Shown: positions 1-64,000 of the stretch, one piece after another
Position numbering within the stretch: the first letter of the stretch is position 1
How the letters are laid out: each line of letters begins with the position of its first letter
The notes under the pieces: generated by a model
What the model was told of the DNA's origin: nothing
Database searches by the model: none
The model's input: the letters and a program-made list of their open reading frames with translations, nothing else
Program-made: the position numbers and the translations under genes
Origin: Flagellimonas allohymeniacidonis
GTDB taxonomy: Bacteria; Bacteroidota; Bacteroidia; Flavobacteriales; Flavobacteriaceae
Length of the DNA stretch: 64,000 bases
Assembly: GCF_004296335.1 (NCBI RefSeq)
Contig: NZ_SGIU01000001.1
Span: forward strand, 721,290 to 785,289
Direction of reading: 5' to 3'

Positions 1-1256
1 GGAGCAGCAAGCTGCTTTAAATGTACCGAGGATAAATTCAAGAATTCCAGCTGGGTTTGTTGGGTGATGTCCAACTCTTCAATATAATTGGCATACAGGT
101 TTAAAAACTTGATTTCGGTATTGTTCGATAGGTCCAGCTGCGTAAGGCTATTATTGGTGATGTACAAATTCTCCAAGTTTACGTTGGCGCTCAAATCTAT
201 TTGCTCCAATTCGTTGAGCTGCAGAATCAAGGTGGTCAATTTTTGGTTTTGGGAAACATCTAATGAACTCATCTTATGACCTCGAATGGTTACATGGTAC
301 AGTTCGGGGTGCAATGCCAGGTTCAGATTCTCAATGGTTCCGGTCACTCCCAGAAATTTTAGGTTGGTCAGGGTGGACAAGCCCTTGATCTCGGTATCGA
401 AATCGTCACTTACCACCAATATTTCCAGCAATGGGTTTTTGGACACGTCAATGGAGTTCAACTCGCCAAACCTTACAGCCAGATGGTTCAGTTTAGGAAA
501 TCGCTCCAAAATGGAATCAATATTGGGCAAGGTGTTGTCGCCCACTCCCAAGAAAGTTAAGTTGGGCAGTTCTTCCAGCTGAAGGGTTTGAATTTTATCA
601 CCCTTGCCATTCCCAGTAATTTGTAGGTGCAGTCCGGTGACTTCTGTAACATCCGTAGTGCTCAGTGTTATGGTATATTCCCCTGCGGCAGCATAGCGGT
701 GTTCTATTCTATCACTAGGTGCCTGAATTTCGGAAGGGGCTTCGGCCACCTCTTCACTTCCATCACCCCAATCGATATGGTACAGCGAACGGTATCCTTG
801 CATTACCGTTACATCAATAAATCGCAGTCGGTTTTGGCCATCTGATTCAGATTGCACCCTAAAAGTTGCCACTTTTTGATTTTTGTAATGCTCAAACTGT
901 AGAGTAAGCGGATTATCTATTGTGTAATTTTTTAACTCTTCTTGGGTGGCATATATTTTGATCTGCCCGAAGGCCGGGTCTTCCACTTCAAAGATGTAGG
1001 TGCCTTCAGAATTTAAGTCCACTTCAACTTCCTGCACCTCGTTATAGGGAATAGCGTTCTGTCGGTTGACCATTCCATTTGCCTGGGTTATGGTTAAATC
1101 CCCTACTCCGGAAGTGTCCGTATTGGTAACAATCTCAATGGGAAGTAATTGAGTTGCGCTGCCTTGATCGTTGGATTCCTCTTTTTCACAAGAAAAAAGC
1201 ATGAAAAAAACTAAGTATGCAACAAGTATTCTGAGGGATTTGAGGCGGAAGGTCAT
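1..1256 (-). CDS. PKD/leucine-rich-repeat surface lipoprotein, C-terminus outside window
   Basis: The reading frame is open from an ATG at 1256 to the window edge, giving 418 residues without a stop. The N-terminus is a lipoprotein signal with lipobox MLFSC (Cys about residue 23) followed by an acidic stretch (EKEE), so it is predicted to be anchored in a membrane. Residues about 155-200 look like a PKD-type beta-sandwich (core WGDGS, later GEYTITL). From about residue 215 onward there are leucine-rich repeats of roughly 21 residues with the Bacteroidota pattern LDxSxNxxLxxLxxxxNxL (for example IDVSKNPLLEIL and LDLSNNTEIKFL). Such proteins are usually surface-exposed binding or adhesion proteins; the ligand cannot be told from sequence. 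Confidence 0.85.
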   Translation of the reverse strand, partial: MTFRLKSLRILVAYLVFFMLFSCEKEESNDQGSATQLLPIEIVTNTDTSGVGDLTITQANGMVNRQNAIPYNEVQEVEVDLNSEGTYIFEVEDPAFGQIKIYATQEELKNYTIDNPLTLQFEHYKNQKVATFRVQSESDGQNRLRFIDVTVMQGYRSLYHIDWGDGSEEVAEAPSEIQAPSDRIEHRYAAAGEYTITLSTTDVTEVTGLHLQITGNGKGDKIQTLQLEELPNLTFLGVGDNTLPNIDSILERFPKLNHLAVRFGELNSIDVSKNPLLEILVVSDDFDTEIKGLSTLTNLKFLGVTGTIENLNLALHPELYHVTIRGHKMSSLDVSQNQKLTTLILQLNELEQIDLSANVNLENLYITNNSLTQLDLSNNTEIKFLNLYANYIEELDITQQTQLEFLNLSSVHLKQLAA

Positions 1257-1408
1257 TGGATAGGTTTTTGGATAATATCTAACGTAAGAATGCTAGAATT
1301 AGTGCCTGTCGCAGATGACATTTCCAGCCAAAAATACTCCTAAAGAAGCATACCTTTTGATAGCTGTTGGCAATATTTAGGGGTAATTACCTATTAAACC
1401 AAAGTAGC

Positions 1409-1933
1409 TTAGTGATTTACCAACCGCTTTGCCATCGCCATAAACTCAAAAGTGTCTTTTCCGATATTGAATTGGTGCTCGCCCACGGTTTTGAAGTTAT
1501 TTTTTTCGTAAAAGCGGATGGCTCTTTGATTTCCCTTATAAACAGATAGCCAAATGAGCTCACATCCACTGGCTTTTGCTTTTTTGAGCAACACATCTTG
1601 CAGGCGTTTGCCAATTTTCATGGATAAAAAATCCTTTAGGACATAAATTTTCTGTAGTTGACCTGCCTTCTCCGAGGGAACAAAATCAGATGGAGAATGG
1701 AGTTTTAGTTTGGCATAGCCTACCGGAAGACGGTCAACAAGAGCTATCCAATACGCATTGTTTTCTTTTTGAAGACTTTGCTCAATCTTATCAACAGAGA
1801 AAGTGGTGTCCAGATAGTTTTTTAATCCCTCCCGGTCGGTGAACAAGTTGCCAAAAGTTTCGGTGAATGTAATTCTTCCCAGTAAAGCAATCGAAGAGGC
1901 GTCTTCTTTATTCGCCAATCGTATTTCTTCCAT
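1409..1933 (-). CDS. GNAT-family N-acetyltransferase
   Basis: This 174-residue protein has the size and order of motifs of a single-domain GNAT. The acetyl-CoA-binding motif A region lies around residues 90-116 (QLQKIYVLKDFLSMKIGKRL) and motif B around 132-148 (VYKGNQRAIRFYEKNNF), followed by the usual C-terminal strand. GNATs transfer an acetyl group from acetyl-CoA to an amine; the acceptor cannot be inferred. It is divergent from the AraC-type gene with only about 32 bp between the two starts, so the two probably share a control region. Confidence 0.85.
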   Translation of the reverse strand: MEEIRLANKEDASSIALLGRITFTETFGNLFTDREGLKNYLDTTFSVDKIEQSLQKENNAYWIALVDRLPVGYAKLKLHSPSDFVPSEKAGQLQKIYVLKDFLSMKIGKRLQDVLLKKAKASGCELIWLSVYKGNQRAIRFYEKNNFKTVGEHQFNIGKDTFEFMAMAKRLVNH

Positions 1934-1965
1934 ATACTGAGGGTTTCATTTTATATATTTAAGCA

Positions 1966-2871
1966 TTGAAAGGTAACACTTCATATTTTAAAGGTATCTC
2001 CGAATTGCTCGATGGCCTGAAAACGGTAAAGCCATTGAGTGAACACTTTCATATTCATAAATTTAGTGATACCCCGAATAGTTGGCTGAAGGAAACGCAA
2101 ATTTTTCGAAGCAACACCTACGCCATTATTCTGATGATACAGGGCGAGGCAGATTACAAAATCGGACTTTCGGACTATCATATCGGTGACAGCAGCCTTT
2201 ACTTTATGGCCCCGGCGCATTTGCGCTATTACAATCGACTTTCCGAATGGGATGGCTATGTGCTACTTTTTATGGATGAATTCATTTTGAACAACAGTTT
2301 AAAAAAGCTGGTTACCGGCTTTAAGGGTTTCAAAATATCATCGGAAGTGGTCATTAACCTCAATAAACAAGCGCTTGAAGAATCGGAACGTATTTTTAAA
2401 TACCTATATGACGTCTCTTATTCCGACAGCAAAACCAAGTTTAAAAAAGCTGAAGCCTTGTTGGAACTTTTAATGATTCATATGACAGAATTGTACGACA
2501 CACAGTTTGAGACTCAAAATGCATCGAAACCACACCGCATTTTTAAAATGTTCGAACACATTGTGGAAGATCATCTTTATGCTATTATCCAAGACAAGGC
2601 GGAAAAGCAAATTACCATAGGGGAGATAGCTGAACGGATTCATGTAAATTCCACTTATTTGGGTGAAGTCATAAAGAAAGCCACAGGACGCACGCCCAAA
2701 GAAATCCTGTCGGACCGTTTTGTTTTGGAGGCAAAGTCTTTATTGGGCAATACTGATATGGCCGTAAATGAAATTGCCTACTTTTTAAAGTTCCAAGATG
2801 CCTCCAACTTCACCAAATTCTTTAGAGCAAAAACTGGTATTTCACCTACCAAGTACAGAAATTTTAAGTAG
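1966..2871 (+). CDS. AraC-family transcriptional regulator
   Basis: The protein has an N-terminal cupin-like sensing region (about residues 25-150) and a C-terminal AraC/XylS double helix-turn-helix (about 210-301), ending with the characteristic signature DASNFTKFFRAKTGISPTKY. The start is a TTG at 1966: an in-frame stop lies just upstream and the next ATG is at codon 57, which would delete part of the cupin domain. The gene precedes an aldo/keto reductase on the same strand, and a perfect inverted repeat lies over that gene start, so regulation of the reductase is plausible but inferred. Confidence 0.85.
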   Translation: MKGNTSYFKGISELLDGLKTVKPLSEHFHIHKFSDTPNSWLKETQIFRSNTYAIILMIQGEADYKIGLSDYHIGDSSLYFMAPAHLRYYNRLSEWDGYVLLFMDEFILNNSLKKLVTGFKGFKISSEVVINLNKQALEESERIFKYLYDVSYSDSKTKFKKAEALLELLMIHMTELYDTQFETQNASKPHRIFKMFEHIVEDHLYAIIQDKAEKQITIGEIAERIHVNSTYLGEVIKKATGRTPKEILSDRFVLEAKSLLGNTDMAVNEIAYFLKFQDASNFTKFFRAKTGISPTKYRNFK

Positions 2872-2945
2872 AATTAATTCAAAAACTGGGATTTTCACCA
2901 GTATCACTTCGTTCTTCACCACATAATCACCTTCCTTTTGAAGGA

Positions 2946-2980
2946 CATTTGTACCATAAAATTTAAACATCGTACAAATG
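2946..2980. promoter_or_regulatory. 9-bp perfect inverted repeat over the reductase start codon
   Basis: CATTTGTAC at 2946-2954 is repeated in inverse orientation as GTACAAATG at 2972-2980, separated by 17 AT-rich bases. The right arm contains the ATG start codon of the aldo/keto reductase. It may be an operator for the upstream AraC-type protein or another regulator, or an RNA hairpin that masks the start. The left arm is part of AAGGACATTTGTACC, which resembles a box upstream of the Crp-like gene at 38135. Confidence 0.5.
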
Positions 2981-3793
2981 AAAACTAAAGACACTTTTAC
3001 ATTAGGAGATTTCGAAATCAACCGACTAGGTTTTGGAACAATGAGAAGCACAACTGGTAATGGCATTTGGGGAGACTCCCTCAATAAGGAAAATGCGATT
3101 TCAGTTATTAGAACAGCCATAGAAAATGGCGTGAACTTTATCGACACAGCCGACTCTTACGGACCTTATACCTCCGAACTTTTGGTAGAAGAAGCCGTGC
3201 GACCTTTCAAAGACAACGTGCTTGTTGCTACTAAAGGTGGCGCGGTTAAGTATAAGCCGGGGGCCGTATTGGCCAATGGCCACCCATATTATTTGCGTAC
3301 CGCTATTGAAGGGAGTTTGCGAAGATTGCAGCGGGAAACCATAGACCTGTATTTTTTACATCGGGTTGACCCTAACATCCCCATTGAGGATTCGGTGGGT
3401 GCCTTGGCCCAATTTCAAAAGGAAGGGAAAATAAAACATATTGGTATCTCCAATGTCACTGTTGAGCAATTCGACAGAGCGCAATCAGTAGCCAAAATCG
3501 ATGCCGTTCAAAATGCCTTCAATTATGGTGATCGACGGTATGAGGACGTGGTAAAGCAAACCACTGACCAAAACATTGCCTTTATCGCCCATACACCGGT
3601 TGCAGCAAACCAGTGGGACATAAACGCCTTGAAAGCGGCCAATGAAAAGGGAATCTCGGTTAACCAACTTTCCTTGAAGTGGTTATTGGACTACGCAGCC
3701 AATGTTATCTCCATTCCAGGTACATCTTCCCAATCACATCTGATGGAGAATTTGACATCGAAAAATGTGCACTTGGAAACACTAAATGTTTAA
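2978..3793 (+). CDS. Aldo/keto reductase
   Basis: This is an NADPH-dependent aldo/keto reductase of 271 residues. The four catalytic residues are visible: Asp56 and Tyr61 in FIDTADSYG, Lys86 in VATKGG, and His128 in LYFLHR. The C-terminal cofactor loop IPGTSSQSHLMEN is present. The protein ends about 10-15 residues earlier than many relatives, just after the last strand, which should not affect the barrel. The substrate (aldehyde, ketone or sugar) is unknown. It follows an AraC-type gene and is followed 17 bp later by a small membrane protein. Confidence 0.92.
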   Translation: MKTKDTFTLGDFEINRLGFGTMRSTTGNGIWGDSLNKENAISVIRTAIENGVNFIDTADSYGPYTSELLVEEAVRPFKDNVLVATKGGAVKYKPGAVLANGHPYYLRTAIEGSLRRLQRETIDLYFLHRVDPNIPIEDSVGALAQFQKEGKIKHIGISNVTVEQFDRAQSVAKIDAVQNAFNYGDRRYEDVVKQTTDQNIAFIAHTPVAANQWDINALKAANEKGISVNQLSLKWLLDYAANVISIPGTSSQSHLMENLTSKNVHLETLNV

Positions 3794-3810
3794 GAATAAA
3801 AAAGAGTACA

Positions 3811-4032
3811 ATGAAAAAGCTAAAAAATGCAGTAATAGTTTGGGTAGCCATCTACCCAACTATTACTTTGATTATGGTAGTTTTCGGAGAAATGCTGTCC
3901 GAATTGCCCATTTATTTGAGAACCTTAATCCTAACACTAATTTTGGTTCCTGCCATGGTCTACTTCCTAATTCCATTTTGGACCAAGGTGTTTAACAAAC
4001 AGAACATTGTTCAGGAGGATTTAAATAAATAA
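3811..4032 (+). CDS. Small two-helix membrane protein, like the C-terminal tail of COG3224 proteins
   Basis: This 73-residue protein has two predicted transmembrane helices (about residues 5-27 and 33-58). The pattern VAIYPTITLI, then LPIYLRTLILTLILVPAMVY, then IPFWTK resembles the membrane tail found at the C-terminus of COG3224 antibiotic-biosynthesis-monooxygenase proteins, here without the monooxygenase domain. The ATG at 3811 was chosen because a longer frame would run into the reductase gene and gives a non-membrane, low-complexity leader. It is probably cotranscribed with the reductase. Function unknown. Confidence 0.65.
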   Translation: MKKLKNAVIVWVAIYPTITLIMVVFGEMLSELPIYLRTLILTLILVPAMVYFLIPFWTKVFNKQNIVQEDLNK

Positions 4033-4053
4033 ACGAATTCCAAGGAAAGACCA

Positions 4054-5157
4054 CTATTCTATTTTCAACCCTTGGGTATTGGCAAACCTGCCAGTGACCA
4101 ACCAGCCCCCAAAATTTTCAGAAACAGCCAATAATAGTGTGTTCTTTCCTTTTTTTAGATTTAGATACACGGCATCAAAAAGTCCGATGGTGCCCAAGTA
4201 ACGGTAATCCCTAGTCCGAAACCCATTGTTTCCTTTGTAGATGGGCTCGCCGTTTAATAGGACCACTACTCTATCACTGTATCCGAACTCAAACAATCGG
4301 GTTTCATCTTTATTTGCTGTGATGGTGAGTTTGGCAAAAACGGTATTGCCCGGGGTATCATCCCGTAGTTCCACTTTTCTTGAAATATTGGCGGCAACCC
4401 CTTCTTCCAAGACTATTTTTTGGCCCCATTTGCGTCCATTGATGACTGATTGTACGTTGTTGGGATTGTCCAATAGTTTTTCTTCAAACTTATCGGATAC
4501 CTCCCATTGCGCTATAGCACCTTCTATAGGCTCCCGTTCGCCGGGATTGAAATCCTTTAGCTCAAATTCATCTTTGTTTACCTTGAAGTTGGCCAAATGA
4601 ATGCCGTTCGCCAAACCGCCAGTGAAAGTTAAGCCTCCAGCCTTGGCCTCATGAAACAATTGCCATGACAAATTGGGTTTTTCGGCATGGTCTAGATACA
4701 CTTGGGCCTTATCATCATGTACCACTATTTTAACATGCATCCACTGGTCTACCGGATAGTCATAAACAAACGAATACTTTGGCCCAAAATAAAACTGCCA
4801 AGGGGTAATCCCTTTGAATACAGCAACCGCCTGGTTGGCATCAGGATTGCCCGATTGATGGGGACGGATATAAAACTGCTCGGCATCTGAACCATTCGAT
4901 CTAAAATAGACTCCAGGAAACCCTCGGGTCTCTGTCATATAAATATCATATTCAATGGTCCCATTTAAAAAATTGGCATCTTTTAGTGTCATCGAACCCG
5001 CCTGCAGATAAATGGCATCTTTCCCCTTAAAGGATTCCAATACATAGGATCGGGCATTGATATCCCAATTCACCGTATCCAAGGGAATGATCTCCTGTGA
5101 CAGGGCAATAATCGAATGAAAAAGTAGGAACGCAAAGAAAATAGTTGACTTGCTCAT
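4054..5157 (-). CDS. Secreted protein with two beta-sandwich (concanavalin A-like and jelly-roll-like) domains
   Basis: The protein is 367 residues with an N-terminal signal peptide (MSKSTIFFAFLLFHSIIALS); an upstream ATG at 5223 would place charged residues before it and is less likely. Residues about 55-205 resemble a LamG/DUF1080-type lectin-like sandwich (GTIEYDIYMTET, GVYFRSNGSDAEQFYIRPH, WMHVKIVVHDDKAQVYLD). The C-terminal part (about 230-367) looks like a jelly-roll module of glycosidases (VVVLLNGEPIYKGNNG and KGKNTLLLAVSENFGGW). No catalytic residues were recognised. A carbohydrate-binding or polysaccharide-related role is inferred. It is divergent from the membrane-anchored HTH gene at 5285. 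Confidence 0.7.
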   Translation of the reverse strand: MSKSTIFFAFLLFHSIIALSQEIIPLDTVNWDINARSYVLESFKGKDAIYLQAGSMTLKDANFLNGTIEYDIYMTETRGFPGVYFRSNGSDAEQFYIRPHQSGNPDANQAVAVFKGITPWQFYFGPKYSFVYDYPVDQWMHVKIVVHDDKAQVYLDHAEKPNLSWQLFHEAKAGGLTFTGGLANGIHLANFKVNKDEFELKDFNPGEREPIEGAIAQWEVSDKFEEKLLDNPNNVQSVINGRKWGQKIVLEEGVAANISRKVELRDDTPGNTVFAKLTITANKDETRLFEFGYSDRVVVLLNGEPIYKGNNGFRTRDYRYLGTIGLFDAVYLNLKKGKNTLLLAVSENFGGWLVTGRFANTQGLKIE

Positions 5158-5284
5158 GTTTTTGATTTTTGATGATGCTAAGAAAAAAGTAAGCGGGCAA
5201 ATGAAGAAAACAAGTTCGTTCAAGTTGATTCATTCCCATTCATGCGTTGGAATTTTTGCAATCTTTGTGGTCTAACACCATGTA

Positions 5285-6544
5285 ATGTATCACGAACTGG
5301 CATACGTTCAAAAATGTTTGGAGCAGATTGAAACGCAACTGGGATGGGGCGCTTCCGATTCGTGGCACAACGACATGTTTGTGGAGCTCAGCGAGCGCAT
5401 TCAGCAAGAGACCAAAGTGCTTTTGAGCCCTGTGACCCTTAAAAGGGTCTGGGGGCGAATCGACTATAAAAGCGCTCCGAGTATTACCACATTGAATACC
5501 CTAGCAAAATTTGCCGGTTTTGAAAACTGGCGAGATTTTAAGGGAAATCTCCCCGAGAAAAAAAGTTCGGGTATAACGAGAAAGATACGGGCCAATTTGG
5601 GTGTTATTATGATGAGTGCTTCGGTTATGACCTTGGTTTTTATTTCTTTTTACTCCTTAAGGGGTCCGTCCCAAGTAGAGGAACCGATTGATGTTTCAAA
5701 AGTGGTCTTCAATAGCAGGCCTATTGCCAAAGGCTTACCTAACTCCGTGGTCTTTGACCTTGATTTGGGAGAAATCAAATCTGACAGTATCCATATCCAA
5801 CAATATTGGGACCCTACAAAGACCATTGACCTCCAACCAGGCCAAAAACAAGCCACAGGACAGTACTATTTTCCGGGTTATTTTAGGGCAAAACTTTTGG
5901 TGGATGGAAAAGCCATCAAACAACATGATCTTTTTATTAAAACCCAAGGTTGGTTGGGCACTCTGGACTATCGCCCTATTCCGAAATACTTAAAATCCCA
6001 AGAGGTGTATGAAGGCAACCTTGCTTTTCCCAAAAGAGCGATTGAAGAAATAGAAGCCAGTGAGAAGCCTATAAGATCTACCTTTCACAGGGTCATGGAT
6101 TTTGAAACCATTTCAGGTGATAATTTTGAGCTTCGTTCCACCCTTAAAAATACCTATCGGGATAAGTGGGCGGTGTGTCAAATGGCCTACATTATTGTGT
6201 TAGGTACCAAAGGTGCTATGGTCATTGCATTGGGCATTCCAGGTTGTGCCTCTGAATTATGGGTTATGATGAACGACGTTTATCTCGATGGAAAGGAAAA
6301 AGATCTTTCGGGCCTAGGTATTGATCTGTCAGAACCCAAAGAGATTAAGGTTCTGGTGAAAGAAAAGAAGTTAACCGTTAGTTTTGCAAATCAAACCCTT
6401 TTCGCCGGCAGTTATAATGAAACTATTGGCAGAATAGCAGGACTTCGCTATCGATTCTTGGGCACCGGAGAGGTGCACCAAAGTATACTTTCCGATTTGG
6501 ACGGTGAGACCGTCATCGATTTTATGGATGATGACGCACTTTAA
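5285..6544 (+). CDS. Membrane-anchored protein with N-terminal HTH-like domain and extracytoplasmic sensor-like domain
   Basis: The 419-residue protein has a cytoplasmic N-terminal region (about 1-90) of a kind frequent in Bacteroidota, with HTH-like character (SPVTLKRVWGRID, then ITTLNTLAKFAGFENWRDFK). A single transmembrane helix follows at about residues 105-125. The remaining 290 residues are predicted to be outside the cytoplasmic membrane; their C-terminal half (GDNFELRSTLKN, GRIAGLRYRFLGTGEV) looks like a concanavalin-type sandwich. This fits a one-component transmembrane sensor, though DNA binding is not proven. Its divergent neighbour also carries a beta-sandwich domain. Confidence 0.6.
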   Translation: MYHELAYVQKCLEQIETQLGWGASDSWHNDMFVELSERIQQETKVLLSPVTLKRVWGRIDYKSAPSITTLNTLAKFAGFENWRDFKGNLPEKKSSGITRKIRANLGVIMMSASVMTLVFISFYSLRGPSQVEEPIDVSKVVFNSRPIAKGLPNSVVFDLDLGEIKSDSIHIQQYWDPTKTIDLQPGQKQATGQYYFPGYFRAKLLVDGKAIKQHDLFIKTQGWLGTLDYRPIPKYLKSQEVYEGNLAFPKRAIEEIEASEKPIRSTFHRVMDFETISGDNFELRSTLKNTYRDKWAVCQMAYIIVLGTKGAMVIALGIPGCASELWVMMNDVYLDGKEKDLSGLGIDLSEPKEIKVLVKEKKLTVSFANQTLFAGSYNETIGRIAGLRYRFLGTGEVHQSILSDLDGETVIDFMDDDAL

Positions 6545-6581
6545 CCTTACTTTTTAGAACAGGGACTAAATGAAAGCCCAT

Positions 6582-7586
6582 CTAGGGCCTCCCCTTTATG
6601 CGTTCCCAAATTTGGGATAAGAGGTAATTTGCATCTCGCTCCGTTTTTGGAGTTTCTGTGGCCCTAATGCGGCCATTTATTTCTTCTAAAAGATAAGTGA
6701 AGGCAAAAAACGGGGGCTGATCCTTACGGGGTACAAGCCCAAACCGCAAATCATAAAAATACCATTGGTCCATTTTTTGTTCTATGATGAACCATCCTTC
6801 TGTTATGGTCATCAAACGTTGTACATTGGGAAACTTCATCATTATTGTCGATTCCTTTCGATTTTTGGGATAGGTTTCAAAACGAATAGGCGCAGTGTCA
6901 AAAAGAGAATAATCAGCAATGAGATAGCTGTCAGCCGTTTCAATATTGGCATTCCACAATAGGGTAGTCAATGGTGCGGGACGCGTGCTGATATTGCTAT
7001 ACGCTATTTGTTGGTCGTTAAGCGCTTGCTCAAATTTTTGATTCACTACTTCCTTGATAACCAACGTTAATATGAGATATCCAGTTGAAATGCCCAATCC
7101 AGCTATGTTCAGACGTCTTCTCATCTTTGAATCCCTTTTATAAAAAAGAAGCACTAGGGTCAGTAACAAAAATGGAAGGGTGTACAAAGGGTCAATCACA
7201 AAAATTGAATTAAAGGCCAAGCGCACTTTAAATGGCCAAAAGAGTTGTGTTCCCCAAGTTGTGAAAGCATCCAGCAAGGGGTGTGTGAAAAGACCCAAAA
7301 AAAAGAGCTTGGCCCAAGGTTTCCAACCTAAATTGTGCTTTCGCTCCAGCTTATTGACCAACCATCCCAATATGGGAGCCAACAACACGCCAAAAACTAT
7401 GGAATGGCTGAACCCTCGATGCAGCTCGATGGCCGTGATGGTGTCAGTTAAAAAATTAGCGATAACATCCAAATCAGGAATCGTGCCTGCAATGGCACCG
7501 TAAAGCAATGCTTTGTTCCCTACTTTCTTTCCTAAGGTGGCCTCTCCTACCGCGGCTCCTAAAACTATTTGGGTCAGTGAATCCAA
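6582..7586 (-). CDS. DUF457-family membrane-bound metal-dependent hydrolase
   Basis: The N-terminus MDSLTQIVLGAAVGEATLGK and the following GAIAGTIPDLDV, ELHRGFSHSIVFG and FTHPLLDAFTTWGTQLFWPF are hallmarks of the YdjM/YfhP (DUF457) family of inner-membrane predicted metal-dependent hydrolases; the His and Asp residues in these motifs are the likely metal ligands. Several membrane helices cover the first 180 residues and a soluble C-terminal domain follows. It ends 37 bp from the end of the converging HTH-like gene. Substrate unknown. Confidence 0.88.
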   Translation of the reverse strand: MDSLTQIVLGAAVGEATLGKKVGNKALLYGAIAGTIPDLDVIANFLTDTITAIELHRGFSHSIVFGVLLAPILGWLVNKLERKHNLGWKPWAKLFFLGLFTHPLLDAFTTWGTQLFWPFKVRLAFNSIFVIDPLYTLPFLLLTLVLLFYKRDSKMRRRLNIAGLGISTGYLILTLVIKEVVNQKFEQALNDQQIAYSNISTRPAPLTTLLWNANIETADSYLIADYSLFDTAPIRFETYPKNRKESTIMMKFPNVQRLMTITEGWFIIEQKMDQWYFYDLRFGLVPRKDQPPFFAFTYLLEEINGRIRATETPKTERDANYLLSQIWERIKGRP

Positions 7587-7749
7587 ATAAAATTCTTTAA
7601 GCGCTAAAATAGGGATTCCTAAAATTATAGCTCGTCAGAAACGACAAGCTGTCCTACTCTACTTAAAGGTCAATGAAGGTGGTTAATTCGAACGCAGCTA
7701 AACTCAATGTCCCACTGCCAAAGTTGTTGGGTATAACTTCTTACAGGGT

Positions 7750-8361
7750 CTAATGTATTCCTCTACAATTGTTCTCCAAAGTCACCTGAATTTTATCTAT
7801 TTCCGTGGCGCCTGGTGGCAACTCTTCCGTTGTCAAGCCTTCATAAGCATTAGCTGCCTTCCATTGGGCAATGGTTTCACTAAAAAAAGCTGAGGCTATG
7901 GAATCGGTTTCATACACAAACAAATCATAGGCCTCTCCTTGGTCCCCTCCGAAACGGGTCACCACTTGCCACTTGCCATTTTCCTTATAAGAGGTGTTGG
8001 TCCAGTCGGACTGTGGATAGAATTTTTCATCTGAGGGTCGTAGCAGTACCCAAATATCCTTGTTGTGATTTTCCGGATATACGCCCATACTAAGAATTCG
8101 GCAGTTCACTGCGTCGCCAGCAACGGGAGAGATGACCTGCACTTGTGTTACCGGATATTCCACCTGCAATTTGTTACCTGTGTCGAAAGTCTCATTTATG
8201 GGAATGGGATTCATAGAGCCGTAAGTAAACCCTCCGTAAATCAACAATACAATCCCAATACTGGCCAAACCTACACTTAAGCCTGGATTTTTTCTATATA
8301 ATATGGCAAATAAGATAAAGATGATGCCTCCAACTACCGAAATGATTACACTTGTGAACAT
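7750..8361 (-). CDS. Membrane protein with two N-terminal helices and a soluble C-terminal domain
   Basis: The protein is 203 residues, with two predicted helices (about 4-21 and 29-48) and then a soluble part of about 150 residues that includes VISPVAGDAVNCRILSMGVY and two cysteines (in VNCRIL and near the C-terminus in NNCRG). I do not recognise the family. It stands alone between DUF457 and a divergent secreted protein. Confidence 0.65.
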   Translation of the reverse strand: MFTSVIISVVGGIIFILFAILYRKNPGLSVGLASIGIVLLIYGGFTYGSMNPIPINETFDTGNKLQVEYPVTQVQVISPVAGDAVNCRILSMGVYPENHNKDIWVLLRPSDEKFYPQSDWTNTSYKENGKWQVVTRFGGDQGEAYDLFVYETDSIASAFFSETIAQWKAANAYEGLTTEELPPGATEIDKIQVTLENNCRGIH

Positions 8362-8591
8362 TTTAAAGCAATTTTAATCGTGAATTCAATGTTTTATGAA
8401 CTTCTTAACAATATAAGTATTTTTAGGGCACAATGCTAAGCAAAATGGTCACTGCGGGGCTTATACAGCAATCGACCACTAAATCGTCACTCACGTTAAT
8501 GTATTGGAATTAGGGAAAGAAATTGCGCTGAAATTATCAAAAAAATGTCCAAACACTCCTAAAATATTCGTCTTTTATAAAACTACTTCTC

Positions 8592-9077
8592 ATGAAAAAA
8601 ATATTTTACCTAGCCCTCCTTTTTTGTTCAATAATTTTAGTGGGGAACATCCATGCTCAAACTCAAGGAGTTTTTTCAGAAACCCTCTTAGGTGGCTGGA
8701 ACGGTACTGGCACTCTTTTTAATCAAAAGGCCTCATTTAAAATGCAATGGGAAAATGAGCTGAATTCCAAGTTTATGGTGCTAAATTTTGAAAACAGGTT
8801 TAACGATAAATCGGGTGTGGAAAGAGTAATGAACGCCAAAGCTTATTATAATTTAGAACAGAATAAAGGGGTTTGGTTTGATTCAAGAGGAATGATATTA
8901 CCCTTGGTTTTGGAGATTAACAATGACAGCATGACCGTTTTATGGGGAGACCAGGAGACTGAAAAAGGAAAGACCATTTATTCCTTGGTTGATGATGAAC
9001 ACATGAGCGTTGAGGACTTCGTGTTCAAAGATAATTCCTATATGCTTTTTGGGAGGGCACTCTATCTTAAGGAGTAA
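8592..9077 (+). CDS. Secreted DUF1579-like lipocalin-fold protein
   Basis: The 161-residue product starts with a clear signal peptide (MKKIFYLALLFCSIILVGN...HAQ). The mature part has the beta-rich pattern of DUF1579-like proteins: GGWNGTGTLFNQKASFKMQWE, then a central strand with KAYYNLEQNKGVWFDSRG and NDSMTVLWGD. Function unknown. It is a single gene, with about 230 bp of apparently non-coding, AT-rich DNA upstream. Confidence 0.6.
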   Translation: MKKIFYLALLFCSIILVGNIHAQTQGVFSETLLGGWNGTGTLFNQKASFKMQWENELNSKFMVLNFENRFNDKSGVERVMNAKAYYNLEQNKGVWFDSRGMILPLVLEINNDSMTVLWGDQETEKGKTIYSLVDDEHMSVEDFVFKDNSYMLFGRALYLKE

Positions 9078-9173
9078 ACAAAATGGGGGTTCTACTTAGT
9101 AAATTGAAGTGAGTAGAATTTTCTTGAATCCTTAACTTCCATGATTTCCGTAAATCGTTTTAACCTTGATCAA

Positions 9174-10232
9174 CTAAGGGGCTTTGCCATTGCGAAATTG
9201 GGAGGGGGTCATCCCTTCAAATTTTTTAAAAGCTTGGTTAAAGGATGATAAGCTGCTAAATCCTGTATCAAATGCGATTGAAGCAATGGTATATTTCATG
9301 GCATTTGTATCCGTCAGTAATTTTTTTGCATCCTGAATCCGGTGATAATTGATGTAATCATTGAAATTTTGCTTGGCATTTTGATTAATCGCACCTGAGG
9401 TATTTTGTGTACTGCTGTTCACCCTTTTACTAATGCTGGCCAAGGAAACGTCCGATTCCAGGTAAACTTTCTCTTCCATCACAATCTTATGAATTTGCTG
9501 GAATAAATTGGCCTTGTCATCCACATCAAAGACATCTCCATTCAGGTACGTGACCTTAAGTTTAAAAGCCTTATAACTCAAAAAATAAATCACTACAGAA
9601 TAAACAATTGGGCCGACGATATAGGGAACGGTATCCTCTATAAGGTTGAAAACATATGAAATCCAGATGAGTACAAATCCGGCCAAAAGCATTTGCAGCC
9701 ATCTCAAAAGTGCAGATTGGGATTTGGTCCGGATAAGCTTGTCTAGGCGTTTATTCACCTTGTACACCGCTCTGCCCGACCAGAAAATATAGAATGCCAA
9801 GTGGAAATAAATGAAAAGAATGATGCTGGCAAATAGAGCAATGCTTTCTTTACTACTTTCATCAAACCAACTTTTATTGACAAAAAAACTTAGTACAAAT
9901 ATCAGGGCAAATGGAAGTGCTTCAAGCAGGTAAGAATATAGTAATTTAAAATTGGCCCTAGTCATCGCCCGCACATACCAGCGTAACAAGGGCCCTATTA
10001 TCAAGAGAAATGATAAACCGGCAAAAATAAATTGCGGCTCCAAGTCCTTTCCAAAGTAAAGCATGACCGATTTACCGATACGAAAGGCCATGAAAATCAA
10101 TATCAGGCCAAGCAAAACATTAGGTTTTGTTCGCTTTTTGTGATCAAAAAAGAACAGGTAAAGGGCAAAAAACACACCGTGCAAAAGCCCAGCACCGCTA
10201 ATCAAAATAAGAAGTATGTCTAGAAAACCCAA
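9174..10232 (-). CDS. Polytopic membrane AraC-type regulator
   Basis: The first about 225 residues form roughly seven hydrophobic helices and the last about 100 residues form an AraC helix-turn-helix domain ending with FSSLSSFNQAFKKFEGMTPSQFR. This is the Bacteroidota type of membrane-embedded one-component regulator. It starts 17 bp after the stop of the DJ-1/PfpI gene on the same strand, so the two are probably cotranscribed and functionally linked. The signal sensed is unknown. Confidence 0.88.
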   Translation of the reverse strand: MGFLDILLILISGAGLLHGVFFALYLFFFDHKKRTKPNVLLGLILIFMAFRIGKSVMLYFGKDLEPQFIFAGLSFLLIIGPLLRWYVRAMTRANFKLLYSYLLEALPFALIFVLSFFVNKSWFDESSKESIALFASIILFIYFHLAFYIFWSGRAVYKVNKRLDKLIRTKSQSALLRWLQMLLAGFVLIWISYVFNLIEDTVPYIVGPIVYSVVIYFLSYKAFKLKVTYLNGDVFDVDDKANLFQQIHKIVMEEKVYLESDVSLASISKRVNSSTQNTSGAINQNAKQNFNDYINYHRIQDAKKLLTDTNAMKYTIASIAFDTGFSSLSSFNQAFKKFEGMTPSQFRNGKAP

Positions 10233-10249
10233 TGAATATTTTTTCTAAT

Positions 10250-11359
10250 TTAAGGAGTTTCTGCCATCCGTTCTTCCATTTTTTTAGCAAAAGACACCAA
10301 ACCAATCAGGTCAAAAAACTGTCCAATTTTACCCTGCATCGCGGCAATAATACCATGTTTTGCAATAAGAACCCTTTTAATGGGCCTATTGGTATCTTGG
10401 GACATCTTTTCAATTTGTTCTTTTGCCATACGGGAACCTTCACTGTGGTAGGTGTTTAAGATGGTAACGGCATTTTCTTCATCCGTGATTGTTCTAAGCT
10501 TTGGGGTATGCCCCAGTTGCCGAATCATGGTTTCAGCAACCGACCAGACAGACCACGGGTTTTGTCCTGTCACAATATTGCCATCATAACTGATATTGTC
10601 CAAATACATGGGCCCCTCAATAAATTGCGCCCCTTGTGAGGTCAGCTTATCCTGAAGAAGAAACGGAAAAATTGTAGCCGCATCTGGAATCAACAGCAGC
10701 TCTTCATCATTGGTAAAACTACTGACCTTCTTGTTGGCCAAAATAGATTGACCATTGTCCAATTTTACATTGACCAAAGCTGCCGGACCATGACATACCG
10801 CCCCAACAACCTTATCAGATTGATATAAGGTTTTAATAATATTCTGTATGGATTCATTTTCGGGGAAATCGAACATTGCGCCTTTACCTCCGACGAAGAA
10901 TACGGCCTCATAGGTTTCCTTATTTACTTCTTTTACAGGGATGGATTGGTTTACTTTCCTTTGTGCATCCGTATCGTTTAAAAAGGCATAATCAAACGGA
11001 CCCATATCTTCATCATCAATCACCACGGGCGGAGTCCCCCCTTTTGGGCTGGCAATGTCCACCTCATAACCATTGGCCTGAAACACATAGTAGGCCCTTG
11101 CCAATTCAGAAAGTTCATAGCCTGTACTTTTGTCGCTATTGCCCATCGTGTCCGTGCTGGTGACCACAACCAAAATCTTGCCTCTAACTGGAATGACGTT
11201 TTCGGTTAAATAGGGCAAATCATTCACCGAAGTAGATTCAAGGGATTCACTTCTAGGTGGAATAAGTCCCATAAACCAAAACCCGAAGATTACAAGAATA
11301 ATGATCAGGGTACTCAAACTTAGCAGTGTCCACTTGAGGACTTTGTATTTTTTGAACAT
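10250..11359 (-). CDS. Membrane-anchored DJ-1/PfpI family protein
   Basis: A single N-terminal helix (about residues 10-30) is followed by a DJ-1/PfpI domain (about 60-270). The nucleophile elbow is visible as VGAVCHGPAALVN with Cys189 next to His190, and the acidic partner residue is likely Glu82 in TGYELSELARAYYVF. This resembles the Hsp31-like subgroup, some of which act as chaperones or glyoxalases. An extra about 90-residue C-terminal part is not recognised. Upstream of and probably cotranscribed with the AraC-type gene at 9174. Confidence 0.85.
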   Translation of the reverse strand: MFKKYKVLKWTLLSLSTLIIILVIFGFWFMGLIPPRSESLESTSVNDLPYLTENVIPVRGKILVVVTSTDTMGNSDKSTGYELSELARAYYVFQANGYEVDIASPKGGTPPVVIDDEDMGPFDYAFLNDTDAQRKVNQSIPVKEVNKETYEAVFFVGGKGAMFDFPENESIQNIIKTLYQSDKVVGAVCHGPAALVNVKLDNGQSILANKKVSSFTNDEELLLIPDAATIFPFLLQDKLTSQGAQFIEGPMYLDNISYDGNIVTGQNPWSVWSVAETMIRQLGHTPKLRTITDEENAVTILNTYHSEGSRMAKEQIEKMSQDTNRPIKRVLIAKHGIIAAMQGKIGQFFDLIGLVSFAKKMEERMAETP

Positions 11360-11543
11360 AATATTTCGTTTTAAATTTTAGGCGAAGCAACCACAAGTAT
11401 TGCAGAAAAGCTGTGTAAATGATAATTCCGTCAGAACATTTCTCATTTTGTTTTGAAAAGTAAAGGCGTAGGAATCTTTCATTTTATCAAATGTTATGAA
11501 CTTTAAATCACTATTTTAATACTCAAATTTGACCACACCATAC

Positions 11544-13736
11544 ATGCAGGAACAACCGACTAGCCTCAAAAAGTTTGGAACCTTTGGTGGAGTGTTCACT
11601 CCCACCCTGTTGACCATATTAGGGGTCATCATGTATCTTCGGTTAGGTTGGGTAGTCGGCAACGCAGGTCTTTTGGGAACCTGGTTGATTATTATTATTT
11701 CATTTTTGATTACCCTTTGTACTGCACTTTCCATGTCGGCCATAACTACCAACATTCGAATAGGTGCCGGTGGGGCTTACGCCATCGTATCCCAAGCTTT
11801 GGGTTTGGAGGTGGGCGGTAGTTTAGGTATTCCACGATATATTTCTCAAGGTTTGGCCGTCACCATGTATATTTTTGGTTTTCGGGAAGGTTGGATGGGC
11901 ATCTTCCCAGACCATAATGCCTTTTTGGTTGATATTATTGTTTTCGGAGTGCTTATCACCATTGCGTATATCAGCGCCAACCTCGCGATAAAGACCCAGT
12001 TCATTATTATGGGCATTATAGCATTGTCCATAATTTCCATCATCATTGCAGCATACGAAGGTTCCATGACCATACCCACTAGTGAGGCGCTAAGTTGGGG
12101 TTCTTTTAAGGGATCCATAGAAAATGGGTTTAGTGGAAGCGATTTTTGGCTGGTTTTTGCTGTTTTCTTTCCGGCTGCTACTGGAATTATGGCAGGAGCC
12201 AATATGTCTGGTGAACTAAAAGACCCTAAACACAGCATTCCTTCCGGAACTTTATGGGCCATTGGGGTAAGTTTTGTCATTTACATGTTGATGGCTTTTT
12301 GGATTTCGAGAAGTGCTTCAGAAGAAGAGCTTTTGAACAACTACTATGTTATGGTCGAAAAGGCATACATCGGTCCTTTGATTTTGGCCGGAATACTTGG
12401 AGCGACCTTCTCTTCGGCCTTGGCATCCATTGTAGGTTCCTCACGAATTTTGTTTGCCATGGGAGAACATAAGGTACTCCCCTTTTCCAATTTCTTGGCT
12501 GGACAAAGCAACAACGGTCAGCCACGAAATGCCATGTTGGTTACGGGAATTCTTATTTTTATTACTCTTCTGCTTCGCAACATCAATGCAGTTGCCCCTT
12601 TGGTGACCCTATTCTTTTTGATTACCTATGCCATGATCAATATTGTGGTCATCATCGAACAAAACTTGGGCCTGATCAGTTATAGACCTGTTTTTAAAAT
12701 CCATAGATGGGTGCCATGGTTTGGATTGGTCTCTTCGGTATTTGCCATGTTCATCATCAATCCTACTGTGAGTTTGGTATCCATCGCCATTGTTTTGATG
12801 GTCTACTGGTATTTATCACGTCAGAATCTGGAAACTCCTTTTGAAGATGTACGCTCAGGTTTGTTCTTTTCCTTTGCCGAATGGGCGGCAAAGCACACCT
12901 GGGGCATGAAAAAAATGCAACAGCGTGCCTGGAAGGCCAACTTGATGGTGCCGGTAAGGGACATCAATGGCTTACGGGGAACTTTTGAGTTTTTGCGGAA
13001 TATTGCCAAGCCCAAAGGTTCTATAAAACTATTGGGCATTGAAGGCTATCATGAAAATAGCACACTCGCAGAGGAATTAGAGGCCATTTCCGAATCATTT
13101 CGTCAGAAGGAAGTGTTCTCCTCTACTTCGGTGATACATACGGACGAATTTGCGAAGGGCATCAACTATAGCAGTCAGGCCTTGCAAGGGGCATTTTTTA
13201 GACCCAATATCATCTTTTTAAATCTACAGAACCACGATGATTATGAAACCGAGCTTCGCCCAGTGATGAAAGAGTCCATTCGGTTGGAAATTGGGGTGCT
13301 CTTGTTTTTATCCCACCCAAAAGCCTTGTTGGGTCAACGAAATACCATCAACGTTTGGGTGAGTGACCGAAGAAATAATTGGGATTTGGGCTGGGATATT
13401 GGGAACTTGGACCTATCCATGCTTGTAGCCTACAAACTAAAGATGAATTGGAAGGCACGTATTCGGATAATTACCGTCATAAGTGACCCTAAGGAAGAAG
13501 CGAACGCCAAAAAATTTTTGAATTTGTTGATCAACTTGGCCCGACTGCCTGAAACGCTAACCGAAGTACATGTTGGTAATTTCCATACCGTGGTGCAAAG
13601 CGCACCTTCAGCCGATCTCAATATCTTTGGGATGGATGCTGACCTTAAGTTCGATTTTGTAAAAGAAATGTCGGTTAAAACCCAGAGTTCTTGCTTGTTT
13701 GTGAAGGATTCGGGGCATGAGAGCATTTTGGCCTAG
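11544..13736 (+). CDS. APC-superfamily transporter resembling Na-K-Cl cotransporters (SLC12-like)
   Basis: The 730-residue protein has an APC-fold membrane region (about residues 10-430) beginning with KKFGTFGGVFTPTLLTILGV, followed by a soluble C-terminal domain of about 280 residues, the plan of bacterial SLC12-like (cation-chloride cotransporter family) proteins. Conserved APC patches include GANMSGELKDPKHSIPSGT and ALASIVGSSRILFAMGEH. I take the ATG at 11544; a TTG five codons upstream at 11529 also keeps the frame. The transported ion or amino acid cannot be determined here. Monocistronic. Confidence 0.85.
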   Translation: MQEQPTSLKKFGTFGGVFTPTLLTILGVIMYLRLGWVVGNAGLLGTWLIIIISFLITLCTALSMSAITTNIRIGAGGAYAIVSQALGLEVGGSLGIPRYISQGLAVTMYIFGFREGWMGIFPDHNAFLVDIIVFGVLITIAYISANLAIKTQFIIMGIIALSIISIIIAAYEGSMTIPTSEALSWGSFKGSIENGFSGSDFWLVFAVFFPAATGIMAGANMSGELKDPKHSIPSGTLWAIGVSFVIYMLMAFWISRSASEEELLNNYYVMVEKAYIGPLILAGILGATFSSALASIVGSSRILFAMGEHKVLPFSNFLAGQSNNGQPRNAMLVTGILIFITLLLRNINAVAPLVTLFFLITYAMINIVVIIEQNLGLISYRPVFKIHRWVPWFGLVSSVFAMFIINPTVSLVSIAIVLMVYWYLSRQNLETPFEDVRSGLFFSFAEWAAKHTWGMKKMQQRAWKANLMVPVRDINGLRGTFEFLRNIAKPKGSIKLLGIEGYHENSTLAEELEAISESFRQKEVFSSTSVIHTDEFAKGINYSSQALQGAFFRPNIIFLNLQNHDDYETELRPVMKESIRLEIGVLLFLSHPKALLGQRNTINVWVSDRRNNWDLGWDIGNLDLSMLVAYKLKMNWKARIRIITVISDPKEEANAKKFLNLLINLARLPETLTEVHVGNFHTVVQSAPSADLNIFGMDADLKFDFVKEMSVKTQSSCLFVKDSGHESILA

Positions 13737-13740
13737 AATT

Positions 13741-13762
13741 ATTGGGACCTACCAATTTTTTG
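13741..13762 (+). terminator. Weak rho-independent terminator
   Basis: ATTGG (13741-13745) and CCAAT (13752-13756) can form a 5-bp stem with a 6-base loop, followed directly by six T residues. It lies 5 bp behind the stop of the SLC12-like gene. The short stem makes it a weak candidate. Confidence 0.35.
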
Positions 13763-13826
13763 GATCTTTGCAACTCCATACAATCCATATTACATCGGTA
13801 CTTTCAATAAACTTCGGTCGGCGTAA

Positions 13827-15017
13827 CTACCTACTTCGAATAAGTTCATTTTTGGTAGGCTTTTGATAACTGGAAATGCTTTCAATATATTCAGGTATTG
13901 AGGAGACATTATTTTGAGATAAAAACTCATCTATTTTTTCTTCATGTAAAATTTTGATTCGTCTTCCAAGTTCGGTTTTGAAGGAATTGGTATAAATGAA
14001 ATCTACCTTGCCGGAGAAATGAAGTTCATCAAGTGGTTTCAAGAAAACCAGTGCATCATATGCGTCATACATCGCCAAACCCGCTTCCACATTCAACATA
14101 TGATTTCCAATATAGCCTGCTTGACCAAATACATTATCTTGAAGTGAAAATGCAACAGGTATATTACCGTTCAGACTCAAAGCTTCATCCCAAATTCCAT
14201 TCTCCATTTTAACCCACTCGTAGGTATACTTTGCCAATCCATCTGAAGTGGCGTTAGCATTCGATTTCGCTTTTTTCATGATTGAAAGTGTGGCGTTGTG
14301 AATCCTAAGGGAATACGTTTTGTTAGGATACCATTGTTTAAAAAAAGTGCCGCAGTTCCAGTAAAGCTTTCCCCTTTTATCTCTTACCTGTTTATATGCG
14401 TGTCTTGTATTGGTAAGAAAGATCCCCTTTTTTCCTTCGGCAAATTCACCCATATAATCTATAATAGTTTTGTACATAAAATAATCTCTAGCCACAAGAG
14501 ACTTTAAAAAAGCATCATAATCTTCTCGTGTATGAATACCTTCCCAATAAATGGGTTGATCAACGGCTTTTACTTTTATCTTCTTGGATTTTGAATGATT
14601 TAAGTCCCAAACCGTGGAAAGAAGGTCAAGATAGGTCTCATATCGCCAACCATGCCCGCTAAAATCATCTTGAAATACCTTAAGTAGCAAGCTTTTATCC
14701 TTTTCTGCACTTTGTAGATAGGCATCTATATGTCTTTGTTGATTGATTCCAAATACTTCGATAAAAACGTACTCGATTTTGTTTTCATCCATACCTAAAA
14801 GCTTTTCATAGTACTCGAAAGGCTCTAATGCATTATGCAAGGCGTCATCAAATATTAGTAAATCGTAGGTGTCCAGTTTCCTCTGGGCAAACTTCAGCGG
14901 ATTTTCTCCTTGTGTTTTAATCACTTGCACATAGTCTTCCACCTTTTGGGAAACACCATGAGAATAAGCAAAAAGTAATACAATCATTGAAGTAATCTTG
15001 AGGACGGCTTTGCTCAT
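13827..15017 (-). CDS. Exported protein of unknown function, possibly TIKI/ChaN-like
   Basis: A 396-residue protein with an N-terminal signal peptide (about 1-24). The segment YDLLIFDDALHNALEPFEYYEKLLG near residue 50 and later WRYETYLDLL and GIFLTNTRHAYKQVRDK faintly resemble the TIKI/ChaN/erythromycin-esterase-like group, where paired His/Glu residues lie in such positions. This is a weak resemblance and I would annotate it as hypothetical exported protein. It is a single gene converging on the SLC12-like gene. Confidence 0.5.
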   Translation of the reverse strand: MSKAVLKITSMIVLLFAYSHGVSQKVEDYVQVIKTQGENPLKFAQRKLDTYDLLIFDDALHNALEPFEYYEKLLGMDENKIEYVFIEVFGINQQRHIDAYLQSAEKDKSLLLKVFQDDFSGHGWRYETYLDLLSTVWDLNHSKSKKIKVKAVDQPIYWEGIHTREDYDAFLKSLVARDYFMYKTIIDYMGEFAEGKKGIFLTNTRHAYKQVRDKRGKLYWNCGTFFKQWYPNKTYSLRIHNATLSIMKKAKSNANATSDGLAKYTYEWVKMENGIWDEALSLNGNIPVAFSLQDNVFGQAGYIGNHMLNVEAGLAMYDAYDALVFLKPLDELHFSGKVDFIYTNSFKTELGRRIKILHEEKIDEFLSQNNVSSIPEYIESISSYQKPTKNELIRSR

Positions 15018-15140
15018 CAGGTGCGGTTTTTTTTGTTCACCTTAAAGACTCAGAACAAAAACAAACGTTACAAAGCATCGCTATATCCGTTTCACTTGTG
15101 GCTTTGCTGGTTTATTATGCCAACTATTGTGAAAACTTTG

Positions 15141-15159
15141 AAGCGATTGGAAATCGCTT
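15141..15159. terminator. Hairpin downstream of the DUF6090 gene
   Basis: AAGCGATT (15141-15148), loop GGA, AATCGCTT (15152-15159): a perfect 8-bp stem. It lies about 60 bp behind the stop of the DUF6090 gene in its direction of transcription. The run of T residues is poor on that strand and better on the plus strand, so its role as a terminator is uncertain. Confidence 0.35.
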
Positions 15160-15218
15160 TTGTAATTCACTTTAAGTTTTAAATACCCTGGGCTTCTGCC
15201 CTTTCTTGAAAATTGGGC

Positions 15219-15920
15219 TCAATCAATTTCTGAATCCAATAGTTCAACAAGTTCATTTATTTCATCAAGAGCCCTGTGATACACCGCATCTTTTTCTCCC
15301 ATGATTCGCGCGGAGAGCACAAAGAAGTTTTGAAATTGAAATCCGAATAAGAATTCTTCATCATGTACTTGACCACTTTTAAAGCTTATGGACTGAATCA
15401 AATGAGGTGACAGTTCCATAACCACATCAAGGTGAATCGATTCCATACGGTTGATGTAAATGTAAGTTTCCTCCAACTGTCGCAAGCGTTCAATAATCTC
15501 TTGGTTTTGTAGTAATTTAATTTCTCCACTGTTCACCATGGTCTCATAAATATTGCCTTGGCGATCAAAATCAGAATAATTTAGGAGGTTCAAACCTATT
15601 CTGCCCAAGCTGTCCTTTTGGTTTCTATCTTGTTTATCAATGATGTCCATGGCATATTGGAACTGTTCACCGTTGGTGTTGTTATATTGTATCTGTCCAC
15701 GAATGTTGCCCGCATCGTCCAACAGTTGTTGCTTGGTATTGCTATAGAAATTTTGCTCGGCATCCTTATCAATGCGAACCTTGTTTTGATTATTGATATT
15801 CAACGCGATTAAAATTCCGACCACTACAAGGGCAGTTTCTCCAACGGCATATTTGAAATATTTCAACATTTTGCCTTCCTCAATAAAGTCCCTCCGCATG
15901 GTTCTGAAAAATTTAATCAT
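15219..15920 (-). CDS. DUF6090 family membrane-anchored protein
   Basis: A 233-residue protein with the typical flavobacterial DUF6090 start: a basic N-terminus (FFRTMRRDFIEEGKMLKYF), one transmembrane helix (ETALVVVGILIALNIN at about 28-43) and a predicted helical, soluble remainder. Members are abundant in Flavobacteriaceae genomes and their function is unknown. Monocistronic. Confidence 0.85.
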   Translation of the reverse strand: MIKFFRTMRRDFIEEGKMLKYFKYAVGETALVVVGILIALNINNQNKVRIDKDAEQNFYSNTKQQLLDDAGNIRGQIQYNNTNGEQFQYAMDIIDKQDRNQKDSLGRIGLNLLNYSDFDRQGNIYETMVNSGEIKLLQNQEIIERLRQLEETYIYINRMESIHLDVVMELSPHLIQSISFKSGQVHDEEFLFGFQFQNFFVLSARIMGEKDAVYHRALDEINELVELLDSEID

Positions 15921-15978
15921 ACTGGTTAGGTTGAGTTATCTAATTCATTATTATATAGGTATTTACATTTAATTTATC

Positions 15979-16374
15979 TCAAGTATTCAGTGTCTTTACT
16001 TTTGCCGTATGTACACCAGGAATATCCCAGACCTCTCTGATTTTGCCATCCAATATTCGCCAAACTACCACCACATCGGTTTCAATTTCCTTATCTGGCA
16101 AAACCATAGTGTTTTTGGTATAGGTCACCACGAATTCGTCACCCCAGGTGGAGATGGATTGGGGATGTACTTGAAAAGTGCCCTGGGTAAGCTCGGATAT
16201 TTTGTTGAAAAAAGCTTGAAAGCCTTCAAATCCGATATAATCTCCTTCCATATCAGGTAACTCTGGATTGTAGTAATGGAAGATTGCATCGTCTGCTACA
16301 ATTTCAGCAGCCGAAGCGATGTCTGCCGGATTAAACTTTTCTAAAATGGAAATATTTGGATGTTCGTGGTTCAT
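15979..16374 (-). CDS. NTF2-like/SnoaL-like protein
   Basis: The 131-residue product has the length and pattern of a single NTF2-like cone-shaped domain: an N-terminal helix region with FNPADIASAAEIVADDAIFHYYNP, then GFEGFQAFFNKISEL, and closing strands DEFVVTYTKN and IREVWDIPGVH. Family members are small-molecule binding proteins or isomerases, often of unknown substrate. It is on the same strand as the next two genes upstream (16458 and 16998). Confidence 0.75.
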   Translation of the reverse strand: MNHEHPNISILEKFNPADIASAAEIVADDAIFHYYNPELPDMEGDYIGFEGFQAFFNKISELTQGTFQVHPQSISTWGDEFVVTYTKNTMVLPDKEIETDVVVVWRILDGKIREVWDIPGVHTAKVKTLNT

Positions 16375-16457
16375 ATCTATTTGTTTTGTTGATTCGCCAA
16401 AATTTGAATAATCGAAACATCATATCGTTTGTTATTTGTCTTGAAACAACAAGGCTC

Positions 16458-16967
16458 TTAGCCCAATTCAGCAAAAAAGACCATATAATTGTGCCCTTGC
16501 TCCTTTGCACATTTTGGACAATAGGCATAGTGTACATAATAGTCTTTTACCTTTTTTCCCTGTTGGGCAAGGTCTTGGTCGATTTGCTTCATGAGTTTGG
16601 GTATCGCTTTAAAGGGCGCATCAAAAACACGAGTCTCAAATGTCCCACTTAAGGTAGTATTATTTGAGTTGGAGATTGGGCCCGTTACGGACAGAAACAT
16701 TTCAGACTTGAATGCGCTAGGATCATGAAAAAGCAACAATACTTGCTCCTTATCCTCAACAAGTTTATGGGCGTCCTCTGCCAGTTTTACCATTTTGGTC
16801 ACCTTGGCACCAATCATAGGGGGCAATGGTATATGGAACAATGTGGGCACCGAGGCCCTTATAAACGGTTTTTGGTTCCATTCAAAAGTTTTACCTTCCC
16901 ACTTTTCAGGATGAAACACGGGACAGCATTCTTCTTTAATCTGTTTTGATTCTTTTACTACTTCCAT
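16458..16967 (-). CDS. Conserved protein with a C-terminal CPKCAKEQGH motif
   Basis: This 169-residue protein has no signal peptide or membrane helix. Near the C-terminus it has YCPKCAKEQGHNYMVFFAEL, and near the N-terminus a CC pair followed by WEGKTFEWNQKPFIRASVP. The two-strand ends and the central repeat-like layout could suit a GyrI-like (SHS2) ligand-binding fold, but I cannot assign it firmly. It lies 30 bp downstream of the GNAT-YoaP gene and is probably cotranscribed with it. Confidence 0.55.
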   Translation of the reverse strand: MEVVKESKQIKEECCPVFHPEKWEGKTFEWNQKPFIRASVPTLFHIPLPPMIGAKVTKMVKLAEDAHKLVEDKEQVLLLFHDPSAFKSEMFLSVTGPISNSNNTTLSGTFETRVFDAPFKAIPKLMKQIDQDLAQQGKKVKDYYVHYAYCPKCAKEQGHNYMVFFAELG

Positions 16968-16997
16968 GTTGTTTTGCTAAAAAACTCTCTTTATGTT

Positions 16998-17777
16998 TTA
17001 TTGACTCGCTTGGCCCAAGGTGTGTTTCTTTTTCAGAATGTTCCTAAATCGAGTGCCGCTGAGATAGTGATCTTCGACCAATTTGCCATCATGCATCAAA
17101 CTAAAGACCCCAAAACCAGAGGGTGCATTTTTGGCCTCTTCTGCCGTATTGAGTTTTTCCACTTTCAAGTCCACCTCAAAATCAGCCGCTGCATGCAGCA
17201 TGGCTTCCACAGATTTTTCATGCCACGGGCATTGGTCTGCATAGATCAAATGCCAACCCTGGTATTGCGATTGTTGACGTTCCCAATCTCGTAGTTTGGG
17301 ATCGCTTGCTTTACTGTTCCATTTCTTGCTCAATAAATCAAACCGTCCTCTAGTATCCACCACTTGATATCCGTTCTTGGCAAAAATATCACTATCTGCC
17401 ATCCATGATCCTTTACTGGCCATTACACATACACCAGACATGCCATTGGCCAATGCCTGTTTTTCGCACTCCTCCACCAGCAAGGAACCATAACCTTGGT
17501 TTCTGTCCTTCTTGGAATAAACGTACATGCAATGTATGAACATGAAATCCGGTCCATCTACAGGTCGCCATGCAGATTGCGCAGGCACATACTCAATGAA
17601 TCCAATCATCCTGTTTTTATCTCCCTTAAGAATGTTTATGCGAAGCCCTTCGGCATATCGTTCAGTGTACCATTGATGTTTGCAGGCAAAGGCTGTGCTT
17701 TTAACATCTTTAACGCAGAATAGGGTTTCCTCTTTGGCATTTTGGGGGGTGACCTGAGTGATAGCAACATTTTCCAT
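16998..17777 (-). CDS. GNAT acetyltransferase fused to YoaP-like domain
   Basis: The 259-residue protein combines an N-terminal GNAT (about 1-150; motif A near YVYSKKDRNQGYGSLLVEECE, with the NQGYGS loop) and a C-terminal part (about 170-259) resembling the YoaP-like domain, with an unusual thioredoxin-like start HLIYADQCPWHEKSVEAMLHA. This is the architecture and length of Bacillus YoaP. The single Cys in DQCPWH corresponds to a thioredoxin-like N-terminal active-site position without the second Cys. Substrate unknown. Confidence 0.8.
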   Translation of the reverse strand: MENVAITQVTPQNAKEETLFCVKDVKSTAFACKHQWYTERYAEGLRINILKGDKNRMIGFIEYVPAQSAWRPVDGPDFMFIHCMYVYSKKDRNQGYGSLLVEECEKQALANGMSGVCVMASKGSWMADSDIFAKNGYQVVDTRGRFDLLSKKWNSKASDPKLRDWERQQSQYQGWHLIYADQCPWHEKSVEAMLHAAADFEVDLKVEKLNTAEEAKNAPSGFGVFSLMHDGKLVEDHYLSGTRFRNILKKKHTLGQASQ

Positions 17778-17922
17778 TTTAGTGTGGATTTGATCTATGG
17801 AAAATTAAGTCTAGTAGCAAAAACCACAAATGATATGGGTCAGTAAACAAGCCAAACTAAACACCATCAAAATTGGACTTGTTCGTTTCAATAAAACCCT
17901 TGCATACCAAATTGGACTCCGG

Positions 17923-19557
17923 TCACTTTAAAGCATCCAATCTTTTTTTGGCAAGTTTGCCAGCCGGACCTGTGGCATCCAAGCTGATTGTCTTCATGTA
18001 ATACTCCTTGGCTTTTTCAACATTTCCTTTCTTTTCATAGGCCTCGGCTAATGAGGACCAAGTATATGCCGATTCAGGAAAAAGCCCAGCGGATAGTTCA
18101 AACACAAAAATGGCTTCCTGGATTTGGTCGGAGTCCAAAAGCCCATACCCTGCCCTATTAAATTCCTGCTCAAATCCAACGTGGGCGTACAAGGGGTCAT
18201 TCACCAATCTTTTGGCCTCTGTTTGTAAAAGCTCCATTTTACCTTCCATAAACAGTCCTCTCAAATAGGCCATTGGGTCCCTTACAAATCCTTCTCCATC
18301 AAAACTCAAGGCCTTGGCCAATACAGGGTCTTTACCTGATTTGTAGTCGTCGAAACGTAATTCAACAGGGATATCCGCAGGCATATAAGGCCCATTTTCC
18401 CATTGTGGTTTGTCCTGCCACCAAGCAAAAGATAAATACACCGGAAGTTTACTATTGGGCAGTACCACTTTACGATTATCCCCATAAAAATTGATGTTCT
18501 CTCCGGTAGGTTCTCCCACGAAAATTACATTGGTATAATTGCTAAATTCATTCACCAAGTTTTGACAGGCCGAAAAAGTACGTCTACCTAGAATCACATA
18601 CAGCTTACCAGTCTGATTAATCTTTTGCGTCTCAATGATACCTGTGATTATGGGTTTATTTTTATAGTTATTTCCTCCTCCGTTCAGACGTACATCGATG
18701 ACCAACCGTTCCACAGGGTTGTTTTCAATAAATTCGAACAATCGCTTGTAAAATGCTGGAATAGGTTCACCCAGATCATCTTGTATTTGACTATGCCGAA
18801 CATATACTGCCTTCTCCTCGGGGAGGTGTTCGAAATAATAGATTTTGTCCAGATTCTTCAGATACAAAGGGGGTTGGGCAATATCTCTTGCGCTTACCCA
18901 GTCAGAGTCGGGTTTTACCTCCCCATAGTGCAGAGGGAACTTCAAATTCTCACTGGCTTGTACCTTTACTGTGAACTCTTTTCCCTCTTTTTCGAGAGTC
19001 AGCGTCAATTCTGTTTTTAGGGTATCCGTTACACCTTGGGCGTGCAGTACTTCCGGAAACAGGGCTGTGTTGATGCCATAAGCCTTAAAAAATTGATCAT
19101 TCTCAACTGGCTCAACTGGATATATGGCCTTTAAGACCTCCTTCATATCCTTCCCCTCAATTTCAAGGATTCGGGCTCCAACAAAATCTTTATATTCTTC
19201 TTGTATACCCGTAATGTAAATGCCATCTGAAAATTGAAAAAGCTGCATGGGGAGTTTATGAAAAGCCACTGGGCTGTCTCGAAAGCTCATTCGGGTATGA
19301 CCGTACTTAAAAAGCCCAATGATTTTTGAAAACCCTACCACGACCTCATGGGCTTCCATATCGGGGATTTCGTTGTAAAAAGTCTCGACCGCTTTGTCGA
19401 ATTCTGAAGCAGTGACCTTTTTAAAAAGAAAAGGATAGTCCTCATGTACTATTTCCTGAAGAAAGCGAAGGTCCTTTTGCCAATCGACAGCAGATAACGT
19501 TTGAGCATGTCCTTTGAAGAGAACAAGGCACGCAATAAAGAGTATAAAGGTTCTCAT
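17923..19557 (-). CDS. Secreted S41 (C-terminal-processing-like) peptidase with TPR tail
   Basis: A signal peptide (about 1-18) precedes an S41-family domain: LVIDVRLNGGGNN (about 285-297) is the typical strand-loop, and GRRTFSACQNLVNEF places the nucleophile at Ser329. Another conserved element is FVGEPTGENINFYGD. The last about 80 residues look like a tetratricopeptide repeat unit (ESAYTWSSLAEAYEKKGNVEKAKEYYMK). Predicted periplasmic or outer-membrane-associated peptidase; physiological substrate unknown. Single gene. Confidence 0.82.
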   Translation of the reverse strand: MRTFILFIACLVLFKGHAQTLSAVDWQKDLRFLQEIVHEDYPFLFKKVTASEFDKAVETFYNEIPDMEAHEVVVGFSKIIGLFKYGHTRMSFRDSPVAFHKLPMQLFQFSDGIYITGIQEEYKDFVGARILEIEGKDMKEVLKAIYPVEPVENDQFFKAYGINTALFPEVLHAQGVTDTLKTELTLTLEKEGKEFTVKVQASENLKFPLHYGEVKPDSDWVSARDIAQPPLYLKNLDKIYYFEHLPEEKAVYVRHSQIQDDLGEPIPAFYKRLFEFIENNPVERLVIDVRLNGGGNNYKNKPIITGIIETQKINQTGKLYVILGRRTFSACQNLVNEFSNYTNVIFVGEPTGENINFYGDNRKVVLPNSKLPVYLSFAWWQDKPQWENGPYMPADIPVELRFDDYKSGKDPVLAKALSFDGEGFVRDPMAYLRGLFMEGKMELLQTEAKRLVNDPLYAHVGFEQEFNRAGYGLLDSDQIQEAIFVFELSAGLFPESAYTWSSLAEAYEKKGNVEKAKEYYMKTISLDATGPAGKLAKKRLDALK

Positions 19558-19667
19558 AATTAGTAAATAGTTAGTTGTTTATAAGAAGGGTTTTTATTCA
19601 TTTTGTTACAGTTTCAAAGGCTCAATTATTAGTGACAATGGCGCGCTTACATGATTCGGAATAATGC

Positions 19668-20204
19668 TTATTCCTTTGGAGTAAAATTCAAAATGGTAAG
19701 GTATTGGGTCCAGGGACCCACTTCATTTTTATAATGCTTTGCTAGTACCCTTGATATCTGGGCAATATGGCCCAGGTCATGCACCACCCATGCCGATAGG
19801 AGCTGAGAAAGTGTAACCTCCCCCAGTCCAGGGTGCATACCTTTCCGTTCAAAATCATCGTTGGTAAGATTCAAGGACTTTAGCGTTTTAATATTCTTGG
19901 CCCGAAGCATCTCAAATTCATTGAGTAAGTCTTCAAAGTTTTTGCCTTTTGAATTTTCAAATTGGGCAAAACGGTCATAGGGCTCAAAAGGTATTTCTGG
20001 CCCATGTTCCAAAATATGTTGGGTTCTTACCAACCAATCCGTGTTTTCACCATGAATCAGATGTCCAACCACATCAAAGGGACTCCAAGAATCTCTTCCT
20101 TCATTCGCTGTGCTCCATTCCTCACCCACATCAAAAAGAAGGCTTTTTAGAACACCTGGTGTTCTTTCCAATATTGAAATAGCTTGGTGCAATTCAAATA
20201 TCAT
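19668..20204 (-). CDS. DinB-family protein
   Basis: A four-helix-bundle DinB-like protein of 178 residues. The metal-binding His triad is visible: His48 in FDVVGHLIHGE, and His142 and His146 in WVVHDLGHIAQISRVL. DinB proteins of this type act as metal-dependent thiol S-transferases or have unknown roles. Predicted cytoplasmic. It is divergent from the mechanosensitive channel gene. Confidence 0.85.
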   Translation of the reverse strand: MIFELHQAISILERTPGVLKSLLFDVGEEWSTANEGRDSWSPFDVVGHLIHGENTDWLVRTQHILEHGPEIPFEPYDRFAQFENSKGKNFEDLLNEFEMLRAKNIKTLKSLNLTNDDFERKGMHPGLGEVTLSQLLSAWVVHDLGHIAQISRVLAKHYKNEVGPWTQYLTILNFTPKE

Positions 20205-20323
20205 AACATAAAATTTGTGTTGTTCCTTCCTGCTAAAAAAAAGACACTCTTAAATTAAGACTTTAAACAAAGAGCACCAATTTTATAAAAGTGAAAGCCA
20301 TTCCATTACTGCTCACTTAGTGT

Positions 20324-20331
20324 TATTTTTG
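20324..20331 (+). promoter_or_regulatory. Possible Bacteroidota -7 box
   Basis: TATTTTTG matches the Bacteroidota -7 consensus TAnnTTTG and lies 25 bases upstream of the channel start codon. No convincing TTTG -33 box was found at the expected 19-21 bp spacing. Confidence 0.3.
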
Positions 20332-20356
20332 CATCAACTATTCTAGTTGAACCACT

Positions 20357-21604
20357 ATGAAAACAAATTATGGTCGATGGCTGCATGATTATCTGTTAAA
20401 AACAGGTATGAATGAGAACACTGCTGATTATATCAATGTAATTATCCTGTTGACAGGTATACTTGTCGTTGCTTGGTTGCTTGATTTTTTGTTGTGGAGA
20501 TTATTGAGGTCCTTGTCTGTGCGATTGGCTCGGCGAACAAAGACCAATTTTGATGATTTTTTAGTGGCCAACCGGGTCCCCAGATATGTAGCGCATATAT
20601 TCCCACTTCTATTGCTGTTTGAGCTTATCCCAGTAGTTTTTACCGACTTTAACTACGGCGGTACCCTTGCACTTAAGGTCATCATGATTTTGGGTGTGAT
20701 TTTAGCCCTGATTCTCATCAAGAATTTGCTTTTGACCCTGAAAGACTATCTGCGCACCCTGCCGCAACTGCGCGACAAACCATTGGACAGCTATATTCAG
20801 GTCTTTATGATTTTTGCCTGGATTGGGGGCCTTCTCACCATTTTTGCTATTCTTACGGATACGACCATTTGGAAGTTCTTTACGGCCCTCGGTGCTGCCT
20901 CCGCAGTGATATTGCTAATTTTTAAAGACTCCATATTGGGATTGGTAGCAAGTATTCAGGTCAGTATCAACGATATGGTCCGTATTGGAGACTGGATAAC
21001 CTTTGAGAAGTACGGAGCGGATGGTGATGTCATTGAAATCAGTTTGGCCACAGTAAAAGTCCAGAATTTTGACAAGACCATAACCACCATTCCAACCTAT
21101 GCCTTGGTTTCAGATTCTTTTAAGAATTGGCGAGGCATGAAGGCTTCGGGAGGAAGGCGAATAAAACGGGCATTGATCATTACCCAAAAGAGCATCAAAT
21201 TTCTCACGCCAGATGACTTGCAGAAGTTGGAGAAAATCGAGTTGATCAAGGATTATCTTCTACTGCGAAATGAGAAAATCGAGACATTTAATCAAGAACG
21301 CGGGGTGAACAAGGAATTGGCCATCAATGGGAGAAACCTCACCAATATTGGTGTATTTCGAAAGTACGTGGAAAGTTATGTGCAAGGACATTCAGCCATC
21401 AATAAAGATATGACTTTGATGACACGGCAATTAAGCCCCACTCCACAAGGAATCCCTTTGGAAATTTATGCGTTTAGTGCTGATAAGCGTTGGGAGAATT
21501 ATGAATATATCATGGCCGATATTTTCGATCATTTATTGGCTGCGTTGCCCTATTTTGATTTGGAAATTTTTGAACTTCCCACCTCATTGGGGAGTAGCAA
21601 ATAA
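20357..21604 (+). CDS. ybdG: YbdG-type mechanosensitive ion channel (MscS superfamily)
   Basis: The 415-residue length and the sequence match the E. coli YbdG subgroup of MscS channels. Four to five helices (about residues 20-170) are followed by a MscS beta domain with GDWITFEKYGADGDVIEISL and the YbdG-specific TTIPTYALVSDSFKNWRGM, then GGRRIKRAL. The extended cytoplasmic part follows. Such channels release osmolytes under hypo-osmotic stress, with YbdG described as a low-activity member. The gene has its own strong terminator. Confidence 0.9.
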   Translation: MKTNYGRWLHDYLLKTGMNENTADYINVIILLTGILVVAWLLDFLLWRLLRSLSVRLARRTKTNFDDFLVANRVPRYVAHIFPLLLLFELIPVVFTDFNYGGTLALKVIMILGVILALILIKNLLLTLKDYLRTLPQLRDKPLDSYIQVFMIFAWIGGLLTIFAILTDTTIWKFFTALGAASAVILLIFKDSILGLVASIQVSINDMVRIGDWITFEKYGADGDVIEISLATVKVQNFDKTITTIPTYALVSDSFKNWRGMKASGGRRIKRALIITQKSIKFLTPDDLQKLEKIELIKDYLLLRNEKIETFNQERGVNKELAINGRNLTNIGVFRKYVESYVQGHSAINKDMTLMTRQLSPTPQGIPLEIYAFSADKRWENYEYIMADIFDHLLAALPYFDLEIFELPTSLGSSK

Positions 21605-21619
21605 GGAAGGATCAACACG

Positions 21620-21660
21620 CTCTAAAGACAGCTTGACCCTTTGCTGATTTAGAGTTTTTT
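21620..21660 (+). terminator. Rho-independent terminator of the channel gene
   Basis: CTCTAAA (21620-21626) pairs with TTTAGAG (21648-21654), inside which CAGC (21629-21632) pairs with GCTG (21643-21646); six T residues follow at 21655-21660. It lies 16 bp behind the stop of the channel gene. Its right arm overlaps the stop codon of the converging permease gene (21649-21651). Confidence 0.75.
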
Positions 21661-22962
21661 GCTATAGATTTTATCCGCCTGATAAACCAAGTAGCCCACA
21701 ATTAAATTAAGAAGACCCAAACCGCTTTCCCATGGTTGGGCAATCAGCAAATAGGTCAATACCCAACCGCTGAATGCTAAAAAAATTATCTGGGGAATTG
21801 GAAAAAGAGGACTACGGTAGGTTTTGCTGGATTGTACATTTTTGTTTTTTTTCCGCACTACGAATACCCCGGCAACTGCCAGTGCCGCAAACAATTGCAG
21901 AACAAATCCGCTGTAAATCAATACTTGTTCAAAAGTCCCTGTCAGAAGTAGGGTCAACGTAATCAAGGCTTGAAGCCAGATGGCACGCACGGGTACTTGT
22001 CTTCCGCTTTTTTTTGAAAACCATTGCCATAGCCTGTGGTCCTCGGCCATAACCTGGGTAACTCGTGGTCCAGCCCACACCATAGCACTGATGCTGGAAA
22101 CCAACATCAGGGCAATGGCAAAACTAATCAGTTCACCTCCCCTTGCCCCAAACAAAGCATTTGCTGTAATTTGTCCAATTTCCAACTGTCCTTGGAGTGA
22201 CTCCAAAGCGTTTTGTCTTAAAAAAACAAAATTTAAAAGAAGGTAAAGTAAACTGACCACTACTGTTCCGAGTAAAAGTGCTCTTGGCAGTGTTTTGCGA
22301 GCATCGTGAATCTCGTCCACAATGTAAGCCGCTGCATTCCAGCCCGAATAGGAAAAGGTAACGAACACGAAAGAAACGGCAAAGGCTGATGATAAGATCT
22401 CTTCTTGCCAACCTTTGTCCCATATTAAAGCGGAAGCTTCAGGGGTTTGGGTCAAACCAAAATAAATGAGAGTGACAATCAGCAATACCTTTAATACGGT
22501 AGTAAAGTTTTGAAGTGCGCTACTCTTTTGAATGCTCATGGAATGAAAAAAACTTATGAGGACAACCACGCCTATGGCCAGAAATAGTTCAGGGATACCA
22601 AGGTAGGGTCCAATGTATTCCCCCATGGCCATACCAGCAAGAGCAACTGGGGCCGAAAAACCAATGGTCAGTGAGACCCATCCCGATAAGTAACCTAACA
22701 AAGGATGAAAGGCTTTGGAAAGAAAATGATATTCTCCACCGGAACGCATCCAGTACGTTCCCAATTCCGCATAACTCAGTGCGCCACACAATGCCATTAA
22801 GGCGCCCAGAGACCAAAGTAATAAGATGGACCAGCTGTTTTGCGTACCTACTAACTGAAATCCCAAGCTTGTAAAGATACCTGCTCCAATCATGTTGGCC
22901 ACAACTATGGCCGTCGCGGTAGGCCACCCTATGGTGTTGGTCTTGCTTTTGCTCGTCAACAC
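21649..22962 (-). CDS. APC-family amino acid permease
   Basis: A 437-residue, twelve-helix APC transporter beginning with the classical ATAIVVANMIGAGIFTSLG (unwound TM1 substrate site) and with a conserved TM6 region FVTFSYSGWNAAAYIVDEI. This resembles LAT- or CAT-type bacterial permeases, so the substrate is probably one or more amino acids. The start is a GTG at 22962, which directly abuts the TAG stop of the pcm gene (22963-22965) with no spacer, so translation is probably coupled. Confidence 0.88.
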   Translation of the reverse strand: MLTSKSKTNTIGWPTATAIVVANMIGAGIFTSLGFQLVGTQNSWSILLLWSLGALMALCGALSYAELGTYWMRSGGEYHFLSKAFHPLLGYLSGWVSLTIGFSAPVALAGMAMGEYIGPYLGIPELFLAIGVVVLISFFHSMSIQKSSALQNFTTVLKVLLIVTLIYFGLTQTPEASALIWDKGWQEEILSSAFAVSFVFVTFSYSGWNAAAYIVDEIHDARKTLPRALLLGTVVVSLLYLLLNFVFLRQNALESLQGQLEIGQITANALFGARGGELISFAIALMLVSSISAMVWAGPRVTQVMAEDHRLWQWFSKKSGRQVPVRAIWLQALITLTLLLTGTFEQVLIYSGFVLQLFAALAVAGVFVVRKKNKNVQSSKTYRSPLFPIPQIIFLAFSGWVLTYLLIAQPWESGLGLLNLIVGYLVYQADKIYSKKL

Positions 22963-23694
22963 CTAACTTTTATTCTTGGTTTTATCCCTAGTAAAAGGCA
23001 CGAAGCGCACGGGCATTACATTCTTTTTGATAATCTTATCTTTCTTTTTGGTGACCAGAACCAACTGACGTACAGCATTGTGGGGACCAACGGGGATTAT
23101 CATTCGCCCCCCCACCTTTAATTGATCTAAGAGAGGTTGCGGAATGGCTTCAGCTCCCGCAGTGACCATTATGGCATCAAACGGAGCTTTTTCTGGCCAA
23201 CCGTGGTAACCATCGCCCTGTCTCACAATAGCATTGTCATAGCCCAAAAGCTTTAATCTTTTTTTGGCAGTTATGGCAAGCTCCTTTACTATTTCAATGG
23301 TATACACAGAATCCGCAATTTTTGACAGCACAGCCGCCTGATAACCAGATCCTGTACCAATCTCCAAAACTCGGTGGGAAGCCTTTAATCGGAGGGCTTG
23401 TGTCATGTAGCCCACAATATAGGGTTGGGAGATGGTTTGTCCGTTGCCGATGGGTAGCGGACCGTCGGAATAAGCAAAAACTTGCTTATCCTCAGGCACA
23501 AACTCATGGCGGGGAACGTTGAGCATGGCCGATAGTGTAGCTTGATGGGTAATTCCCCTAGCTTGGATTTGTGTTTTCACCATCTGACTTCGCTGTAAAG
23601 CATAGTCTGCTTGGCCCATGGCCAAGGAAGCCATCAGAAAGAAGAAAATTCCAGATATCCATGCTTTGGTTATGCCCTTCATTTCGTTTTGCAT
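22963..23694 (-). CDS. pcm: Protein-L-isoaspartate O-methyltransferase with predicted signal peptide
   Basis: The 243-residue protein contains the complete PIMT core: MLNVPRHEFVP, then GNGQTISQPYIVGYMTQAL, the SAM-binding EIGTGSGYQA (111-120), and GGRMIIPVG. PIMT repairs isoaspartyl residues in damaged proteins using SAM. Unusually, it begins with a hydrophobic leader (WISGIFFFLMASLAMGQ at about 12-28) that looks like a signal peptide, implying export. The start could be ATG at 23694 or 23682. It is cotranscribed with the permease. Confidence 0.85.
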   Translation of the reverse strand: MQNEMKGITKAWISGIFFFLMASLAMGQADYALQRSQMVKTQIQARGITHQATLSAMLNVPRHEFVPEDKQVFAYSDGPLPIGNGQTISQPYIVGYMTQALRLKASHRVLEIGTGSGYQAAVLSKIADSVYTIEIVKELAITAKKRLKLLGYDNAIVRQGDGYHGWPEKAPFDAIMVTAGAEAIPQPLLDQLKVGGRMIIPVGPHNAVRQLVLVTKKKDKIIKKNVMPVRFVPFTRDKTKNKS

Positions 23695-23791
23695 GGATAA
23701 TAAAGTACAAAACTATTGCTGAAGCCAGATTGACTTGGCTCAGTTTTAAGAAAGAATTGGGTGAATAGAGGTAAATCGCATTTACCACCGA

Positions 23792-24973
23792 TCAACCTTC
23801 AAAGGTGACTCGGTAAATGGCATCACCATAATCATCGGAAATCAACATGGAACCGTCTTTTAAGAATAGAATATCCACAGGTCGACCAAACTGATCTTGG
23901 GTATCATCATCCAACCAACCATCAATAAAAGTCTCGTAGCTTACCGCTTTGTTACCATCCAGTTTCACTAAGGAAATTCGATATCCCACCTTTTTGGAAC
24001 GGTTCCAAGATCCGTGTTCTGCAATAAAGGCATACTGTTGATACTTCTGAGGAAACATAGCGCCTCGATAAAACTTTACAGCCAAAGGAGCTACATGAGC
24101 TCCTAGAGGTTGTACAGGAGGAACAAACTCTGAACATGGAAACTGGTCACCGAATTCTGGGTCTTTAACGGTTCCCCCATGACAATAGGGATAACCAAAA
24201 TGTTGCCCTATTTCAGTAATATGGTTTAACTCACAAGGGGGTATGTCATCTCCCATCATGTCCCTTCCATTATCGGTAAACCACATTTCTTTCGTCTCTG
24301 GATGCCAACTAAAACCAACAGTGTTTCGCACACCCTTGGCATAGATTTCACGATTGCTTCCATCAGCTTCCATTCGAGTTATGGTTGCATACCGCTCATC
24401 TTCATTGCTGCTTTCACAAATGTTACAGGGAGCACCCACTGGGACATAGAGCTTACCGTCGGGTCCAAATGCAATATATTTCCACCCATGGTGAAACTCA
24501 GTAGGGTAATCATCGTAAATGACCTCTGGGGCAGCTACTTTTCCCAATTGCTCTTCAATATTGGGATATTTTAGAAGGCGATTCACTTCAGCTACGTAAA
24601 GTGCGCCGTCCTTATACGCAATGCCATTGGGAACTTCCAAGGTACTGTCCAGCACCATGATTTTATCCGCCTTAAAGTCGTCATTCTCATCTTGAATTGC
24701 ATAAACTTTATTTTCATTTCGTGTACCCACGAACAAAGTACCCTTATCGCCCATGGCCATGGATCGGGCTCCATCTACCCCTTCAGCGTATATGGATATT
24801 TTAAATCCCTCTGGAAGGTTGAGCCTATCCAAAGGCATACTGGACTGGACTGGAATTTCCTCCTGATTGGACGATTCTTTTTCCGCCTTATCCTTTTTTT
24901 CATTGCAGGAAATACCTAGCACCATCAAACAGATTACGCTAAGAGTTGAGAATTTGAAAATGTTTCGAGTCAT
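23792..24973 (-). CDS. PQQ-type sugar (glucose/sorbosone) dehydrogenase lipoprotein
   Basis: A lipoprotein signal with lipobox VLGISC (Cys about 23) precedes a beta-propeller of the glucose/sorbosone dehydrogenase family. Recognised elements include ARSMAMGDKGTLFVGTRNENKV, GLYVP-type repeats, HHGWKYIAFGPDGKLYVPVG and ARGVRNTVGFSWHP-like KGVRNTVGFSWHPET, the latter two being typical of the family. It would oxidise a sugar aldehyde or sugar in the periplasm with PQQ as cofactor; the cofactor is assumed. Next to a sugar-isomerase-like gene on the same strand. Confidence 0.85.
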   Translation of the reverse strand: MTRNIFKFSTLSVICLMVLGISCNEKKDKAEKESSNQEEIPVQSSMPLDRLNLPEGFKISIYAEGVDGARSMAMGDKGTLFVGTRNENKVYAIQDENDDFKADKIMVLDSTLEVPNGIAYKDGALYVAEVNRLLKYPNIEEQLGKVAAPEVIYDDYPTEFHHGWKYIAFGPDGKLYVPVGAPCNICESSNEDERYATITRMEADGSNREIYAKGVRNTVGFSWHPETKEMWFTDNGRDMMGDDIPPCELNHITEIGQHFGYPYCHGGTVKDPEFGDQFPCSEFVPPVQPLGAHVAPLAVKFYRGAMFPQKYQQYAFIAEHGSWNRSKKVGYRISLVKLDGNKAVSYETFIDGWLDDDTQDQFGRPVDILFLKDGSMLISDDYGDAIYRVTFEG

Positions 24974-24994
24974 ATTTAAGAATGGATGAACTAT

Positions 24995-25921
24995 TTATAG
25001 ATATTGTTGTAAATGCTTTTTGAAGTAGGCTGCACTATCGGTTATACTTTGGATGGAATTAATGGCAAAGTTGCCCCCTTGCTCTAAATAATAATATTGC
25101 AGACCGGAATCTTTTGGGTTGGGAAGGATGGTATGGTAATCTATAGATCCATTGCCCAATTCGGTATAATCCCGAGTGATTTTATCCATGTCTTTAATAT
25201 GCCACATAACGTATCGCCCAGGCTGTTTGGCCACCCAATCCGCAGGCTTGATTTGGGACGAATGCATGACCCAATATAAATCCATTTGTAGTTTTACCAG
25301 TTCCGGGTCCGTTTCGGCCAGGATAATCTCATACCCCATTTGGTCTCCGTGTAGTTCAAACTCAAAACCATGGTTGTGGTAGGCAAAACCCAAACCTGCA
25401 TTGGTAACCTGCTCCCCTATCTTGTTCAATTTGTTTGAAAGCTTTTTAAATCCTTCGGAATTTCTGAATTTCGGGTCAAGCCATGGCCAGGTAATATAGT
25501 CTTGATCTAAAATTTTGGCTCCCTCAATACACTGGTCTACATAACGTATCAATTGGGATTCCGGTTTGTCAAAAAACTCATGGAGGCCATAATGTCCGCT
25601 GGATGTGGTAAGACCAATATCGCTCAATACATTTTTAAACTCTGAGGTTTTTATTCCGTAATACGTATCCTCTTCTCCATTGTATCCATAAATCTCGAGG
25701 TCCTCGTACCCCAGTTCCTTTACTTTTTTAAGACTGCCCAAAGGATCTTTTTCCATGGCATCCCTAATGGTAAACAATTGTAGGCCCATTTTATATTTGG
25801 ACAAGGCTTTGGAAAAAGGCATTGAAAAACTAGTTGTGGAGCTTACTATTCCTGCAGTCAAGAAAGCTGATTTTTGAACAAAGTTTCTCCGATTCACAAA
25901 TCGTAATTTAGGTTGACCCAA
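24995..25921 (-). CDS. Sugar phosphate isomerase/epimerase-like TIM-barrel protein with Tat signal
   Basis: The product (308 residues) resembles xylose-isomerase-like TIM-barrel epimerases: KMGLQLFTIRDAMEKDP, DLEIYGYNGEE, FAYHNHGFEFE (metal-binding His/Glu) and YVMWHIKDMD. The N-terminus NRRNFVQKSAFLTAG matches a twin-arginine signal, so the folded protein is probably exported. It ends 21 bp before the start of the sugar dehydrogenase gene, with which it is likely cotranscribed. A role in exported sugar metabolism is inferred. Confidence 0.85.
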   Translation of the reverse strand: MGQPKLRFVNRRNFVQKSAFLTAGIVSSTTSFSMPFSKALSKYKMGLQLFTIRDAMEKDPLGSLKKVKELGYEDLEIYGYNGEEDTYYGIKTSEFKNVLSDIGLTTSSGHYGLHEFFDKPESQLIRYVDQCIEGAKILDQDYITWPWLDPKFRNSEGFKKLSNKLNKIGEQVTNAGLGFAYHNHGFEFELHGDQMGYEIILAETDPELVKLQMDLYWVMHSSQIKPADWVAKQPGRYVMWHIKDMDKITRDYTELGNGSIDYHTILPNPKDSGLQYYYLEQGGNFAINSIQSITDSAAYFKKHLQQYL

Positions 25922-25960
25922 TTATGAGGTCTTACCAAAAGTAAGCAAGTTTTTAATGAA

Positions 25961-26188
25961 TCAATCCTCAAGCTGGCCAATAGGATGGTCTTCATAGAAA
26001 TCTTCAAAGGTCTTATCCGTTTTGTAATTGTCGGTAAGCACTTTATAAACCATGTAAATTAAAGCCACCTGTCCAAAAAGGGTTGCATAAAATAACCAAT
26101 GAAATGGGAAATTCATTCCAGACATTAACACCAGGATGACCAACAAAAGTGTTGTGAAGGCTACCATGCCCATTGCTGTAGTTTTCAT
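25961..26188 (-). CDS. Small two-helix membrane protein
   Basis: 75 residues with two hydrophobic helices (about 5-27 and 31-48) and an acidic, soluble C-terminus (FEDFYEDHPIGQLED). I recognise only that similar short proteins are frequent in flavobacteria. Located between the sugar epimerase-like gene and the MG2/TonB-plug genes. Confidence 0.6.
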   Translation of the reverse strand: MKTTAMGMVAFTTLLLVILVLMSGMNFPFHWLFYATLFGQVALIYMVYKVLTDNYKTDKTFEDFYEDHPIGQLED

Positions 26189-26297
26189 AGAACTGTTTTA
26201 TTGTAAATTAAAACAAAAATGTAAACGGGAAAATAGCTTAATACAACATTAACAGAAGTTTCCAATGGGTTGGATAGCCATAGTAACCTGTAATTCC

Positions 26298-28859
26298 TTA
26301 CTCCACAAAGAATGTGGCTTCCTCCTGCAGTAATTGACCGTCTTCAAGTACGCCCTCCAAAACAACTTTATACTTTCCGCTACTATCATCAGCAAAAAAA
26401 GTAATCAAGGCCCCTTTCTCTGGTGATATCTCCAAATTCGGTTCCCAATGCAATGTATTCCGATAATCGGGTTTGGCATGCTGCGGTTTTGGAAAGTTAT
26501 AGTTAGGTGCAGTGAACCTATCGGGCTTGTCGAAACCTTTAACCGTTAAATTGAGAATACCGGGATAGACCTTTTCCTCAAAGTCAAATCTTCGGCCCCG
26601 ATCGGTATAAATGGCTATTACACCATTAGATCCCCTGGCGCCATAATAGCTTGCTTGTGCGCCTGTGAGCACGTCAATAAACATAATGTGGACCGTATCC
26701 ATACTCAACAAATCAAGACTACCCCCTGTTGAAGTATCATAGGGCGGCAATGGCACCCCATCAATAACAAACAAAGGACTGGTGGACAAATTGATACTAT
26801 TGAATACCGCCCGTGTCAAACGAATCGATTGATTAGGGTAGGTACCCCTCACCCGCACGCCTGGAATCATGGACATGATATCCAATAAACGCATTCCATC
26901 GGTGACATTGGTGGAATCCAACAGGAGCCGATGCGTCGGTCTTGGGTAAGGCGTGATTTCATTGAGTCCCTCTTCAACAATTTGTCTGTTACTTTTGACC
27001 TTTCTTTTGTCTTTTACCACAGTTTCTTCCAATCTGATGATGTCTGGGGGCAAATCAAATTCCAAGGATTCTCTCCTATAGTCTTTTGCAGCCTCACTTA
27101 CATAAGGGGTTGCAGAAATGTCGTGTCGATTTGATTTTTCCAATGCGAGACCTTGAATCAAGGGAAGAAAAGGTAAGCTGTCAATGTTGATGGCTAGATT
27201 CTTTGCCTGTTCCTTTTTTCTGGCCAAGGGATCCATAGCATCCAAAACCACATCTACCGTGTCGTCAAAAGCCAATGGACCGAACATAAAATTCCCTTGG
27301 CTATCGGTGTTTTTTGTTTCATAGTATGTGCTTCCCTCTAGAATGCCCAAAGTTATTTTTGACCGCTTAGGTACATTTCTGTTGATGAAATTCGTCGTTC
27401 TCCCTGCTATCATTATACCTTGTTCAGGGGAATTCTTCGCCTTCTTGGATACCTCATTTTTTAGTAATTCATCCCACTCAAATCTGCCCCACGATTTGCC
27501 CAGCAATAAGGCCTCAAGTGCATTGTTATTTTTGAAATTAGGAGTATCAAAAAAATAGGCGCCATTGTCAACCGTTGGCCCAATGTCGGAGTCCAAAAGC
27601 AGCCATTTTTTAATGCTAGTAGTTTTGGCATGTTGGTTATCGCCTGACCCCAACAACTTATGAACACTTAGCGAAATATTTCCTTTCAACATGCTTTTTC
27701 CTAGATTGGCCAAACGTAGGCGAAGTGCAACCTTACCTCTTTTTTCAAAGGTATCCTTGGCCTTGATTATCCACACCCGAGCCGATTTTTTTGTATTGTG
27801 GATAAACGTCATCCGCTCAGCAAGCACTTCCCCATTTGTGTTGAACAAGGTAAAGTGTCCCACTCCTGGACTAAGCCTATCGACCAATAGTTTTAGGGAA
27901 TATTGGATGGAATCTGGTTCTGATTCATGGCGCAAAAAGATGTTACCCCTTACGTGACCTAATAAAAATGTACGTTCTGTAGCAGTTTTATATGGTGTTT
28001 GAACCTGGATGATGAGATGGTCCCCGTTGTTTTCAATCTGAATTCTTTCCTTAGCTCTTACAGCTATGGGAAGTTTAACTTTGTTTGCTGACTTGTCCTT
28101 GGAGACAACAGCAAAGTACTGCATTCCCGGTTCCGGTCTTAATTGAAAAGTCCCCAGTCCATACTCATCGGACTCAAAATTCGCTACTTCTGCATTCTCT
28201 TGGTTGATTACTTTTCCTTTTGAACGAACTCCCTTACCATTTTGGTCTTGAATTTGAAAACCCACCAAATTATTCGATTCTTGAACGAGATTTCCACCTT
28301 CTGGAAAACAATGGAATTGAATCCCCTGGTCTTCTGTAGGATTTGAGGCTAGGACCTCTGTTTTCTGTGAACCATTGCTGCTCGTTACTGTTGTCTTTGC
28401 CCCCTTGTTTCCAAACTCTTTCCTCCAAACAAAAATCTTTTTCTGAAATGCATTCGGATTTGCGTCATTCAACATATACTTGGTGTAAGCCCTTATGTAG
28501 TAATTTCCTTCATCCCAAAATTTATCAAGCGGTATACTGCCAAAGCCACCTAACGAATCCATACTAATAGTTCGCTTGGCCAGCATCTTATTGGATTCAT
28601 CGAGAAGCTCCACATAAGCGACCTTACTCAAATTACTCCTTGCATGGGTCACTCCATTGAGGAGATACAACTTGAACCAAAGGGTTTCTCCCGATTGATA
28701 GTAGTCCTTATCAGTGTGCACATACACCTTTTCTGGATAATTTTTGACGGCATAGCTCATCAGTTTTCCGGTTATCTTTTCGAAATTGCTTTCATCTTGG
28801 GCCCACAAGCGTTGGCCGGAAAGGACAAGCGAGCAAAGAACTGGAATCCAAAATCTCAT
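26298..28859 (-). CDS. MG2-domain protein with C-terminal TonB plug domain (paralogue A)
   Basis: From ATG 28859 the product is 853 residues with a signal peptide (MRFWIPVLCSLVLSG); an in-frame ATG at 28907 gives a leader that is less plausible. The N-terminal region has an alpha-2-macroglobulin MG2-like module (PEKVYVHTDKDYYQSGETLW, VTHARSNLSKVAYVELLDES). After several more beta-sandwich regions, a TonB-receptor plug domain lies at about residues 656-755 (LLDIMSMIPGVRVRG, FVIDGVPLPPY, DVLTGAQASYYGARGSNGVI). No outer-membrane barrel follows; it ends with about 95 residues of beta-rich tail. Function unknown, probably outer-membrane-associated. Confidence 0.85.
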   Translation of the reverse strand: MRFWIPVLCSLVLSGQRLWAQDESNFEKITGKLMSYAVKNYPEKVYVHTDKDYYQSGETLWFKLYLLNGVTHARSNLSKVAYVELLDESNKMLAKRTISMDSLGGFGSIPLDKFWDEGNYYIRAYTKYMLNDANPNAFQKKIFVWRKEFGNKGAKTTVTSSNGSQKTEVLASNPTEDQGIQFHCFPEGGNLVQESNNLVGFQIQDQNGKGVRSKGKVINQENAEVANFESDEYGLGTFQLRPEPGMQYFAVVSKDKSANKVKLPIAVRAKERIQIENNGDHLIIQVQTPYKTATERTFLLGHVRGNIFLRHESEPDSIQYSLKLLVDRLSPGVGHFTLFNTNGEVLAERMTFIHNTKKSARVWIIKAKDTFEKRGKVALRLRLANLGKSMLKGNISLSVHKLLGSGDNQHAKTTSIKKWLLLDSDIGPTVDNGAYFFDTPNFKNNNALEALLLGKSWGRFEWDELLKNEVSKKAKNSPEQGIMIAGRTTNFINRNVPKRSKITLGILEGSTYYETKNTDSQGNFMFGPLAFDDTVDVVLDAMDPLARKKEQAKNLAINIDSLPFLPLIQGLALEKSNRHDISATPYVSEAAKDYRRESLEFDLPPDIIRLEETVVKDKRKVKSNRQIVEEGLNEITPYPRPTHRLLLDSTNVTDGMRLLDIMSMIPGVRVRGTYPNQSIRLTRAVFNSINLSTSPLFVIDGVPLPPYDTSTGGSLDLLSMDTVHIMFIDVLTGAQASYYGARGSNGVIAIYTDRGRRFDFEEKVYPGILNLTVKGFDKPDRFTAPNYNFPKPQHAKPDYRNTLHWEPNLEISPEKGALITFFADDSSGKYKVVLEGVLEDGQLLQEEATFFVE

Positions 28860-28921
28860 GATAGATGTTTTGGTTTTAACAAACGGTTGGTTGGTAGAAT
28901 ATTTCATACAATGGTCAATGT

Positions 28922-31495
28922 CTATTCAACAACGAAAGAGGTTTCTTCTGAGACAACCTGCCCGTTGGAAAGAACACCTTGAACTTCAACAACGTACTCC
29001 CCGTAGCTATCATCGGTAAAGAAGCTTATCTCCGTTTCTTTGGTCTTTGAAAGTACAATATTTGGTTCCCAATGCAAGGTGTTCCTATAATCTGGTTTTG
29101 AATGTTCTGGTTTTTTAATCGAATAATTGGGAGCTGGGAAAACTTCGGGGACATCGAAACCTTTAACCGTAACGCTGAGAATCCCAGAAAAAATAGGTTC
29201 GGAAAAATCAAAAGTACCTCCTTGATGAGTGTACATTGCAATAACTCCATTTGCTCCTCTTGCCCCATAATATGCAGCATCAGCTCCTGTAAGTACATCA
29301 ATGAACATGATTCCAAAAGTGTCCATGGTATTGAAATCAACTCTAGATGCCACGGATTCATCGATGGGAATCAGTGGCACACCATCAATAACCAAAAGTG
29401 GGCTAGTGGATAAATTCACACTATTATACAATGCCCTGGTCAAACGGATAGATTGGTCTGGATATACCCCTCGAACTCTTACCCCAGGTATCAATGCCAT
29501 GATATCCACAAGTCTGGCGCCATCAGTAATGTTCGTAGAATCCAAAAGAAGCCTATGGGTAGGTTTAGAATACGGCGTAAGCTCATCAAGGCGTTCATCA
29601 ACAAGTTCCCGATTCGTCTTTATCTTCCTTCGTTCCTTAACAACAGTTTCTTCCAATTGAATGACATTCTTGGGCAATTCCAGCGCTTCCACTATTCTTA
29701 AATAGTCATTCTTGGTTTCAGCCAATGTTGCTTTGGTGGAGCTTCTATTCATATTGTTTTTTTGAATTTCCACTGTTCGAATAAGTGGTAGAATGGATAA
29801 GGTGTCCAGGTGTATTCCCACTGCTTTGGATTCCTCTTTTTTCTTTGCAAGCGGATCTATCGCATCCAAAACAATTTGCACTGAATCATTGAATGCGAGC
29901 GGGCCAAAATTAAATTTACCCTGATGGTCCGTATTTTGGGTTTGGGTAAAAAAGCTTCCCTCGAGAATACCGAGCGTCAATTTTGCTTTTTTGGGCACAT
30001 TTTGATTGTCAACGTTCGTAGTTCTACCACTTATGAAAATTCCCTTTTCAGGTTCATATTTGGGATTTTTAGAAACTTGGGTCTTCAATAGGTTCTGCTT
30101 GGAGAATCTTTCCCAAGATCTGCCCATTAGTAAGGCTTCAAGGGAGTTCTTATTCTGAATGCTATTTTCCTTAAAGAAATTTGGCAAGAAATCTGAGGTT
30201 TGCCCCAAATCAGAATCCAGAAGCAGCCAATTTTTTATGTCACTTTTCTTTTGTGTTCCTTCAAGATTTCGCTTACGAACACTAATGGAGATATTCCCAT
30301 TTAAGTTCCTCGATTTTTCATCTTTCAAGCTTAGCCGAAGTTCGACCTTTTCCCTATTATGAAAACTTGCCTTCACTTTTGCTATGTGTAAACTCGCCAA
30401 ATTCTTTGTGTTATTGATGAAGGTAAGGCGGTCATTCAGGATATTGCCATTGCCATCGAATAAAATGAATTGGGCCATGCCTTGATCCAATTCGTCCAAC
30501 AAGAGCTTCCTTGCGTATGAACTTTCCGAATCGATTCCTGCAATGTGCTTAAAAAAGATGTTTCCACGCATATGCCCCAAAAGCATTGTGGGCTTTGAAT
30601 CTTTAGCTGTTGGAGCATCAACTTTGATCACCAAGTGATCCCCGTTATTTTGAACCTGAAGTTTATAGTTGTCCTTCTTTGGTGATGGTAATTTAAAAAG
30701 CTCTTCAGAATCCGCAACAACAGCGAAGTATTCATCGCCCTCCTTAGGCCTTATTTGAAAACTTCCTAAGCCATTTCGGTCCGATTTGAACTCCAAAACG
30801 TTTTCACCATTTTGATTAATGATACTGCCCGATGACAAAACCCCTCTACCCTTTTCATTGCATATTTGAAAACCAATAGTGTTGGCGGATTGTGAAATAA
30901 AGGTTCCTCCTTCAGGAAAGAATTTGAGTTCGAGCCGGCCTCCACCGCTTGGCGATATCGTTTTATTCTCTTGTATAGCCGTGCCTTCAGATTCATTTAC
31001 GTTGTCAGTTTCTTTAGAGCCTGATTTGCTACCAAACTCGTTCACCCAAATGGTAAGTTGCTTTTGAAAGAGTCTAGGCTCCTTTTCATTTAGCATGTAT
31101 TTGGTGTATGCTCTCAAAACATAGTCACCTTCGGCCAAAGATGAATCCAACGATATATTTCCAGCTCCGCCCAAGGAGTCCATTTGTATTATTTTCTGGG
31201 CAATGGGTTTTTCGGCATTACCCCACAACTCAACATAAACCACGTTGCTCAGGTCACTCTTGCGATGCGTAACACCATTTACCAGATACGCTTTAAACCA
31301 TATGGTTTCGCCAACCCTGTAATAGTCCTTGTCCGTATGTAAATACCCTTTTTCAGGATAATTCGTAATGGCATAACTGGTGAGGTTTTCGAAGATTCTT
31401 TGAAAATTTTCCTCTTCCTGGGCCCAGGCATTGGAAGTAACAAGAAAAAGTGAAGTGAAAGCAACTAAGAAGAAAACCGAAATTGTGTTTTTCAT
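28922..31495 (-). CDS. MG2-domain protein with C-terminal TonB plug domain (paralogue B)
   Basis: This 857-residue protein is a clear paralogue of the gene downstream, with the same order of domains: signal peptide (start ATG 31495), MG2-like module (PEKGYLHTDKDYYRVGETIW), and C-terminal plug domain (LVDIMALIPGVRVRG, LVIDGVPLIPID, DVLTGADAAYYGARGANGVI). The two proteins align over their entire length. It too lacks a beta-barrel. The two genes are only about 62 bp apart and are probably cotranscribed, the result of a tandem duplication. Confidence 0.85.
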   Translation of the reverse strand: MKNTISVFFLVAFTSLFLVTSNAWAQEEENFQRIFENLTSYAITNYPEKGYLHTDKDYYRVGETIWFKAYLVNGVTHRKSDLSNVVYVELWGNAEKPIAQKIIQMDSLGGAGNISLDSSLAEGDYVLRAYTKYMLNEKEPRLFQKQLTIWVNEFGSKSGSKETDNVNESEGTAIQENKTISPSGGGRLELKFFPEGGTFISQSANTIGFQICNEKGRGVLSSGSIINQNGENVLEFKSDRNGLGSFQIRPKEGDEYFAVVADSEELFKLPSPKKDNYKLQVQNNGDHLVIKVDAPTAKDSKPTMLLGHMRGNIFFKHIAGIDSESSYARKLLLDELDQGMAQFILFDGNGNILNDRLTFINNTKNLASLHIAKVKASFHNREKVELRLSLKDEKSRNLNGNISISVRKRNLEGTQKKSDIKNWLLLDSDLGQTSDFLPNFFKENSIQNKNSLEALLMGRSWERFSKQNLLKTQVSKNPKYEPEKGIFISGRTTNVDNQNVPKKAKLTLGILEGSFFTQTQNTDHQGKFNFGPLAFNDSVQIVLDAIDPLAKKKEESKAVGIHLDTLSILPLIRTVEIQKNNMNRSSTKATLAETKNDYLRIVEALELPKNVIQLEETVVKERRKIKTNRELVDERLDELTPYSKPTHRLLLDSTNITDGARLVDIMALIPGVRVRGVYPDQSIRLTRALYNSVNLSTSPLLVIDGVPLIPIDESVASRVDFNTMDTFGIMFIDVLTGADAAYYGARGANGVIAMYTHQGGTFDFSEPIFSGILSVTVKGFDVPEVFPAPNYSIKKPEHSKPDYRNTLHWEPNIVLSKTKETEISFFTDDSYGEYVVEVQGVLSNGQVVSEETSFVVE

Positions 31496-31627
31496 ACTAT
31501 GTTTTGACTGGATTTTAATGTATTGCTTCAAAATGAATATATGATGTAATAGGCGTCCCAACGTATTTCCCCGATAGGATTTAACCCTAAAAGCCGTAAA
31601 AATAATGGAGGCTCGCTCAATCTTAAA

Positions 31628-32182
31628 TCATTGCTTTGGTTCGAACGTATCTATTCGACCAGAATAGGCAATGGGAAATCGCTGTGAACTATTGATATTG
31701 ATATTCCCAGTTTTGGAGGGAAACCACTGTGCGTTTACTTGATAAGTTTCAGTCCTATCATTGATGGTAAATGAGAACTTGTACCCCTTTTCATTTCTTT
31801 CCATTGAAAAATCGTCCGGAATCCCTTGAAAGTGAATGGAATTATCAGTGCCTGGGTAAACAGCTCCCATTTGACGTTCTCCATAATATGGAAAATAGGC
31901 GTAGACACTATCCCCCACCATCCTGAAATAATTGGCGTTGCCTGTAAGATCAATATTGTTGGGTGTGCTCCCTGGAAGCAACAATCCTGCAGTTGCAATT
32001 TGATTAAACGCCGAAGTTGTCAAAGGTCGTGCCCAATTGGCCACAAACTCAAAGGACTTTGCCTCAATCAAAGCATCCAGTTCTTCAAGCTGTTGTGCAG
32101 TAAACTTCTTGTTTTGCGATGAACTACATCCAATTAGTAGTGCAAGCGAAATCAGGGGAAGATATTTCAATAGTGTTTTCAT
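31628..32182 (-). CDS. DUF4251 lipoprotein
   Basis: Lipobox LIGCS (Cys about residue 19) followed by a serine-rich linker. The remaining domain (about 35-180) has the DUF4251 pattern: FVANWARPLTTSAFNQIA, NIDLTGNANYFRMVGDSVYAYFPYYGERQMG and YQVNAQWFPSKTGNININ. These are Bacteroidota envelope proteins of unknown function. Same strand as both the MG2/plug genes and the LytTR pair upstream. Confidence 0.88.
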   Translation of the reverse strand: MKTLLKYLPLISLALLIGCSSSQNKKFTAQQLEELDALIEAKSFEFVANWARPLTTSAFNQIATAGLLLPGSTPNNIDLTGNANYFRMVGDSVYAYFPYYGERQMGAVYPGTDNSIHFQGIPDDFSMERNEKGYKFSFTINDRTETYQVNAQWFPSKTGNININSSQRFPIAYSGRIDTFEPKQ

Positions 32183-32258
32183 AATTCAAGCAATTTATAG
32201 TTCTTAAATTACGCATACCCCTTCATGATTTCAAGTATTTTAACTTTTGTGAAAGAAT

Positions 32259-32981
32259 TTATTTACCATCCCAAAGTTTGTTGCCCAATATTTTAGGTAA
32301 TACCTCTTTCTTATAATTCCGACTCATCGGAATTCTATGGGACTGGATTTGAAGTTCGTGCTGTGCGACTCCTTCAATTTTGTCAATGGCAACGATATAG
32401 GATTTATGAACCCTTAAAAAGGCGTTGGCATCCAATTTTTCCTCAACGTTCTTCAAAAACAGCAGACTCACATACCTTCGTTTTGTGGTTTGAATGATAA
32501 CGTAGTTCTGCATGGCTTGCACGAACAAAATGTCTTCATGGAAAATCTTCTCGTATTTACCATCACACTTTATAAAGAAACAACCACTTTCCTCTTCCAG
32601 AGTGCTTACCGATCTTTGTTGAAGTAATTCATATTGTCGCTTGGCCTTGGTGGCCGAAGTAAAAAAGCGATTGAATGAAATAGGTTTGAGCAAATAGTCC
32701 ATCACATTCAAATCAAAACCTTCCAAGGCATAGTTAGGATAAGCCGTGGTCAATATGGTCATCGGTGGTTCTGGATTCGATTTTAGGTATTCCAAGCCAT
32801 TCATGACCGGCATTTGAACATCCAAAAACAGCAAGTCTACCTTCTGATTGGATAACAGTTTTGGAATTTCCATCGCCGTTACTCCTGAACCCACACAGGT
32901 TAAAAAGTCCACCTGCTCTACATAGCTTATAATGCATTCTCGAGCCAAAGGCTCGTCATCAATAACAATACAGTGCATCAT
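32259..32981 (-). CDS. LytTR-family response regulator
   Basis: Receiver domain with phosphorylation site Asp54 (DLLFLDVQMPVMNGLEYL) and acidic pocket ED/DD at 8-10, and a C-terminal LytTR DNA-binding domain (about 135-235; VQAMQNYVIIQTTKRRYVSL and LRVHKSYIVAIDKI). Paired with the LytS-type kinase by a 4-bp overlap (32978-32981). The response is unknown; the neighbouring TonB receptor and MG2/plug genes are candidate targets by context only. Confidence 0.92.
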   Translation of the reverse strand: MMHCIVIDDEPLARECIISYVEQVDFLTCVGSGVTAMEIPKLLSNQKVDLLFLDVQMPVMNGLEYLKSNPEPPMTILTTAYPNYALEGFDLNVMDYLLKPISFNRFFTSATKAKRQYELLQQRSVSTLEEESGCFFIKCDGKYEKIFHEDILFVQAMQNYVIIQTTKRRYVSLLFLKNVEEKLDANAFLRVHKSYIVAIDKIEGVAQHELQIQSHRIPMSRNYKKEVLPKILGNKLWDGK

Positions 32982-34129
32982 CCCCCTACTTTTCTCAATT
33001 GAACTTCTCCTTCTTCTTGCAAGGTAATCGTTAATCGTACTCGATACCGGTCTTTTTCCTTGGTCACCAAAAGATTATGGGCGTTAGGATAGATAAGATC
33101 TAGGCGTCGCTTCACATTTTTTAAACCTAGGCCTCCAAAGTTAATGGTATCCGGTTCGGCTATGCCCATATCAAAGTTGGCGCTGTTGACCAATTCAAAT
33201 TGTAAACCGTTGTTCTCCAATTCAATGCTCATTTGAATCCACCTTTTTAAGCTTTGATCTTCTGATAGGTGCTTGAAGGCATTTTCTATAAACGGAAGCA
33301 GAATGAACGGAGCAATGGTTAAACCACTTGTGGACTGTTTGGGCAATTCGACATTGATTTCAAAATTCTCGTTTTGCCTTAAACTCTCCAGTTCCATGAA
33401 GCTTTGAAGATAGGACAGTTCATTTTGTAAAGGAATTTGATGGTCATTGCATTCATACAACTGGTATCGAAGCAAACCTGAAAACTTCACCAAAGATTCG
33501 GAGGCCATCTCTGGATTTTTGTTGATCAGCACAAAAATGGAATTGATGGTATTGAACAAAAAATGTGGGTTCATTTGTGATTTTAGAAACTTGAGCTCTG
33601 TTTCCAGTTTTTCTTTCTCAAGCTGTTGATGTCGTTTTTGGGAGGCAATCCAAATTTTCGTCAATTTGATGCTCATTCCCAAGGTTACAGCACCTACACA
33701 GGAAGGAAGCGCGTTGAATTTGAATATTGAAAAAGGAGTTTTAGGGTTTATGTTATACAGCTCATAGGTGGAGGTTTGTGCAATATATCCTGATAAAAAA
33801 TAATTGGCCGTAATAGCTGCGGCCATCAAAAGGACCACCCCGATAGTACTTGCAAAAAAGGTTACATATTTTCCTTTTTGCAGGTATTTGGGTATCAAAA
33901 CGTACAAACAGAAATAAACACCCAAAGCCTGGTATACAACATAGCCCAAGTACTTTACCACGCCAAAGGGTTCTACAATGAACTCCATAATTTTGGAAAC
34001 ACTGCCCGAGAAAATGGTCCACCACATTAAGTGATAGGCTGCCCAAAAAAGAACGTGATGCAGTTTGTAGCGTTCCAGAAAACTGAAAATAGCTTGTAGC
34101 TTTTTCATTAGTAAGAATTGATTTTCCAA
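32978..34129 (-). CDS. LytS/YehU-type sensor histidine kinase
   Basis: About four membrane helices (residues 25-160) are followed by the LytS-type kinase domain. The phosphoacceptor is His189 in KSQMNPHFLFNTINSIF, and the ATPase region has FIENAFKH followed by LKNVKRRLDLIYPN. It forms an overlapping operon with the response regulator. It is divergent from the TonB-dependent receptor gene at 34351 with about 220 bp between them. Confidence 0.9.
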   Translation of the reverse strand: MENQFLLMKKLQAIFSFLERYKLHHVLFWAAYHLMWWTIFSGSVSKIMEFIVEPFGVVKYLGYVVYQALGVYFCLYVLIPKYLQKGKYVTFFASTIGVVLLMAAAITANYFLSGYIAQTSTYELYNINPKTPFSIFKFNALPSCVGAVTLGMSIKLTKIWIASQKRHQQLEKEKLETELKFLKSQMNPHFLFNTINSIFVLINKNPEMASESLVKFSGLLRYQLYECNDHQIPLQNELSYLQSFMELESLRQNENFEINVELPKQSTSGLTIAPFILLPFIENAFKHLSEDQSLKRWIQMSIELENNGLQFELVNSANFDMGIAEPDTINFGGLGLKNVKRRLDLIYPNAHNLLVTKEKDRYRVRLTITLQEEGEVQLRKVGG

Positions 34130-34350
34130 TGAGTCCTCAAGATACCATTACCAACGCTGGTATTCAAACCAAGGCACCATAACTTGACGTCAGGTATAAA
34201 TTTATTGATGACCGGTATATGACCACGGAATTGGTGTTTTGAGGTTCCTTCTAAACAGTTGTAGCTTCCCTTGTCATTGATTTGTAACCGCTCGTCATTC
34301 CTTTTTTTCAAAAAGCAACGGTTGCCGCTTCTTGCAGGAAAAACTCATCC

Positions 34351-36789
34351 ATGTCAAGAAACAAACAACTTCTTTTGATTTTATTTCTTATCTCGGTTCG
34401 CACATTTTCACAAATAACAGGGAATGTTAATGATGAGCGCGGCAACCCCATCGCTTTTGCCAACGTGATGTTATTTTCTGACCCTGGTGAAGCCTTGGAA
34501 ACTGGCGTTATCACCGATGATGAAGGGCGCTTTTTGATAGAACCTAAAAACATAGGAAGTTTTAAGCTCAGAATCAGTCTTCTCTCCTACCAAACGTGGA
34601 CTTCGGAATCTTTTGAAATCGATGGTCCTACTTTTACCAAAAGATTTCCTTCCATAGCCTTGCCGGAAGAAGTTACCGCTTTGGAAGGTGTTGCTGTTAC
34701 TGGTCAACAAAGAATCATACAGCGAACCCAAGAGGGAAGTGTCGTTAACGTTCAGGCCAGTATTATGACGAAAGGTAGTACAGCTCTGCAGCTGTTGGAA
34801 CGTTCTCCAGGCGTGATTTTGGACCAAAGAAACAATAGTTTTTCCCTAAATGGAAAAAGCGGAACCTTGATTATGATCAATGGAAAACCCCAACGTATCC
34901 CAGCCTCCGATATCATGTCACTACTTAATGGAATGAGTGCGGACAACATAGAAAAAATTGAACTGTTGACCAATCCTTCCGCACGTCACGATGTGGATGG
35001 CAACGCAGGAATCATAAACATCGTAACCACCAAGAACGAAGCGCTAGGTTTTCGGGGCAATACCAGTTTGAGTGCAGGTTATGGGGAAGGTCCTAAACAG
35101 ACCACAAGCCTTTCCCTAAACTACGGCGGGGAGCGTACTTCCCTGTTTGGATCATACTCTTTTTCATACGATGATTCCCGCAGTGGTTGGCGTGGAGTTG
35201 GAACTTCTGACCTTCCTGTTTTGGGGGAGGACACTTTTATAATCTTCCAAAGCGATACCTATCGGGTGGACCGAAACCACAACCTTAGCTTGGGTTACGA
35301 GCAACAACTTTTGGATAACGATATGTTAGGGCTTAATGTGACTTACAACAGAGCCATTCCAGATATCGCAACCCGTAATCTAGGTCTTTATGATTTCACA
35401 GCACAACCCTTTTTGGAAGCTAGAATCAATCTGGATGCGGACCAAACTTGGAACAATTTTACGGCCTCAGGATTTTATGAGGTAAATACGGCCAACTCTA
35501 CGCTTGCATTTACGGGAGACTTTATCAAATACCAAAACAGTGCACCAAATACAGTCAACAGTCTTTATTTTGATGACGACGGACTTCCCTTTCAACCAGA
35601 GAATGAAATCTACAATGAAGGAAATCGAGGATTTAATGAAACCGATATCAATGTAGGGGTGGCAAAGCTGGATTTTTCAGCACCCCTCAATGAAAAAACA
35701 AGACTGGAAACGGGAATCAAGGGTTCCTTTTCCAAGACAGTCAATGAAGCACGAATTGAATTTTTGGAGGGTGATGATTTCATCTCCGACCCCCGATTTA
35801 TAACAGACCTAATCAACAAAGAAACAATAGGCGCCGCTTATGGCATTGTCAATCACAATCTAAATCAAAAAGTAAATGGGGAACCGGGCCTTCGTTATGA
35901 ATATTGGGATCAAAATTTTGACGATTCCAGTTTAGATCGAAGTTTTGGAAAGCTTTTTCCATCCCTCTTTTTAACGTACACGCTATCAGATACCACAGCT
36001 GTTAACTTTGCCTACAACAAGAGAATCACCAGACCCAACTATGCCGATTTGGCCTCTTTTTTGAGTTATAACGACCCTACGTCGGTATTTAGCGGTAATC
36101 CACAGTTGCTTCCGGCCATAACAGATAATATTAGTCTAACGTATACGAACAAGTCATTTAGTCTTTCCATATTGGCCTCCAATGAACAAAATCCAATTGC
36201 GCGGTTTCAAATCATACGGAATGAAACCAGCGAAGTGGCTGTCATTGCCCCAGTAAATCTAGATTACCAACGCAGTCTTGACCTTCAAAGCAACATCCCA
36301 ATTCGCATTACAAATCGTTGGAACTTAAATCTAAATGGAACACTTGGGGTTCGAAGATTTAAGCTATTGCATACCGATGACCAAATAACCCATAACTATG
36401 TTCACTATAACTTTAATGGTAACCAAACCCTACAATTACCTGCCGACATTGCCCTTGAGCTTTCGGGATGGTACACTTCCGAACATTTTAATGGAAGTAT
36501 TCGCGTTAAGGGATTTGGAAGTTTAAATGGTGGTATACGAAAGAGCTTTAAAAACGGAAGCAGCCTACAATTTTCGGTAACCGATATCTTTCAAAGCATT
36601 GATATCAGACCGCAAACCGGCACCTTAACTCGTGAAGCCTATGGTGGGGAGTTCGATGTTAGGTATCGTCCAGAGTCAGGCTTCTCAAGAATTTATAGAG
36701 TCACTTTCTCTTACCCTTTCGGAAACAAAAAGGTAAAGAACATCAACTCCAGAACGGGTGCCGATTCTGAAAAGTCGAGGATACAGTAA
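34351..36789 (+). CDS. TonB-dependent outer-membrane receptor (OMP_b-brl_3 type)
   Basis: The 812-residue protein has an N-terminal signal peptide, a carboxypeptidase-like regulatory domain (about 20-100; ITGNVNDERGNPIAFANVML), a plug domain (about 120-210; MTKGSTALQLLERSPGVILD, LMINGKPQRIPAS) and a 22-strand-type barrel (about 240-812; RITRPNYADLASFLSYNDP). This is the outer_membrane_beta-barrel-3 type common in Bacteroidota; substrates are unknown. A GCAAC-G-GTTGC palindrome lies at 34315-34325. It is divergent from the LytS-like kinase. Confidence 0.88.
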   Translation: MSRNKQLLLILFLISVRTFSQITGNVNDERGNPIAFANVMLFSDPGEALETGVITDDEGRFLIEPKNIGSFKLRISLLSYQTWTSESFEIDGPTFTKRFPSIALPEEVTALEGVAVTGQQRIIQRTQEGSVVNVQASIMTKGSTALQLLERSPGVILDQRNNSFSLNGKSGTLIMINGKPQRIPASDIMSLLNGMSADNIEKIELLTNPSARHDVDGNAGIINIVTTKNEALGFRGNTSLSAGYGEGPKQTTSLSLNYGGERTSLFGSYSFSYDDSRSGWRGVGTSDLPVLGEDTFIIFQSDTYRVDRNHNLSLGYEQQLLDNDMLGLNVTYNRAIPDIATRNLGLYDFTAQPFLEARINLDADQTWNNFTASGFYEVNTANSTLAFTGDFIKYQNSAPNTVNSLYFDDDGLPFQPENEIYNEGNRGFNETDINVGVAKLDFSAPLNEKTRLETGIKGSFSKTVNEARIEFLEGDDFISDPRFITDLINKETIGAAYGIVNHNLNQKVNGEPGLRYEYWDQNFDDSSLDRSFGKLFPSLFLTYTLSDTTAVNFAYNKRITRPNYADLASFLSYNDPTSVFSGNPQLLPAITDNISLTYTNKSFSLSILASNEQNPIARFQIIRNETSEVAVIAPVNLDYQRSLDLQSNIPIRITNRWNLNLNGTLGVRRFKLLHTDDQITHNYVHYNFNGNQTLQLPADIALELSGWYTSEHFNGSIRVKGFGSLNGGIRKSFKNGSSLQFSVTDIFQSIDIRPQTGTLTREAYGGEFDVRYRPESGFSRIYRVTFSYPFGNKKVKNINSRTGADSEKSRIQ

Positions 36790-36863
36790 AATGAGTTGAA
36801 GTTTTAATGAGTATATGGTTAAATAAAATTTAGAGGAGGTAAAACCAATTAATCAATTGCAAA

Positions 36864-38051
36864 TCATACTTTTCGCATTTTGTTTCGAAAAGTCAGGTAC
36901 GCCAAGGCCAAAAGTGCCGTAGCCGAACAAGCATACATAACCCCTGGTACGTTGGCAACGTTTCCTTGGTAATACCAACCCGAGAGCAACGCGCCCAACC
37001 CTATCCCCGCTTCCAAAGCTATATACATGGTGGCGATGGCCTTACCTTTTTCTTTGGGGTTGCTCAAATCTATGGTCCATGCGTTGATTGCGGGAGAAAG
37101 AACACCCATGGCCAATCCGTATAACGTTGCCGCAACTAAGAGACCATTGGAAGTGTCCAAATAACCCATCAAGAAGGTTGAAACCAACAAAAGAATCAAA
37201 CCAAACACAATTACCACCATACGGCCATGTCTATCTGAAAAGCTTCCGGCGACAAAACGCACCAACAAAGAGGAAATAGTGAAAACAATAAAAAATGTGC
37301 CTTTGTTGGCTATGCCCACATGTACGCTCCAATCGGGAATCAACGTCAGCACAACCCCAAAAGCCATATAGGATAACAAGGTCACGATTCCTGCAGGAAT
37401 TGCTTCTCTCGCAATTATTTCATTTCGGGATATTTTAAGAGCCTGTAGCTTGAACTCTTTTTTTTCCTTTAAAGTCTCCCCAAGATTAAACATTAGCACT
37501 AAGGCCAATAAAGCCATACCCGATGAGCTCCAAAACAGCACGGTATATGAAAAGTGGATTTTGATAAGGCTGCCAAGGGCTGGTCCAAGAGCAAGGCCTG
37601 TGCTGAAAGCGATACCCTGTATGCCCATGGCTTCGCCCAAGCGTTCTTTGGGAACAATATCTGAAACATAAGTCGATGTCGCCGTTGGGGTGAATCCTGT
37701 TGAAAACCCGTGCACCAATCGAAGCAGTAAAAAACCGGTAACCGTTGTTGAAATGGGATAAAGAAATCCACAGCCCAAACAAACCATTGCTCCAAAAAGC
37801 ATTACAGGCCTACGCCCAATAGTATCCGTCAGTTTTCCACTGAAGGGTCTGGATAGTCCTGCTGTTAAGGTAAAAAGCGCTATGATCAATCCAATATATT
37901 CCGCTCCTCCCAAACTGGTCAGGTATGCCGGCAGCTCCGGAATGAGCATATTATAACTGGCTGAAAAGAAAAGGGAACCCAAGCAAACCAGGATAAATCT
38001 GGAGCCATACATTCTTGGTTTTGCCATTGTTCCCGCTTTTTGGGTTGCCAT
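36864..38051 (-). CDS. Major facilitator superfamily transporter
   Basis: A 395-residue protein with about twelve predicted helices. The MFS signature between helices 2 and 3 is present as GRPFSGKLTDTIGRRPVMLFGA, and a related element recurs in the second half (AGSFSDRHGRMVVIVFG). The overall pattern suits a drug or small-molecule exporter. It is divergent from the Crp-like gene, 83 bp apart, a common arrangement for regulated efflux pumps. Confidence 0.88.
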   Translation of the reverse strand: MATQKAGTMAKPRMYGSRFILVCLGSLFFSASYNMLIPELPAYLTSLGGAEYIGLIIALFTLTAGLSRPFSGKLTDTIGRRPVMLFGAMVCLGCGFLYPISTTVTGFLLLRLVHGFSTGFTPTATSTYVSDIVPKERLGEAMGIQGIAFSTGLALGPALGSLIKIHFSYTVLFWSSSGMALLALVLMFNLGETLKEKKEFKLQALKISRNEIIAREAIPAGIVTLLSYMAFGVVLTLIPDWSVHVGIANKGTFFIVFTISSLLVRFVAGSFSDRHGRMVVIVFGLILLLVSTFLMGYLDTSNGLLVAATLYGLAMGVLSPAINAWTIDLSNPKEKGKAIATMYIALEAGIGLGALLSGWYYQGNVANVPGVMYACSATALLALAYLTFRNKMRKV

Positions 38052-38111
38052 GATAGATTTGATTCAATACCTTTCAGGAACAAAGAAATCAGTTATTCCA
38101 GAGCATAAAAA

Positions 38112-38123
38112 GGACATTTGTCC
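38112..38123. promoter_or_regulatory. GGACA-TT-TGTCC palindrome upstream of the Crp-like gene
   Basis: The 12-bp palindrome GGACATTTGTCC lies 11 bp upstream of the Crp-like start codon and between the divergent MFS and Crp-like genes. It is a plausible autoregulatory operator, but its nature is inferred. A near-identical box (GGACATTTGTACC) lies upstream of the reductase at 2978. Confidence 0.4.
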
Positions 38124-38134
38124 CAACCCATAAA

Positions 38135-38704
38135 ATGATACGTACCAACACGGATTTACTCGACTATATTGCCTTATTGCAAAGACATTCCGTTAATTCC
38201 ATAGGCGTTGAAGCCTTTAAGGCCAAACAACTTATATTGGAGCAAGATAGAAGGTACAACACCGTTTATGTGATAAAAAAAGGCATAGCCAAGTGCTATA
38301 TCACTGATGAAAATGGAAAGGAATTCATTCAAGAGTTTTTGGGAGCGGGAATGGAGTTTGGCGAGTTGGAGGTTTTCAGTGAAAAGATGACCATTTGTTC
38401 CGTTTCGTCTGTTTCAGAGCTGGAAACCTATACTTTTTCGCATCGAATTTTCAACGAGTTGTTGGAAAAGGATCCAAAGTTCAATAAGATGGTTATGAAG
38501 GCTCTTGCAGATAAAATACGGTATAAGGCCCCTCGCCATTCTTATCAACATTCTTATCCCATTGAGGACAACATACTCCGACTGAAACGAACTTTCCCTG
38601 AGTTCACCGACGTACTGCCCAAAAAGGATATCGCCAATTATATTGGAATCACCACGCGGAGTTTAAATAGAGCTTTGAAGGATTTAAAGGAAAGTGGGAA
38701 ATAG
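38135..38704 (+). CDS. Crp/Fnr-family transcriptional regulator
   Basis: The 189-residue protein has a cyclic-nucleotide-binding-like N-terminal domain (about 20-120; AKQLILEQDRRYNTVYVIKKG, EFLGAGMEFGELEVFS) and a C-terminal winged helix (NYIGITTRSLNRALKDLKESG). It is shorter than Crp of E. coli but typical of Bacteroidota members. It is divergent from the MFS gene and converges on the LytTR operon with only one base between stop codons. Confidence 0.85.
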   Translation: MIRTNTDLLDYIALLQRHSVNSIGVEAFKAKQLILEQDRRYNTVYVIKKGIAKCYITDENGKEFIQEFLGAGMEFGELEVFSEKMTICSVSSVSELETYTFSHRIFNELLEKDPKFNKMVMKALADKIRYKAPRHSYQHSYPIEDNILRLKRTFPEFTDVLPKKDIANYIGITTRSLNRALKDLKESGK

Positions 38705-38705
38705 G

Positions 38706-39467
38706 TCAGTTCAGCCCCTCGAACCATCTTTTAAATTCGGCTACTTTCTCACGACTTACAATGACCTCTTTATCCATTTTGCACTTCAGAGTAAGTTTTA
38801 GTCTTCGATTTGAATACACCATAACATCGGTTATGGCGTTCAGATGTACCAAAAAACTTCGATTTACCCGAAAGAATTGCTTAGGATTTACCAACTCCTC
38901 CAGAGTTTCCAAAGTGTATTCAATCATATACCGTTTTCCATCTGCAGTAATCAAATAGGCGTCTCTTCCTTCTGCATAGAAGACATTTATGGATTCAGTT
39001 GAAATGGAATTCAGGTGGTTTCCCATTTGAACCAAGAAACGATCCTTATAGACTTTTTGCTCTATCTGATCTAACATGGAGGCCATATGTGTGGGACTGG
39101 AAAACTGTGTCTTAAGTAATTCCAGCTTTTGAAGGGCCTTGGTCAAATCAGTAAACTTGATGGGCTTGAGCAGATAATCAATGCTGTTGACCTTAAACGC
39201 ATCAATGGCAAATTCATCAAAGGCAGTTGTGAAAATTACCGGTTTTGTGAGGATAGTTCGAGAAAAGATTTCAAAGCTTAGACCATCTGAAAGCTGCACA
39301 TCCATAAAAAACAAATCCACTGAAGCCTGGTTTTCGGCGATCCAGGGAATGGATTTTTCCAAAGATGGAAGTATCGCAAGAATTTCAACGTTTTCACTAT
39401 GTTTTATGAGATAACGCTCCAATTTTTCCGCGGCAAGGGCTTCATCCTCGATAATAGCTACTCTCAT
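38706..39467 (-). CDS. LytTR-family response regulator (second system)
   Basis: Receiver domain with Asp56 (VDLFFMDVQLSDGLSFEIF) and acidic residues at 7-9; LytTR DNA-binding domain about residues 155-250 (YAEGRDAYLITADGKRYMI, FFRVNRSFLVHLNAI). It overlaps the degenerate kinase-like gene by 4 bp and lies at the end of a probable three- or four-gene operon. Confidence 0.92.
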   Translation of the reverse strand: MRVAIIEDEALAAEKLERYLIKHSENVEILAILPSLEKSIPWIAENQASVDLFFMDVQLSDGLSFEIFSRTILTKPVIFTTAFDEFAIDAFKVNSIDYLLKPIKFTDLTKALQKLELLKTQFSSPTHMASMLDQIEQKVYKDRFLVQMGNHLNSISTESINVFYAEGRDAYLITADGKRYMIEYTLETLEELVNPKQFFRVNRSFLVHLNAITDVMVYSNRRLKLTLKCKMDKEVIVSREKVAEFKRWFEGLN

Positions 39468-40483
39468 AGCATCTGAAGTTTAGGTATTTTAATGGTTTTG
39501 TCATGTGGGTTGTGTGCTACCTCCAATGGTGTGCCAGAATAGTATTGATAATTGTTCTCTAATTTATTTAAAGAATTGATATTTAAGGTTTTATTAAGTT
39601 TTTCCTCATGTTTATATTTAATTTCAATCGTATTGCCTGAATCAAGAATTTCTATAGCAAGTTCATTGGTTTTGGAAGGAATGGTCGAACGCATAATGAC
39701 TTCAATAATTTGCACCAGGGTTCCCGGAATAATCCACGTCTTCTCCTTAAAACTTTTAACTAGTTGGATTCTCCTATAGGGCAAATGTTCCTGAACGGAT
39801 AAAAATTCATCCAAAGCTTCCATTTCTTGATCAAGGGGAATTACCTCATTTTTTCTATTGGATAGCAAATGGCGATACATGGAAGCGAAACTGTCCGTAA
39901 CCTCCTCCGCTTTGTCCACATTGTTTTTCATAACCATGAGAATTGCTTCTAAGCTTTCGAACAATAGCAAAGGATTGATTTCTTGTTTAAACCGAGCAAA
40001 ATCCTCCTCCATTTTCAGTCTGGCCCACTCTTCCTTTTGTAATTTTTCCACATTTATCTTGTGCAAAAATTGATGGCTCACATACAACAGTACATATATC
40101 AAAGAAATCACTGAGAAAATACTATTGAAAATCAAGAGCTCAGTGAGATTAGGCTCATAATGCAGTATTTTAACGAAGTAGAGGTACATGGAACCACTGA
40201 CCAAAACAATGGTCGCCAAGAATGTCGAGACTACCTGCAAGACCAATCGCAACAAAAAGGATTTAGGCCGATTCAAATGTCGGAAAATCACAATCGACAA
40301 TCTGGCCAATTCCTGAATGAGGTACGCTAAAGCAATACAGACATACAATTCTTGCCCAAAGAAGTTTTCCCCCAACTCATTGATCGTATTGTTGATCAAC
40401 AATATGAGCAAATAAACCAAGGTGCCGCTGAACAAGGGACTCAGAAGTCTAAAAAGTGGATGGTGAATAAAGAGCCTTTTCAT
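39464..40483 (-). CDS. Degenerate LytS-type histidine-kinase-like protein
   Basis: The 339-residue protein has membrane helices and the coiled region of a LytS-type kinase, but the phosphoacceptor His is replaced: where the active paralogue has SPHFLFN, this one has NPLLLFE (Leu172). The ATPase motif EN-AxKH is also lost (EVIMRSTIPS around 261-270), and no C-terminal GxGL box is seen. It cannot be a normal kinase and is likely a pseudokinase that forms dimers with or regulates its intact neighbour. It overlaps both flanking genes by 4 bp. Confidence 0.82.
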   Translation of the reverse strand: MKRLFIHHPLFRLLSPLFSGTLVYLLILLINNTINELGENFFGQELYVCIALAYLIQELARLSIVIFRHLNRPKSFLLRLVLQVVSTFLATIVLVSGSMYLYFVKILHYEPNLTELLIFNSIFSVISLIYVLLYVSHQFLHKINVEKLQKEEWARLKMEEDFARFKQEINPLLLFESLEAILMVMKNNVDKAEEVTDSFASMYRHLLSNRKNEVIPLDQEMEALDEFLSVQEHLPYRRIQLVKSFKEKTWIIPGTLVQIIEVIMRSTIPSKTNELAIEILDSGNTIEIKYKHEEKLNKTLNINSLNKLENNYQYYSGTPLEVAHNPHDKTIKIPKLQML

Positions 40484-41517
40484 AGGAGCACTGGTAATTT
40501 TACAATGAAATTAGACTCATCGGCTATTTGTACTGTTTCGTTGGCCAATAGTTTGTAGCGAGATGTAATGTTGCCTAATCCTATATTGAGGGACTTGGTG
40601 TTTGGACGTGCCTTGGTTTTGTTATTGACGACCCAAATCGCTCCTTCCTGATGTTTTATTTGAATATTTAAGGGTGTATTTTCAGAAGTTACATTGTGCT
40701 TGATGGCGTTTTCTACCAACATCTGAAGCGTTAAGGGTGGAACCTTGCTTGTCATAAGCTTATTTGGAAGTTGGTTGGATAGAAAAATTTGCTCTTGAAA
40801 ACGTGTCTGCATTAAAAAGCAATATGACTGTACAAAATTCATTTCCTCCTCGACACTCACCAACTTGTCCTCATAGGATCTCAAGGTGTAACCATACGAT
40901 TTGGCCAAAGAGCGAATAAATGCTTCGGCTTTGGCAATGTCTTTCTGAAAAAGGGAGGAAAGGGTGTTTAAGCAGTTAAACAAAAAATGGGGGCTTAGCT
41001 GCGATTTCAAAGCCGCCAACTGCAGTTCTGTCTGCTTCCACTTAAGTTGTACTTCCATCACCTGCCCCTTGTCATACTGCTGGTAGGAGTAAAATGCAAA
41101 ATAGATGATGTTGTAAATAAGTACGACACAAAACAGTAAAATCACAATTTTAAGTTGCATACTGCCTTCCGGGTCAAAAAAGAAATTGTAGTTGGAATTA
41201 ACAAGTCCATAAATCTTTAATGCCATGTAAACCATAGACCATCCAACAACGGAATGGAGCACTATTCCCGCCAAGAGTCTTAAACCAGTTTGCCTTCTCC
41301 ACTTAATGTAGCGGTTCAAGAATTGATTTATAAAATGAAATGCATAGCTCACACCAATTCCCAAAAATCCGTTGAGCAGTATTTCTACGGAAAGAGGACT
41401 CCCACCAAGGCTATGGAATCCGTAGAACAATAGGCCTACAACAAAGCCCAAGGATATTAAGACAAGATGTTTTCTCATGGTTGGTCGGTCTATAAAAAAA
41501 CGTAGCATCTTATCCAT
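40480..41517 (-). CDS. LytS/YehU-type sensor histidine kinase (second system)
   Basis: The 345-residue protein has about four to five membrane helices and an intact LytS-type kinase domain: phosphoacceptor His177 in LSPHFLFNCLNTLSS and ATPase motif LVENAIKHN (Asn270), with GLGNITSRYKLL near the end. It is followed by a degenerate kinase and a LytTR response regulator, all overlapping by 4 bp. The upstream repeat-protein gene is 64 bp away on the same strand, so it may be in the same transcript. Confidence 0.9.
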   Translation of the reverse strand: MDKMLRFFIDRPTMRKHLVLISLGFVVGLLFYGFHSLGGSPLSVEILLNGFLGIGVSYAFHFINQFLNRYIKWRRQTGLRLLAGIVLHSVVGWSMVYMALKIYGLVNSNYNFFFDPEGSMQLKIVILLFCVVLIYNIIYFAFYSYQQYDKGQVMEVQLKWKQTELQLAALKSQLSPHFLFNCLNTLSSLFQKDIAKAEAFIRSLAKSYGYTLRSYEDKLVSVEEEMNFVQSYCFLMQTRFQEQIFLSNQLPNKLMTSKVPPLTLQMLVENAIKHNVTSENTPLNIQIKHQEGAIWVVNNKTKARPNTKSLNIGLGNITSRYKLLANETVQIADESNFIVKLPVLL

Positions 41518-41581
41518 ACCACCAAAATACTCATATTTGCCCTAAGCGGTTGAGTATTTTGGCGATTGGATTGGTTATGGT

Positions 41582-43030
41582 TTACTGAACTGCGTTAAGA
41601 ACTCTTCTATAGTGGGAATCTGATGAAATAGAATTGCTGACGGTACGATACGCATCGCTCACTGCCTTACCATTGGATTTGACAGCGGGAGCAAAGCGCA
41701 AAAGGGATTCGGCCTTATGATAATCCGAATCAATATCCTCAATAGCTGCAATGAGCTTCACCAAATCTGATTCACCAAAATCATTTTTGGCAATTTCCTT
41801 AAAGACCTCCGATTTATGGCTATCTGAATTTATTCGCCCTAAAGTGACCACCAAATCATCAACATTCCCAGAGGAAAGCTTATGGCGATCCACCAGTTTT
41901 TTCAGAACGCTGGCTTGGTGACTGTCGGAGCCCATTTGTTCCACACACTTAAGAAGGTGGGATATGGTAGAGGCATCCATTTCCTTGTTCACAGCTCTTG
42001 AAAGTACTGCTCCCCTGTGATAGTCCGAGTCCATTCCATCCAGGGCATTTAAAAAGGTATGGAAACCGCTTGTAGATAGTTCATCAACATTTAATGCGGC
42101 TTTAAGCACCTCTGCCCTATGGTGATCTGAATCAATTCCTTTTGCAGTCACTGCAAGAACTTTGGTGTTTTCAGAAGATAATGGTCGGTTTCGTAAGGCG
42201 GTCAACAAAACACTTGCCTTATGGTGATCGGAATCAATATCCCTAGCGATTACCAACAATGTTTTAAGTTGAGTGCCCTTAATGTTCCCATCTTTGATGG
42301 ATTTTTTCAAAACCTCGGCCTTGTGATGGTCAGAATCTATCTCTGATGCTGCATAAATAAATGCTAAGGTGCTTCCCTCGTTTTCTAGAAATTTGGCAGT
42401 GTATCTTTTAAGAATATCGGCTCTGTGATGGTCTGAATCAATTTCATCTCCAACAGCATGGATCACCGATATCAAATCGGCATCTTTGAGGTCTTTTTGA
42501 AGCAGAAGTTTAATATAGCGCGCTTTGACGTGGTTGCTTTCCATGATATCAACCTCTTTCAACACACCATACGCTCCTCTTTTTTTGTAGATACGATTTA
42601 CGCGTTGCTCAGATCCCAAAGTAGTGGTGCGAACAACATCCAAAAGTATATCGGCCAACCAGGCTTTACCTTCTGGGTCAAAGCTCTTTTCCGAGCCCCC
42701 GACGTAGTATCTTTTTATAAGTTGGCCCGAATTATTGGGTTCGATAAAAATGCGTCTTCTGGAGCCAAAAGCTGATCGCTTTATTTCCATAAAGCCGCCC
42801 CGGGAGATGGCAACAATATCTGAATCATCATCAGAGAGCGTAATGTCGCCTCGATATTCCACATGAAAACTTTTACCAAACGGATTGCTTACTGAAACTG
42901 TGGTTTTTCCATTATCCTGCACATTGACCGAAGTACGTCGCTGGGCATGCAATGAACTTCCTGATATAAGCAGAAAAAAAAGGATGAGCTTAAGAAGTAG
43001 GGCCGCAAGAAATTTGGAAAGATGATTCAT
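41582..43030 (-). CDS. Secreted protein with nine ~34-residue SDxH repeats
   Basis: From ATG 43030 the product is 482 residues with a signal peptide (about 1-26). After a short beta-rich region with HVEYRGDITLSDDDSDIVAI it contains nine consecutive repeats of 33-35 residues, each with the core (I/M)xSD(H/S/Y)H(K/R)xxxL, for example IDSDHHKAEVL. An earlier degenerate unit (ESNHVKARYIKLLL) may be a tenth. Predicted helical repeat (solenoid) protein exported from the cytoplasm. I do not recognise a family. It lies upstream of the second LytTR system. Confidence 0.75.
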   Translation of the reverse strand: MNHLSKFLAALLLKLILFFLLISGSSLHAQRRTSVNVQDNGKTTVSVSNPFGKSFHVEYRGDITLSDDDSDIVAISRGGFMEIKRSAFGSRRRIFIEPNNSGQLIKRYYVGGSEKSFDPEGKAWLADILLDVVRTTTLGSEQRVNRIYKKRGAYGVLKEVDIMESNHVKARYIKLLLQKDLKDADLISVIHAVGDEIDSDHHRADILKRYTAKFLENEGSTLAFIYAASEIDSDHHKAEVLKKSIKDGNIKGTQLKTLLVIARDIDSDHHKASVLLTALRNRPLSSENTKVLAVTAKGIDSDHHRAEVLKAALNVDELSTSGFHTFLNALDGMDSDYHRGAVLSRAVNKEMDASTISHLLKCVEQMGSDSHQASVLKKLVDRHKLSSGNVDDLVVTLGRINSDSHKSEVFKEIAKNDFGESDLVKLIAAIEDIDSDYHKAESLLRFAPAVKSNGKAVSDAYRTVSNSISSDSHYRRVLNAVQ

Positions 43031-43041
43031 GATTGTTCGTT

Positions 43042-43091
43042 TTTTGATTGATGAATTTTGATTGATGAATTTTGATTTTGATTGATTGATG
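43042..43091. repeat. 14-bp tandem repeat upstream of the repeat-protein gene
   Basis: TTTTGATTGATGAA occurs at 43042-43055 and 43056-43069, then partial copies continue to about 43091. It lies 12 bp upstream of the start codon, probably in the leader of the repeat-protein gene. Confidence 0.75.
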
Positions 43092-43198
43092 GTGCAAAGA
43101 TGTGGAAGAAGCACGGCACCCTAAAATGAAATGTAGCGAAATGGCCCTTTTTTGTATTGAATTGTACATAGGGGAACATCATCGCCCTATTGGGGTGT

Positions 43199-44116
43199 CT
43201 ATTTCTTGAAACGTTCCAGGATAGCAAGGGTTTTCTTAGTGTTGATGAAGTACACCCCTGTCAAAAGAACAATTGCGGCCACAATGGATTGTAATGTGAT
43301 TTCCTCTTTAAGGAAATACCACCCCAAAATCATGGCGACAATGGGATTGACATAGGTAGATGTGGCCACTTTTTCAGGAGAGACAACTTTTAACAGGTAA
43401 TTAAAGGAGGTAAAGGCGAGGATACTTCCAAAGATTATCAGAAGTACCATTACCAATTGAACATCAAAGCTCCAGTGGTTGGGAGCAATCCACTTTTCAC
43501 CAAAGCCCAAACTCATTAAGGCCAACATAATTCCTCCGGTAAACATTTGATAACCTGTATTTACAAAATAGTTGGAAGGTAGGTCGGCCTTGGCAACAAA
43601 TAAGCTTCCGTAAGCCCAACTCAACATACAGGCAAAAATCATGATCATGCCCACAACCGAATTTTCCTTATTTATGATTTGTTGTTGGCTTACAAGAAGA
43701 TAAATACCTACAATACCCAGAATTACCCCGACCACCGACATCGGTTGAATTTTTTTTCCTTCCAATACTCGCATAAACAATAAAATGACGAGCGGCTGGG
43801 CCGATATTTCCAAAGCGGCAAAACCGGTATCCACGTACCGTAGCGCCCATACCACTACTCCATTCCCAAAACTTAAAAACAGAAAGCCTGCAAAAATGGT
43901 GTTCAACAATTGTTTTTTGGTAACATGAATGGCAATGCCCAGCATACGAGCAAGAACAAAAATCATAACCCCAGCCGTGGTGAACCTGAACGAAGCAAGC
44001 ATAAAGGGGGGCAGCTCCAAAACAGCTATCTTGTTCAAAAGATATGTAGAGCCCCAAATGACGTAAATGGCGAAAAAGGCAAGTACAATAAGTGTGGTGT
44101 TCCTGGGCTTGCCCAT
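43199..44116 (-). CDS. EamA-family (DMT) transporter
   Basis: The ATG at 44116 gives 305 residues with about ten helices in two EamA repeats (IYVIWGSTYLLNKIAVLELPPFMLASFRF in the first; GSLFVAKADLPSNYFVNTGYQMF in the second). An ATG at 44173 adds 19 non-conserved residues and is less likely. DMT transporters usually export amino acids or metabolites; the substrate is unknown. Single gene. Confidence 0.88.
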   Translation of the reverse strand: MGKPRNTTLIVLAFFAIYVIWGSTYLLNKIAVLELPPFMLASFRFTTAGVMIFVLARMLGIAIHVTKKQLLNTIFAGFLFLSFGNGVVVWALRYVDTGFAALEISAQPLVILLFMRVLEGKKIQPMSVVGVILGIVGIYLLVSQQQIINKENSVVGMIMIFACMLSWAYGSLFVAKADLPSNYFVNTGYQMFTGGIMLALMSLGFGEKWIAPNHWSFDVQLVMVLLIIFGSILAFTSFNYLLKVVSPEKVATSTYVNPIVAMILGWYFLKEEITLQSIVAAIVLLTGVYFINTKKTLAILERFKK

Positions 44117-44214
44117 CACGAAGTTTTGGAATTTACCATGCAATATTACGGATGTTTGCAAGAAAAAATCCAATCAATTTAAAAAGTAGCTGAAGCTAAA
44201 AAATTCTTCCGATT

Positions 44215-44544
44215 TTAATAGTATTGGTTGGTATCGAGAAGATAGGCTGCCATTTCGCTCTCCAGTCGCTTGAACAGTTCAATGTGTTTATTGATTTCGG
44301 TCTTTAAGGACTCCCCCATCTTCCTTTCCTTTTTTACCATCTGCACCAACTGTTTCTGATTGCCCGCAAAGGTTTTAAAATCGTGCTTGAGGTCTCGCAA
44401 CTTTTCAAAACAGCTATAATTGGTGGGTTCGCAGGTGTAAGAATTCAATTTTCGGGAAAGACGCTGAATGACATTGTTATTTCGTTCTAAACGAATCAAC
44501 AGTTCCTGAGTTGGGATAGGTCTGTCTTTTGTTAGATCATCCAT
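44215..44544 (-). CDS. Small coiled-coil-like soluble protein
   Basis: A 109-residue, charged, helix-rich protein without signal or membrane segment; two Cys lie in YTCEPTNYSCFEKL. Heptad-like spacing in the first and last thirds suggests a coiled coil or four-helix bundle. I do not recognise a family. Confidence 0.55.
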   Translation of the reverse strand: MDDLTKDRPIPTQELLIRLERNNNVIQRLSRKLNSYTCEPTNYSCFEKLRDLKHDFKTFAGNQKQLVQMVKKERKMGESLKTEINKHIELFKRLESEMAAYLLDTNQYY

Positions 44545-44880
44545 AAGTTTTGTTTATTTATTGGTTAAGCATCAAGGGCACTTTTAAATTACAAAAAATC
44601 CTACAATTCGTTTTAAAATTAACTTGGATTTTAGCTTTTTAACAATTTTGGAATAAGCATTCAGGCACTATAGAGTCTATACCTTTAAAAAATTCCTCAT
44701 CCAATATGAGGTTGTGAAAGCCAAATTGGGTTCTAAAATGAAGAATGCAGGAAAGTCCTCACTAGCATGTTTTGGTGGAGATGTTGGACTCTTAAAAAGG
44801 TTAAACAAAAAGAGAGGGAATGAACGGTAAAAACAAAAGACCTTGATTTACTTTTAGGGTGAAAGTGGGAAAAATACGAC
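44545..44880. other. 336-bp intergenic region
   Basis: An AT-rich stretch without a well-supported gene. It holds a short inverted repeat (CCTCAT, 44695-44700, and ATGAGG, 44706-44711) and one small open frame on the plus strand at 44738-44830. No tRNA, promoter pair or terminator was convincing. Confidence 0.5.
44738..44830 (+). CDS. Possible 30-residue basic small protein
   Basis: A plus-strand frame reads ATG to TAA with 30 residues, rich in Lys and Arg (ends LLKRLNKKRGNER) with a GGDVGLL centre. An in-frame GTG at 44714 would give 38 residues; the frame stays open back to a stop codon near 44655. No homologue recognised; could be spurious or a gene remnant. Confidence 0.2.
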   Translation: MKNAGKSSLACFGGDVGLLKRLNKKRGNER

Positions 44881-45315
44881 CTACTCTTTATCAGCGTGAA
44901 ACAGGGCAGTATAAATTTTGCCGACTCCCCAATTTCCTAAAGGAAAATAAAGCGCAAAGAAAAGTGCCATGCCCAAACTGAAATTTCTAATGTTGAAAAA
45001 GCGGTCCAAGATGTTATCGGGATAGGCATATGAAGTTTGAAGTGCATAGCCACTAAATTCCAACAAGCCCATTGCAATTAATCCATAAGCATACTGCCTA
45101 TGGAAGGGCATTCCCCTTAACACCAATGAAATAGGTACCATGTAAAGAATATAACAAGTTATGACCTGCCACCAAAAGGTAAATCTGGCTATTTCCATTT
45201 GCCGTCCAAACCAGTTCATGCCCAATCCCCAGAGAAAGTAGACCAAGCAATAGGTCAACAAAAGTCTCTTGTCCACCGACACTTTCGATTTTACAAAATG
45301 GAAAAACTTTTTCAT
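44881..45315 (-). CDS. Four-helix membrane protein of unknown function
   Basis: A 144-residue protein with about four hydrophobic segments (LTYCLVYFLWGLGMNW, FWWQVITCYILYMVP, YGLIAMGLLEFSGYAL, LGMALFFALYFPLGNW). No family recognised. It lies 144 bp downstream of the acyl carrier protein on the same strand, so it might belong to the polyketide locus, but the gap makes this uncertain. Confidence 0.6.
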   Translation of the reverse strand: MKKFFHFVKSKVSVDKRLLLTYCLVYFLWGLGMNWFGRQMEIARFTFWWQVITCYILYMVPISLVLRGMPFHRQYAYGLIAMGLLEFSGYALQTSYAYPDNILDRFFNIRNFSLGMALFFALYFPLGNWGVGKIYTALFHADKE

Positions 45316-45459
45316 GCTTACTTTTTTAGTTTCTATTCCCGAGACTTGGTTTTAAACTACAAGACAACTTCCAAGGGCTACGGATTCAAAATCCAAAAAT
45401 AGACGGTCCTTGCCTCAAGCGCAGAGTTATTTGCTTTTGATTTCTGATAATTTTTTCAT

Positions 45460-45714
45460 TCATTCTTTGTCGGCCAGTTTGGTTTCAATAATCTCCAAAG
45501 CATCATTGATGGTTTTCATGCCATCCATATCCTCATTTTCGAGTATAATATCGAATTCGTCCTCCACATCCAGCACGATATCCACCAAATTGGCGGAATT
45601 GATGTTAAGCTCCTGAATGAAATCGCTTTCTTTTTTGATTTCTTTGGGATCTACGTCTTCCGGTAAGTAGGTCTCAACAATGGTCTTAAGTTTTTGATAT
45701 TGTTCTTCTCGCAT
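45460..45714 (-). CDS. Acyl carrier protein of the type III PKS operon
   Basis: An 84-residue ACP with the typical acidic four-helix pattern. The phosphopantetheine site is Ser40 in LNINSANLVDIVLDVEDEFD: the usual DSL motif is replaced by NSA, but the modified Ser and the following helix-II pattern are intact. It would carry the growing acyl chain of the dedicated fatty-acid enzymes encoded just upstream. It starts 6 bp after the ketoacyl synthase gene. Confidence 0.88.
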   Translation of the reverse strand: MREEQYQKLKTIVETYLPEDVDPKEIKKESDFIQELNINSANLVDIVLDVEDEFDIILENEDMDGMKTINDALEIIETKLADKE

Positions 45715-45720
45715 TCTAGT

Positions 45721-47007
45721 TCAATTCTGTTTGCTTTCACTATACTTTTTAAAAATAGCGCAAGCATTTACATCCCCAAAACCAAAACTGGCCTTTGCAA
45801 TAACTTTTGGTGCAAAATCCATAGTTTTTTGAGGTATTCGGCTTGCATTCGCATATTTCAGGATTTCAGGATGCACATCTTCACAATTGACATTACCGAA
45901 AATCTTATTTTCAGAAAACTGAAGTATGGTTCCAACACTTTCAATGCTTCCAGCAGCCGCCAAACAATGGCCGATTGTACCTTTGAAGGAATTTATGTAT
46001 GGGAAATCCTTACCATGTCGATTTAGGGCAAGGCTCCAATTTCTGATTTCCAAGGAATCTTTTGTGGTCGCTGTAAGATGCCCATTAATAGCATCAATCT
46101 CGTTTGCGTGCACCCCAGAATCAGACAACGCATCTCTTATGCATTGCTGAACGCCTTCACTATTTGGAGCGGTCATACTACCTCCTAACCTTTGTCCTCC
46201 ACTGTTCACACAGCCCCCTAAAACTTCGGCATAAATCGTCGCGCCCCGCTCAAGTGCACTTTCCAAAGTCTCTAAGACAAGTGCCGCTGCGCCACTCCCA
46301 GGAACAAACCCAGAGGCAGTTGCGCTCATGGGCCTACTGGCTTTTTTGGGCTTTTCGTTATACTTTCTTGGTAAAATCCGCATGGCATCAAAGCCACCCC
46401 AAACATAAGGTCCGCTATCACTGCAACTCCCGACGAGCATGCGTTTCGCTTTACCGAATTTAATGCGATCATATCCCATTAAGAGGGCCTCAGTGCCAGT
46501 GGTACAGGCTGAGGAGTTAGTGGTCACCTGATTTCCGCAACCCAACATTCCTCCCAAATAGGCACTGATACCGCTGGCCATGGTCTGCATTACGGTCGTA
46601 CTCCCCAAACGTCGAACGTTACCGGCATCCACGTGATAAATAGCGTCTTTGAACTTGTCAACGCCTAAAATTCCAGTACCAAAAACAATCCCGGAATCCC
46701 AGTCGAGTGGGTTGTCATTATCAATTTCAAGCTTGGCATCCCTCCAGGCATCGACCCCGGCCATGACTCCATAAATAAGCCCAGAAGATTCCAATCCTTT
46801 CTGCTGCAGTTTTGTAAAGTAATTATTTAGGTCAATAGTTTCAATTCTCGGTTCTCCAGCTATTTGGCATGAAAAGTTTAGGTCTTTCAGTTTTTGCTGG
46901 AATCGAATTCCGCTTATACCCGATCTTAAGGCTGCTGCGAACTCTGGAAGCCCAACCCCATTTGGGGCGCATACCCCCATTCCGGTAACTACTACCCTAG
47001 TTCCCAT
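45721..47007 (-). CDS. Beta-ketoacyl-ACP synthase (KAS II/FabF-like)
   Basis: A 428-residue elongating ketoacyl synthase with the complete Cys-His-His triad: Cys168 in NSSACTTGTEA, His310 in INGHLTATTKDS, His347 in FKGTIGHCLAAAG. It condenses malonyl-ACP with the acyl chain. It overlaps the upstream dehydratase gene by 11 bp. Its place in the operon suggests synthesis of a specific acyl starter rather than housekeeping lipids, which is inferred. Confidence 0.92.
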   Translation of the reverse strand: MGTRVVVTGMGVCAPNGVGLPEFAAALRSGISGIRFQQKLKDLNFSCQIAGEPRIETIDLNNYFTKLQQKGLESSGLIYGVMAGVDAWRDAKLEIDNDNPLDWDSGIVFGTGILGVDKFKDAIYHVDAGNVRRLGSTTVMQTMASGISAYLGGMLGCGNQVTTNSSACTTGTEALLMGYDRIKFGKAKRMLVGSCSDSGPYVWGGFDAMRILPRKYNEKPKKASRPMSATASGFVPGSGAAALVLETLESALERGATIYAEVLGGCVNSGGQRLGGSMTAPNSEGVQQCIRDALSDSGVHANEIDAINGHLTATTKDSLEIRNWSLALNRHGKDFPYINSFKGTIGHCLAAAGSIESVGTILQFSENKIFGNVNCEDVHPEILKYANASRIPQKTMDFAPKVIAKASFGFGDVNACAIFKKYSESKQN

Positions 47008-47446
47008 CCTTTACAGTTTTAAACATGCCTGCCAAAACACCTTTGCATACTTGCTGTCCTTTCTGGTTCACCATTTGCACCTTGCATTTGAGTTTTCCGA
47101 ATCGGAAATACACTTTTTCAGAGTATACCGTAACTGTTTCCCCAGGGAAAACAGGTAAAACAAACTCCATTTCAGAACTAGAAAATGCAATCCTCGAAGG
47201 AAAATCATTTTTGGAATCCTTGAGCAAGTATATACCAAGACAGACCAGCCCTATCTGGGCACAACATTCAGTAAGCAGTACGCCGGGGGTCACTGGGAAG
47301 TCTTTAAAATGGCCTTGATAAAAGTCCAAACCCTCATTGAAAGTAAAGGTCCCTTCCACACGTTCTTCTGTAATATGTTGAAGTTCATCAACAAACCGAA
47401 AAGGTTTGTCATAAGGAAGTCTTGCCAATATTTCACTTTTCGTCAT
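46997..47446 (-). CDS. FabZ-like 3-hydroxyacyl-ACP dehydratase
   Basis: A 149-residue hotdog-fold protein. The FabZ-type catalytic pair is visible as His46 and Glu60 in YQGHFKDFPVTPGVLLTECC; Gly in the HFPG motif is replaced by Asp, a variation also seen in related dehydratases. It would dehydrate 3-hydroxyacyl-ACP during chain building. It starts 3 bp after the enoyl reductase gene and overlaps the ketoacyl synthase gene. Confidence 0.85.
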   Translation of the reverse strand: MTKSEILARLPYDKPFRFVDELQHITEERVEGTFTFNEGLDFYQGHFKDFPVTPGVLLTECCAQIGLVCLGIYLLKDSKNDFPSRIAFSSSEMEFVLPVFPGETVTVYSEKVYFRFGKLKCKVQMVNQKGQQVCKGVLAGMFKTVKDGN

Positions 47447-47449
47447 GGT

Positions 47450-48238
47450 TTATTGTATACTTTCACCTCCATCTACCTTAATGACTGTTCCGGTAATCCA
47501 TTTAGCCTCTTCCAAAGTTAGCAGGTATACAACATCCGCTACGTCCTCTGGTTTGGTAAGTCTGTTATTGGGATTTCGCTCCAAGGCCTTTTTCCCTAGA
47601 ATTTCACTATTGGGAATCATTCGAAAAGACTTTGTATCTGTTGTTCCTGCCTGTATACAGTTTGCTTTTACGCCTAAAGGGGCAAACTCCAGTGCAATGT
47701 TTCGAGTAATGGCTTCCAAAGTGGCTTTTGCAGCAGACACTGCGGCATAGCCTGGCCATGCTTTGGAACTGCCCTCACTAGTAAATGAAACTATTCTGGC
47801 ATCTTTGGCAAATAATCCTAGGTTGACCAACGACCTTGCCCAATCGTACAAGCTTGTGGCCATGGCATTAATGGTAAGTTGGAAATCTTCATTCACCAAC
47901 TGATTCGTTGAAGTCAACATCGTTTTTAGATTGCCTTTTGCAATACTGTGTACCAAAACATCGATTTTGTCTGGACCCAACAACTTTACTATTTCTTGCA
48001 GTACTTCCTCTGTTTTTTGCTTATTGGTAGCGTCAATGTTAAAGCTGTGGAGTTGATTTTCATCCAAAGTAATTTCCTGAAAATCCTTATTAATCTCTTC
48101 TAAGTCAATTTTTCTATCTCTGTGGATAATGATCAAATTGAATTGATGTCTTGCAAGTTTTTTTGCAGTTGCCAATCCCAGGCCACTACTTCCACCAAGA
48201 ATCAGCGCCCATTTGCCAGATGTACCCGTATTTACCAT
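47450..48238 (-). CDS. SDR reductase with enoyl-ACP-reductase (FabL/FabI-like) signature
   Basis: A 262-residue short-chain dehydrogenase with the Rossmann motif GGSSGLGLATA (15-25). The catalytic Tyr164 and Lys171 are seven positions apart (YAAVSAAK), the Y-x6-K spacing typical of enoyl-ACP reductases FabI/FabL rather than the Y-x3-K of ketoreductases. FabL-like activity is therefore favoured. No separate ketoreductase is encoded in the operon, so the housekeeping FabG may act here. It overlaps the PKS gene by 7 bp. Confidence 0.8.
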   Translation of the reverse strand: MVNTGTSGKWALILGGSSGLGLATAKKLARHQFNLIIIHRDRKIDLEEINKDFQEITLDENQLHSFNIDATNKQKTEEVLQEIVKLLGPDKIDVLVHSIAKGNLKTMLTSTNQLVNEDFQLTINAMATSLYDWARSLVNLGLFAKDARIVSFTSEGSSKAWPGYAAVSAAKATLEAITRNIALEFAPLGVKANCIQAGTTDTKSFRMIPNSEILGKKALERNPNNRLTKPEDVADVVYLLTLEEAKWITGTVIKVDGGESIQ

Positions 48239-49287
48239 TTCAGAAGTATCCTTTGTGCTGAAAACCCAGGCCCGAAGCTTAGTAAAAGTCCTTGCTTTCC
48301 CTCGGAATCATCAAGCATCATAAAACGTTCCAATACGTACAATACCGTGACACTGCTCATATTCCCAAATTTACGCAACACTTCTCGGGTATCATCGATG
48401 TTTTTGCCCAATTTCCCAAACAGTTCTTCTACCGTCTCCACTATTTTTTTGCCACCAGGATGAAAGATCAAGTAATCAACATCTTCAATACGCGTTTGAA
48501 AGCGTTCCAAGAAGGGATGTACAATTTTTGGGAAGTGATTCGCTATGACCTCAGGAACGGATGGGTCCAAAATCATTTTAAGACCAGTGTTGACCAAATC
48601 AAAGCCCATGAGATGAGTGGCATCCTTGAAATGATACATTTCCTCACCTACAATACTTGGACCTTGAGCACTAGGTTCAGAGGATAGAAGTGCGCATGCT
48701 GCACCATCTCCAAAAATTGCCGCGCTTACCATATTGGTCATAGAAAAATCATTTAGTTGAAAGGTTGCTGTAGGACTTTCCACGGCAACAACAGCAGCCC
48801 TTTTGTCGGGATTGGATCTCAAAAAATGCGCAGCATAAATCAATCCTGAAATCCCGGCCGCGCATCCCATTTCGGTGACAGGAAGGCGCACAACATCTTC
48901 CTTAAGACCAAGAGAATTGGCCAAATAAGCGTCTAGCGAAGGAATCATAATCCCTGTGCAGCTCACGGTGATGATGTAATCCAAGGAATCGGCTTTCCAG
49001 TTAGCAGAATCCAGCGCTTTTTGCAGCACCTGTTCCCCCAAAATCTTCACTTCACGGGCGTAAATGGCATTCTTTTCTTCAAAAGAAGTGGCCATGAAGA
49101 CCTCTTCAATGTCCATAATCCCATAGCGACGGTCCACGCCAGCCCCCTTAAATATCTTCTTGACCTTTCTCTGAAAGCGTTCCTCTTGACCAGAAAGCCA
49201 AACATCAATAAACGGAAGAATCTCCCTAGTTTCTCGGCAAAATTTGGGTAATTGCTTGGCTACTTGTACAATTCGTACTTCGCTCAT
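48232..49287 (-). CDS. Type III polyketide synthase (chalcone/stilbene synthase family)
   Basis: A 351-residue homodimeric-type III PKS with all catalytic residues: Cys142 (EMGCAAGISGLIY), His276 (LIFHPGGKK) and Asn309 (FGNMSS), and the C-terminal GFGPG-like loop SFGPGFSAQ. It extends a starter acyl unit with malonyl-CoA and cyclises the product to resorcinols, pyrones or related rings. With a dedicated ACP and fatty-acid enzymes in the operon, a long-chain acyl starter is probable. It overlaps the methyltransferase by 4 bp and the reductase by 7 bp. Confidence 0.95.
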   Translation of the reverse strand: MSEVRIVQVAKQLPKFCRETREILPFIDVWLSGQEERFQRKVKKIFKGAGVDRRYGIMDIEEVFMATSFEEKNAIYAREVKILGEQVLQKALDSANWKADSLDYIITVSCTGIMIPSLDAYLANSLGLKEDVVRLPVTEMGCAAGISGLIYAAHFLRSNPDKRAAVVAVESPTATFQLNDFSMTNMVSAAIFGDGAACALLSSEPSAQGPSIVGEEMYHFKDATHLMGFDLVNTGLKMILDPSVPEVIANHFPKIVHPFLERFQTRIEDVDYLIFHPGGKKIVETVEELFGKLGKNIDDTREVLRKFGNMSSVTVLYVLERFMMLDDSEGKQGLLLSFGPGFSAQRILLKW

Positions 49288-50000
49288 ATGTTATTTTCTT
49301 GTTTGATTTGCATCACCCATACGTATCGAAAAGCCCACCTCCAACGAATGGTATGTATAACACTTGGTATTTTATTCGAAAGGTGTATCAGCTCATTTTT
49401 AGTAAAGCCTTTGCTTATGGAAACCAATCCATCGTACTTGGCCACCTCAGTTCTGATAAAGAAAAAACTGAATACCTTGAATAAGTAATATGCCCACTTG
49501 CTACGTTGTAAATCGTTGATGACCACCCCCACCTTGGCAAGACTTACAAATTGGTTCAAGAAGGTTTCAAGGCGTTCTTCCTCAAAATGGTGCATCGTTA
49601 GGGTGTTGATGATAATATCACATTCAAAACCGGAATCTGCTTTAAGGATATCCATTTTCTTATAGGTGATATTGAGATATTCTTCACTTTGTTTCCTTGC
49701 AATTTCAAGAACATCCTCTCTTAAATCGATACCCGTCATCTGATGTTCTATCTTTCTTTCAGTCAGGAAATTGGATAATTTTCGGAGCATTGTACCATCC
49801 CCTGAACCCATGTCCAAAATCGTATACGATTTTTGTTTTGTCCTTTTTATGAGCTTCCACACTTCCTGTATGGTAATTTTATCTCCTCCAAGCAGTTTAT
49901 TACACTTGTTTATGTCTTCGTACGCTTCTTGGAGCATCTCGAACGCCATATTGGGATCATCCATTTTTTCCGCTACCCTACTTCGAAGTGAAAAATCCAT
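49284..50000 (-). CDS. Class I SAM-dependent methyltransferase of the PKS operon
   Basis: A 238-residue protein with class I motif I at about residues 61-70 (ILDMGSGDGT), followed by MTGIDLREDVLEIARKQ and CDIIINTLTMHHFEEE, typical of UbiE/methyltransferase-25-like proteins. Likely O- or C-methylates the polyketide product; the site is unknown. Its ATG overlaps the stop of the FAD oxidoreductase in a TAATG and its stop overlaps the start of the PKS gene. Confidence 0.85.
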   Translation of the reverse strand: MDFSLRSRVAEKMDDPNMAFEMLQEAYEDINKCNKLLGGDKITIQEVWKLIKRTKQKSYTILDMGSGDGTMLRKLSNFLTERKIEHQMTGIDLREDVLEIARKQSEEYLNITYKKMDILKADSGFECDIIINTLTMHHFEEERLETFLNQFVSLAKVGVVINDLQRSKWAYYLFKVFSFFFIRTEVAKYDGLVSISKGFTKNELIHLSNKIPSVIHTIRWRWAFRYVWVMQIKQENNI

Positions 50001-51145
50001 TAGACTGTAATTGGTTTACCGTGCGTACTTGCGATCACCCCACGGAGCAATCTTTTGGAATTGGCCAAAGTGGAAATTGCCATATCAAACCATTCGGTAT
50101 GAATCATGAGCGCCTGTAGCCTTCTTCCCATCCACATTCTTTTACTGAAGTTCTTTTTCCAAGCTCGTTGGTAATTCAATTCCATTATATTTCGATGATA
50201 TTCTTTGTTTTCCAAAAACAAATCAATCTGCTCAGCTGCAATTTTAGCACTATGGATGGCCATCGCCATTCCATTTCCACATAACGGATGAATCAAACCT
50301 GCTGTATCTCCACACATGAGCATATGGTTTTCTACCGCCTTTTTCCTATCAAAAGAAATTTGGGCGATACTCAAGGGTTTTTCAAACTTAAGCTTGGCTG
50401 TCATCAAGAATTCCTTTAGCAATGGATTCTCGCTTATTACATTTTTATGGAATTCTTCAACGGTGCCTTCTTTTTTAAAGCTTTCATATTGTACCAGATA
50501 ACAAAAATTAATGCAGCCATCCTCGGTTTTTGAAAGCCCCCCATAACCTCCTGGAAAATTATGAAGTCCAACAAGATGCTCAGGGTGTGGGTAAGCTGTA
50601 TAATGACCTTTTATTCCCAGCCAGGGAGATTTGTTATTAATAAATGACCTATTCAACTTCTTGTCCAAATTAGACCGCTTACCAAAAGCCCCAATTGCTA
50701 CTTTGCACTCAATTTTTCTGTCCTCGGATGTAGTAAGTTGAAAGACGTCACCATCAAAAGTCACATCTGACACGGTATCAAAAAGAAATTGAACCCCTTT
50801 CTCAAAAGCCTTTTCGTAAAGAAGGTTATCGAAAGTGTATCGGCTAATGCCAAAACCCCCGGAGGGTAAATCAACACTAACGGATTTACCTTTTTGGGTG
50901 GAAAGCTGCAAGGTGGTTATTTGAGGCAAATTAAACCGGTCGAGGTCTATGCCCAAATGACCTAAATAGGGCTTGACCTCATTGGAAACATACTCACCAC
51001 AAACCTTATGCTTGGGATATTTGTTTTTTTCGATTATCAGTACCTCCTTGCCTCTATCCACCAAATCCAAGGCTGCCGTTAAACCGGCAAGGCCTCCCCC
51101 AATAATAGCAATCTCAACACTGTTCACAAATTGAAGATACTGCAT
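50000..51145 (-). CDS. FAD-dependent oxidoreductase (geranylgeranyl-reductase/monooxygenase-like)
   Basis: From ATG 51145 the product has 381 residues. A Rossmann FAD motif is at the N-terminus (IAIIGGGLAGLTAALDL), followed by KHKVCGEYVSNE and a second FAD motif MCGDTAGLIHPLCGNG, as in geranylgeranyl-reductase-like oxidoreductases and related flavin monooxygenases. A GTG at 51127, six codons on, would give the more canonical N-terminus NSVEIAIIGGG and is a serious alternative. First gene of the PKS operon; could hydroxylate or oxidise the aromatic ring, or reduce double bonds. Confidence 0.82.
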   Translation of the reverse strand: MQYLQFVNSVEIAIIGGGLAGLTAALDLVDRGKEVLIIEKNKYPKHKVCGEYVSNEVKPYLGHLGIDLDRFNLPQITTLQLSTQKGKSVSVDLPSGGFGISRYTFDNLLYEKAFEKGVQFLFDTVSDVTFDGDVFQLTTSEDRKIECKVAIGAFGKRSNLDKKLNRSFINNKSPWLGIKGHYTAYPHPEHLVGLHNFPGGYGGLSKTEDGCINFCYLVQYESFKKEGTVEEFHKNVISENPLLKEFLMTAKLKFEKPLSIAQISFDRKKAVENHMLMCGDTAGLIHPLCGNGMAMAIHSAKIAAEQIDLFLENKEYHRNIMELNYQRAWKKNFSKRMWMGRRLQALMIHTEWFDMAISTLANSKRLLRGVIASTHGKPITV

Positions 51146-51151
51146 AAAAAC

Positions 51152-51182
51152 AAAAATCCCGACCAGATCGGTCGGGATTTTA
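51152..51182 (-). terminator. Strong terminator hairpin of the OmpA-family gene, directly before the PKS operon
   Basis: A perfect 12-bp stem, AAAATCCCGACC (51153-51164) and GGTCGGGATTTT (51170-51181), with a 5-base loop. On the minus strand it is followed by T, G and five T residues that run directly into the ATG at 51145. It lies about 20 bp behind the stop of the OmpA-family gene. Confidence 0.8.
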
Positions 51183-51201
51183 AGGCGAAGTTTTGTATTT
51201 C

Positions 51202-51894
51202 TTATCCTTTGGTTTTTTGATAAGCTTCTTCTTTGAGTTCCTCGCTTGCCATAATAGCAAGTTCCACCCTTCGGTTCTTGGCTTTTCCTTCTGAGGTTTC
51301 GTTCGTAGCCTTGGGCTGGCTCTCGCCGTACCATTTGGTTGTAAACCTACCATTGGAAATTCCTTTGGAAACCAAATATTTGGTAACTGACTCAGCTCGT
51401 TGCTGCGATAGTTTCCAATTGTAATCCTCAGGACCGGCACTGTCGGTATGGCCTTCCACCAAAATAATGGATTGTGGATACTCTTGGAAAATTCCAGCCA
51501 ACTTATCCAATGTATTGGCTGACGTTCCTTTTACATCTGACTTGTTGGTGTCGAAATACACCCCTGCTTCTTCATTGAAGGTAACATTAATTCCTTCTCC
51601 AACCCTTTTTACCTCAGCTCCTGGAATTTCTTCTTCTATTCGTTCAGCCTGACGGTCCATACGGTTTCCTATGTATCCTCCAGCTGCACCGCCTACCACA
51701 GCACCGATGATGGCGCCAAGTGCTGTATTTCCCTTTCCTACATTATTTCCAATGACACCGCCAATTACGGCACCGCCAGCAGCACCAATAGCTGCTCCTT
51801 TTTGGGTGTTATTGGCATTTTTTACTGCATTACAGCTTACAATTAGACTTAGCATTAAAATGGCTGCTGTGCTTTTTATGATTGCTCTTTTCAT
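51202..51894 (-). CDS. OmpA-family lipoprotein with glycine-zipper domain
   Basis: Lipobox LIVSC (Cys about 21), then a glycine-zipper region (about 30-80; repeated GAAGGAVIGGVIG and GAVVGGAAGGYIG) and an OmpA/MotB peptidoglycan-binding domain (about 110-225; VYFDTNKSDVKG, VEGHTDSAG, NWKLSQQRAESV, NRRVEL). Peptidoglycan-linked envelope stability protein. It follows the lipocalin-like gene by 4 bp, so the two form an operon. Confidence 0.92.
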   Translation of the reverse strand: MKRAIIKSTAAILMLSLIVSCNAVKNANNTQKGAAIGAAGGAVIGGVIGNNVGKGNTALGAIIGAVVGGAAGGYIGNRMDRQAERIEEEIPGAEVKRVGEGINVTFNEEAGVYFDTNKSDVKGTSANTLDKLAGIFQEYPQSIILVEGHTDSAGPEDYNWKLSQQRAESVTKYLVSKGISNGRFTTKWYGESQPKATNETSEGKAKNRRVELAIMASEELKEEAYQKTKG

Positions 51895-51898
51895 GTGC

Positions 51899-52384
51899 TT
51901 ACTTTTTAGTGAATTGATAAACGATGGTTACGGGTTGTCCCTCAACAGAAACATTAGATCTAAGGGTCATGTTTTGCTCATTGATGCTGGATATGTTCAA
52001 ACGATATCCAAGACCTCCCGAGATGTCCTTTCGATTTTCATCAATAAACTTGAACTGCAACTGACTGCTGTAGTTCTGGGCAGGTTCAACAACGGACCAA
52101 CGGAAAAAACGATCCCCGCCTTGACAAAGGCTGCTTTGCGAGATGGTATATCTTCCGGTACTGTTGTTGTCACGAAAGAACCAATCGCTTCCTTCGAAGC
52201 AAATGTCTTCTGCATCGCCGAAAATGGTCGATTTAAAATTTCCAGTATTGTTTTCATAAGATATGTTGTCCAAGGTCCAAGAACCACTAAAAAGGTTTCG
52301 TTGGGTTCGGGCACTTTTGGAAACGGAGCAGGAAGAAAACAAGATTCCTGCCAACATCAGTAAAAAGAATGTTTGCTTTACCAT
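51899..52384 (-). CDS. Lipocalin-like lipoprotein
   Basis: 161 residues with lipobox LFSSC (Cys about 19). The mature domain begins with SGSWTLDNISY and contains strand patterns such as GRYTISQSSLCQGGDRFFRWSV that fit a lipocalin-type beta barrel. Often paired with an OmpA-family gene in flavobacteria, as here. Ligand unknown. Confidence 0.75.
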   Translation of the reverse strand: MVKQTFFLLMLAGILFSSCSVSKSARTQRNLFSGSWTLDNISYENNTGNFKSTIFGDAEDICFEGSDWFFRDNNSTGRYTISQSSLCQGGDRFFRWSVVEPAQNYSSQLQFKFIDENRKDISGGLGYRLNISSINEQNMTLRSNVSVEGQPVTIVYQFTKK

Positions 52385-52471
52385 AAGAAATTGGAGTTTA
52401 TTGGTTTTATATACGATTGAGACACCTTTTTGAATGTTTGGTCATGTTAAAAAATTGTTAAGACATATTTT

Positions 52472-54448
52472 CTAGTACTTCACTAGATCGAGCAAGACCC
52501 TTTCGAACCTTTTCTTAGGAAGAAAATTCTCTTCCAGTTTTTTTGCAAATGGAACTGGGGTTTCCAAGCTGCCTACCCGCCTTACCGGTGCATCTAAATG
52601 CTCAAAGCAATTCTCCATTACCATCGCGGATATATCACTGGCCACACTTCCAAACAGTGTGTCTTCCACCAAGATTATTAATTTACCTGTTTTTCGTACC
52701 GAGTTGAAAATCGTTTCGCTATCGAGAGGTTGAAGTGAACGCAAATCTATGAGATCTGCTTTGATTTCTGAATGTAAATCCAAGATTTCCATTGCCCAGT
52801 GCACCCCCGCACCAAAGGAAACAATGGAAATGTCATTTCCTTCCCTTAATAAACTGGCTTCTCCCAAGGGAATTGTAAAATATTCCTCGGAAACCTCACC
52901 ATACACACTCCTATATAGTGCTTTGTGCTCAAAAAACATGACCGGGTTCGGGTCATTGATGGACGCAGCCAAAAGCCCTTTTGCGTCTTGTGGAAATGCA
53001 GGATAGACTACTTTAAGACCTGGAGTTTTGGTGAACCAGGCCTCATTGGTTTGGGAATGAAATGGTCCTGCGCCTACCCCACCGCCACAGGGCATCCGTA
53101 TGACCACATCCGCTTTTTCTCCCCATCGATAATGCACTTTGGCCAAATAATTCACAATAGGGTTGAATCCTGAACTTACGAAGTCAGCAAACTGCATTTC
53201 TACAATGGCTTTCATTCCATTTATCGATAGGCCCATCGCCGCAGATACAATGGCAGATTCACAAATTGGGGTATTTCGGACCCTACTTTTTCCAAACTTG
53301 GATGTAAAATCTTCCGTTATTTTGAAAACACCCCCGTACTCGGCAATATCTTGACCCATAATGATCAATTCATTGTGCCGGTACATGGATTGTTCCAAAC
53401 CTTCAGAAATGGCATCCACCAGCCGTATCCTTTTCTTTTTGGGCTTTGGGGCTATATGTTCAGGATTGTATGTCTTATATACCCCTTGGATTTCTTTATT
53501 TGTATTTGGGGAAACCTCAGGCTCATCGAAGGCTTTTTTAAGGTTCTCTTCTATTTCTTGGGAAATTCTTTGCCTCAGTGCTTTGATTTTTTCCTCTGTC
53601 AACAATTTCTTATCCAACAGAAAAGTCTCAAAGTTAGAAATAGGGTCTTTCTTCGCCCATTTTTTCATTAATTTCTCAGGCACATATTTAGTGCCGCTAG
53701 CTTCCTCGTGCCCACGCATCCGGAAAGTCTTAAATTCCAGCAAAACTGGTCGTGGCCTTTTTCGTAAGGCCTGGCAAAGCTCACTGACTTTCGTATATAC
53801 CTCGAGGATATTGTTGCCATCGATTACTCTTGACTCCATGCCATAGCCCTTGGCCCTATCGGCCAAATTTTTGCAATTGTATTGTTCATTGGTTGGTGTA
53901 GAAAGGCCATATCCATTGTTTTCAATACAAAAAAGCACGGGCAAATTCCAGACAGAAGCCACGTTCAAGGCTTCATGAAAATCTCCTTCGCTTGTTGCTC
54001 CTTCACCTGTAAAGACCGCAGTTACCCGCTTTTTTCTTCGGAGCAAATCCGCCAAGGCTATTCCATCAGCCACACCAAGCTGTGGCCCAAGATGGGAAAT
54101 CATGCCCACAATCTTGTGCTCTTGTGAACCAAAATGAAAACTACGGTCCCTACCCTGGGTAAAACCACTGGCTTTCCCCTGCCATTGGGCAAAAAGGCGG
54201 CTTAACGGTATGTTTCTGGTGGTAAATACTCCGAGGTTACGGTGCATGGGCAATATATATTCCTCCGATTTCAAGGATTTGGCCACCCCTACCGAAATGG
54301 CTTCTTGGCCCATACCACTGAACCATTTTGAAATTTTTCCCTGTCTGAGTAAAATCAGCATTTTTTCCTCAATCATTCGGGGCTTCAGCATGCCCTCATA
54401 TAAATCGACAAGTAGCTCTTTGTCAAGTTGACCAATGTGGTATCTCAT
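52472..54448 (-). CDS. Fused 2-oxoacid dehydrogenase E1 alpha/beta subunit
   Basis: The 658-residue protein joins both E1 parts in one chain. The alpha part (about 1-330) holds the thiamine-diphosphate motif GEGATSEGDFHEA (148-160) with NN at 177-178 and the phosphorylation-loop-like RMRGHEEASGTKYVP; the beta part (from about 340) holds IMGQDIAEYGGVFKIT and VEDTLFGSVASDISAMVMEN. Substrates could be pyruvate or branched-chain 2-oxoacids (E1 of a multienzyme complex). No E2 or E3 gene lies in the window. Confidence 0.9.
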   Translation of the reverse strand: MRYHIGQLDKELLVDLYEGMLKPRMIEEKMLILLRQGKISKWFSGMGQEAISVGVAKSLKSEEYILPMHRNLGVFTTRNIPLSRLFAQWQGKASGFTQGRDRSFHFGSQEHKIVGMISHLGPQLGVADGIALADLLRRKKRVTAVFTGEGATSEGDFHEALNVASVWNLPVLFCIENNGYGLSTPTNEQYNCKNLADRAKGYGMESRVIDGNNILEVYTKVSELCQALRKRPRPVLLEFKTFRMRGHEEASGTKYVPEKLMKKWAKKDPISNFETFLLDKKLLTEEKIKALRQRISQEIEENLKKAFDEPEVSPNTNKEIQGVYKTYNPEHIAPKPKKKRIRLVDAISEGLEQSMYRHNELIIMGQDIAEYGGVFKITEDFTSKFGKSRVRNTPICESAIVSAAMGLSINGMKAIVEMQFADFVSSGFNPIVNYLAKVHYRWGEKADVVIRMPCGGGVGAGPFHSQTNEAWFTKTPGLKVVYPAFPQDAKGLLAASINDPNPVMFFEHKALYRSVYGEVSEEYFTIPLGEASLLREGNDISIVSFGAGVHWAMEILDLHSEIKADLIDLRSLQPLDSETIFNSVRKTGKLIILVEDTLFGSVASDISAMVMENCFEHLDAPVRRVGSLETPVPFAKKLEENFLPKKRFERVLLDLVKY

Positions 54449-54531
54449 AAATACAAATTCCTTGGGCTAAAAGTAATAAAATGGGACATGTCTTGTCACT
54501 TTAAGAATAAGGGTTTCGCTTTATTCATTAT

Positions 54532-54548
54532 TTTTGATTGAATCAAAA
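54532..54548. promoter_or_regulatory. 17-bp perfect palindrome upstream of the oxygenase
   Basis: TTTTGATT-G-AATCAAAA at 54532-54548 is a perfect palindrome around a central G. It lies 8 bp upstream of the oxygenase start codon, in the divergent region between it and the E1 gene. A GACATGTC palindrome lies nearby at 54485-54492. Candidate operator; the regulator is unknown. Confidence 0.5.
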
Positions 54549-54556
54549 CAAATATC

Positions 54557-55507
54557 ATGAGTGCCATACCCAGTGTAAACCTTAAAGACTTTCTATCGGA
54601 TGATTCCTCCAGAAAGGAAAAGTTTATTAAAGAAATTGGAGCTGCCTTTGAGAACATTGGTTTTGTTGCATTGAGCGGACACTTTTTAGAGGACGAACTG
54701 GTCGACACCCTGTATTCAGAAATCAAAAAGTTCTTTCAATTGCCACAGGAGACCAAGGACAGGTATGAAATTGAAGGAATTGGAGGCCAACGTGGGTATA
54801 CTTCCTTCGGAAAAGAACATGCAAAAGGTAGAAAAGAAGGAGATTTGAAAGAGTTTTGGCACTTTGGACAGTATGTGACTGACAATCCAAAACTAGAAGA
54901 AGAATACCCCAATAATGTTGACGTTTCAGAACTCCCTGGATTCAATGAAGTAGGCAAGGAAACCTACCAAAAACTGGAAAAAACGGCCCAATACGTACTG
55001 CGAGCTTTGGCCCTGCACCTAGGGCTTGAGGAAATCTATTTTGATCAATGGATTAAAAACGGTAACTCCATTTTAAGACCCATACACTACCCTCCGATTA
55101 CTTCTGAACCCAAAAATGCGGTTAGAGCCGCGGCCCATGGGGATATTAATCTAATCACTCTTTTAATGGGTGCACATGGCAAAGGGCTTCAGGTTCAAAA
55201 CCACAAAGGTGAATGGGTAGATGCCATTGCCAAGCCTAATGAGTTGATGATCAACGTTGGCGATATGCTATCTCGATTAACCAATAACAGATTAAAATCC
55301 ACCATACACCAAGTGGTTAACCCACCAAGAGAACTTTGGGGAACTTCACGATATTCTATTCCATTTTTTATGCATCCAGTAAGCGAGATGCCCTTAAATT
55401 GTTTAGACAATTGTGTGGATGACGCCCACCCCAAGGGTTTTGCCGATACCACAGCGGGCGAGTATTTAAACGAAAGGCTCATTGAGTTAGGTCTCGTAAA
55501 GAAGTAA
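54557..55507 (+). CDS. 2-oxoglutarate/Fe(II)-type oxygenase, isopenicillin N synthase family
   Basis: The 316-residue protein carries the Fe(II) triad His194-x-Asp196 (AAAHGDINLITLL) and His251 (STIHQVVN), and the Arg-x-Ser motif (Arg265, Ser267 in RYSIPFF). The N-terminal region with the conserved FENIGFVALSGHFL is also typical. Members oxidise small molecules or ring structures using 2-oxoglutarate or without it; the substrate is unknown. First gene of a three-gene operon with a riboflavin-kinase-like gene and SUI1. Confidence 0.88.
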   Translation: MSAIPSVNLKDFLSDDSSRKEKFIKEIGAAFENIGFVALSGHFLEDELVDTLYSEIKKFFQLPQETKDRYEIEGIGGQRGYTSFGKEHAKGRKEGDLKEFWHFGQYVTDNPKLEEEYPNNVDVSELPGFNEVGKETYQKLEKTAQYVLRALALHLGLEEIYFDQWIKNGNSILRPIHYPPITSEPKNAVRAAAHGDINLITLLMGAHGKGLQVQNHKGEWVDAIAKPNELMINVGDMLSRLTNNRLKSTIHQVVNPPRELWGTSRYSIPFFMHPVSEMPLNCLDNCVDDAHPKGFADTTAGEYLNERLIELGLVKK

Positions 55508-55517
55508 GCCCTCGTTT

Positions 55518-55961
55518 GTGAAAATTTCTGCAAAAGTTATTCCCGGTCATGGCGCTGCCTCCGGAAAAAAGAACGATGAGCGCTACCCAAGCGGAACTAT
55601 TGCGCTTCAAGCTCCCTTTTTTAAAGAACTTGGTTTGGATATATATAAGTATCACCCAGGCACATTGAATATTGATGTGGCCCCTTATAACATTAATATT
55701 TCACAACCGAAATGCTACTTCGAGAATGTAAAATGGACAAGTCATATTCCTTCAGAAAACTTTTATTTCTTCGATATTGCGCTATATCATTTAGGAAGTC
55801 GATATGAAGGCTTAATTTACATGCCAGACCCAAAAACCAAAACTGAACATGAGCAGTCTAAATCTACTTTGGAACTCTTGCTTCCCAAAATTGAAAATGT
55901 AGTTTACGGAAGCCATGTTGATATTGAAATTGATGATAATCAAATAAACCTAACCCTATAA
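55518..55961 (+). CDS. Protein resembling CTP-dependent riboflavin kinase (DUF120-like), unassigned
   Basis: 147 residues, with GTG start at 55518, 10 bp after the oxygenase. The order GHGAASGK, YPSGTIALQ and YHPGTLNIDV resembles the archaeal DUF120 riboflavin-kinase fold, in particular its PYPGTLNV-type motif. The resemblance is partial and I cannot confirm catalytic residues, so I would call it a hypothetical protein with a possible cradle-loop barrel. It is 6 bp upstream of the SUI1 gene. Confidence 0.55.
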   Translation: MKISAKVIPGHGAASGKKNDERYPSGTIALQAPFFKELGLDIYKYHPGTLNIDVAPYNINISQPKCYFENVKWTSHIPSENFYFFDIALYHLGSRYEGLIYMPDPKTKTEHEQSKSTLELLLPKIENVVYGSHVDIEIDDNQINLTL

Positions 55962-55967
55962 TTAAAC

Positions 55968-56297
55968 ATGGATTTGCAGGATCAACTAAAAAATCTGTTT
56001 CCAGATCATATTCCTAAGGAAAACGATGAACCCAAGGAAGCAAAGCCTAGCTACTGGTTGCAATCGGACCCGATAATTTGCAAATATGAGAAGCGCAAGG
56101 GCAAACCCGTAACCATTCTTGAGGGTTATAATGGTGCAGATTCTGATTTTAAGAAATTAACCAGCGATTTAAAGTCTTTTTTAAGTGTAGGCGGAAGTTT
56201 TAAAAAGGATATTATCATCATTCAGGGAGATTATCGCGATAAAATCATGGACTTTTTAAAGGGCCACGGATTTGCGGTAAAAAGGGTTGGAGGCTAA
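55968..56297 (+). CDS. Bacterial SUI1 (eIF1-like) translation factor
   Basis: 109 residues with the SUI1 core: PVTILEGYNGADSDFKKLTS, LKSFLSVGGSFKKDIIIIQG and DYRDKIMDFLKGHGF, followed by the closing VKRVGG. The bacterial family (YciH-like) acts at translation initiation, affecting start-site or initiator tRNA choice under stress; exact role in Bacteroidota is not established. It ends the oxygenase operon. Confidence 0.9.
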   Translation: MDLQDQLKNLFPDHIPKENDEPKEAKPSYWLQSDPIICKYEKRKGKPVTILEGYNGADSDFKKLTSDLKSFLSVGGSFKKDIIIIQGDYRDKIMDFLKGHGFAVKRVGG

Positions 56298-56440
56298 CTG
56301 GATATTCTTTAACAATAACATGGATTTTTTGGCATGTTGTTAAAATCAAGTCTTGAAAACCAATGTTTTAGGAAAAAATTTTTCTGTTTTTTGTTTTAAT
56401 CTTACTTTTAAAGTTCTAACCGACGAAAACTAAACTCAAA

Positions 56441-57373
56441 ATGAAATCACTGTTGCACATTACAAATGGAGACAGTTTCACCACCAGATTAAAATCTCTG
56501 GACGTCAAAGGTGACATTATCACATGGCGCGAAATGCTTTGTGAAGGGAAAACGTTATGTAACGTGGGCAGTGAATCCTTTTGGAAAACCCGGTTTGAGT
56601 TCTTAAACCGTAACTACAAAGTATCAAAGTCTTGGTTTGTAGAAAAGACCCTAAAGGAATATCGATCACTTTGTAACCACAAACAACAGGACCAAATTGT
56701 ATTGTGGTTTGAGTACGACCTTTTTTGTCAAATAAATATGTTGGCAGTCCTTAGTTGGCTTAAAACCCATAGAAGACATGCGGAGATTTCATTGGTGTGC
56801 AGCGGCAAGGAGGACGAAAGTGATAAATTATATGCTCTCAATGAATTGAGCGATGAAAAGCTTCTCTCACTGTACAAAAATAGAATCAAACTTACTCAAG
56901 ATGATATTGAGTTTGCAGATTATGTGTGGCAATTGTATTGCAGTGACAACCCAATGCGCCTTGAAAATATCATTACCCACAACGCTTTTCAATTTCAATA
57001 CCTTTCCGACGCCCTAAGAGTACATCTGAAACGTTTTCCAACGATAAAGAATGGGCTCAATGAGCTTGAAAATAGAATCTTGCTCACGGTAGAAGAGCAA
57101 AAACCAGAATCCAAGAAAGAATTATTGGGCGAGTTACTTTCAGACCAGGGATATTATGGTTTCGGAGATACCCAATACGAAAGAATTATTACATCCCTCA
57201 GACCACTATTGGGTTCTGTTAACCCCTTAAAGCTTACCAAAAAAGGAAAGCAGGTGCTGGCAAATCAAATGAATTATTATTCACAAATACGTGATAATCA
57301 ACAATATTTGGGCGGTTCCTTAAAGTATAACTTCCTATATAACTCAACTACGGACCGCATTCTAAAACTCTAG
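56441..57373 (+). CDS. DUF1835 family protein
   Basis: 310 residues. The start MKSLLHITNGDSFTTRLKS with ITWREMLCEGKT is typical of DUF1835; the central FEYDLFCQINMLAVL is also characteristic. The C-terminal third is helical with a winged-helix-like look. Function unknown. The nucleoside phosphorylase gene starts just 1 bp behind its stop, so they are coupled. Confidence 0.8.
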   Translation: MKSLLHITNGDSFTTRLKSLDVKGDIITWREMLCEGKTLCNVGSESFWKTRFEFLNRNYKVSKSWFVEKTLKEYRSLCNHKQQDQIVLWFEYDLFCQINMLAVLSWLKTHRRHAEISLVCSGKEDESDKLYALNELSDEKLLSLYKNRIKLTQDDIEFADYVWQLYCSDNPMRLENIITHNAFQFQYLSDALRVHLKRFPTIKNGLNELENRILLTVEEQKPESKKELLGELLSDQGYYGFGDTQYERIITSLRPLLGSVNPLKLTKKGKQVLANQMNYYSQIRDNQQYLGGSLKYNFLYNSTTDRILKL

Positions 57374-57374
57374 A

Positions 57375-58241
57375 ATGGCATTACTTGAATCTGAACTGAT
57401 TCTCAATCCAGATGGTAGCATTTACCACCTGAACCTACTTCCAGAAGACATTGCCCCTACCATTATCGTTGTCGGTGACCCTAATAGGGTAAGTATGGTA
57501 TCCAAATATTTCGATACTATTGAGGTCATTAAAGAAAAAAGGGAATTTCTCACTCAGACCGGTGTTTATAGGGGAAAACGGATTTCGGTTGTCTCCACAG
57601 GTATAGGCACCGACAATATTGATATAGTATTCAACGAACTGGATGCTTTGGCAAATATTGATTTCAAGACCCGTAAGGTAAAATCCAAAAAAAAGCAATT
57701 ACAAATTATACGGATTGGTACATCGGGCGCCATTCAGAAGGATATCCCCATAGATTCATTTATCGCGAGCACGTCGGGTATTGGTTTTGAGGGTCTCCTT
57801 CACTTTTATGAATCCCAATCTGTTCGTAATGAAACTCTGGAAGCTTCCCTTAATGACTTCTTGGGTTGGCATCACCTCAATATTGTTCCCTATGCCGTGG
57901 ATTGCAGCGAGGAATTGCTAAAAAAGTTTTCTTCTAATCGTATACGATTTGGTATAACTGGAACTAATTCAGGGTTTTATGGACCTCAAGGTAGAAATTT
58001 AAGGTTGCCCCCTCGAATACCCGACTTTAACGATAAACTTCGAGATTTCACTTATCAAAAACAAAGAATAACCAACCTAGAAATGGAAACCGCGGGTATT
58101 TATGGGCTAGCAAAATTGCTAGGGCATCAAGCTCTTTCCCTCAACGTTATACTTGCCAATAGAATGACCGGGGAATTCTCAAAAAATGGATTTTTGGCTA
58201 TAGATGATCTCATTAAATATGCCTTGGGCAAGCTCACTTAA
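57375..58241 (+). CDS. Nucleoside phosphorylase (uridine-phosphorylase family)
   Basis: A 288-residue nucleoside phosphorylase I fold protein with the phosphate/substrate motifs VVGDPNRVSMVSKYF, STGIGTDNIDIVF, RIGTSGAIQKDIPID and TNLEMETAGIYGLAKLLGH (Glu-Met-Glu substrate site). It cleaves a nucleoside with phosphate to base and ribose-1-phosphate; uridine is the best guess. Coupled to the DUF1835 gene. Confidence 0.9.
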   Translation: MALLESELILNPDGSIYHLNLLPEDIAPTIIVVGDPNRVSMVSKYFDTIEVIKEKREFLTQTGVYRGKRISVVSTGIGTDNIDIVFNELDALANIDFKTRKVKSKKKQLQIIRIGTSGAIQKDIPIDSFIASTSGIGFEGLLHFYESQSVRNETLEASLNDFLGWHHLNIVPYAVDCSEELLKKFSSNRIRFGITGTNSGFYGPQGRNLRLPPRIPDFNDKLRDFTYQKQRITNLEMETAGIYGLAKLLGHQALSLNVILANRMTGEFSKNGFLAIDDLIKYALGKLT

Positions 58242-58258
58242 ACCCTTTGGTATAGGAA

Positions 58259-58289
58259 AAAAGATGAAAGTATTGAGCAATCATCTTTT
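58259..58289 (+). terminator. Hairpin behind the nucleoside phosphorylase gene
   Basis: AAAAGATGA (58259-58267) pairs with TCATCTTTT (58281-58289), a 9-bp stem with a 13-base loop. It lies 17 bp behind the stop codon. No long T run follows the stem, so termination is possible but not certain. Confidence 0.4.
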
Positions 58290-58325
58290 GCTTAGTGGAA
58301 CCCCTAAAAAACACAACCCTTTACA

Positions 58326-59174
58326 ATGAAATCGGTTAGAATCATTGGAGTACCGGAGCATTTTAATCTCCCGTGGCATTTGGCAATCGAGGAAGGTGCC
58401 TTCGAAGACCGCGGAATTGAGCTCGTTTGGACAGATGTTCCTGAAGGAACTGGTCGTATGTGCGAGCTGTTGACCAACAACGAAACCGACCTTGCCATTA
58501 TTTTAACCGAAGGTATTGTAAAAAGCATTTCAGAAGGAAATCCGGTTAAGATTGTTCAAGAATACATTTCTTCCCCCCTATTATGGGGGATTCACGTTGC
58601 GCACCAATCATCCTACCAATCCATTTCAGAACTTGAAACCGCACCAGTTGCAATCAGTCGCCAGGGAAGTGGAAGCCATTTAATGGCCAATGTGCATGCC
58701 AAGCACCATGGGTGGGACATAAATGGCCTTAAATACGAAACCATAAACAATCTTGATGGAGCAATCCATTCTTTTTCTGAAGGATCTCAAGCCTATTTCC
58801 TTTGGGAACACTACACGACCAAACCCTGGGTGGAAAAAAGGGTATTCAGAAGGTTGGGGGATTTCCCTACGCCATGGCCTTGCTTTGTTATCGCAGTCAC
58901 GGAAAACTTCATTGGAAAGAATTCAAACCTTCTCAAACATATCTTGGAGGTAATCAATACCTACACCATCGAATTCAAGAAAATTCCAAGTATCGATCGA
59001 ACACTTTCCAATCGATACAAGCAGACATTGGAAAACATTCAATCATGGTTGTCAAAAACAGAATGGGGCCAGGAACAAATAAAAAAAGGAACTATTGATA
59101 CCGTGCAATCCAGTTTGTTCGATTTAAAATTAATTAAGGAAATCAGGGAATCAGAGTTCTTTTTATATCCGTGA
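58326..59174 (+). CDS. Cytosolic type-2 periplasmic-binding-protein-like protein (Ca3427/THI5-like)
   Basis: 282 residues resembling the NMT1/THI5-like and Ca3427-like PBP2 group (PEHFNLPWHLAIEEGAFEDR, VPEGTGRMCELL, PVAISRQGSGSHLMANVHA). Unlike transport binding proteins it has no signal peptide, so it is predicted to act in the cytoplasm, possibly as an enzyme or sensor. Function unknown. Single gene, 84 bp behind the nucleoside phosphorylase. Confidence 0.78.
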   Translation: MKSVRIIGVPEHFNLPWHLAIEEGAFEDRGIELVWTDVPEGTGRMCELLTNNETDLAIILTEGIVKSISEGNPVKIVQEYISSPLLWGIHVAHQSSYQSISELETAPVAISRQGSGSHLMANVHAKHHGWDINGLKYETINNLDGAIHSFSEGSQAYFLWEHYTTKPWVEKRVFRRLGDFPTPWPCFVIAVTENFIGKNSNLLKHILEVINTYTIEFKKIPSIDRTLSNRYKQTLENIQSWLSKTEWGQEQIKKGTIDTVQSSLFDLKLIKEIRESEFFLYP

Positions 59175-59183
59175 GTTCGGGGT

Positions 59184-59588
59184 TTATGAGAAGTGCTTAT
59201 TTATTAACACCCTAAACTTAAGGTCAGATAAGGGCTTTTGGGCGGTATCGGTAACGTTTGGGTTCGCTAGGGCCATTTGAGTGGTATGTTCAACATCCAA
59301 AGCGGTAAGCATGACCACAACCACCTTTTTTTTGAAATCTTCATTGAATTTCTTTTCAAAGGCGTCCAAAAACTCCCAGCCGTTCATCACCGGCATATTG
59401 GTGTCCAGAATCAAAAGACAGGGCGTATTTCCCTCTAGCCCTCCTTTTTCTATAAAGTCAATCGCCTCTTTGCCATTATTTGCGACATTTACCGGGAGGT
59501 CATTGTCCAACTGTCTAACAAAGAACTTATTCAAAAAGTTTGTTGTCTCATCATCATCGACGAGAAGTACAGACTTCAGTTTTTGCAA
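59184..59588 (-). CDS. Stand-alone CheY-like response regulator
   Basis: 134 residues forming one receiver domain: acidic pocket DDDE at 11-14, phosphoacceptor Asp62 (LLILDTNMPVMNGWEFLD), Thr in VVVMLTALD and Lys in TAQKPLS. There is no output domain, so it acts by protein interaction. Family members are frequent in flavobacteria. It converges with the binding-protein-like gene. Confidence 0.9.
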   Translation of the reverse strand: MQKLKSVLLVDDDETTNFLNKFFVRQLDNDLPVNVANNGKEAIDFIEKGGLEGNTPCLLILDTNMPVMNGWEFLDAFEKKFNEDFKKKVVVVMLTALDVEHTTQMALANPNVTDTAQKPLSDLKFRVLINKHFS

Positions 59589-59670
59589 AATATGAGGTTT
59601 CTTTTAGTTCGGTTTCTTTCCAAACGTACGAATTCTCTTATTATTTTAATAGATTTTAGGCCACTTTTAT

Positions 59671-60336
59671 TCACCACCTTATCAACGGCCTTCCCTTTTG
59701 ACCCAATAGCGCATTCGTTTTGCTGAAATGTTGGTTGCCAAACCATAGTCCTCTGTTGGCACTTAATGGCGAAGGATGTCCCGACGTAAGGATGTGATGT
59801 TTTGATGTGTCAATGAGCCCTGACTTCTTTTTTGCAAAACCGCCCCAAAGTAGAAAAACCAAACCTTCTAATTCACTCGAAAGTAATTGGATCACCCCAT
59901 CCGTGAATTGTTCCCACCCCTTATTTTGATGACTTCCTGCCTGATGGGCCCTAACGGTCAGGGTGGCATTCAATAACAACACCCCCTGGTCGGCCCACCT
60001 TTCCAGATTACCACTTTTTGGGTAGGCCGTACCCACGTCTACCTTTATTTCCTTAAAAATATTTACAAGGGAAGGTGGATGGGGAATTCCATCTTTCACT
60101 GAAAAGCAAAGCCCATTGGCCTGATTGGGTCCATGGTAAGGATCTTGCCCGATGATGACCACTTTGGTCTCATAAAATGGACAATGATCAAAGGCAGAAA
60201 ATATATCTTTTCCCTTTGGATAACAGGTATGCTGAGAATACTCTTGTCGCACAAATTGCACAAGCTGCTTAAAATAGGGTTTCTCAAATTCTGGCTGCAA
60301 TTGGGTTTTCCAACTGGGATCAATACTCACGTTCAT
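59671..60336 (-). CDS. ung: Uracil-DNA glycosylase
   Basis: From ATG 60336 the protein has 221 residues, the usual family-1 length; an ATG at 60387 adds 17 unlikely residues. The catalytic site is intact: Asp65 in GQDPYHGPNQANGLCFSV, and His187 in HPSPLSANRG. It removes uracil from DNA as the first step of base excision repair. Confidence 0.95.
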   Translation of the reverse strand: MNVSIDPSWKTQLQPEFEKPYFKQLVQFVRQEYSQHTCYPKGKDIFSAFDHCPFYETKVVIIGQDPYHGPNQANGLCFSVKDGIPHPPSLVNIFKEIKVDVGTAYPKSGNLERWADQGVLLLNATLTVRAHQAGSHQNKGWEQFTDGVIQLLSSELEGLVFLLWGGFAKKKSGLIDTSKHHILTSGHPSPLSANRGLWFGNQHFSKTNALLGQKGRPLIRW

Positions 60337-60441
60337 AGGGTGAAAATAGCTATAAAAATGTTTTTGTCCTTGGTGCCTTTGAAACAAGTTTTAAAACCAA
60401 TACTTTAGGTAGTAAAATTCTAAAGGACAATCTTATTATAT

Positions 60442-61500
60442 ATGAAAATTGACTTCAATATAATCTATCTCAAAAAGCTATTTCCTCTTAGAATCAGCCG
60501 GGGTGTGCGGGATGGACAACACAACTTATTCATATCCGTCGAAGATGAGGGTCATGTAGGTTGGGGGGAGGCTTCCCCGGGCGAATCAGAAGGGGCAGCA
60601 ACTGCAGAAGAAACCCAATCTCACCTCGAGAAATTTTTGTCCCTGGACCTGGAGCTAAGTTCCCCCTTTTCAGTTCATGATTTGGCAGTTAAAGAAAAAG
60701 TGGCTCCTTGCGCACTGGCCGCTCTCGATATAGCCCTTTGGGACTTGAAAGCCAAAAAAGCAAATATGCCTTTGTACCAACTCTTTGGGTATCCAAAACC
60801 GAAGATTGCCACATCCATTACCTTAGGAATCATGTCTCCGGAAGAAGCCAGGGAACGACTCCCTTTAATTTTGGAAAACCAAGGTATTCGAACCTTAAAA
60901 GTGAAATTGGGAAGCAACGAGGGTATTGAAGCCGACAAGGCCATGTACCAGGAGGTTTTGGAATATCACAAAAAATATCCCATCTCCATTCGAGTAGACG
61001 CCAATGGAGGTTGGACGGTTGACGAGGCCCAACAAATGATGCAATGGCTTGCAGACCGTGAGTGTGAGTATGTGGAACAACCCCTTGAAAAAGGAAGTGA
61101 GGAAAACCTATCTTACTTATTCAAAAACAGACCTTTACCTATTTTTGTAGATGAATCTTGTCGTTTTGCGACCGATATCCCAAAATGGTCGAATTACGTG
61201 GATGGCGTCAACCTTAAACTGATGAAATGCGGAGGGGTTACAGGCGCACTTCAGATAATTTCAACAGCAAAAGCCTTTGGTCTTAAAACTATGATAGGCT
61301 GTATGGGAGAGACTTCCATTTCCATCGCCGCTGGAGCCTCGGTTTCAGGGGTATTAGATCATATAGATTTGGATTCTCATCTCAATTTGAACCCTGACCC
61401 CTGTGAGGGTGCACCTTTGGTGAATGAAGTTATCACACCCCCAAATGTGCCAGGACATGGAGGGAGATTCAAAAATCAATTCGCACCTTCCAGTCAATAA
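60442..61500 (+). CDS. dgcA: Mandelate-racemase-superfamily epimerase (dipeptide epimerase/N-acetyl-D-glutamate racemase-like)
   Basis: 352 residues of the enolase superfamily. Acid-base lysines are in KVK (153-155) and at about 259-262; metal ligands are Asp186 (VDANGGW), Glu212 (VEQP) and Asp237 (VDES). The family includes L-Ala-D/L-Glu epimerases. The DUF1611 gene begins 16 bp behind it; this pair resembles the dgcA-dgcN pair of a D-glutamate catabolic pathway (N-acetyl-D-glutamate racemase and D-glutamate N-acetyltransferase), which I infer from the gene pair. Dipeptide epimerase is the conservative call. Confidence 0.85.
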   Translation: MKIDFNIIYLKKLFPLRISRGVRDGQHNLFISVEDEGHVGWGEASPGESEGAATAEETQSHLEKFLSLDLELSSPFSVHDLAVKEKVAPCALAALDIALWDLKAKKANMPLYQLFGYPKPKIATSITLGIMSPEEARERLPLILENQGIRTLKVKLGSNEGIEADKAMYQEVLEYHKKYPISIRVDANGGWTVDEAQQMMQWLADRECEYVEQPLEKGSEENLSYLFKNRPLPIFVDESCRFATDIPKWSNYVDGVNLKLMKCGGVTGALQIISTAKAFGLKTMIGCMGETSISIAAGASVSGVLDHIDLDSHLNLNPDPCEGAPLVNEVITPPNVPGHGGRFKNQFAPSSQ

Positions 61501-61516
61501 TCTTCTTTTGATAGCT

Positions 61517-62548
61517 ATGTTCGAAGTAAATCAACCAATTTGTATTTATATGGAAGGTGCCTTGGACCATGACTCTGGCAAGATGGGTTTTGGTTTGATG
61601 CGATTTTCCAAACACCCTATTGTATGCATTATTGATTCCAAATTTAAAGGCAAAACAGTCCGACAGGCTGTTGGGTTGCCTTATGACATCCCTGTTGTGG
61701 GCTCCATTGAAGAAGCTATTTCCAAAAAGGCTGAGATTATGGTACTTGGCATCGCCCCAAGCGGTGGAAAGTTCCCAGATGTTTGGACCGCTCCGGTTTC
61801 CCGAGCTTTGTCACAAGGGCTTTCCCTAATCAATGGGCTACACGATGATCTCAATGCTCGATTTGGCCATTTATTGAAACAAAATGTTATTTGGGATGTT
61901 CGAAAACCCAAGCCCTCCTACCCCATTGCAACGGGCAAAGCTGCCGATCTGAACAACAAACGGATTCTGATGATAGGCACTGACATGGCCGCTGGTAAAA
62001 TGACTGCTGGGCTGGAGTTGTACAGTGCTTTAAAAAAACAGGGGGTAAACGTTGGTTTTGTACCCACAGGACAAATAGGCATTACCCTTATGGGTAATGG
62101 CATTCCCTTGGATGCTATAAAGGTGGACCAAGCGGCCGGCGCTGTGGAAGAGGCAGTCCTTAAGGAATCGGGCAGGGAAATTGTCATTATCGAAGGACAG
62201 GGGTCTCTGGCACATCCGGGCAGCTCCGCCACCTTACCCCTTATTCGTGGTGCCCAGCCAACAAATTTCATTCTTTGCCATAAGGCTGCCCATGAAAATC
62301 TGCGATATCCGGTTTCCCATATACCCATTCCTCCCTTGAACGAGTTTATCAAACTTAATGAAGCGGTAGCTGAAGTATGCGGTTCCCAAACAAAAGCAAA
62401 GACTCTGGGAGTAGCGCTGAACACTACAGGTTTGGATGAGATAACCGCTAAAGAAAAAGTGGAGGAAGTTGAAAGGGTTACGGGACTTCCTGCCACCGAT
62501 GTTATCCGATTTGGAGTGGAAAAATTGGTCGAAACCATAATTCTTTAA
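61517..62548 (+). CDS. dgcN: DUF1611 P-loop protein, DgcN-like
   Basis: From ATG 61517 the product has 343 residues; starting earlier would overlap the epimerase. The N-terminal region has IYMEGALDHDSGKMGFGLMR and the C-terminal part a P-loop GTDMAAGKMTAG (154-165), the DUF1611 domain plan. Proteins of this family paired with an epimerase have been described as D-glutamate N-acetyltransferases (DgcN). The function here is assigned by that pairing and is tentative. Confidence 0.85.
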   Translation: MFEVNQPICIYMEGALDHDSGKMGFGLMRFSKHPIVCIIDSKFKGKTVRQAVGLPYDIPVVGSIEEAISKKAEIMVLGIAPSGGKFPDVWTAPVSRALSQGLSLINGLHDDLNARFGHLLKQNVIWDVRKPKPSYPIATGKAADLNNKRILMIGTDMAAGKMTAGLELYSALKKQGVNVGFVPTGQIGITLMGNGIPLDAIKVDQAAGAVEEAVLKESGREIVIIEGQGSLAHPGSSATLPLIRGAQPTNFILCHKAAHENLRYPVSHIPIPPLNEFIKLNEAVAEVCGSQTKAKTLGVALNTTGLDEITAKEKVEEVERVTGLPATDVIRFGVEKLVETIIL

Positions 62549-62611
62549 CCAGAGGTTCTTACCTTGTTCATAATAGTCAATTTTACTCACTGATAGCAAA
62601 ATTCAACCATC

Positions 62612-64000
62612 ATGACCGACTTACAAATCGCAAAAAAAACCGCACTTCAGCATATTACGACCATTGCAGAAAAATTCGGAGTCAGCTCAGACCAAATTGA
62701 GATGTATGGCAAGTACAAAGCCAAATTACCCTTGCAGGCCATCGACAAAAAAAAGGCCGCGGAAAGCAACCTGATCCTTGTTTCGGCCATTTCCCCAACG
62801 CCTGCGGGAGAGGGGAAAACAACCATGTCCATTGGCCTGTCCGAAGGCTTGAACCGCTTGAACAAAAAAACAACCGTTGTGTTGAGGGAACCATCTTTAG
62901 GCCCCGTCTTCGGGATTAAAGGAGGTGCCACAGGAGGAGGATATTCCCAAGTGTTACCCATGGAGGATATCAATCTCCATTTTACTGGGGATTTCTCGGC
63001 CATCGAAAAAGCCCATAATCTGCTGGCCGCCCTTATTGATAATAACATTCAAAGCAAAACCAATTCCCTCCGTATTGATGCCAGGACTGTTAGCTGGAAA
63101 CGCGTTGTGGATGTGAACGACCGGGCATTACGTCATGTTATTGTGGGATTGGGAGGAACTACATCAGGAGTACCAAGGGAAACCGGTTTTGATATTACCG
63201 CTGCTTCAGAAATCATGGCCATTCTCTGTCTCGCCGAAAACCTCAGTGACCTCAAGAAGCGCTTGGGGAACATTTTTGTGGGATACACTTACGACAAGGA
63301 ACCCATTTATGCCAAGGACCTAAAAGCCCAAGGGGCCATGACCGCACTGTTGAAAGACGCCATAAAGCCCAATTTAGTGCAAACCATTGAAGGCAATCCG
63401 GCCATTATTCATGGTGGCCCCTTTGCCAACATTGCCCAGGGCACCAATTCTGTAATTGCTACAACTATGGGCATGTCCCATTCAGACTACACCGTAACCG
63501 AAGCTGGTTTTGGTTTTGATCTAGGTGCGGAAAAATTCTTTGATATCAAATGCCAAAGTGCGGGCCTAAAACCAAAAGCGGTTGTACTGACGGCTACGGT
63601 TCGAGCTCTAAAGTATCATGGGGGAGCTGATTTAAAATCCCTTACGGTTCCGAATGCCGAAGCCCTTAAAAAAGGGTTGCCCAATCTGGAAAAGCACCTT
63701 GAGAACATTGCCAAATTCAATATCGTACCTGTGATTGCCATCAATAAGTTTTTGACAGATACCGATGAAGAAATTGAGGTCATTCAAGAATTTGCCCAAT
63801 CCAAAGGGGTGCGGGTTGCCATAGCCGAAGTTTGGGCCAAAGGCGGTGAAGGAGCGTTGGACTTGGCACAGCATGTTATCCAAATCATTGAATCCAAGGC
63901 TTCGGACTTTCAACCACTATACGATTGGAAATCGACGGTAACCGACAAAATTGAGACCATTGCCAAGGAAATTTACGGAGCGGAACATGTGGACTATACC
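62612..64000 (+). CDS. fhs: Formate-tetrahydrofolate ligase, truncated by the window edge
   Basis: 463 residues are visible from ATG 62612 and the frame is open to the end. The ATP-binding P-loop TPAGEGKTT (63-71) and the family signatures VLREPSLGPVFGIKGGATGG and GPFANIAQGTNSVIAT are intact. The enzyme makes 10-formyl-THF from formate, ATP and THF. Full-length homologues have about 555-560 residues, so about 95 are missing. Confidence 0.97.
   Translation, partial: MTDLQIAKKTALQHITTIAEKFGVSSDQIEMYGKYKAKLPLQAIDKKKAAESNLILVSAISPTPAGEGKTTMSIGLSEGLNRLNKKTTVVLREPSLGPVFGIKGGATGGGYSQVLPMEDINLHFTGDFSAIEKAHNLLAALIDNNIQSKTNSLRIDARTVSWKRVVDVNDRALRHVIVGLGGTTSGVPRETGFDITAASEIMAILCLAENLSDLKKRLGNIFVGYTYDKEPIYAKDLKAQGAMTALLKDAIKPNLVQTIEGNPAIIHGGPFANIAQGTNSVIATTMGMSHSDYTVTEAGFGFDLGAEKFFDIKCQSAGLKPKAVVLTATVRALKYHGGADLKSLTVPNAEALKKGLPNLEKHLENIAKFNIVPVIAINKFLTDTDEEIEVIQEFAQSKGVRVAIAEVWAKGGEGALDLAQHVIQIIESKASDFQPLYDWKSTVTDKIETIAKEIYGAEHVDYT

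Follow-up and report, generated by a model that had tools for sequence, protein, structure and literature searches.

What product is made by an operon in which a type III polyketide synthase (PKS) stands beside a methyltransferase (MT), a FAD oxidoreductase and a set of fatty-acyl enzymes, and do these acyl enzymes supply the chain to the PKS? The question is raised by a locus of Flagellimonas allohymeniacidonis, which was analyzed within a 64-kb stretch of DNA (the window). The operon, which is conserved among marine flavobacteria, seems to complete a fatty chain on an acyl carrier protein (ACP) that it encodes itself, leading to a methylated, oxidised phenolic lipid. We put at about 0.6 the probability that it is a phenolic-lipid pathway, in which an alkylresorcinol would be made first and tailored afterwards by hydroxylation and methylation, its chain coming from an acyl-ACP cassette of the pathway's own. 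If so, a phenolic or quinone lipid that has gone unrecognised is made by a common group of marine bacteria, and the operon provides a natural example of a type III PKS supplied by an acyl cassette of discrete type II enzymes. In a survey of 2,680 Flavobacteriaceae genomes, type III PKS clusters accounted for 10.74% of all gene clusters detected, according to the available part of that survey (PMC10734526). Judged by titles and abstract openings, no paper describing the operon or its product was found, nor a product for the catalogued Flavobacteriaceae type III PKS clusters.

Layout and conservation of the operon

Seven minus-strand open reading frames (ORFs) were found in the order FAD-MT-PKS-SDR-DH-KS-ACP (Table 1). 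This gene set and order are those of the preliminary description; Pfam and NCBIfam concurred with the assignments, and the junctions recomputed from the ORF ends (-1, -4, -7, +3, -11 and +6 bp) matched its values exactly.

Table 1. Features of the operon and its flanks, by position in the window
Feature	Coordinates	Strand	Basis
Intrinsic terminator-like hairpin, 13 pairs, between ompA-like gene and operon	51153..51181	-	terminator scan
FAD-dependent oxidoreductase, probable aromatic hydroxylase	50000..51145	-	PF01494 and others
Class I SAM methyltransferase (MT)	49284..50000	-	PF13649
Type III PKS (C142, H276, N309; F229)	48232..49287	-	PF00195, PF02797
FabL-like enoyl-ACP reductase (SDR, ER; Y164-x6-K171)	47450..48238	-	NCBIfam score, solved-structure match, motif
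FabZ-like dehydratase (DH; H46, E60)	46997..47446	-	PF07977
FabF-like ketoacyl synthase (KS; C168, H310, H347)	45721..47007	-	PF00109, PF02801
Acyl carrier protein (ACP; S40)	45460..45714	-	PF00550
Small hydrophobic protein downstream of ACP	44881..45315	-	ORF; 144-bp gap

Within the limits of the contigs, all 80 named loci showed the order FAD-MT-PKS-(ER)-DH-KS-ACP, so the block is not a chance arrangement. All seven genes were present in 63 of these loci and only the SDR gene was missing in 12; one locus had its SDR match only elsewhere, and short contigs lacked the ACP gene in three cases and the FAD gene in one. Another 20 close loci all had the same packed order, 10 of them without the SDR gene. 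Intergenic gaps in relatives were tens, sometimes hundreds, of bases long, and the tight spacing was not preserved base for base. The packing and the single gene order bear out the earlier claim of one operon. The co-occurrence check was also passed: among 395 Bacteroidota genomes, the PKS (at least 66% identity) and the KS (at least 58% identity) were found in exactly the same 33, and 11 of 41 genomes of the same family, Flavobacteriaceae, lacked both. At class level, FAD-MT-PKS-(SDR)-DH-KS was kept in 13 of 19 KS loci; ACP followed KS directly in eight of these operons and did not in five. Restriction of the block to one family was ruled out by such loci in families f3, f10, f56, f59 and f80. 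The catalytic residues of the operon proteins were invariant across the aligned rows, to which the term is confined (33 to 80 rows per family profile after score filtering).

Called mechanically, the FAD reading frame extends to 51334. Because the terminator stem lies between this position and the operon, the start is placed at ATG 51145 or at the in-frame GTG 51127. GTG 51127 is the more likely start; counted from ATG 51145, residues 1-6 were the only stretch of the FAD model with pLDDT below 50. A hairpin with a T-rich tail was present in the matching gap of 69 of 69 relatives (those of the 80 named loci whose gap could be read and was shorter than 400 bases), as scored by a loose script rule that had no shuffled control. 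The promoter consensus scan gave 13 matches, against 15.1 expected from shuffles.

The PKS and its tailoring partners

The PKS exceeded the cut-offs of both its Pfam families, and its Cys-His-Asn triad was present in 81 of 81 rows; with the chalcone/stilbene synthase fold, this makes it a type III PKS. The folding alignment comprised the F. allohymeniacidonis protein and 16 of 18 relatives, and among the structural matches listed the closest to the model were Pks11 (Z 41) and the resorcinol-forming CylI (Z 40). The genome also held a second match to the PKS C-terminal family, at 22 bits and below the cut-off.

Lower-identity PKS matches occurred in 140 genomes (173 minus 33), and the loci of 40 were fetched: 17 were triads of PKS, MT and FAD genes, 16 were paired with an ICMT gene and seven were neither. 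In an unrooted tree without those seven, and without HidC and PkqA, the operon PKSs (26 rows) and the Bacteroidota triad PKSs (17 rows) formed separate clades with 100/99 support each. In a wider tree with all 40 distant PKSs, the operon PKS fell on the ICMT-paired side of a 100/97 split. Position 229 was Phe (one Tyr) in the operon clade versus Trp in all 33 PKSs from triads and ICMT pairs. Alignment suggests that this is probably the ring-closure site. Its equation with Trp281 of ArsB is weakened; this would run through the Pks11 alignment and the statement, in the available part of PMC9927152, that Trp281 is kept in mycobacterial enzymes. Trp at the ArsB site has been linked to resorcinol formation in the portion of the literature at hand, and since F229 differs from it, the ring may be a resorcinol or a pyrone. 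The Phe-for-Trp clade is a direct test case for the determinant of ring type.

The FAD enzyme matched PF01494 and other families and stayed below the cut-off of the NCBIfam GG-reductase superfamily model. Its structural model (alignment of the F. allohymeniacidonis protein with 27 of 64 diverse relatives) was closest, among the matches listed, to flavin halogenases and p-hydroxybenzoate hydroxylases (PHBH), and the fold also matched a geranylgeranyl-reductase-like protein (Z 32.7). FAD-dependent halogenases carry the motif WxWxIP, which a pattern search did not find in the F. allohymeniacidonis protein. The fold suggests a probable aromatic hydroxylase. The MT is of class I, and Pfam gave no match to the ICMT family.

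The FAD enzyme was 40-42% identical to seven of eight class-level Bacteroidota triad FAD enzymes. The MT was 29-34% identical to triad MTs, no higher than the 27-31% between the operon PKS and triad PKSs; MT identity does not discriminate triad kinship, and the MT tree needs three changes of the operon label. The FAD enzyme is thus triad-like and the PKS is not. This disagreement between the PKS and FAD trees, both unrooted and with some FAD enzymes on very long branches, may point to replacement of the PKS within a triad operon, a suggestion that we put in softened form.

The acyl cassette

The products of the four acyl genes are single-domain proteins, 84-428 amino acids long. Tyr-x6-Lys is the motif of FabI/FabL-type enoyl-ACP reductases, and it was found in 68 of 68 SDR rows. 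FabL was the best solved match and also the top-scoring NCBIfam model, yet the score of 149 bits lay below its cut-off of 328, so that the SDR is not assigned to the FabL equivalog. A ketoreductase was ruled out by Y-x6-K in place of YxxxK, and the earlier assignment of an enoyl reductase was upheld. Of 100 close loci, 23 had no SDR gene and the other 77 had one with the enoyl-reductase motif, with at least nine changes of presence or absence on the PKS tree. In 37 of 100 loci the operon's downstream end carried a PPTase gene, which ties the ACP to the pathway.

The preliminary description proposed a type II acyl starter module, and a dedicated KS-DH-ER-ACP set is indeed joined to the type III PKS. 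The claim that this is the operon's own starter machinery needs narrowing. Among the seven genes there was no ketoreductase, malonyl-transferase (AT) or KS III gene, and without the first two the cassette falls short of a full fatty-acid synthase. Nor is it restricted to type III PKSs: it recurs without an operon-type PKS, including beside acyltransferase-like genes, and in locus L177 a related cassette adjoins the dialkylresorcinol enzymes DarB (confirmed) and DarH. Moreover, the 17 distant triads lacked KS, DH and ACP genes, which means that a separate source of acyl chains is no general requirement.

Known systems, pathway and alternatives

In Azotobacter vinelandii arsABCD, as here, fatty-acid synthesis genes lie within a type III PKS operon; those are type I megasynthases, whereas the present enzymes are discrete and of type II. 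We know of no MT/FAD pair in arsABCD. In the part of the literature available, ArsB and ArsC are thought to take ACP-bound chains in vivo. The methyltransferase of Streptomyces srsABC is of ICMT type, unlike the class I MT of the operon. The same difference separates the operon from the type III PKS + ICMT pairs, presumably of BpsA-BpsB type (a name from Bacillus), which share the PKS side of the wider tree and have no FAD gene or cassette. CylI of the cylindrocyclophane pathway, with its similar modelled fold, is likewise a type III PKS whose substrate chain is assembled by separate enzymes, there a ligase, a halogenase and type I PKSs. Dialkylresorcinol and flexirubin clusters (darA, darB, flx) contain a related SDR-DH-KS-ACP-PPTase cassette, with a KS 52-54% identical. 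However, their ring is formed by the KS III-like DarB, while in the operon this step is assigned to the type III PKS, which scored 19.8 bits against the StlD/DarB model (cut-off 450); no other KS III-like gene was found among the seven by Pfam or NCBIfam. The related cassette beside DarB makes chain delivery to ring-forming enzymes addressable in two systems.

The closest precedent is the adjacent set of PKS, ordinary SAM methyltransferase and FAD oxidoreductase known from hierridin hidABC, Planctomycetota and actinobacterial pkqABC, as far as the available parts of PMC8086630, PMC10896814 and PMC9927152 describe them. Such triads yield alkylresorcinols, hierridins and polyketide quinones, and an acyl-ACP starter has already been proposed for HidC (PMC8086630). 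Thus, of the two ideas that the preliminary description saw joined, the type II acyl module with a type III PKS stands, but PKS, MT and FAD enzyme are already a known triad by themselves. Compared with known triads, the operon is unusual in its separate PKS clade, in Phe for Trp at the probable ring-closure site, in the gene order FAD-MT-PKS and in the added KS-DH-ER-ACP cassette, recurring elsewhere and sometimes accompanied by a PPTase.

In the pathway that we propose, KS, DH and ER would elongate or complete an acyl chain attached to the ACP of the operon, with ketoreductase and malonyl transferase borrowed from primary metabolism. The acyl- or beta-ketoacyl-ACP chain would be loaded onto Cys142 of the PKS, which would lengthen it with malonyl-CoA and cyclise it to an alkylresorcinol. 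Hydroxylation of the ring by the FAD enzyme and methylation by the MT would follow, and the product would be a methylated hydroquinone or benzoquinone.

Alternatively, the PKS may make alkyl-alpha-pyrones decorated by the MT and FAD enzyme, which we consider unlikely. The nearest solved relative, Pks11, is described as an alkylpyrone synthase, and both Phe229 and the ICMT-paired side of the tree point the same way, but the partner enzymes resemble those of resorcinol-forming triads, and CylI, with Leu at the site matching F229, was solved with its resorcinol product. It is improbable that the cassette builds a second acyl chain, joined later to the phenol as an ester or ring substituent: no acyltransferase or ligase gene is in the operon and the four cassette genes follow the PKS gene immediately in tight packing, although the cassette does recur beside DarB, with its two-chain products, and beside acyltransferase-like genes. 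There is a very slight chance that the product is a pigment whose unsaturated, polyene-like chain comes from the cassette. KS-DH-ACP without a ketoreductase resembles polyene cassettes, and some loci lack the ER; most have it with its motif, however, and no flexirubin or aryl-polyene family exceeded its cut-off in the NCBIfam search of the operon proteins.

Beyond the alkylresorcinol pathway, we tentatively suggest that a portable KS-DH-ER-ACP cassette, often with its own PPTase, serves at least three Bacteroidota lipid systems, one of which would feed ACP-bound chains to the Phe-for-Trp type III PKS clade for a membrane quinone or hydroquinone, possibly one that serves marine flavobacteria, next to menaquinone, as a second redox carrier.

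The small hydrophobic protein gene, 144 bp away, may be part of the operon in F. allohymeniacidonis. The protein matched no family in Pfam or NCBIfam; of 100 close loci, 36 had the gene in the operon's vicinity.

Layout and conservation of the operon

The operon consists of seven ORFs that overlap or nearly touch. Pfam and NCBIfam assigned them to an FAD oxidoreductase, a class I methyltransferase (MT), a type III PKS, an SDR (putative enoyl reductase, ER), a FabZ-like dehydratase (DH), a FabF-like ketoacyl synthase (KS), and an ACP. These assignments agree with the functions given in the preliminary description, and the ORF ends reproduced its junctions (-1, -4, -7, +3, -11, and +6). In family alignments, PKS C142/H276/N309 and DH H46/E60 (81 of 81 rows each), KS C168/H310/H347 and ACP S40 (78 of 78 each), and SDR Y164/K171 (68 of 68) were invariant.

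A terminator-like stem lies ahead of the FAD gene. Of 69 relatives with a readable gap at this place, 69 had a hairpin followed by a T-rich stretch, by a loose rule with no shuffled control; the FAD gene is therefore probably the first gene of the unit. The terminator-like hairpin recurs across relatives despite drifting sequence. The FAD gene probably starts at a GTG, not at the ATG that falls inside a T run. The upstream neighbours kept their position in most of the 100 close loci (74 to 77), so the operon often occupies a fixed chromosomal site. A 4'-phosphopantetheinyl transferase (PPTase) gene (PF01648 in the one copy scanned) was found at the downstream end in 37 of 100 loci, with a median overlap of 3 bases; the window's genome had one ACPS-family match, away from the operon.

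Positions of features in the window, or in the related locus named
Feature	Position	Strand	Remark
Two neighbouring membrane-protein genes	39464-41517	-	345 aa and 339 aa; the 345-aa protein is a histidine kinase (PF06580)
510-aa protein	41582-43114	-	IDSDHHKAEVL-like motif repeated, spacing about 35 residues; no Pfam match
14-bp tandem repeat	43042-43077		2.6 perfect copies, 5' end of the 510-aa ORF
Small hydrophobic protein	44881-45315		near the operon in 36/100 loci
Operon	45460-51145	-	FAD-MT-PKS-SDR-DH-KS-ACP
GTG, probable FAD start	51127		
ATG of FAD ORF	51145		
Terminator-like stem	51181-51153	-	13 pairs; between ompA-like and FAD genes
ompA-like, lipoprotein-like, and 658-aa dehydrogenase-like genes	51202-54448	-	upstream neighbours
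Second SDR, L075	L075:11973-12755		YxxxK motif; between SDR (ER) and DH
Second SDR, L081	L081:11953-12735		YxxxK motif; between SDR (ER) and DH

Co-occurrence of the seven genes in relatives had been set as a test in the preliminary description, and this test was passed. In named genomes, the best 80 of 416 encoding stretches were kept (PKS identity 71-81%); they came from Flavobacteriaceae genera, e.g. Flagellimonas, Maribacter, Arenibacter, Salegentibacter, and Christiangramia, or from uncultured relatives. By tblastn, one gene order was kept in all 80; 63 had all seven genes, 12 lacked only the SDR, one had an SDR match elsewhere only, and, on short contigs, three lacked the ACP and one the FAD gene. 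The order was identical in 20 additional close loci, 10 of them without the SDR. A whole-genome search of 395 Bacteroidota genomes found the PKS at an identity of at least 66% in 33, including 30 of the 41 in the window's family, and the KS at an identity of at least 58% in exactly the same 33; the remaining 11 same-family genomes had neither PKS nor KS. The ER is dispensable, since the SDR was missing from 23 of 100 close loci, with at least nine changes on a quick PKS tree; its function is presumably covered by a housekeeping enzyme.

Relationship to other Bacteroidota PKSs

We read 40 loci drawn from 140 genomes with lower-identity PKS matches, and a profile search found no KS, DH, or ACP near these PKSs. 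They comprised 17 PKS-MT-FAD triads, 16 loci with an ICMT-like gene adjoining the PKS (confirmed by Pfam in the two scanned), and seven with neither. In a 59-row tree, operon, triad, and ICMT-paired PKSs formed three clean groups by partner set (100/99, 100/99, and 98/94). A wider tree of 61 rows, which took in the seven remaining PKSs, gave a 100/97 split, with the operon and ICMT PKSs on one side and the triads and five unpaired PKSs on the other.

The FAD tree told a different story: one branch (97/91) united the operon FADs with five of eight class-level triad FADs and four other triad FADs, while the three remaining class-level triad FADs fell outside it. The window FAD was 40-42% identical to seven of these eight and 35% to the eighth; for the PKSs the corresponding identity was only 27-31%, and MT identity (29-34%) did not discriminate. 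Recombination of PKS and tailoring genes would be the most economical interpretation; its direction is not fixed by the trees, and the MT tree gave no clear picture.

Type III PKS clusters of the window's family have been counted in genome surveys (PMC10734526, PMC7440613, PMC9323603, PMC9859067), and the last describes its own as without similarity to characterised MIBiG clusters. No description of the product or cassette was found in the available portions of the four surveys.

The KS family and its cassette at other loci

The KS matched the same 38 of 395 genomes at E<=1e-90 and E<=1e-58, and the genome's own FabF-like match to it reached only 7e-49 (34% identity); judged by sequence, the operon KS is therefore a discrete family. 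In the five genomes past the 33, the KS (46-54% identity) lay apart from the operon PKS clade, and other PKS matches, of lower identity, lay elsewhere in the genome. At locus L177, SDR-DH-KS-ACP-PPTase genes adjoined DarB (615 bits, cut-off 550) and DarH (443, cut-off 300), and a DarA-like gene without a family match was assigned by eye only; L178 has this layout, matched by eye. Locus L179 has a GNAT-SDR-DH-KS-ACP arrangement, in which the GNAT-like protein is long, plus a GT2 glycosyltransferase; L180 and, matched by eye, L181 share this layout without the SDR. In L179 an SPT/BioF-like gene lies some 4 kb off. These three cassettes possibly serve another lipid pathway.

Of 19 loci newly obtained by a class-level KS search (32 of 395 genomes), 13 kept the order FAD-MT-PKS-DH-KS, and 12 of the 13 included the SDR. 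An ACP directly followed the KS in eight of the 13, a weak ACP match lay further on in three, and none was found in two. The other six had no PKS; among these, L187 carries a KS III gene flanked by its KS and DH genes, and L189 and L192 have KS-ACP-PPTase genes followed downstream by PhyH-type genes. L192, which begins inside the KS, and L202 are on short contigs. Recurring beside DarB and GNAT/GT2 genes and in PKS-less loci, the cassette appears to be a portable source of acyl-ACP, with the present operon as one of its users. One operon copy, L199, has two methyltransferase genes side by side, and a doubly methylated product would fit.

Proposed pathway and enzyme models

The operon most likely encodes a stepwise route in which its ACP would carry an acyl chain while it is finished and pass it to the type III PKS, which would extend it with malonyl units and close the ring of an alkylresorcinol, to be hydroxylated on the ring by the FAD enzyme and then methylated. 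Similar triads have been associated with hierridin B in cyanobacteria (PMC8086630), alkylresorcinols in Planctomycetota (PMC10896814), and polyketide quinones in actinobacteria (PMC9927152), and an acyl-ACP starter is already proposed for HidC (PMC8086630). The PKS starter may be an acyl- or a beta-ketoacyl-ACP. The window operon has no ketoreductase gene; the second SDR of two Salinimicrobium operons (L075, L081) could be the missing ketoreductase.

Structural matches of the FAD protein model (pLDDT 90) included PltA and Bmp2, both flavin halogenases (Z 36, rmsd 3.0, over 363 and 361 residues), as well as p-hydroxybenzoate hydroxylases at Z 32-33. With 3oz2, a geranylgeranyl-reductase-like protein, also close (Z 32.7), the reaction is not fixed by fold alone. 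Flavin halogenases carry a WxWxIP motif, and its absence from the window FAD protein favours a putative hydroxylase over a halogenase. The PKS model (pLDDT 84) was closest to Pks11 (Z 41.2, rmsd 2.6, 343 residues), then CylI (Z 39.9).

ArsB Trp281 has been tied to resorcinol versus pyrone formation and is reported to be retained in mycobacterial and Streptomyces enzymes (PMC9927152). We infer that its column is that of F229 in the operon PKS. This column held Trp in all 17 triad and all 16 ICMT-paired PKSs, and Phe in all 101 close operon PKSs (window counted); eight more divergent operon PKSs had Phe (seven) or Tyr (one). The Trp281 rule therefore cannot predict ring type for the operon PKSs. 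Elsewhere the column held Trp in Pks11 and Steely1, Leu in CylI, and Tyr in THNS.
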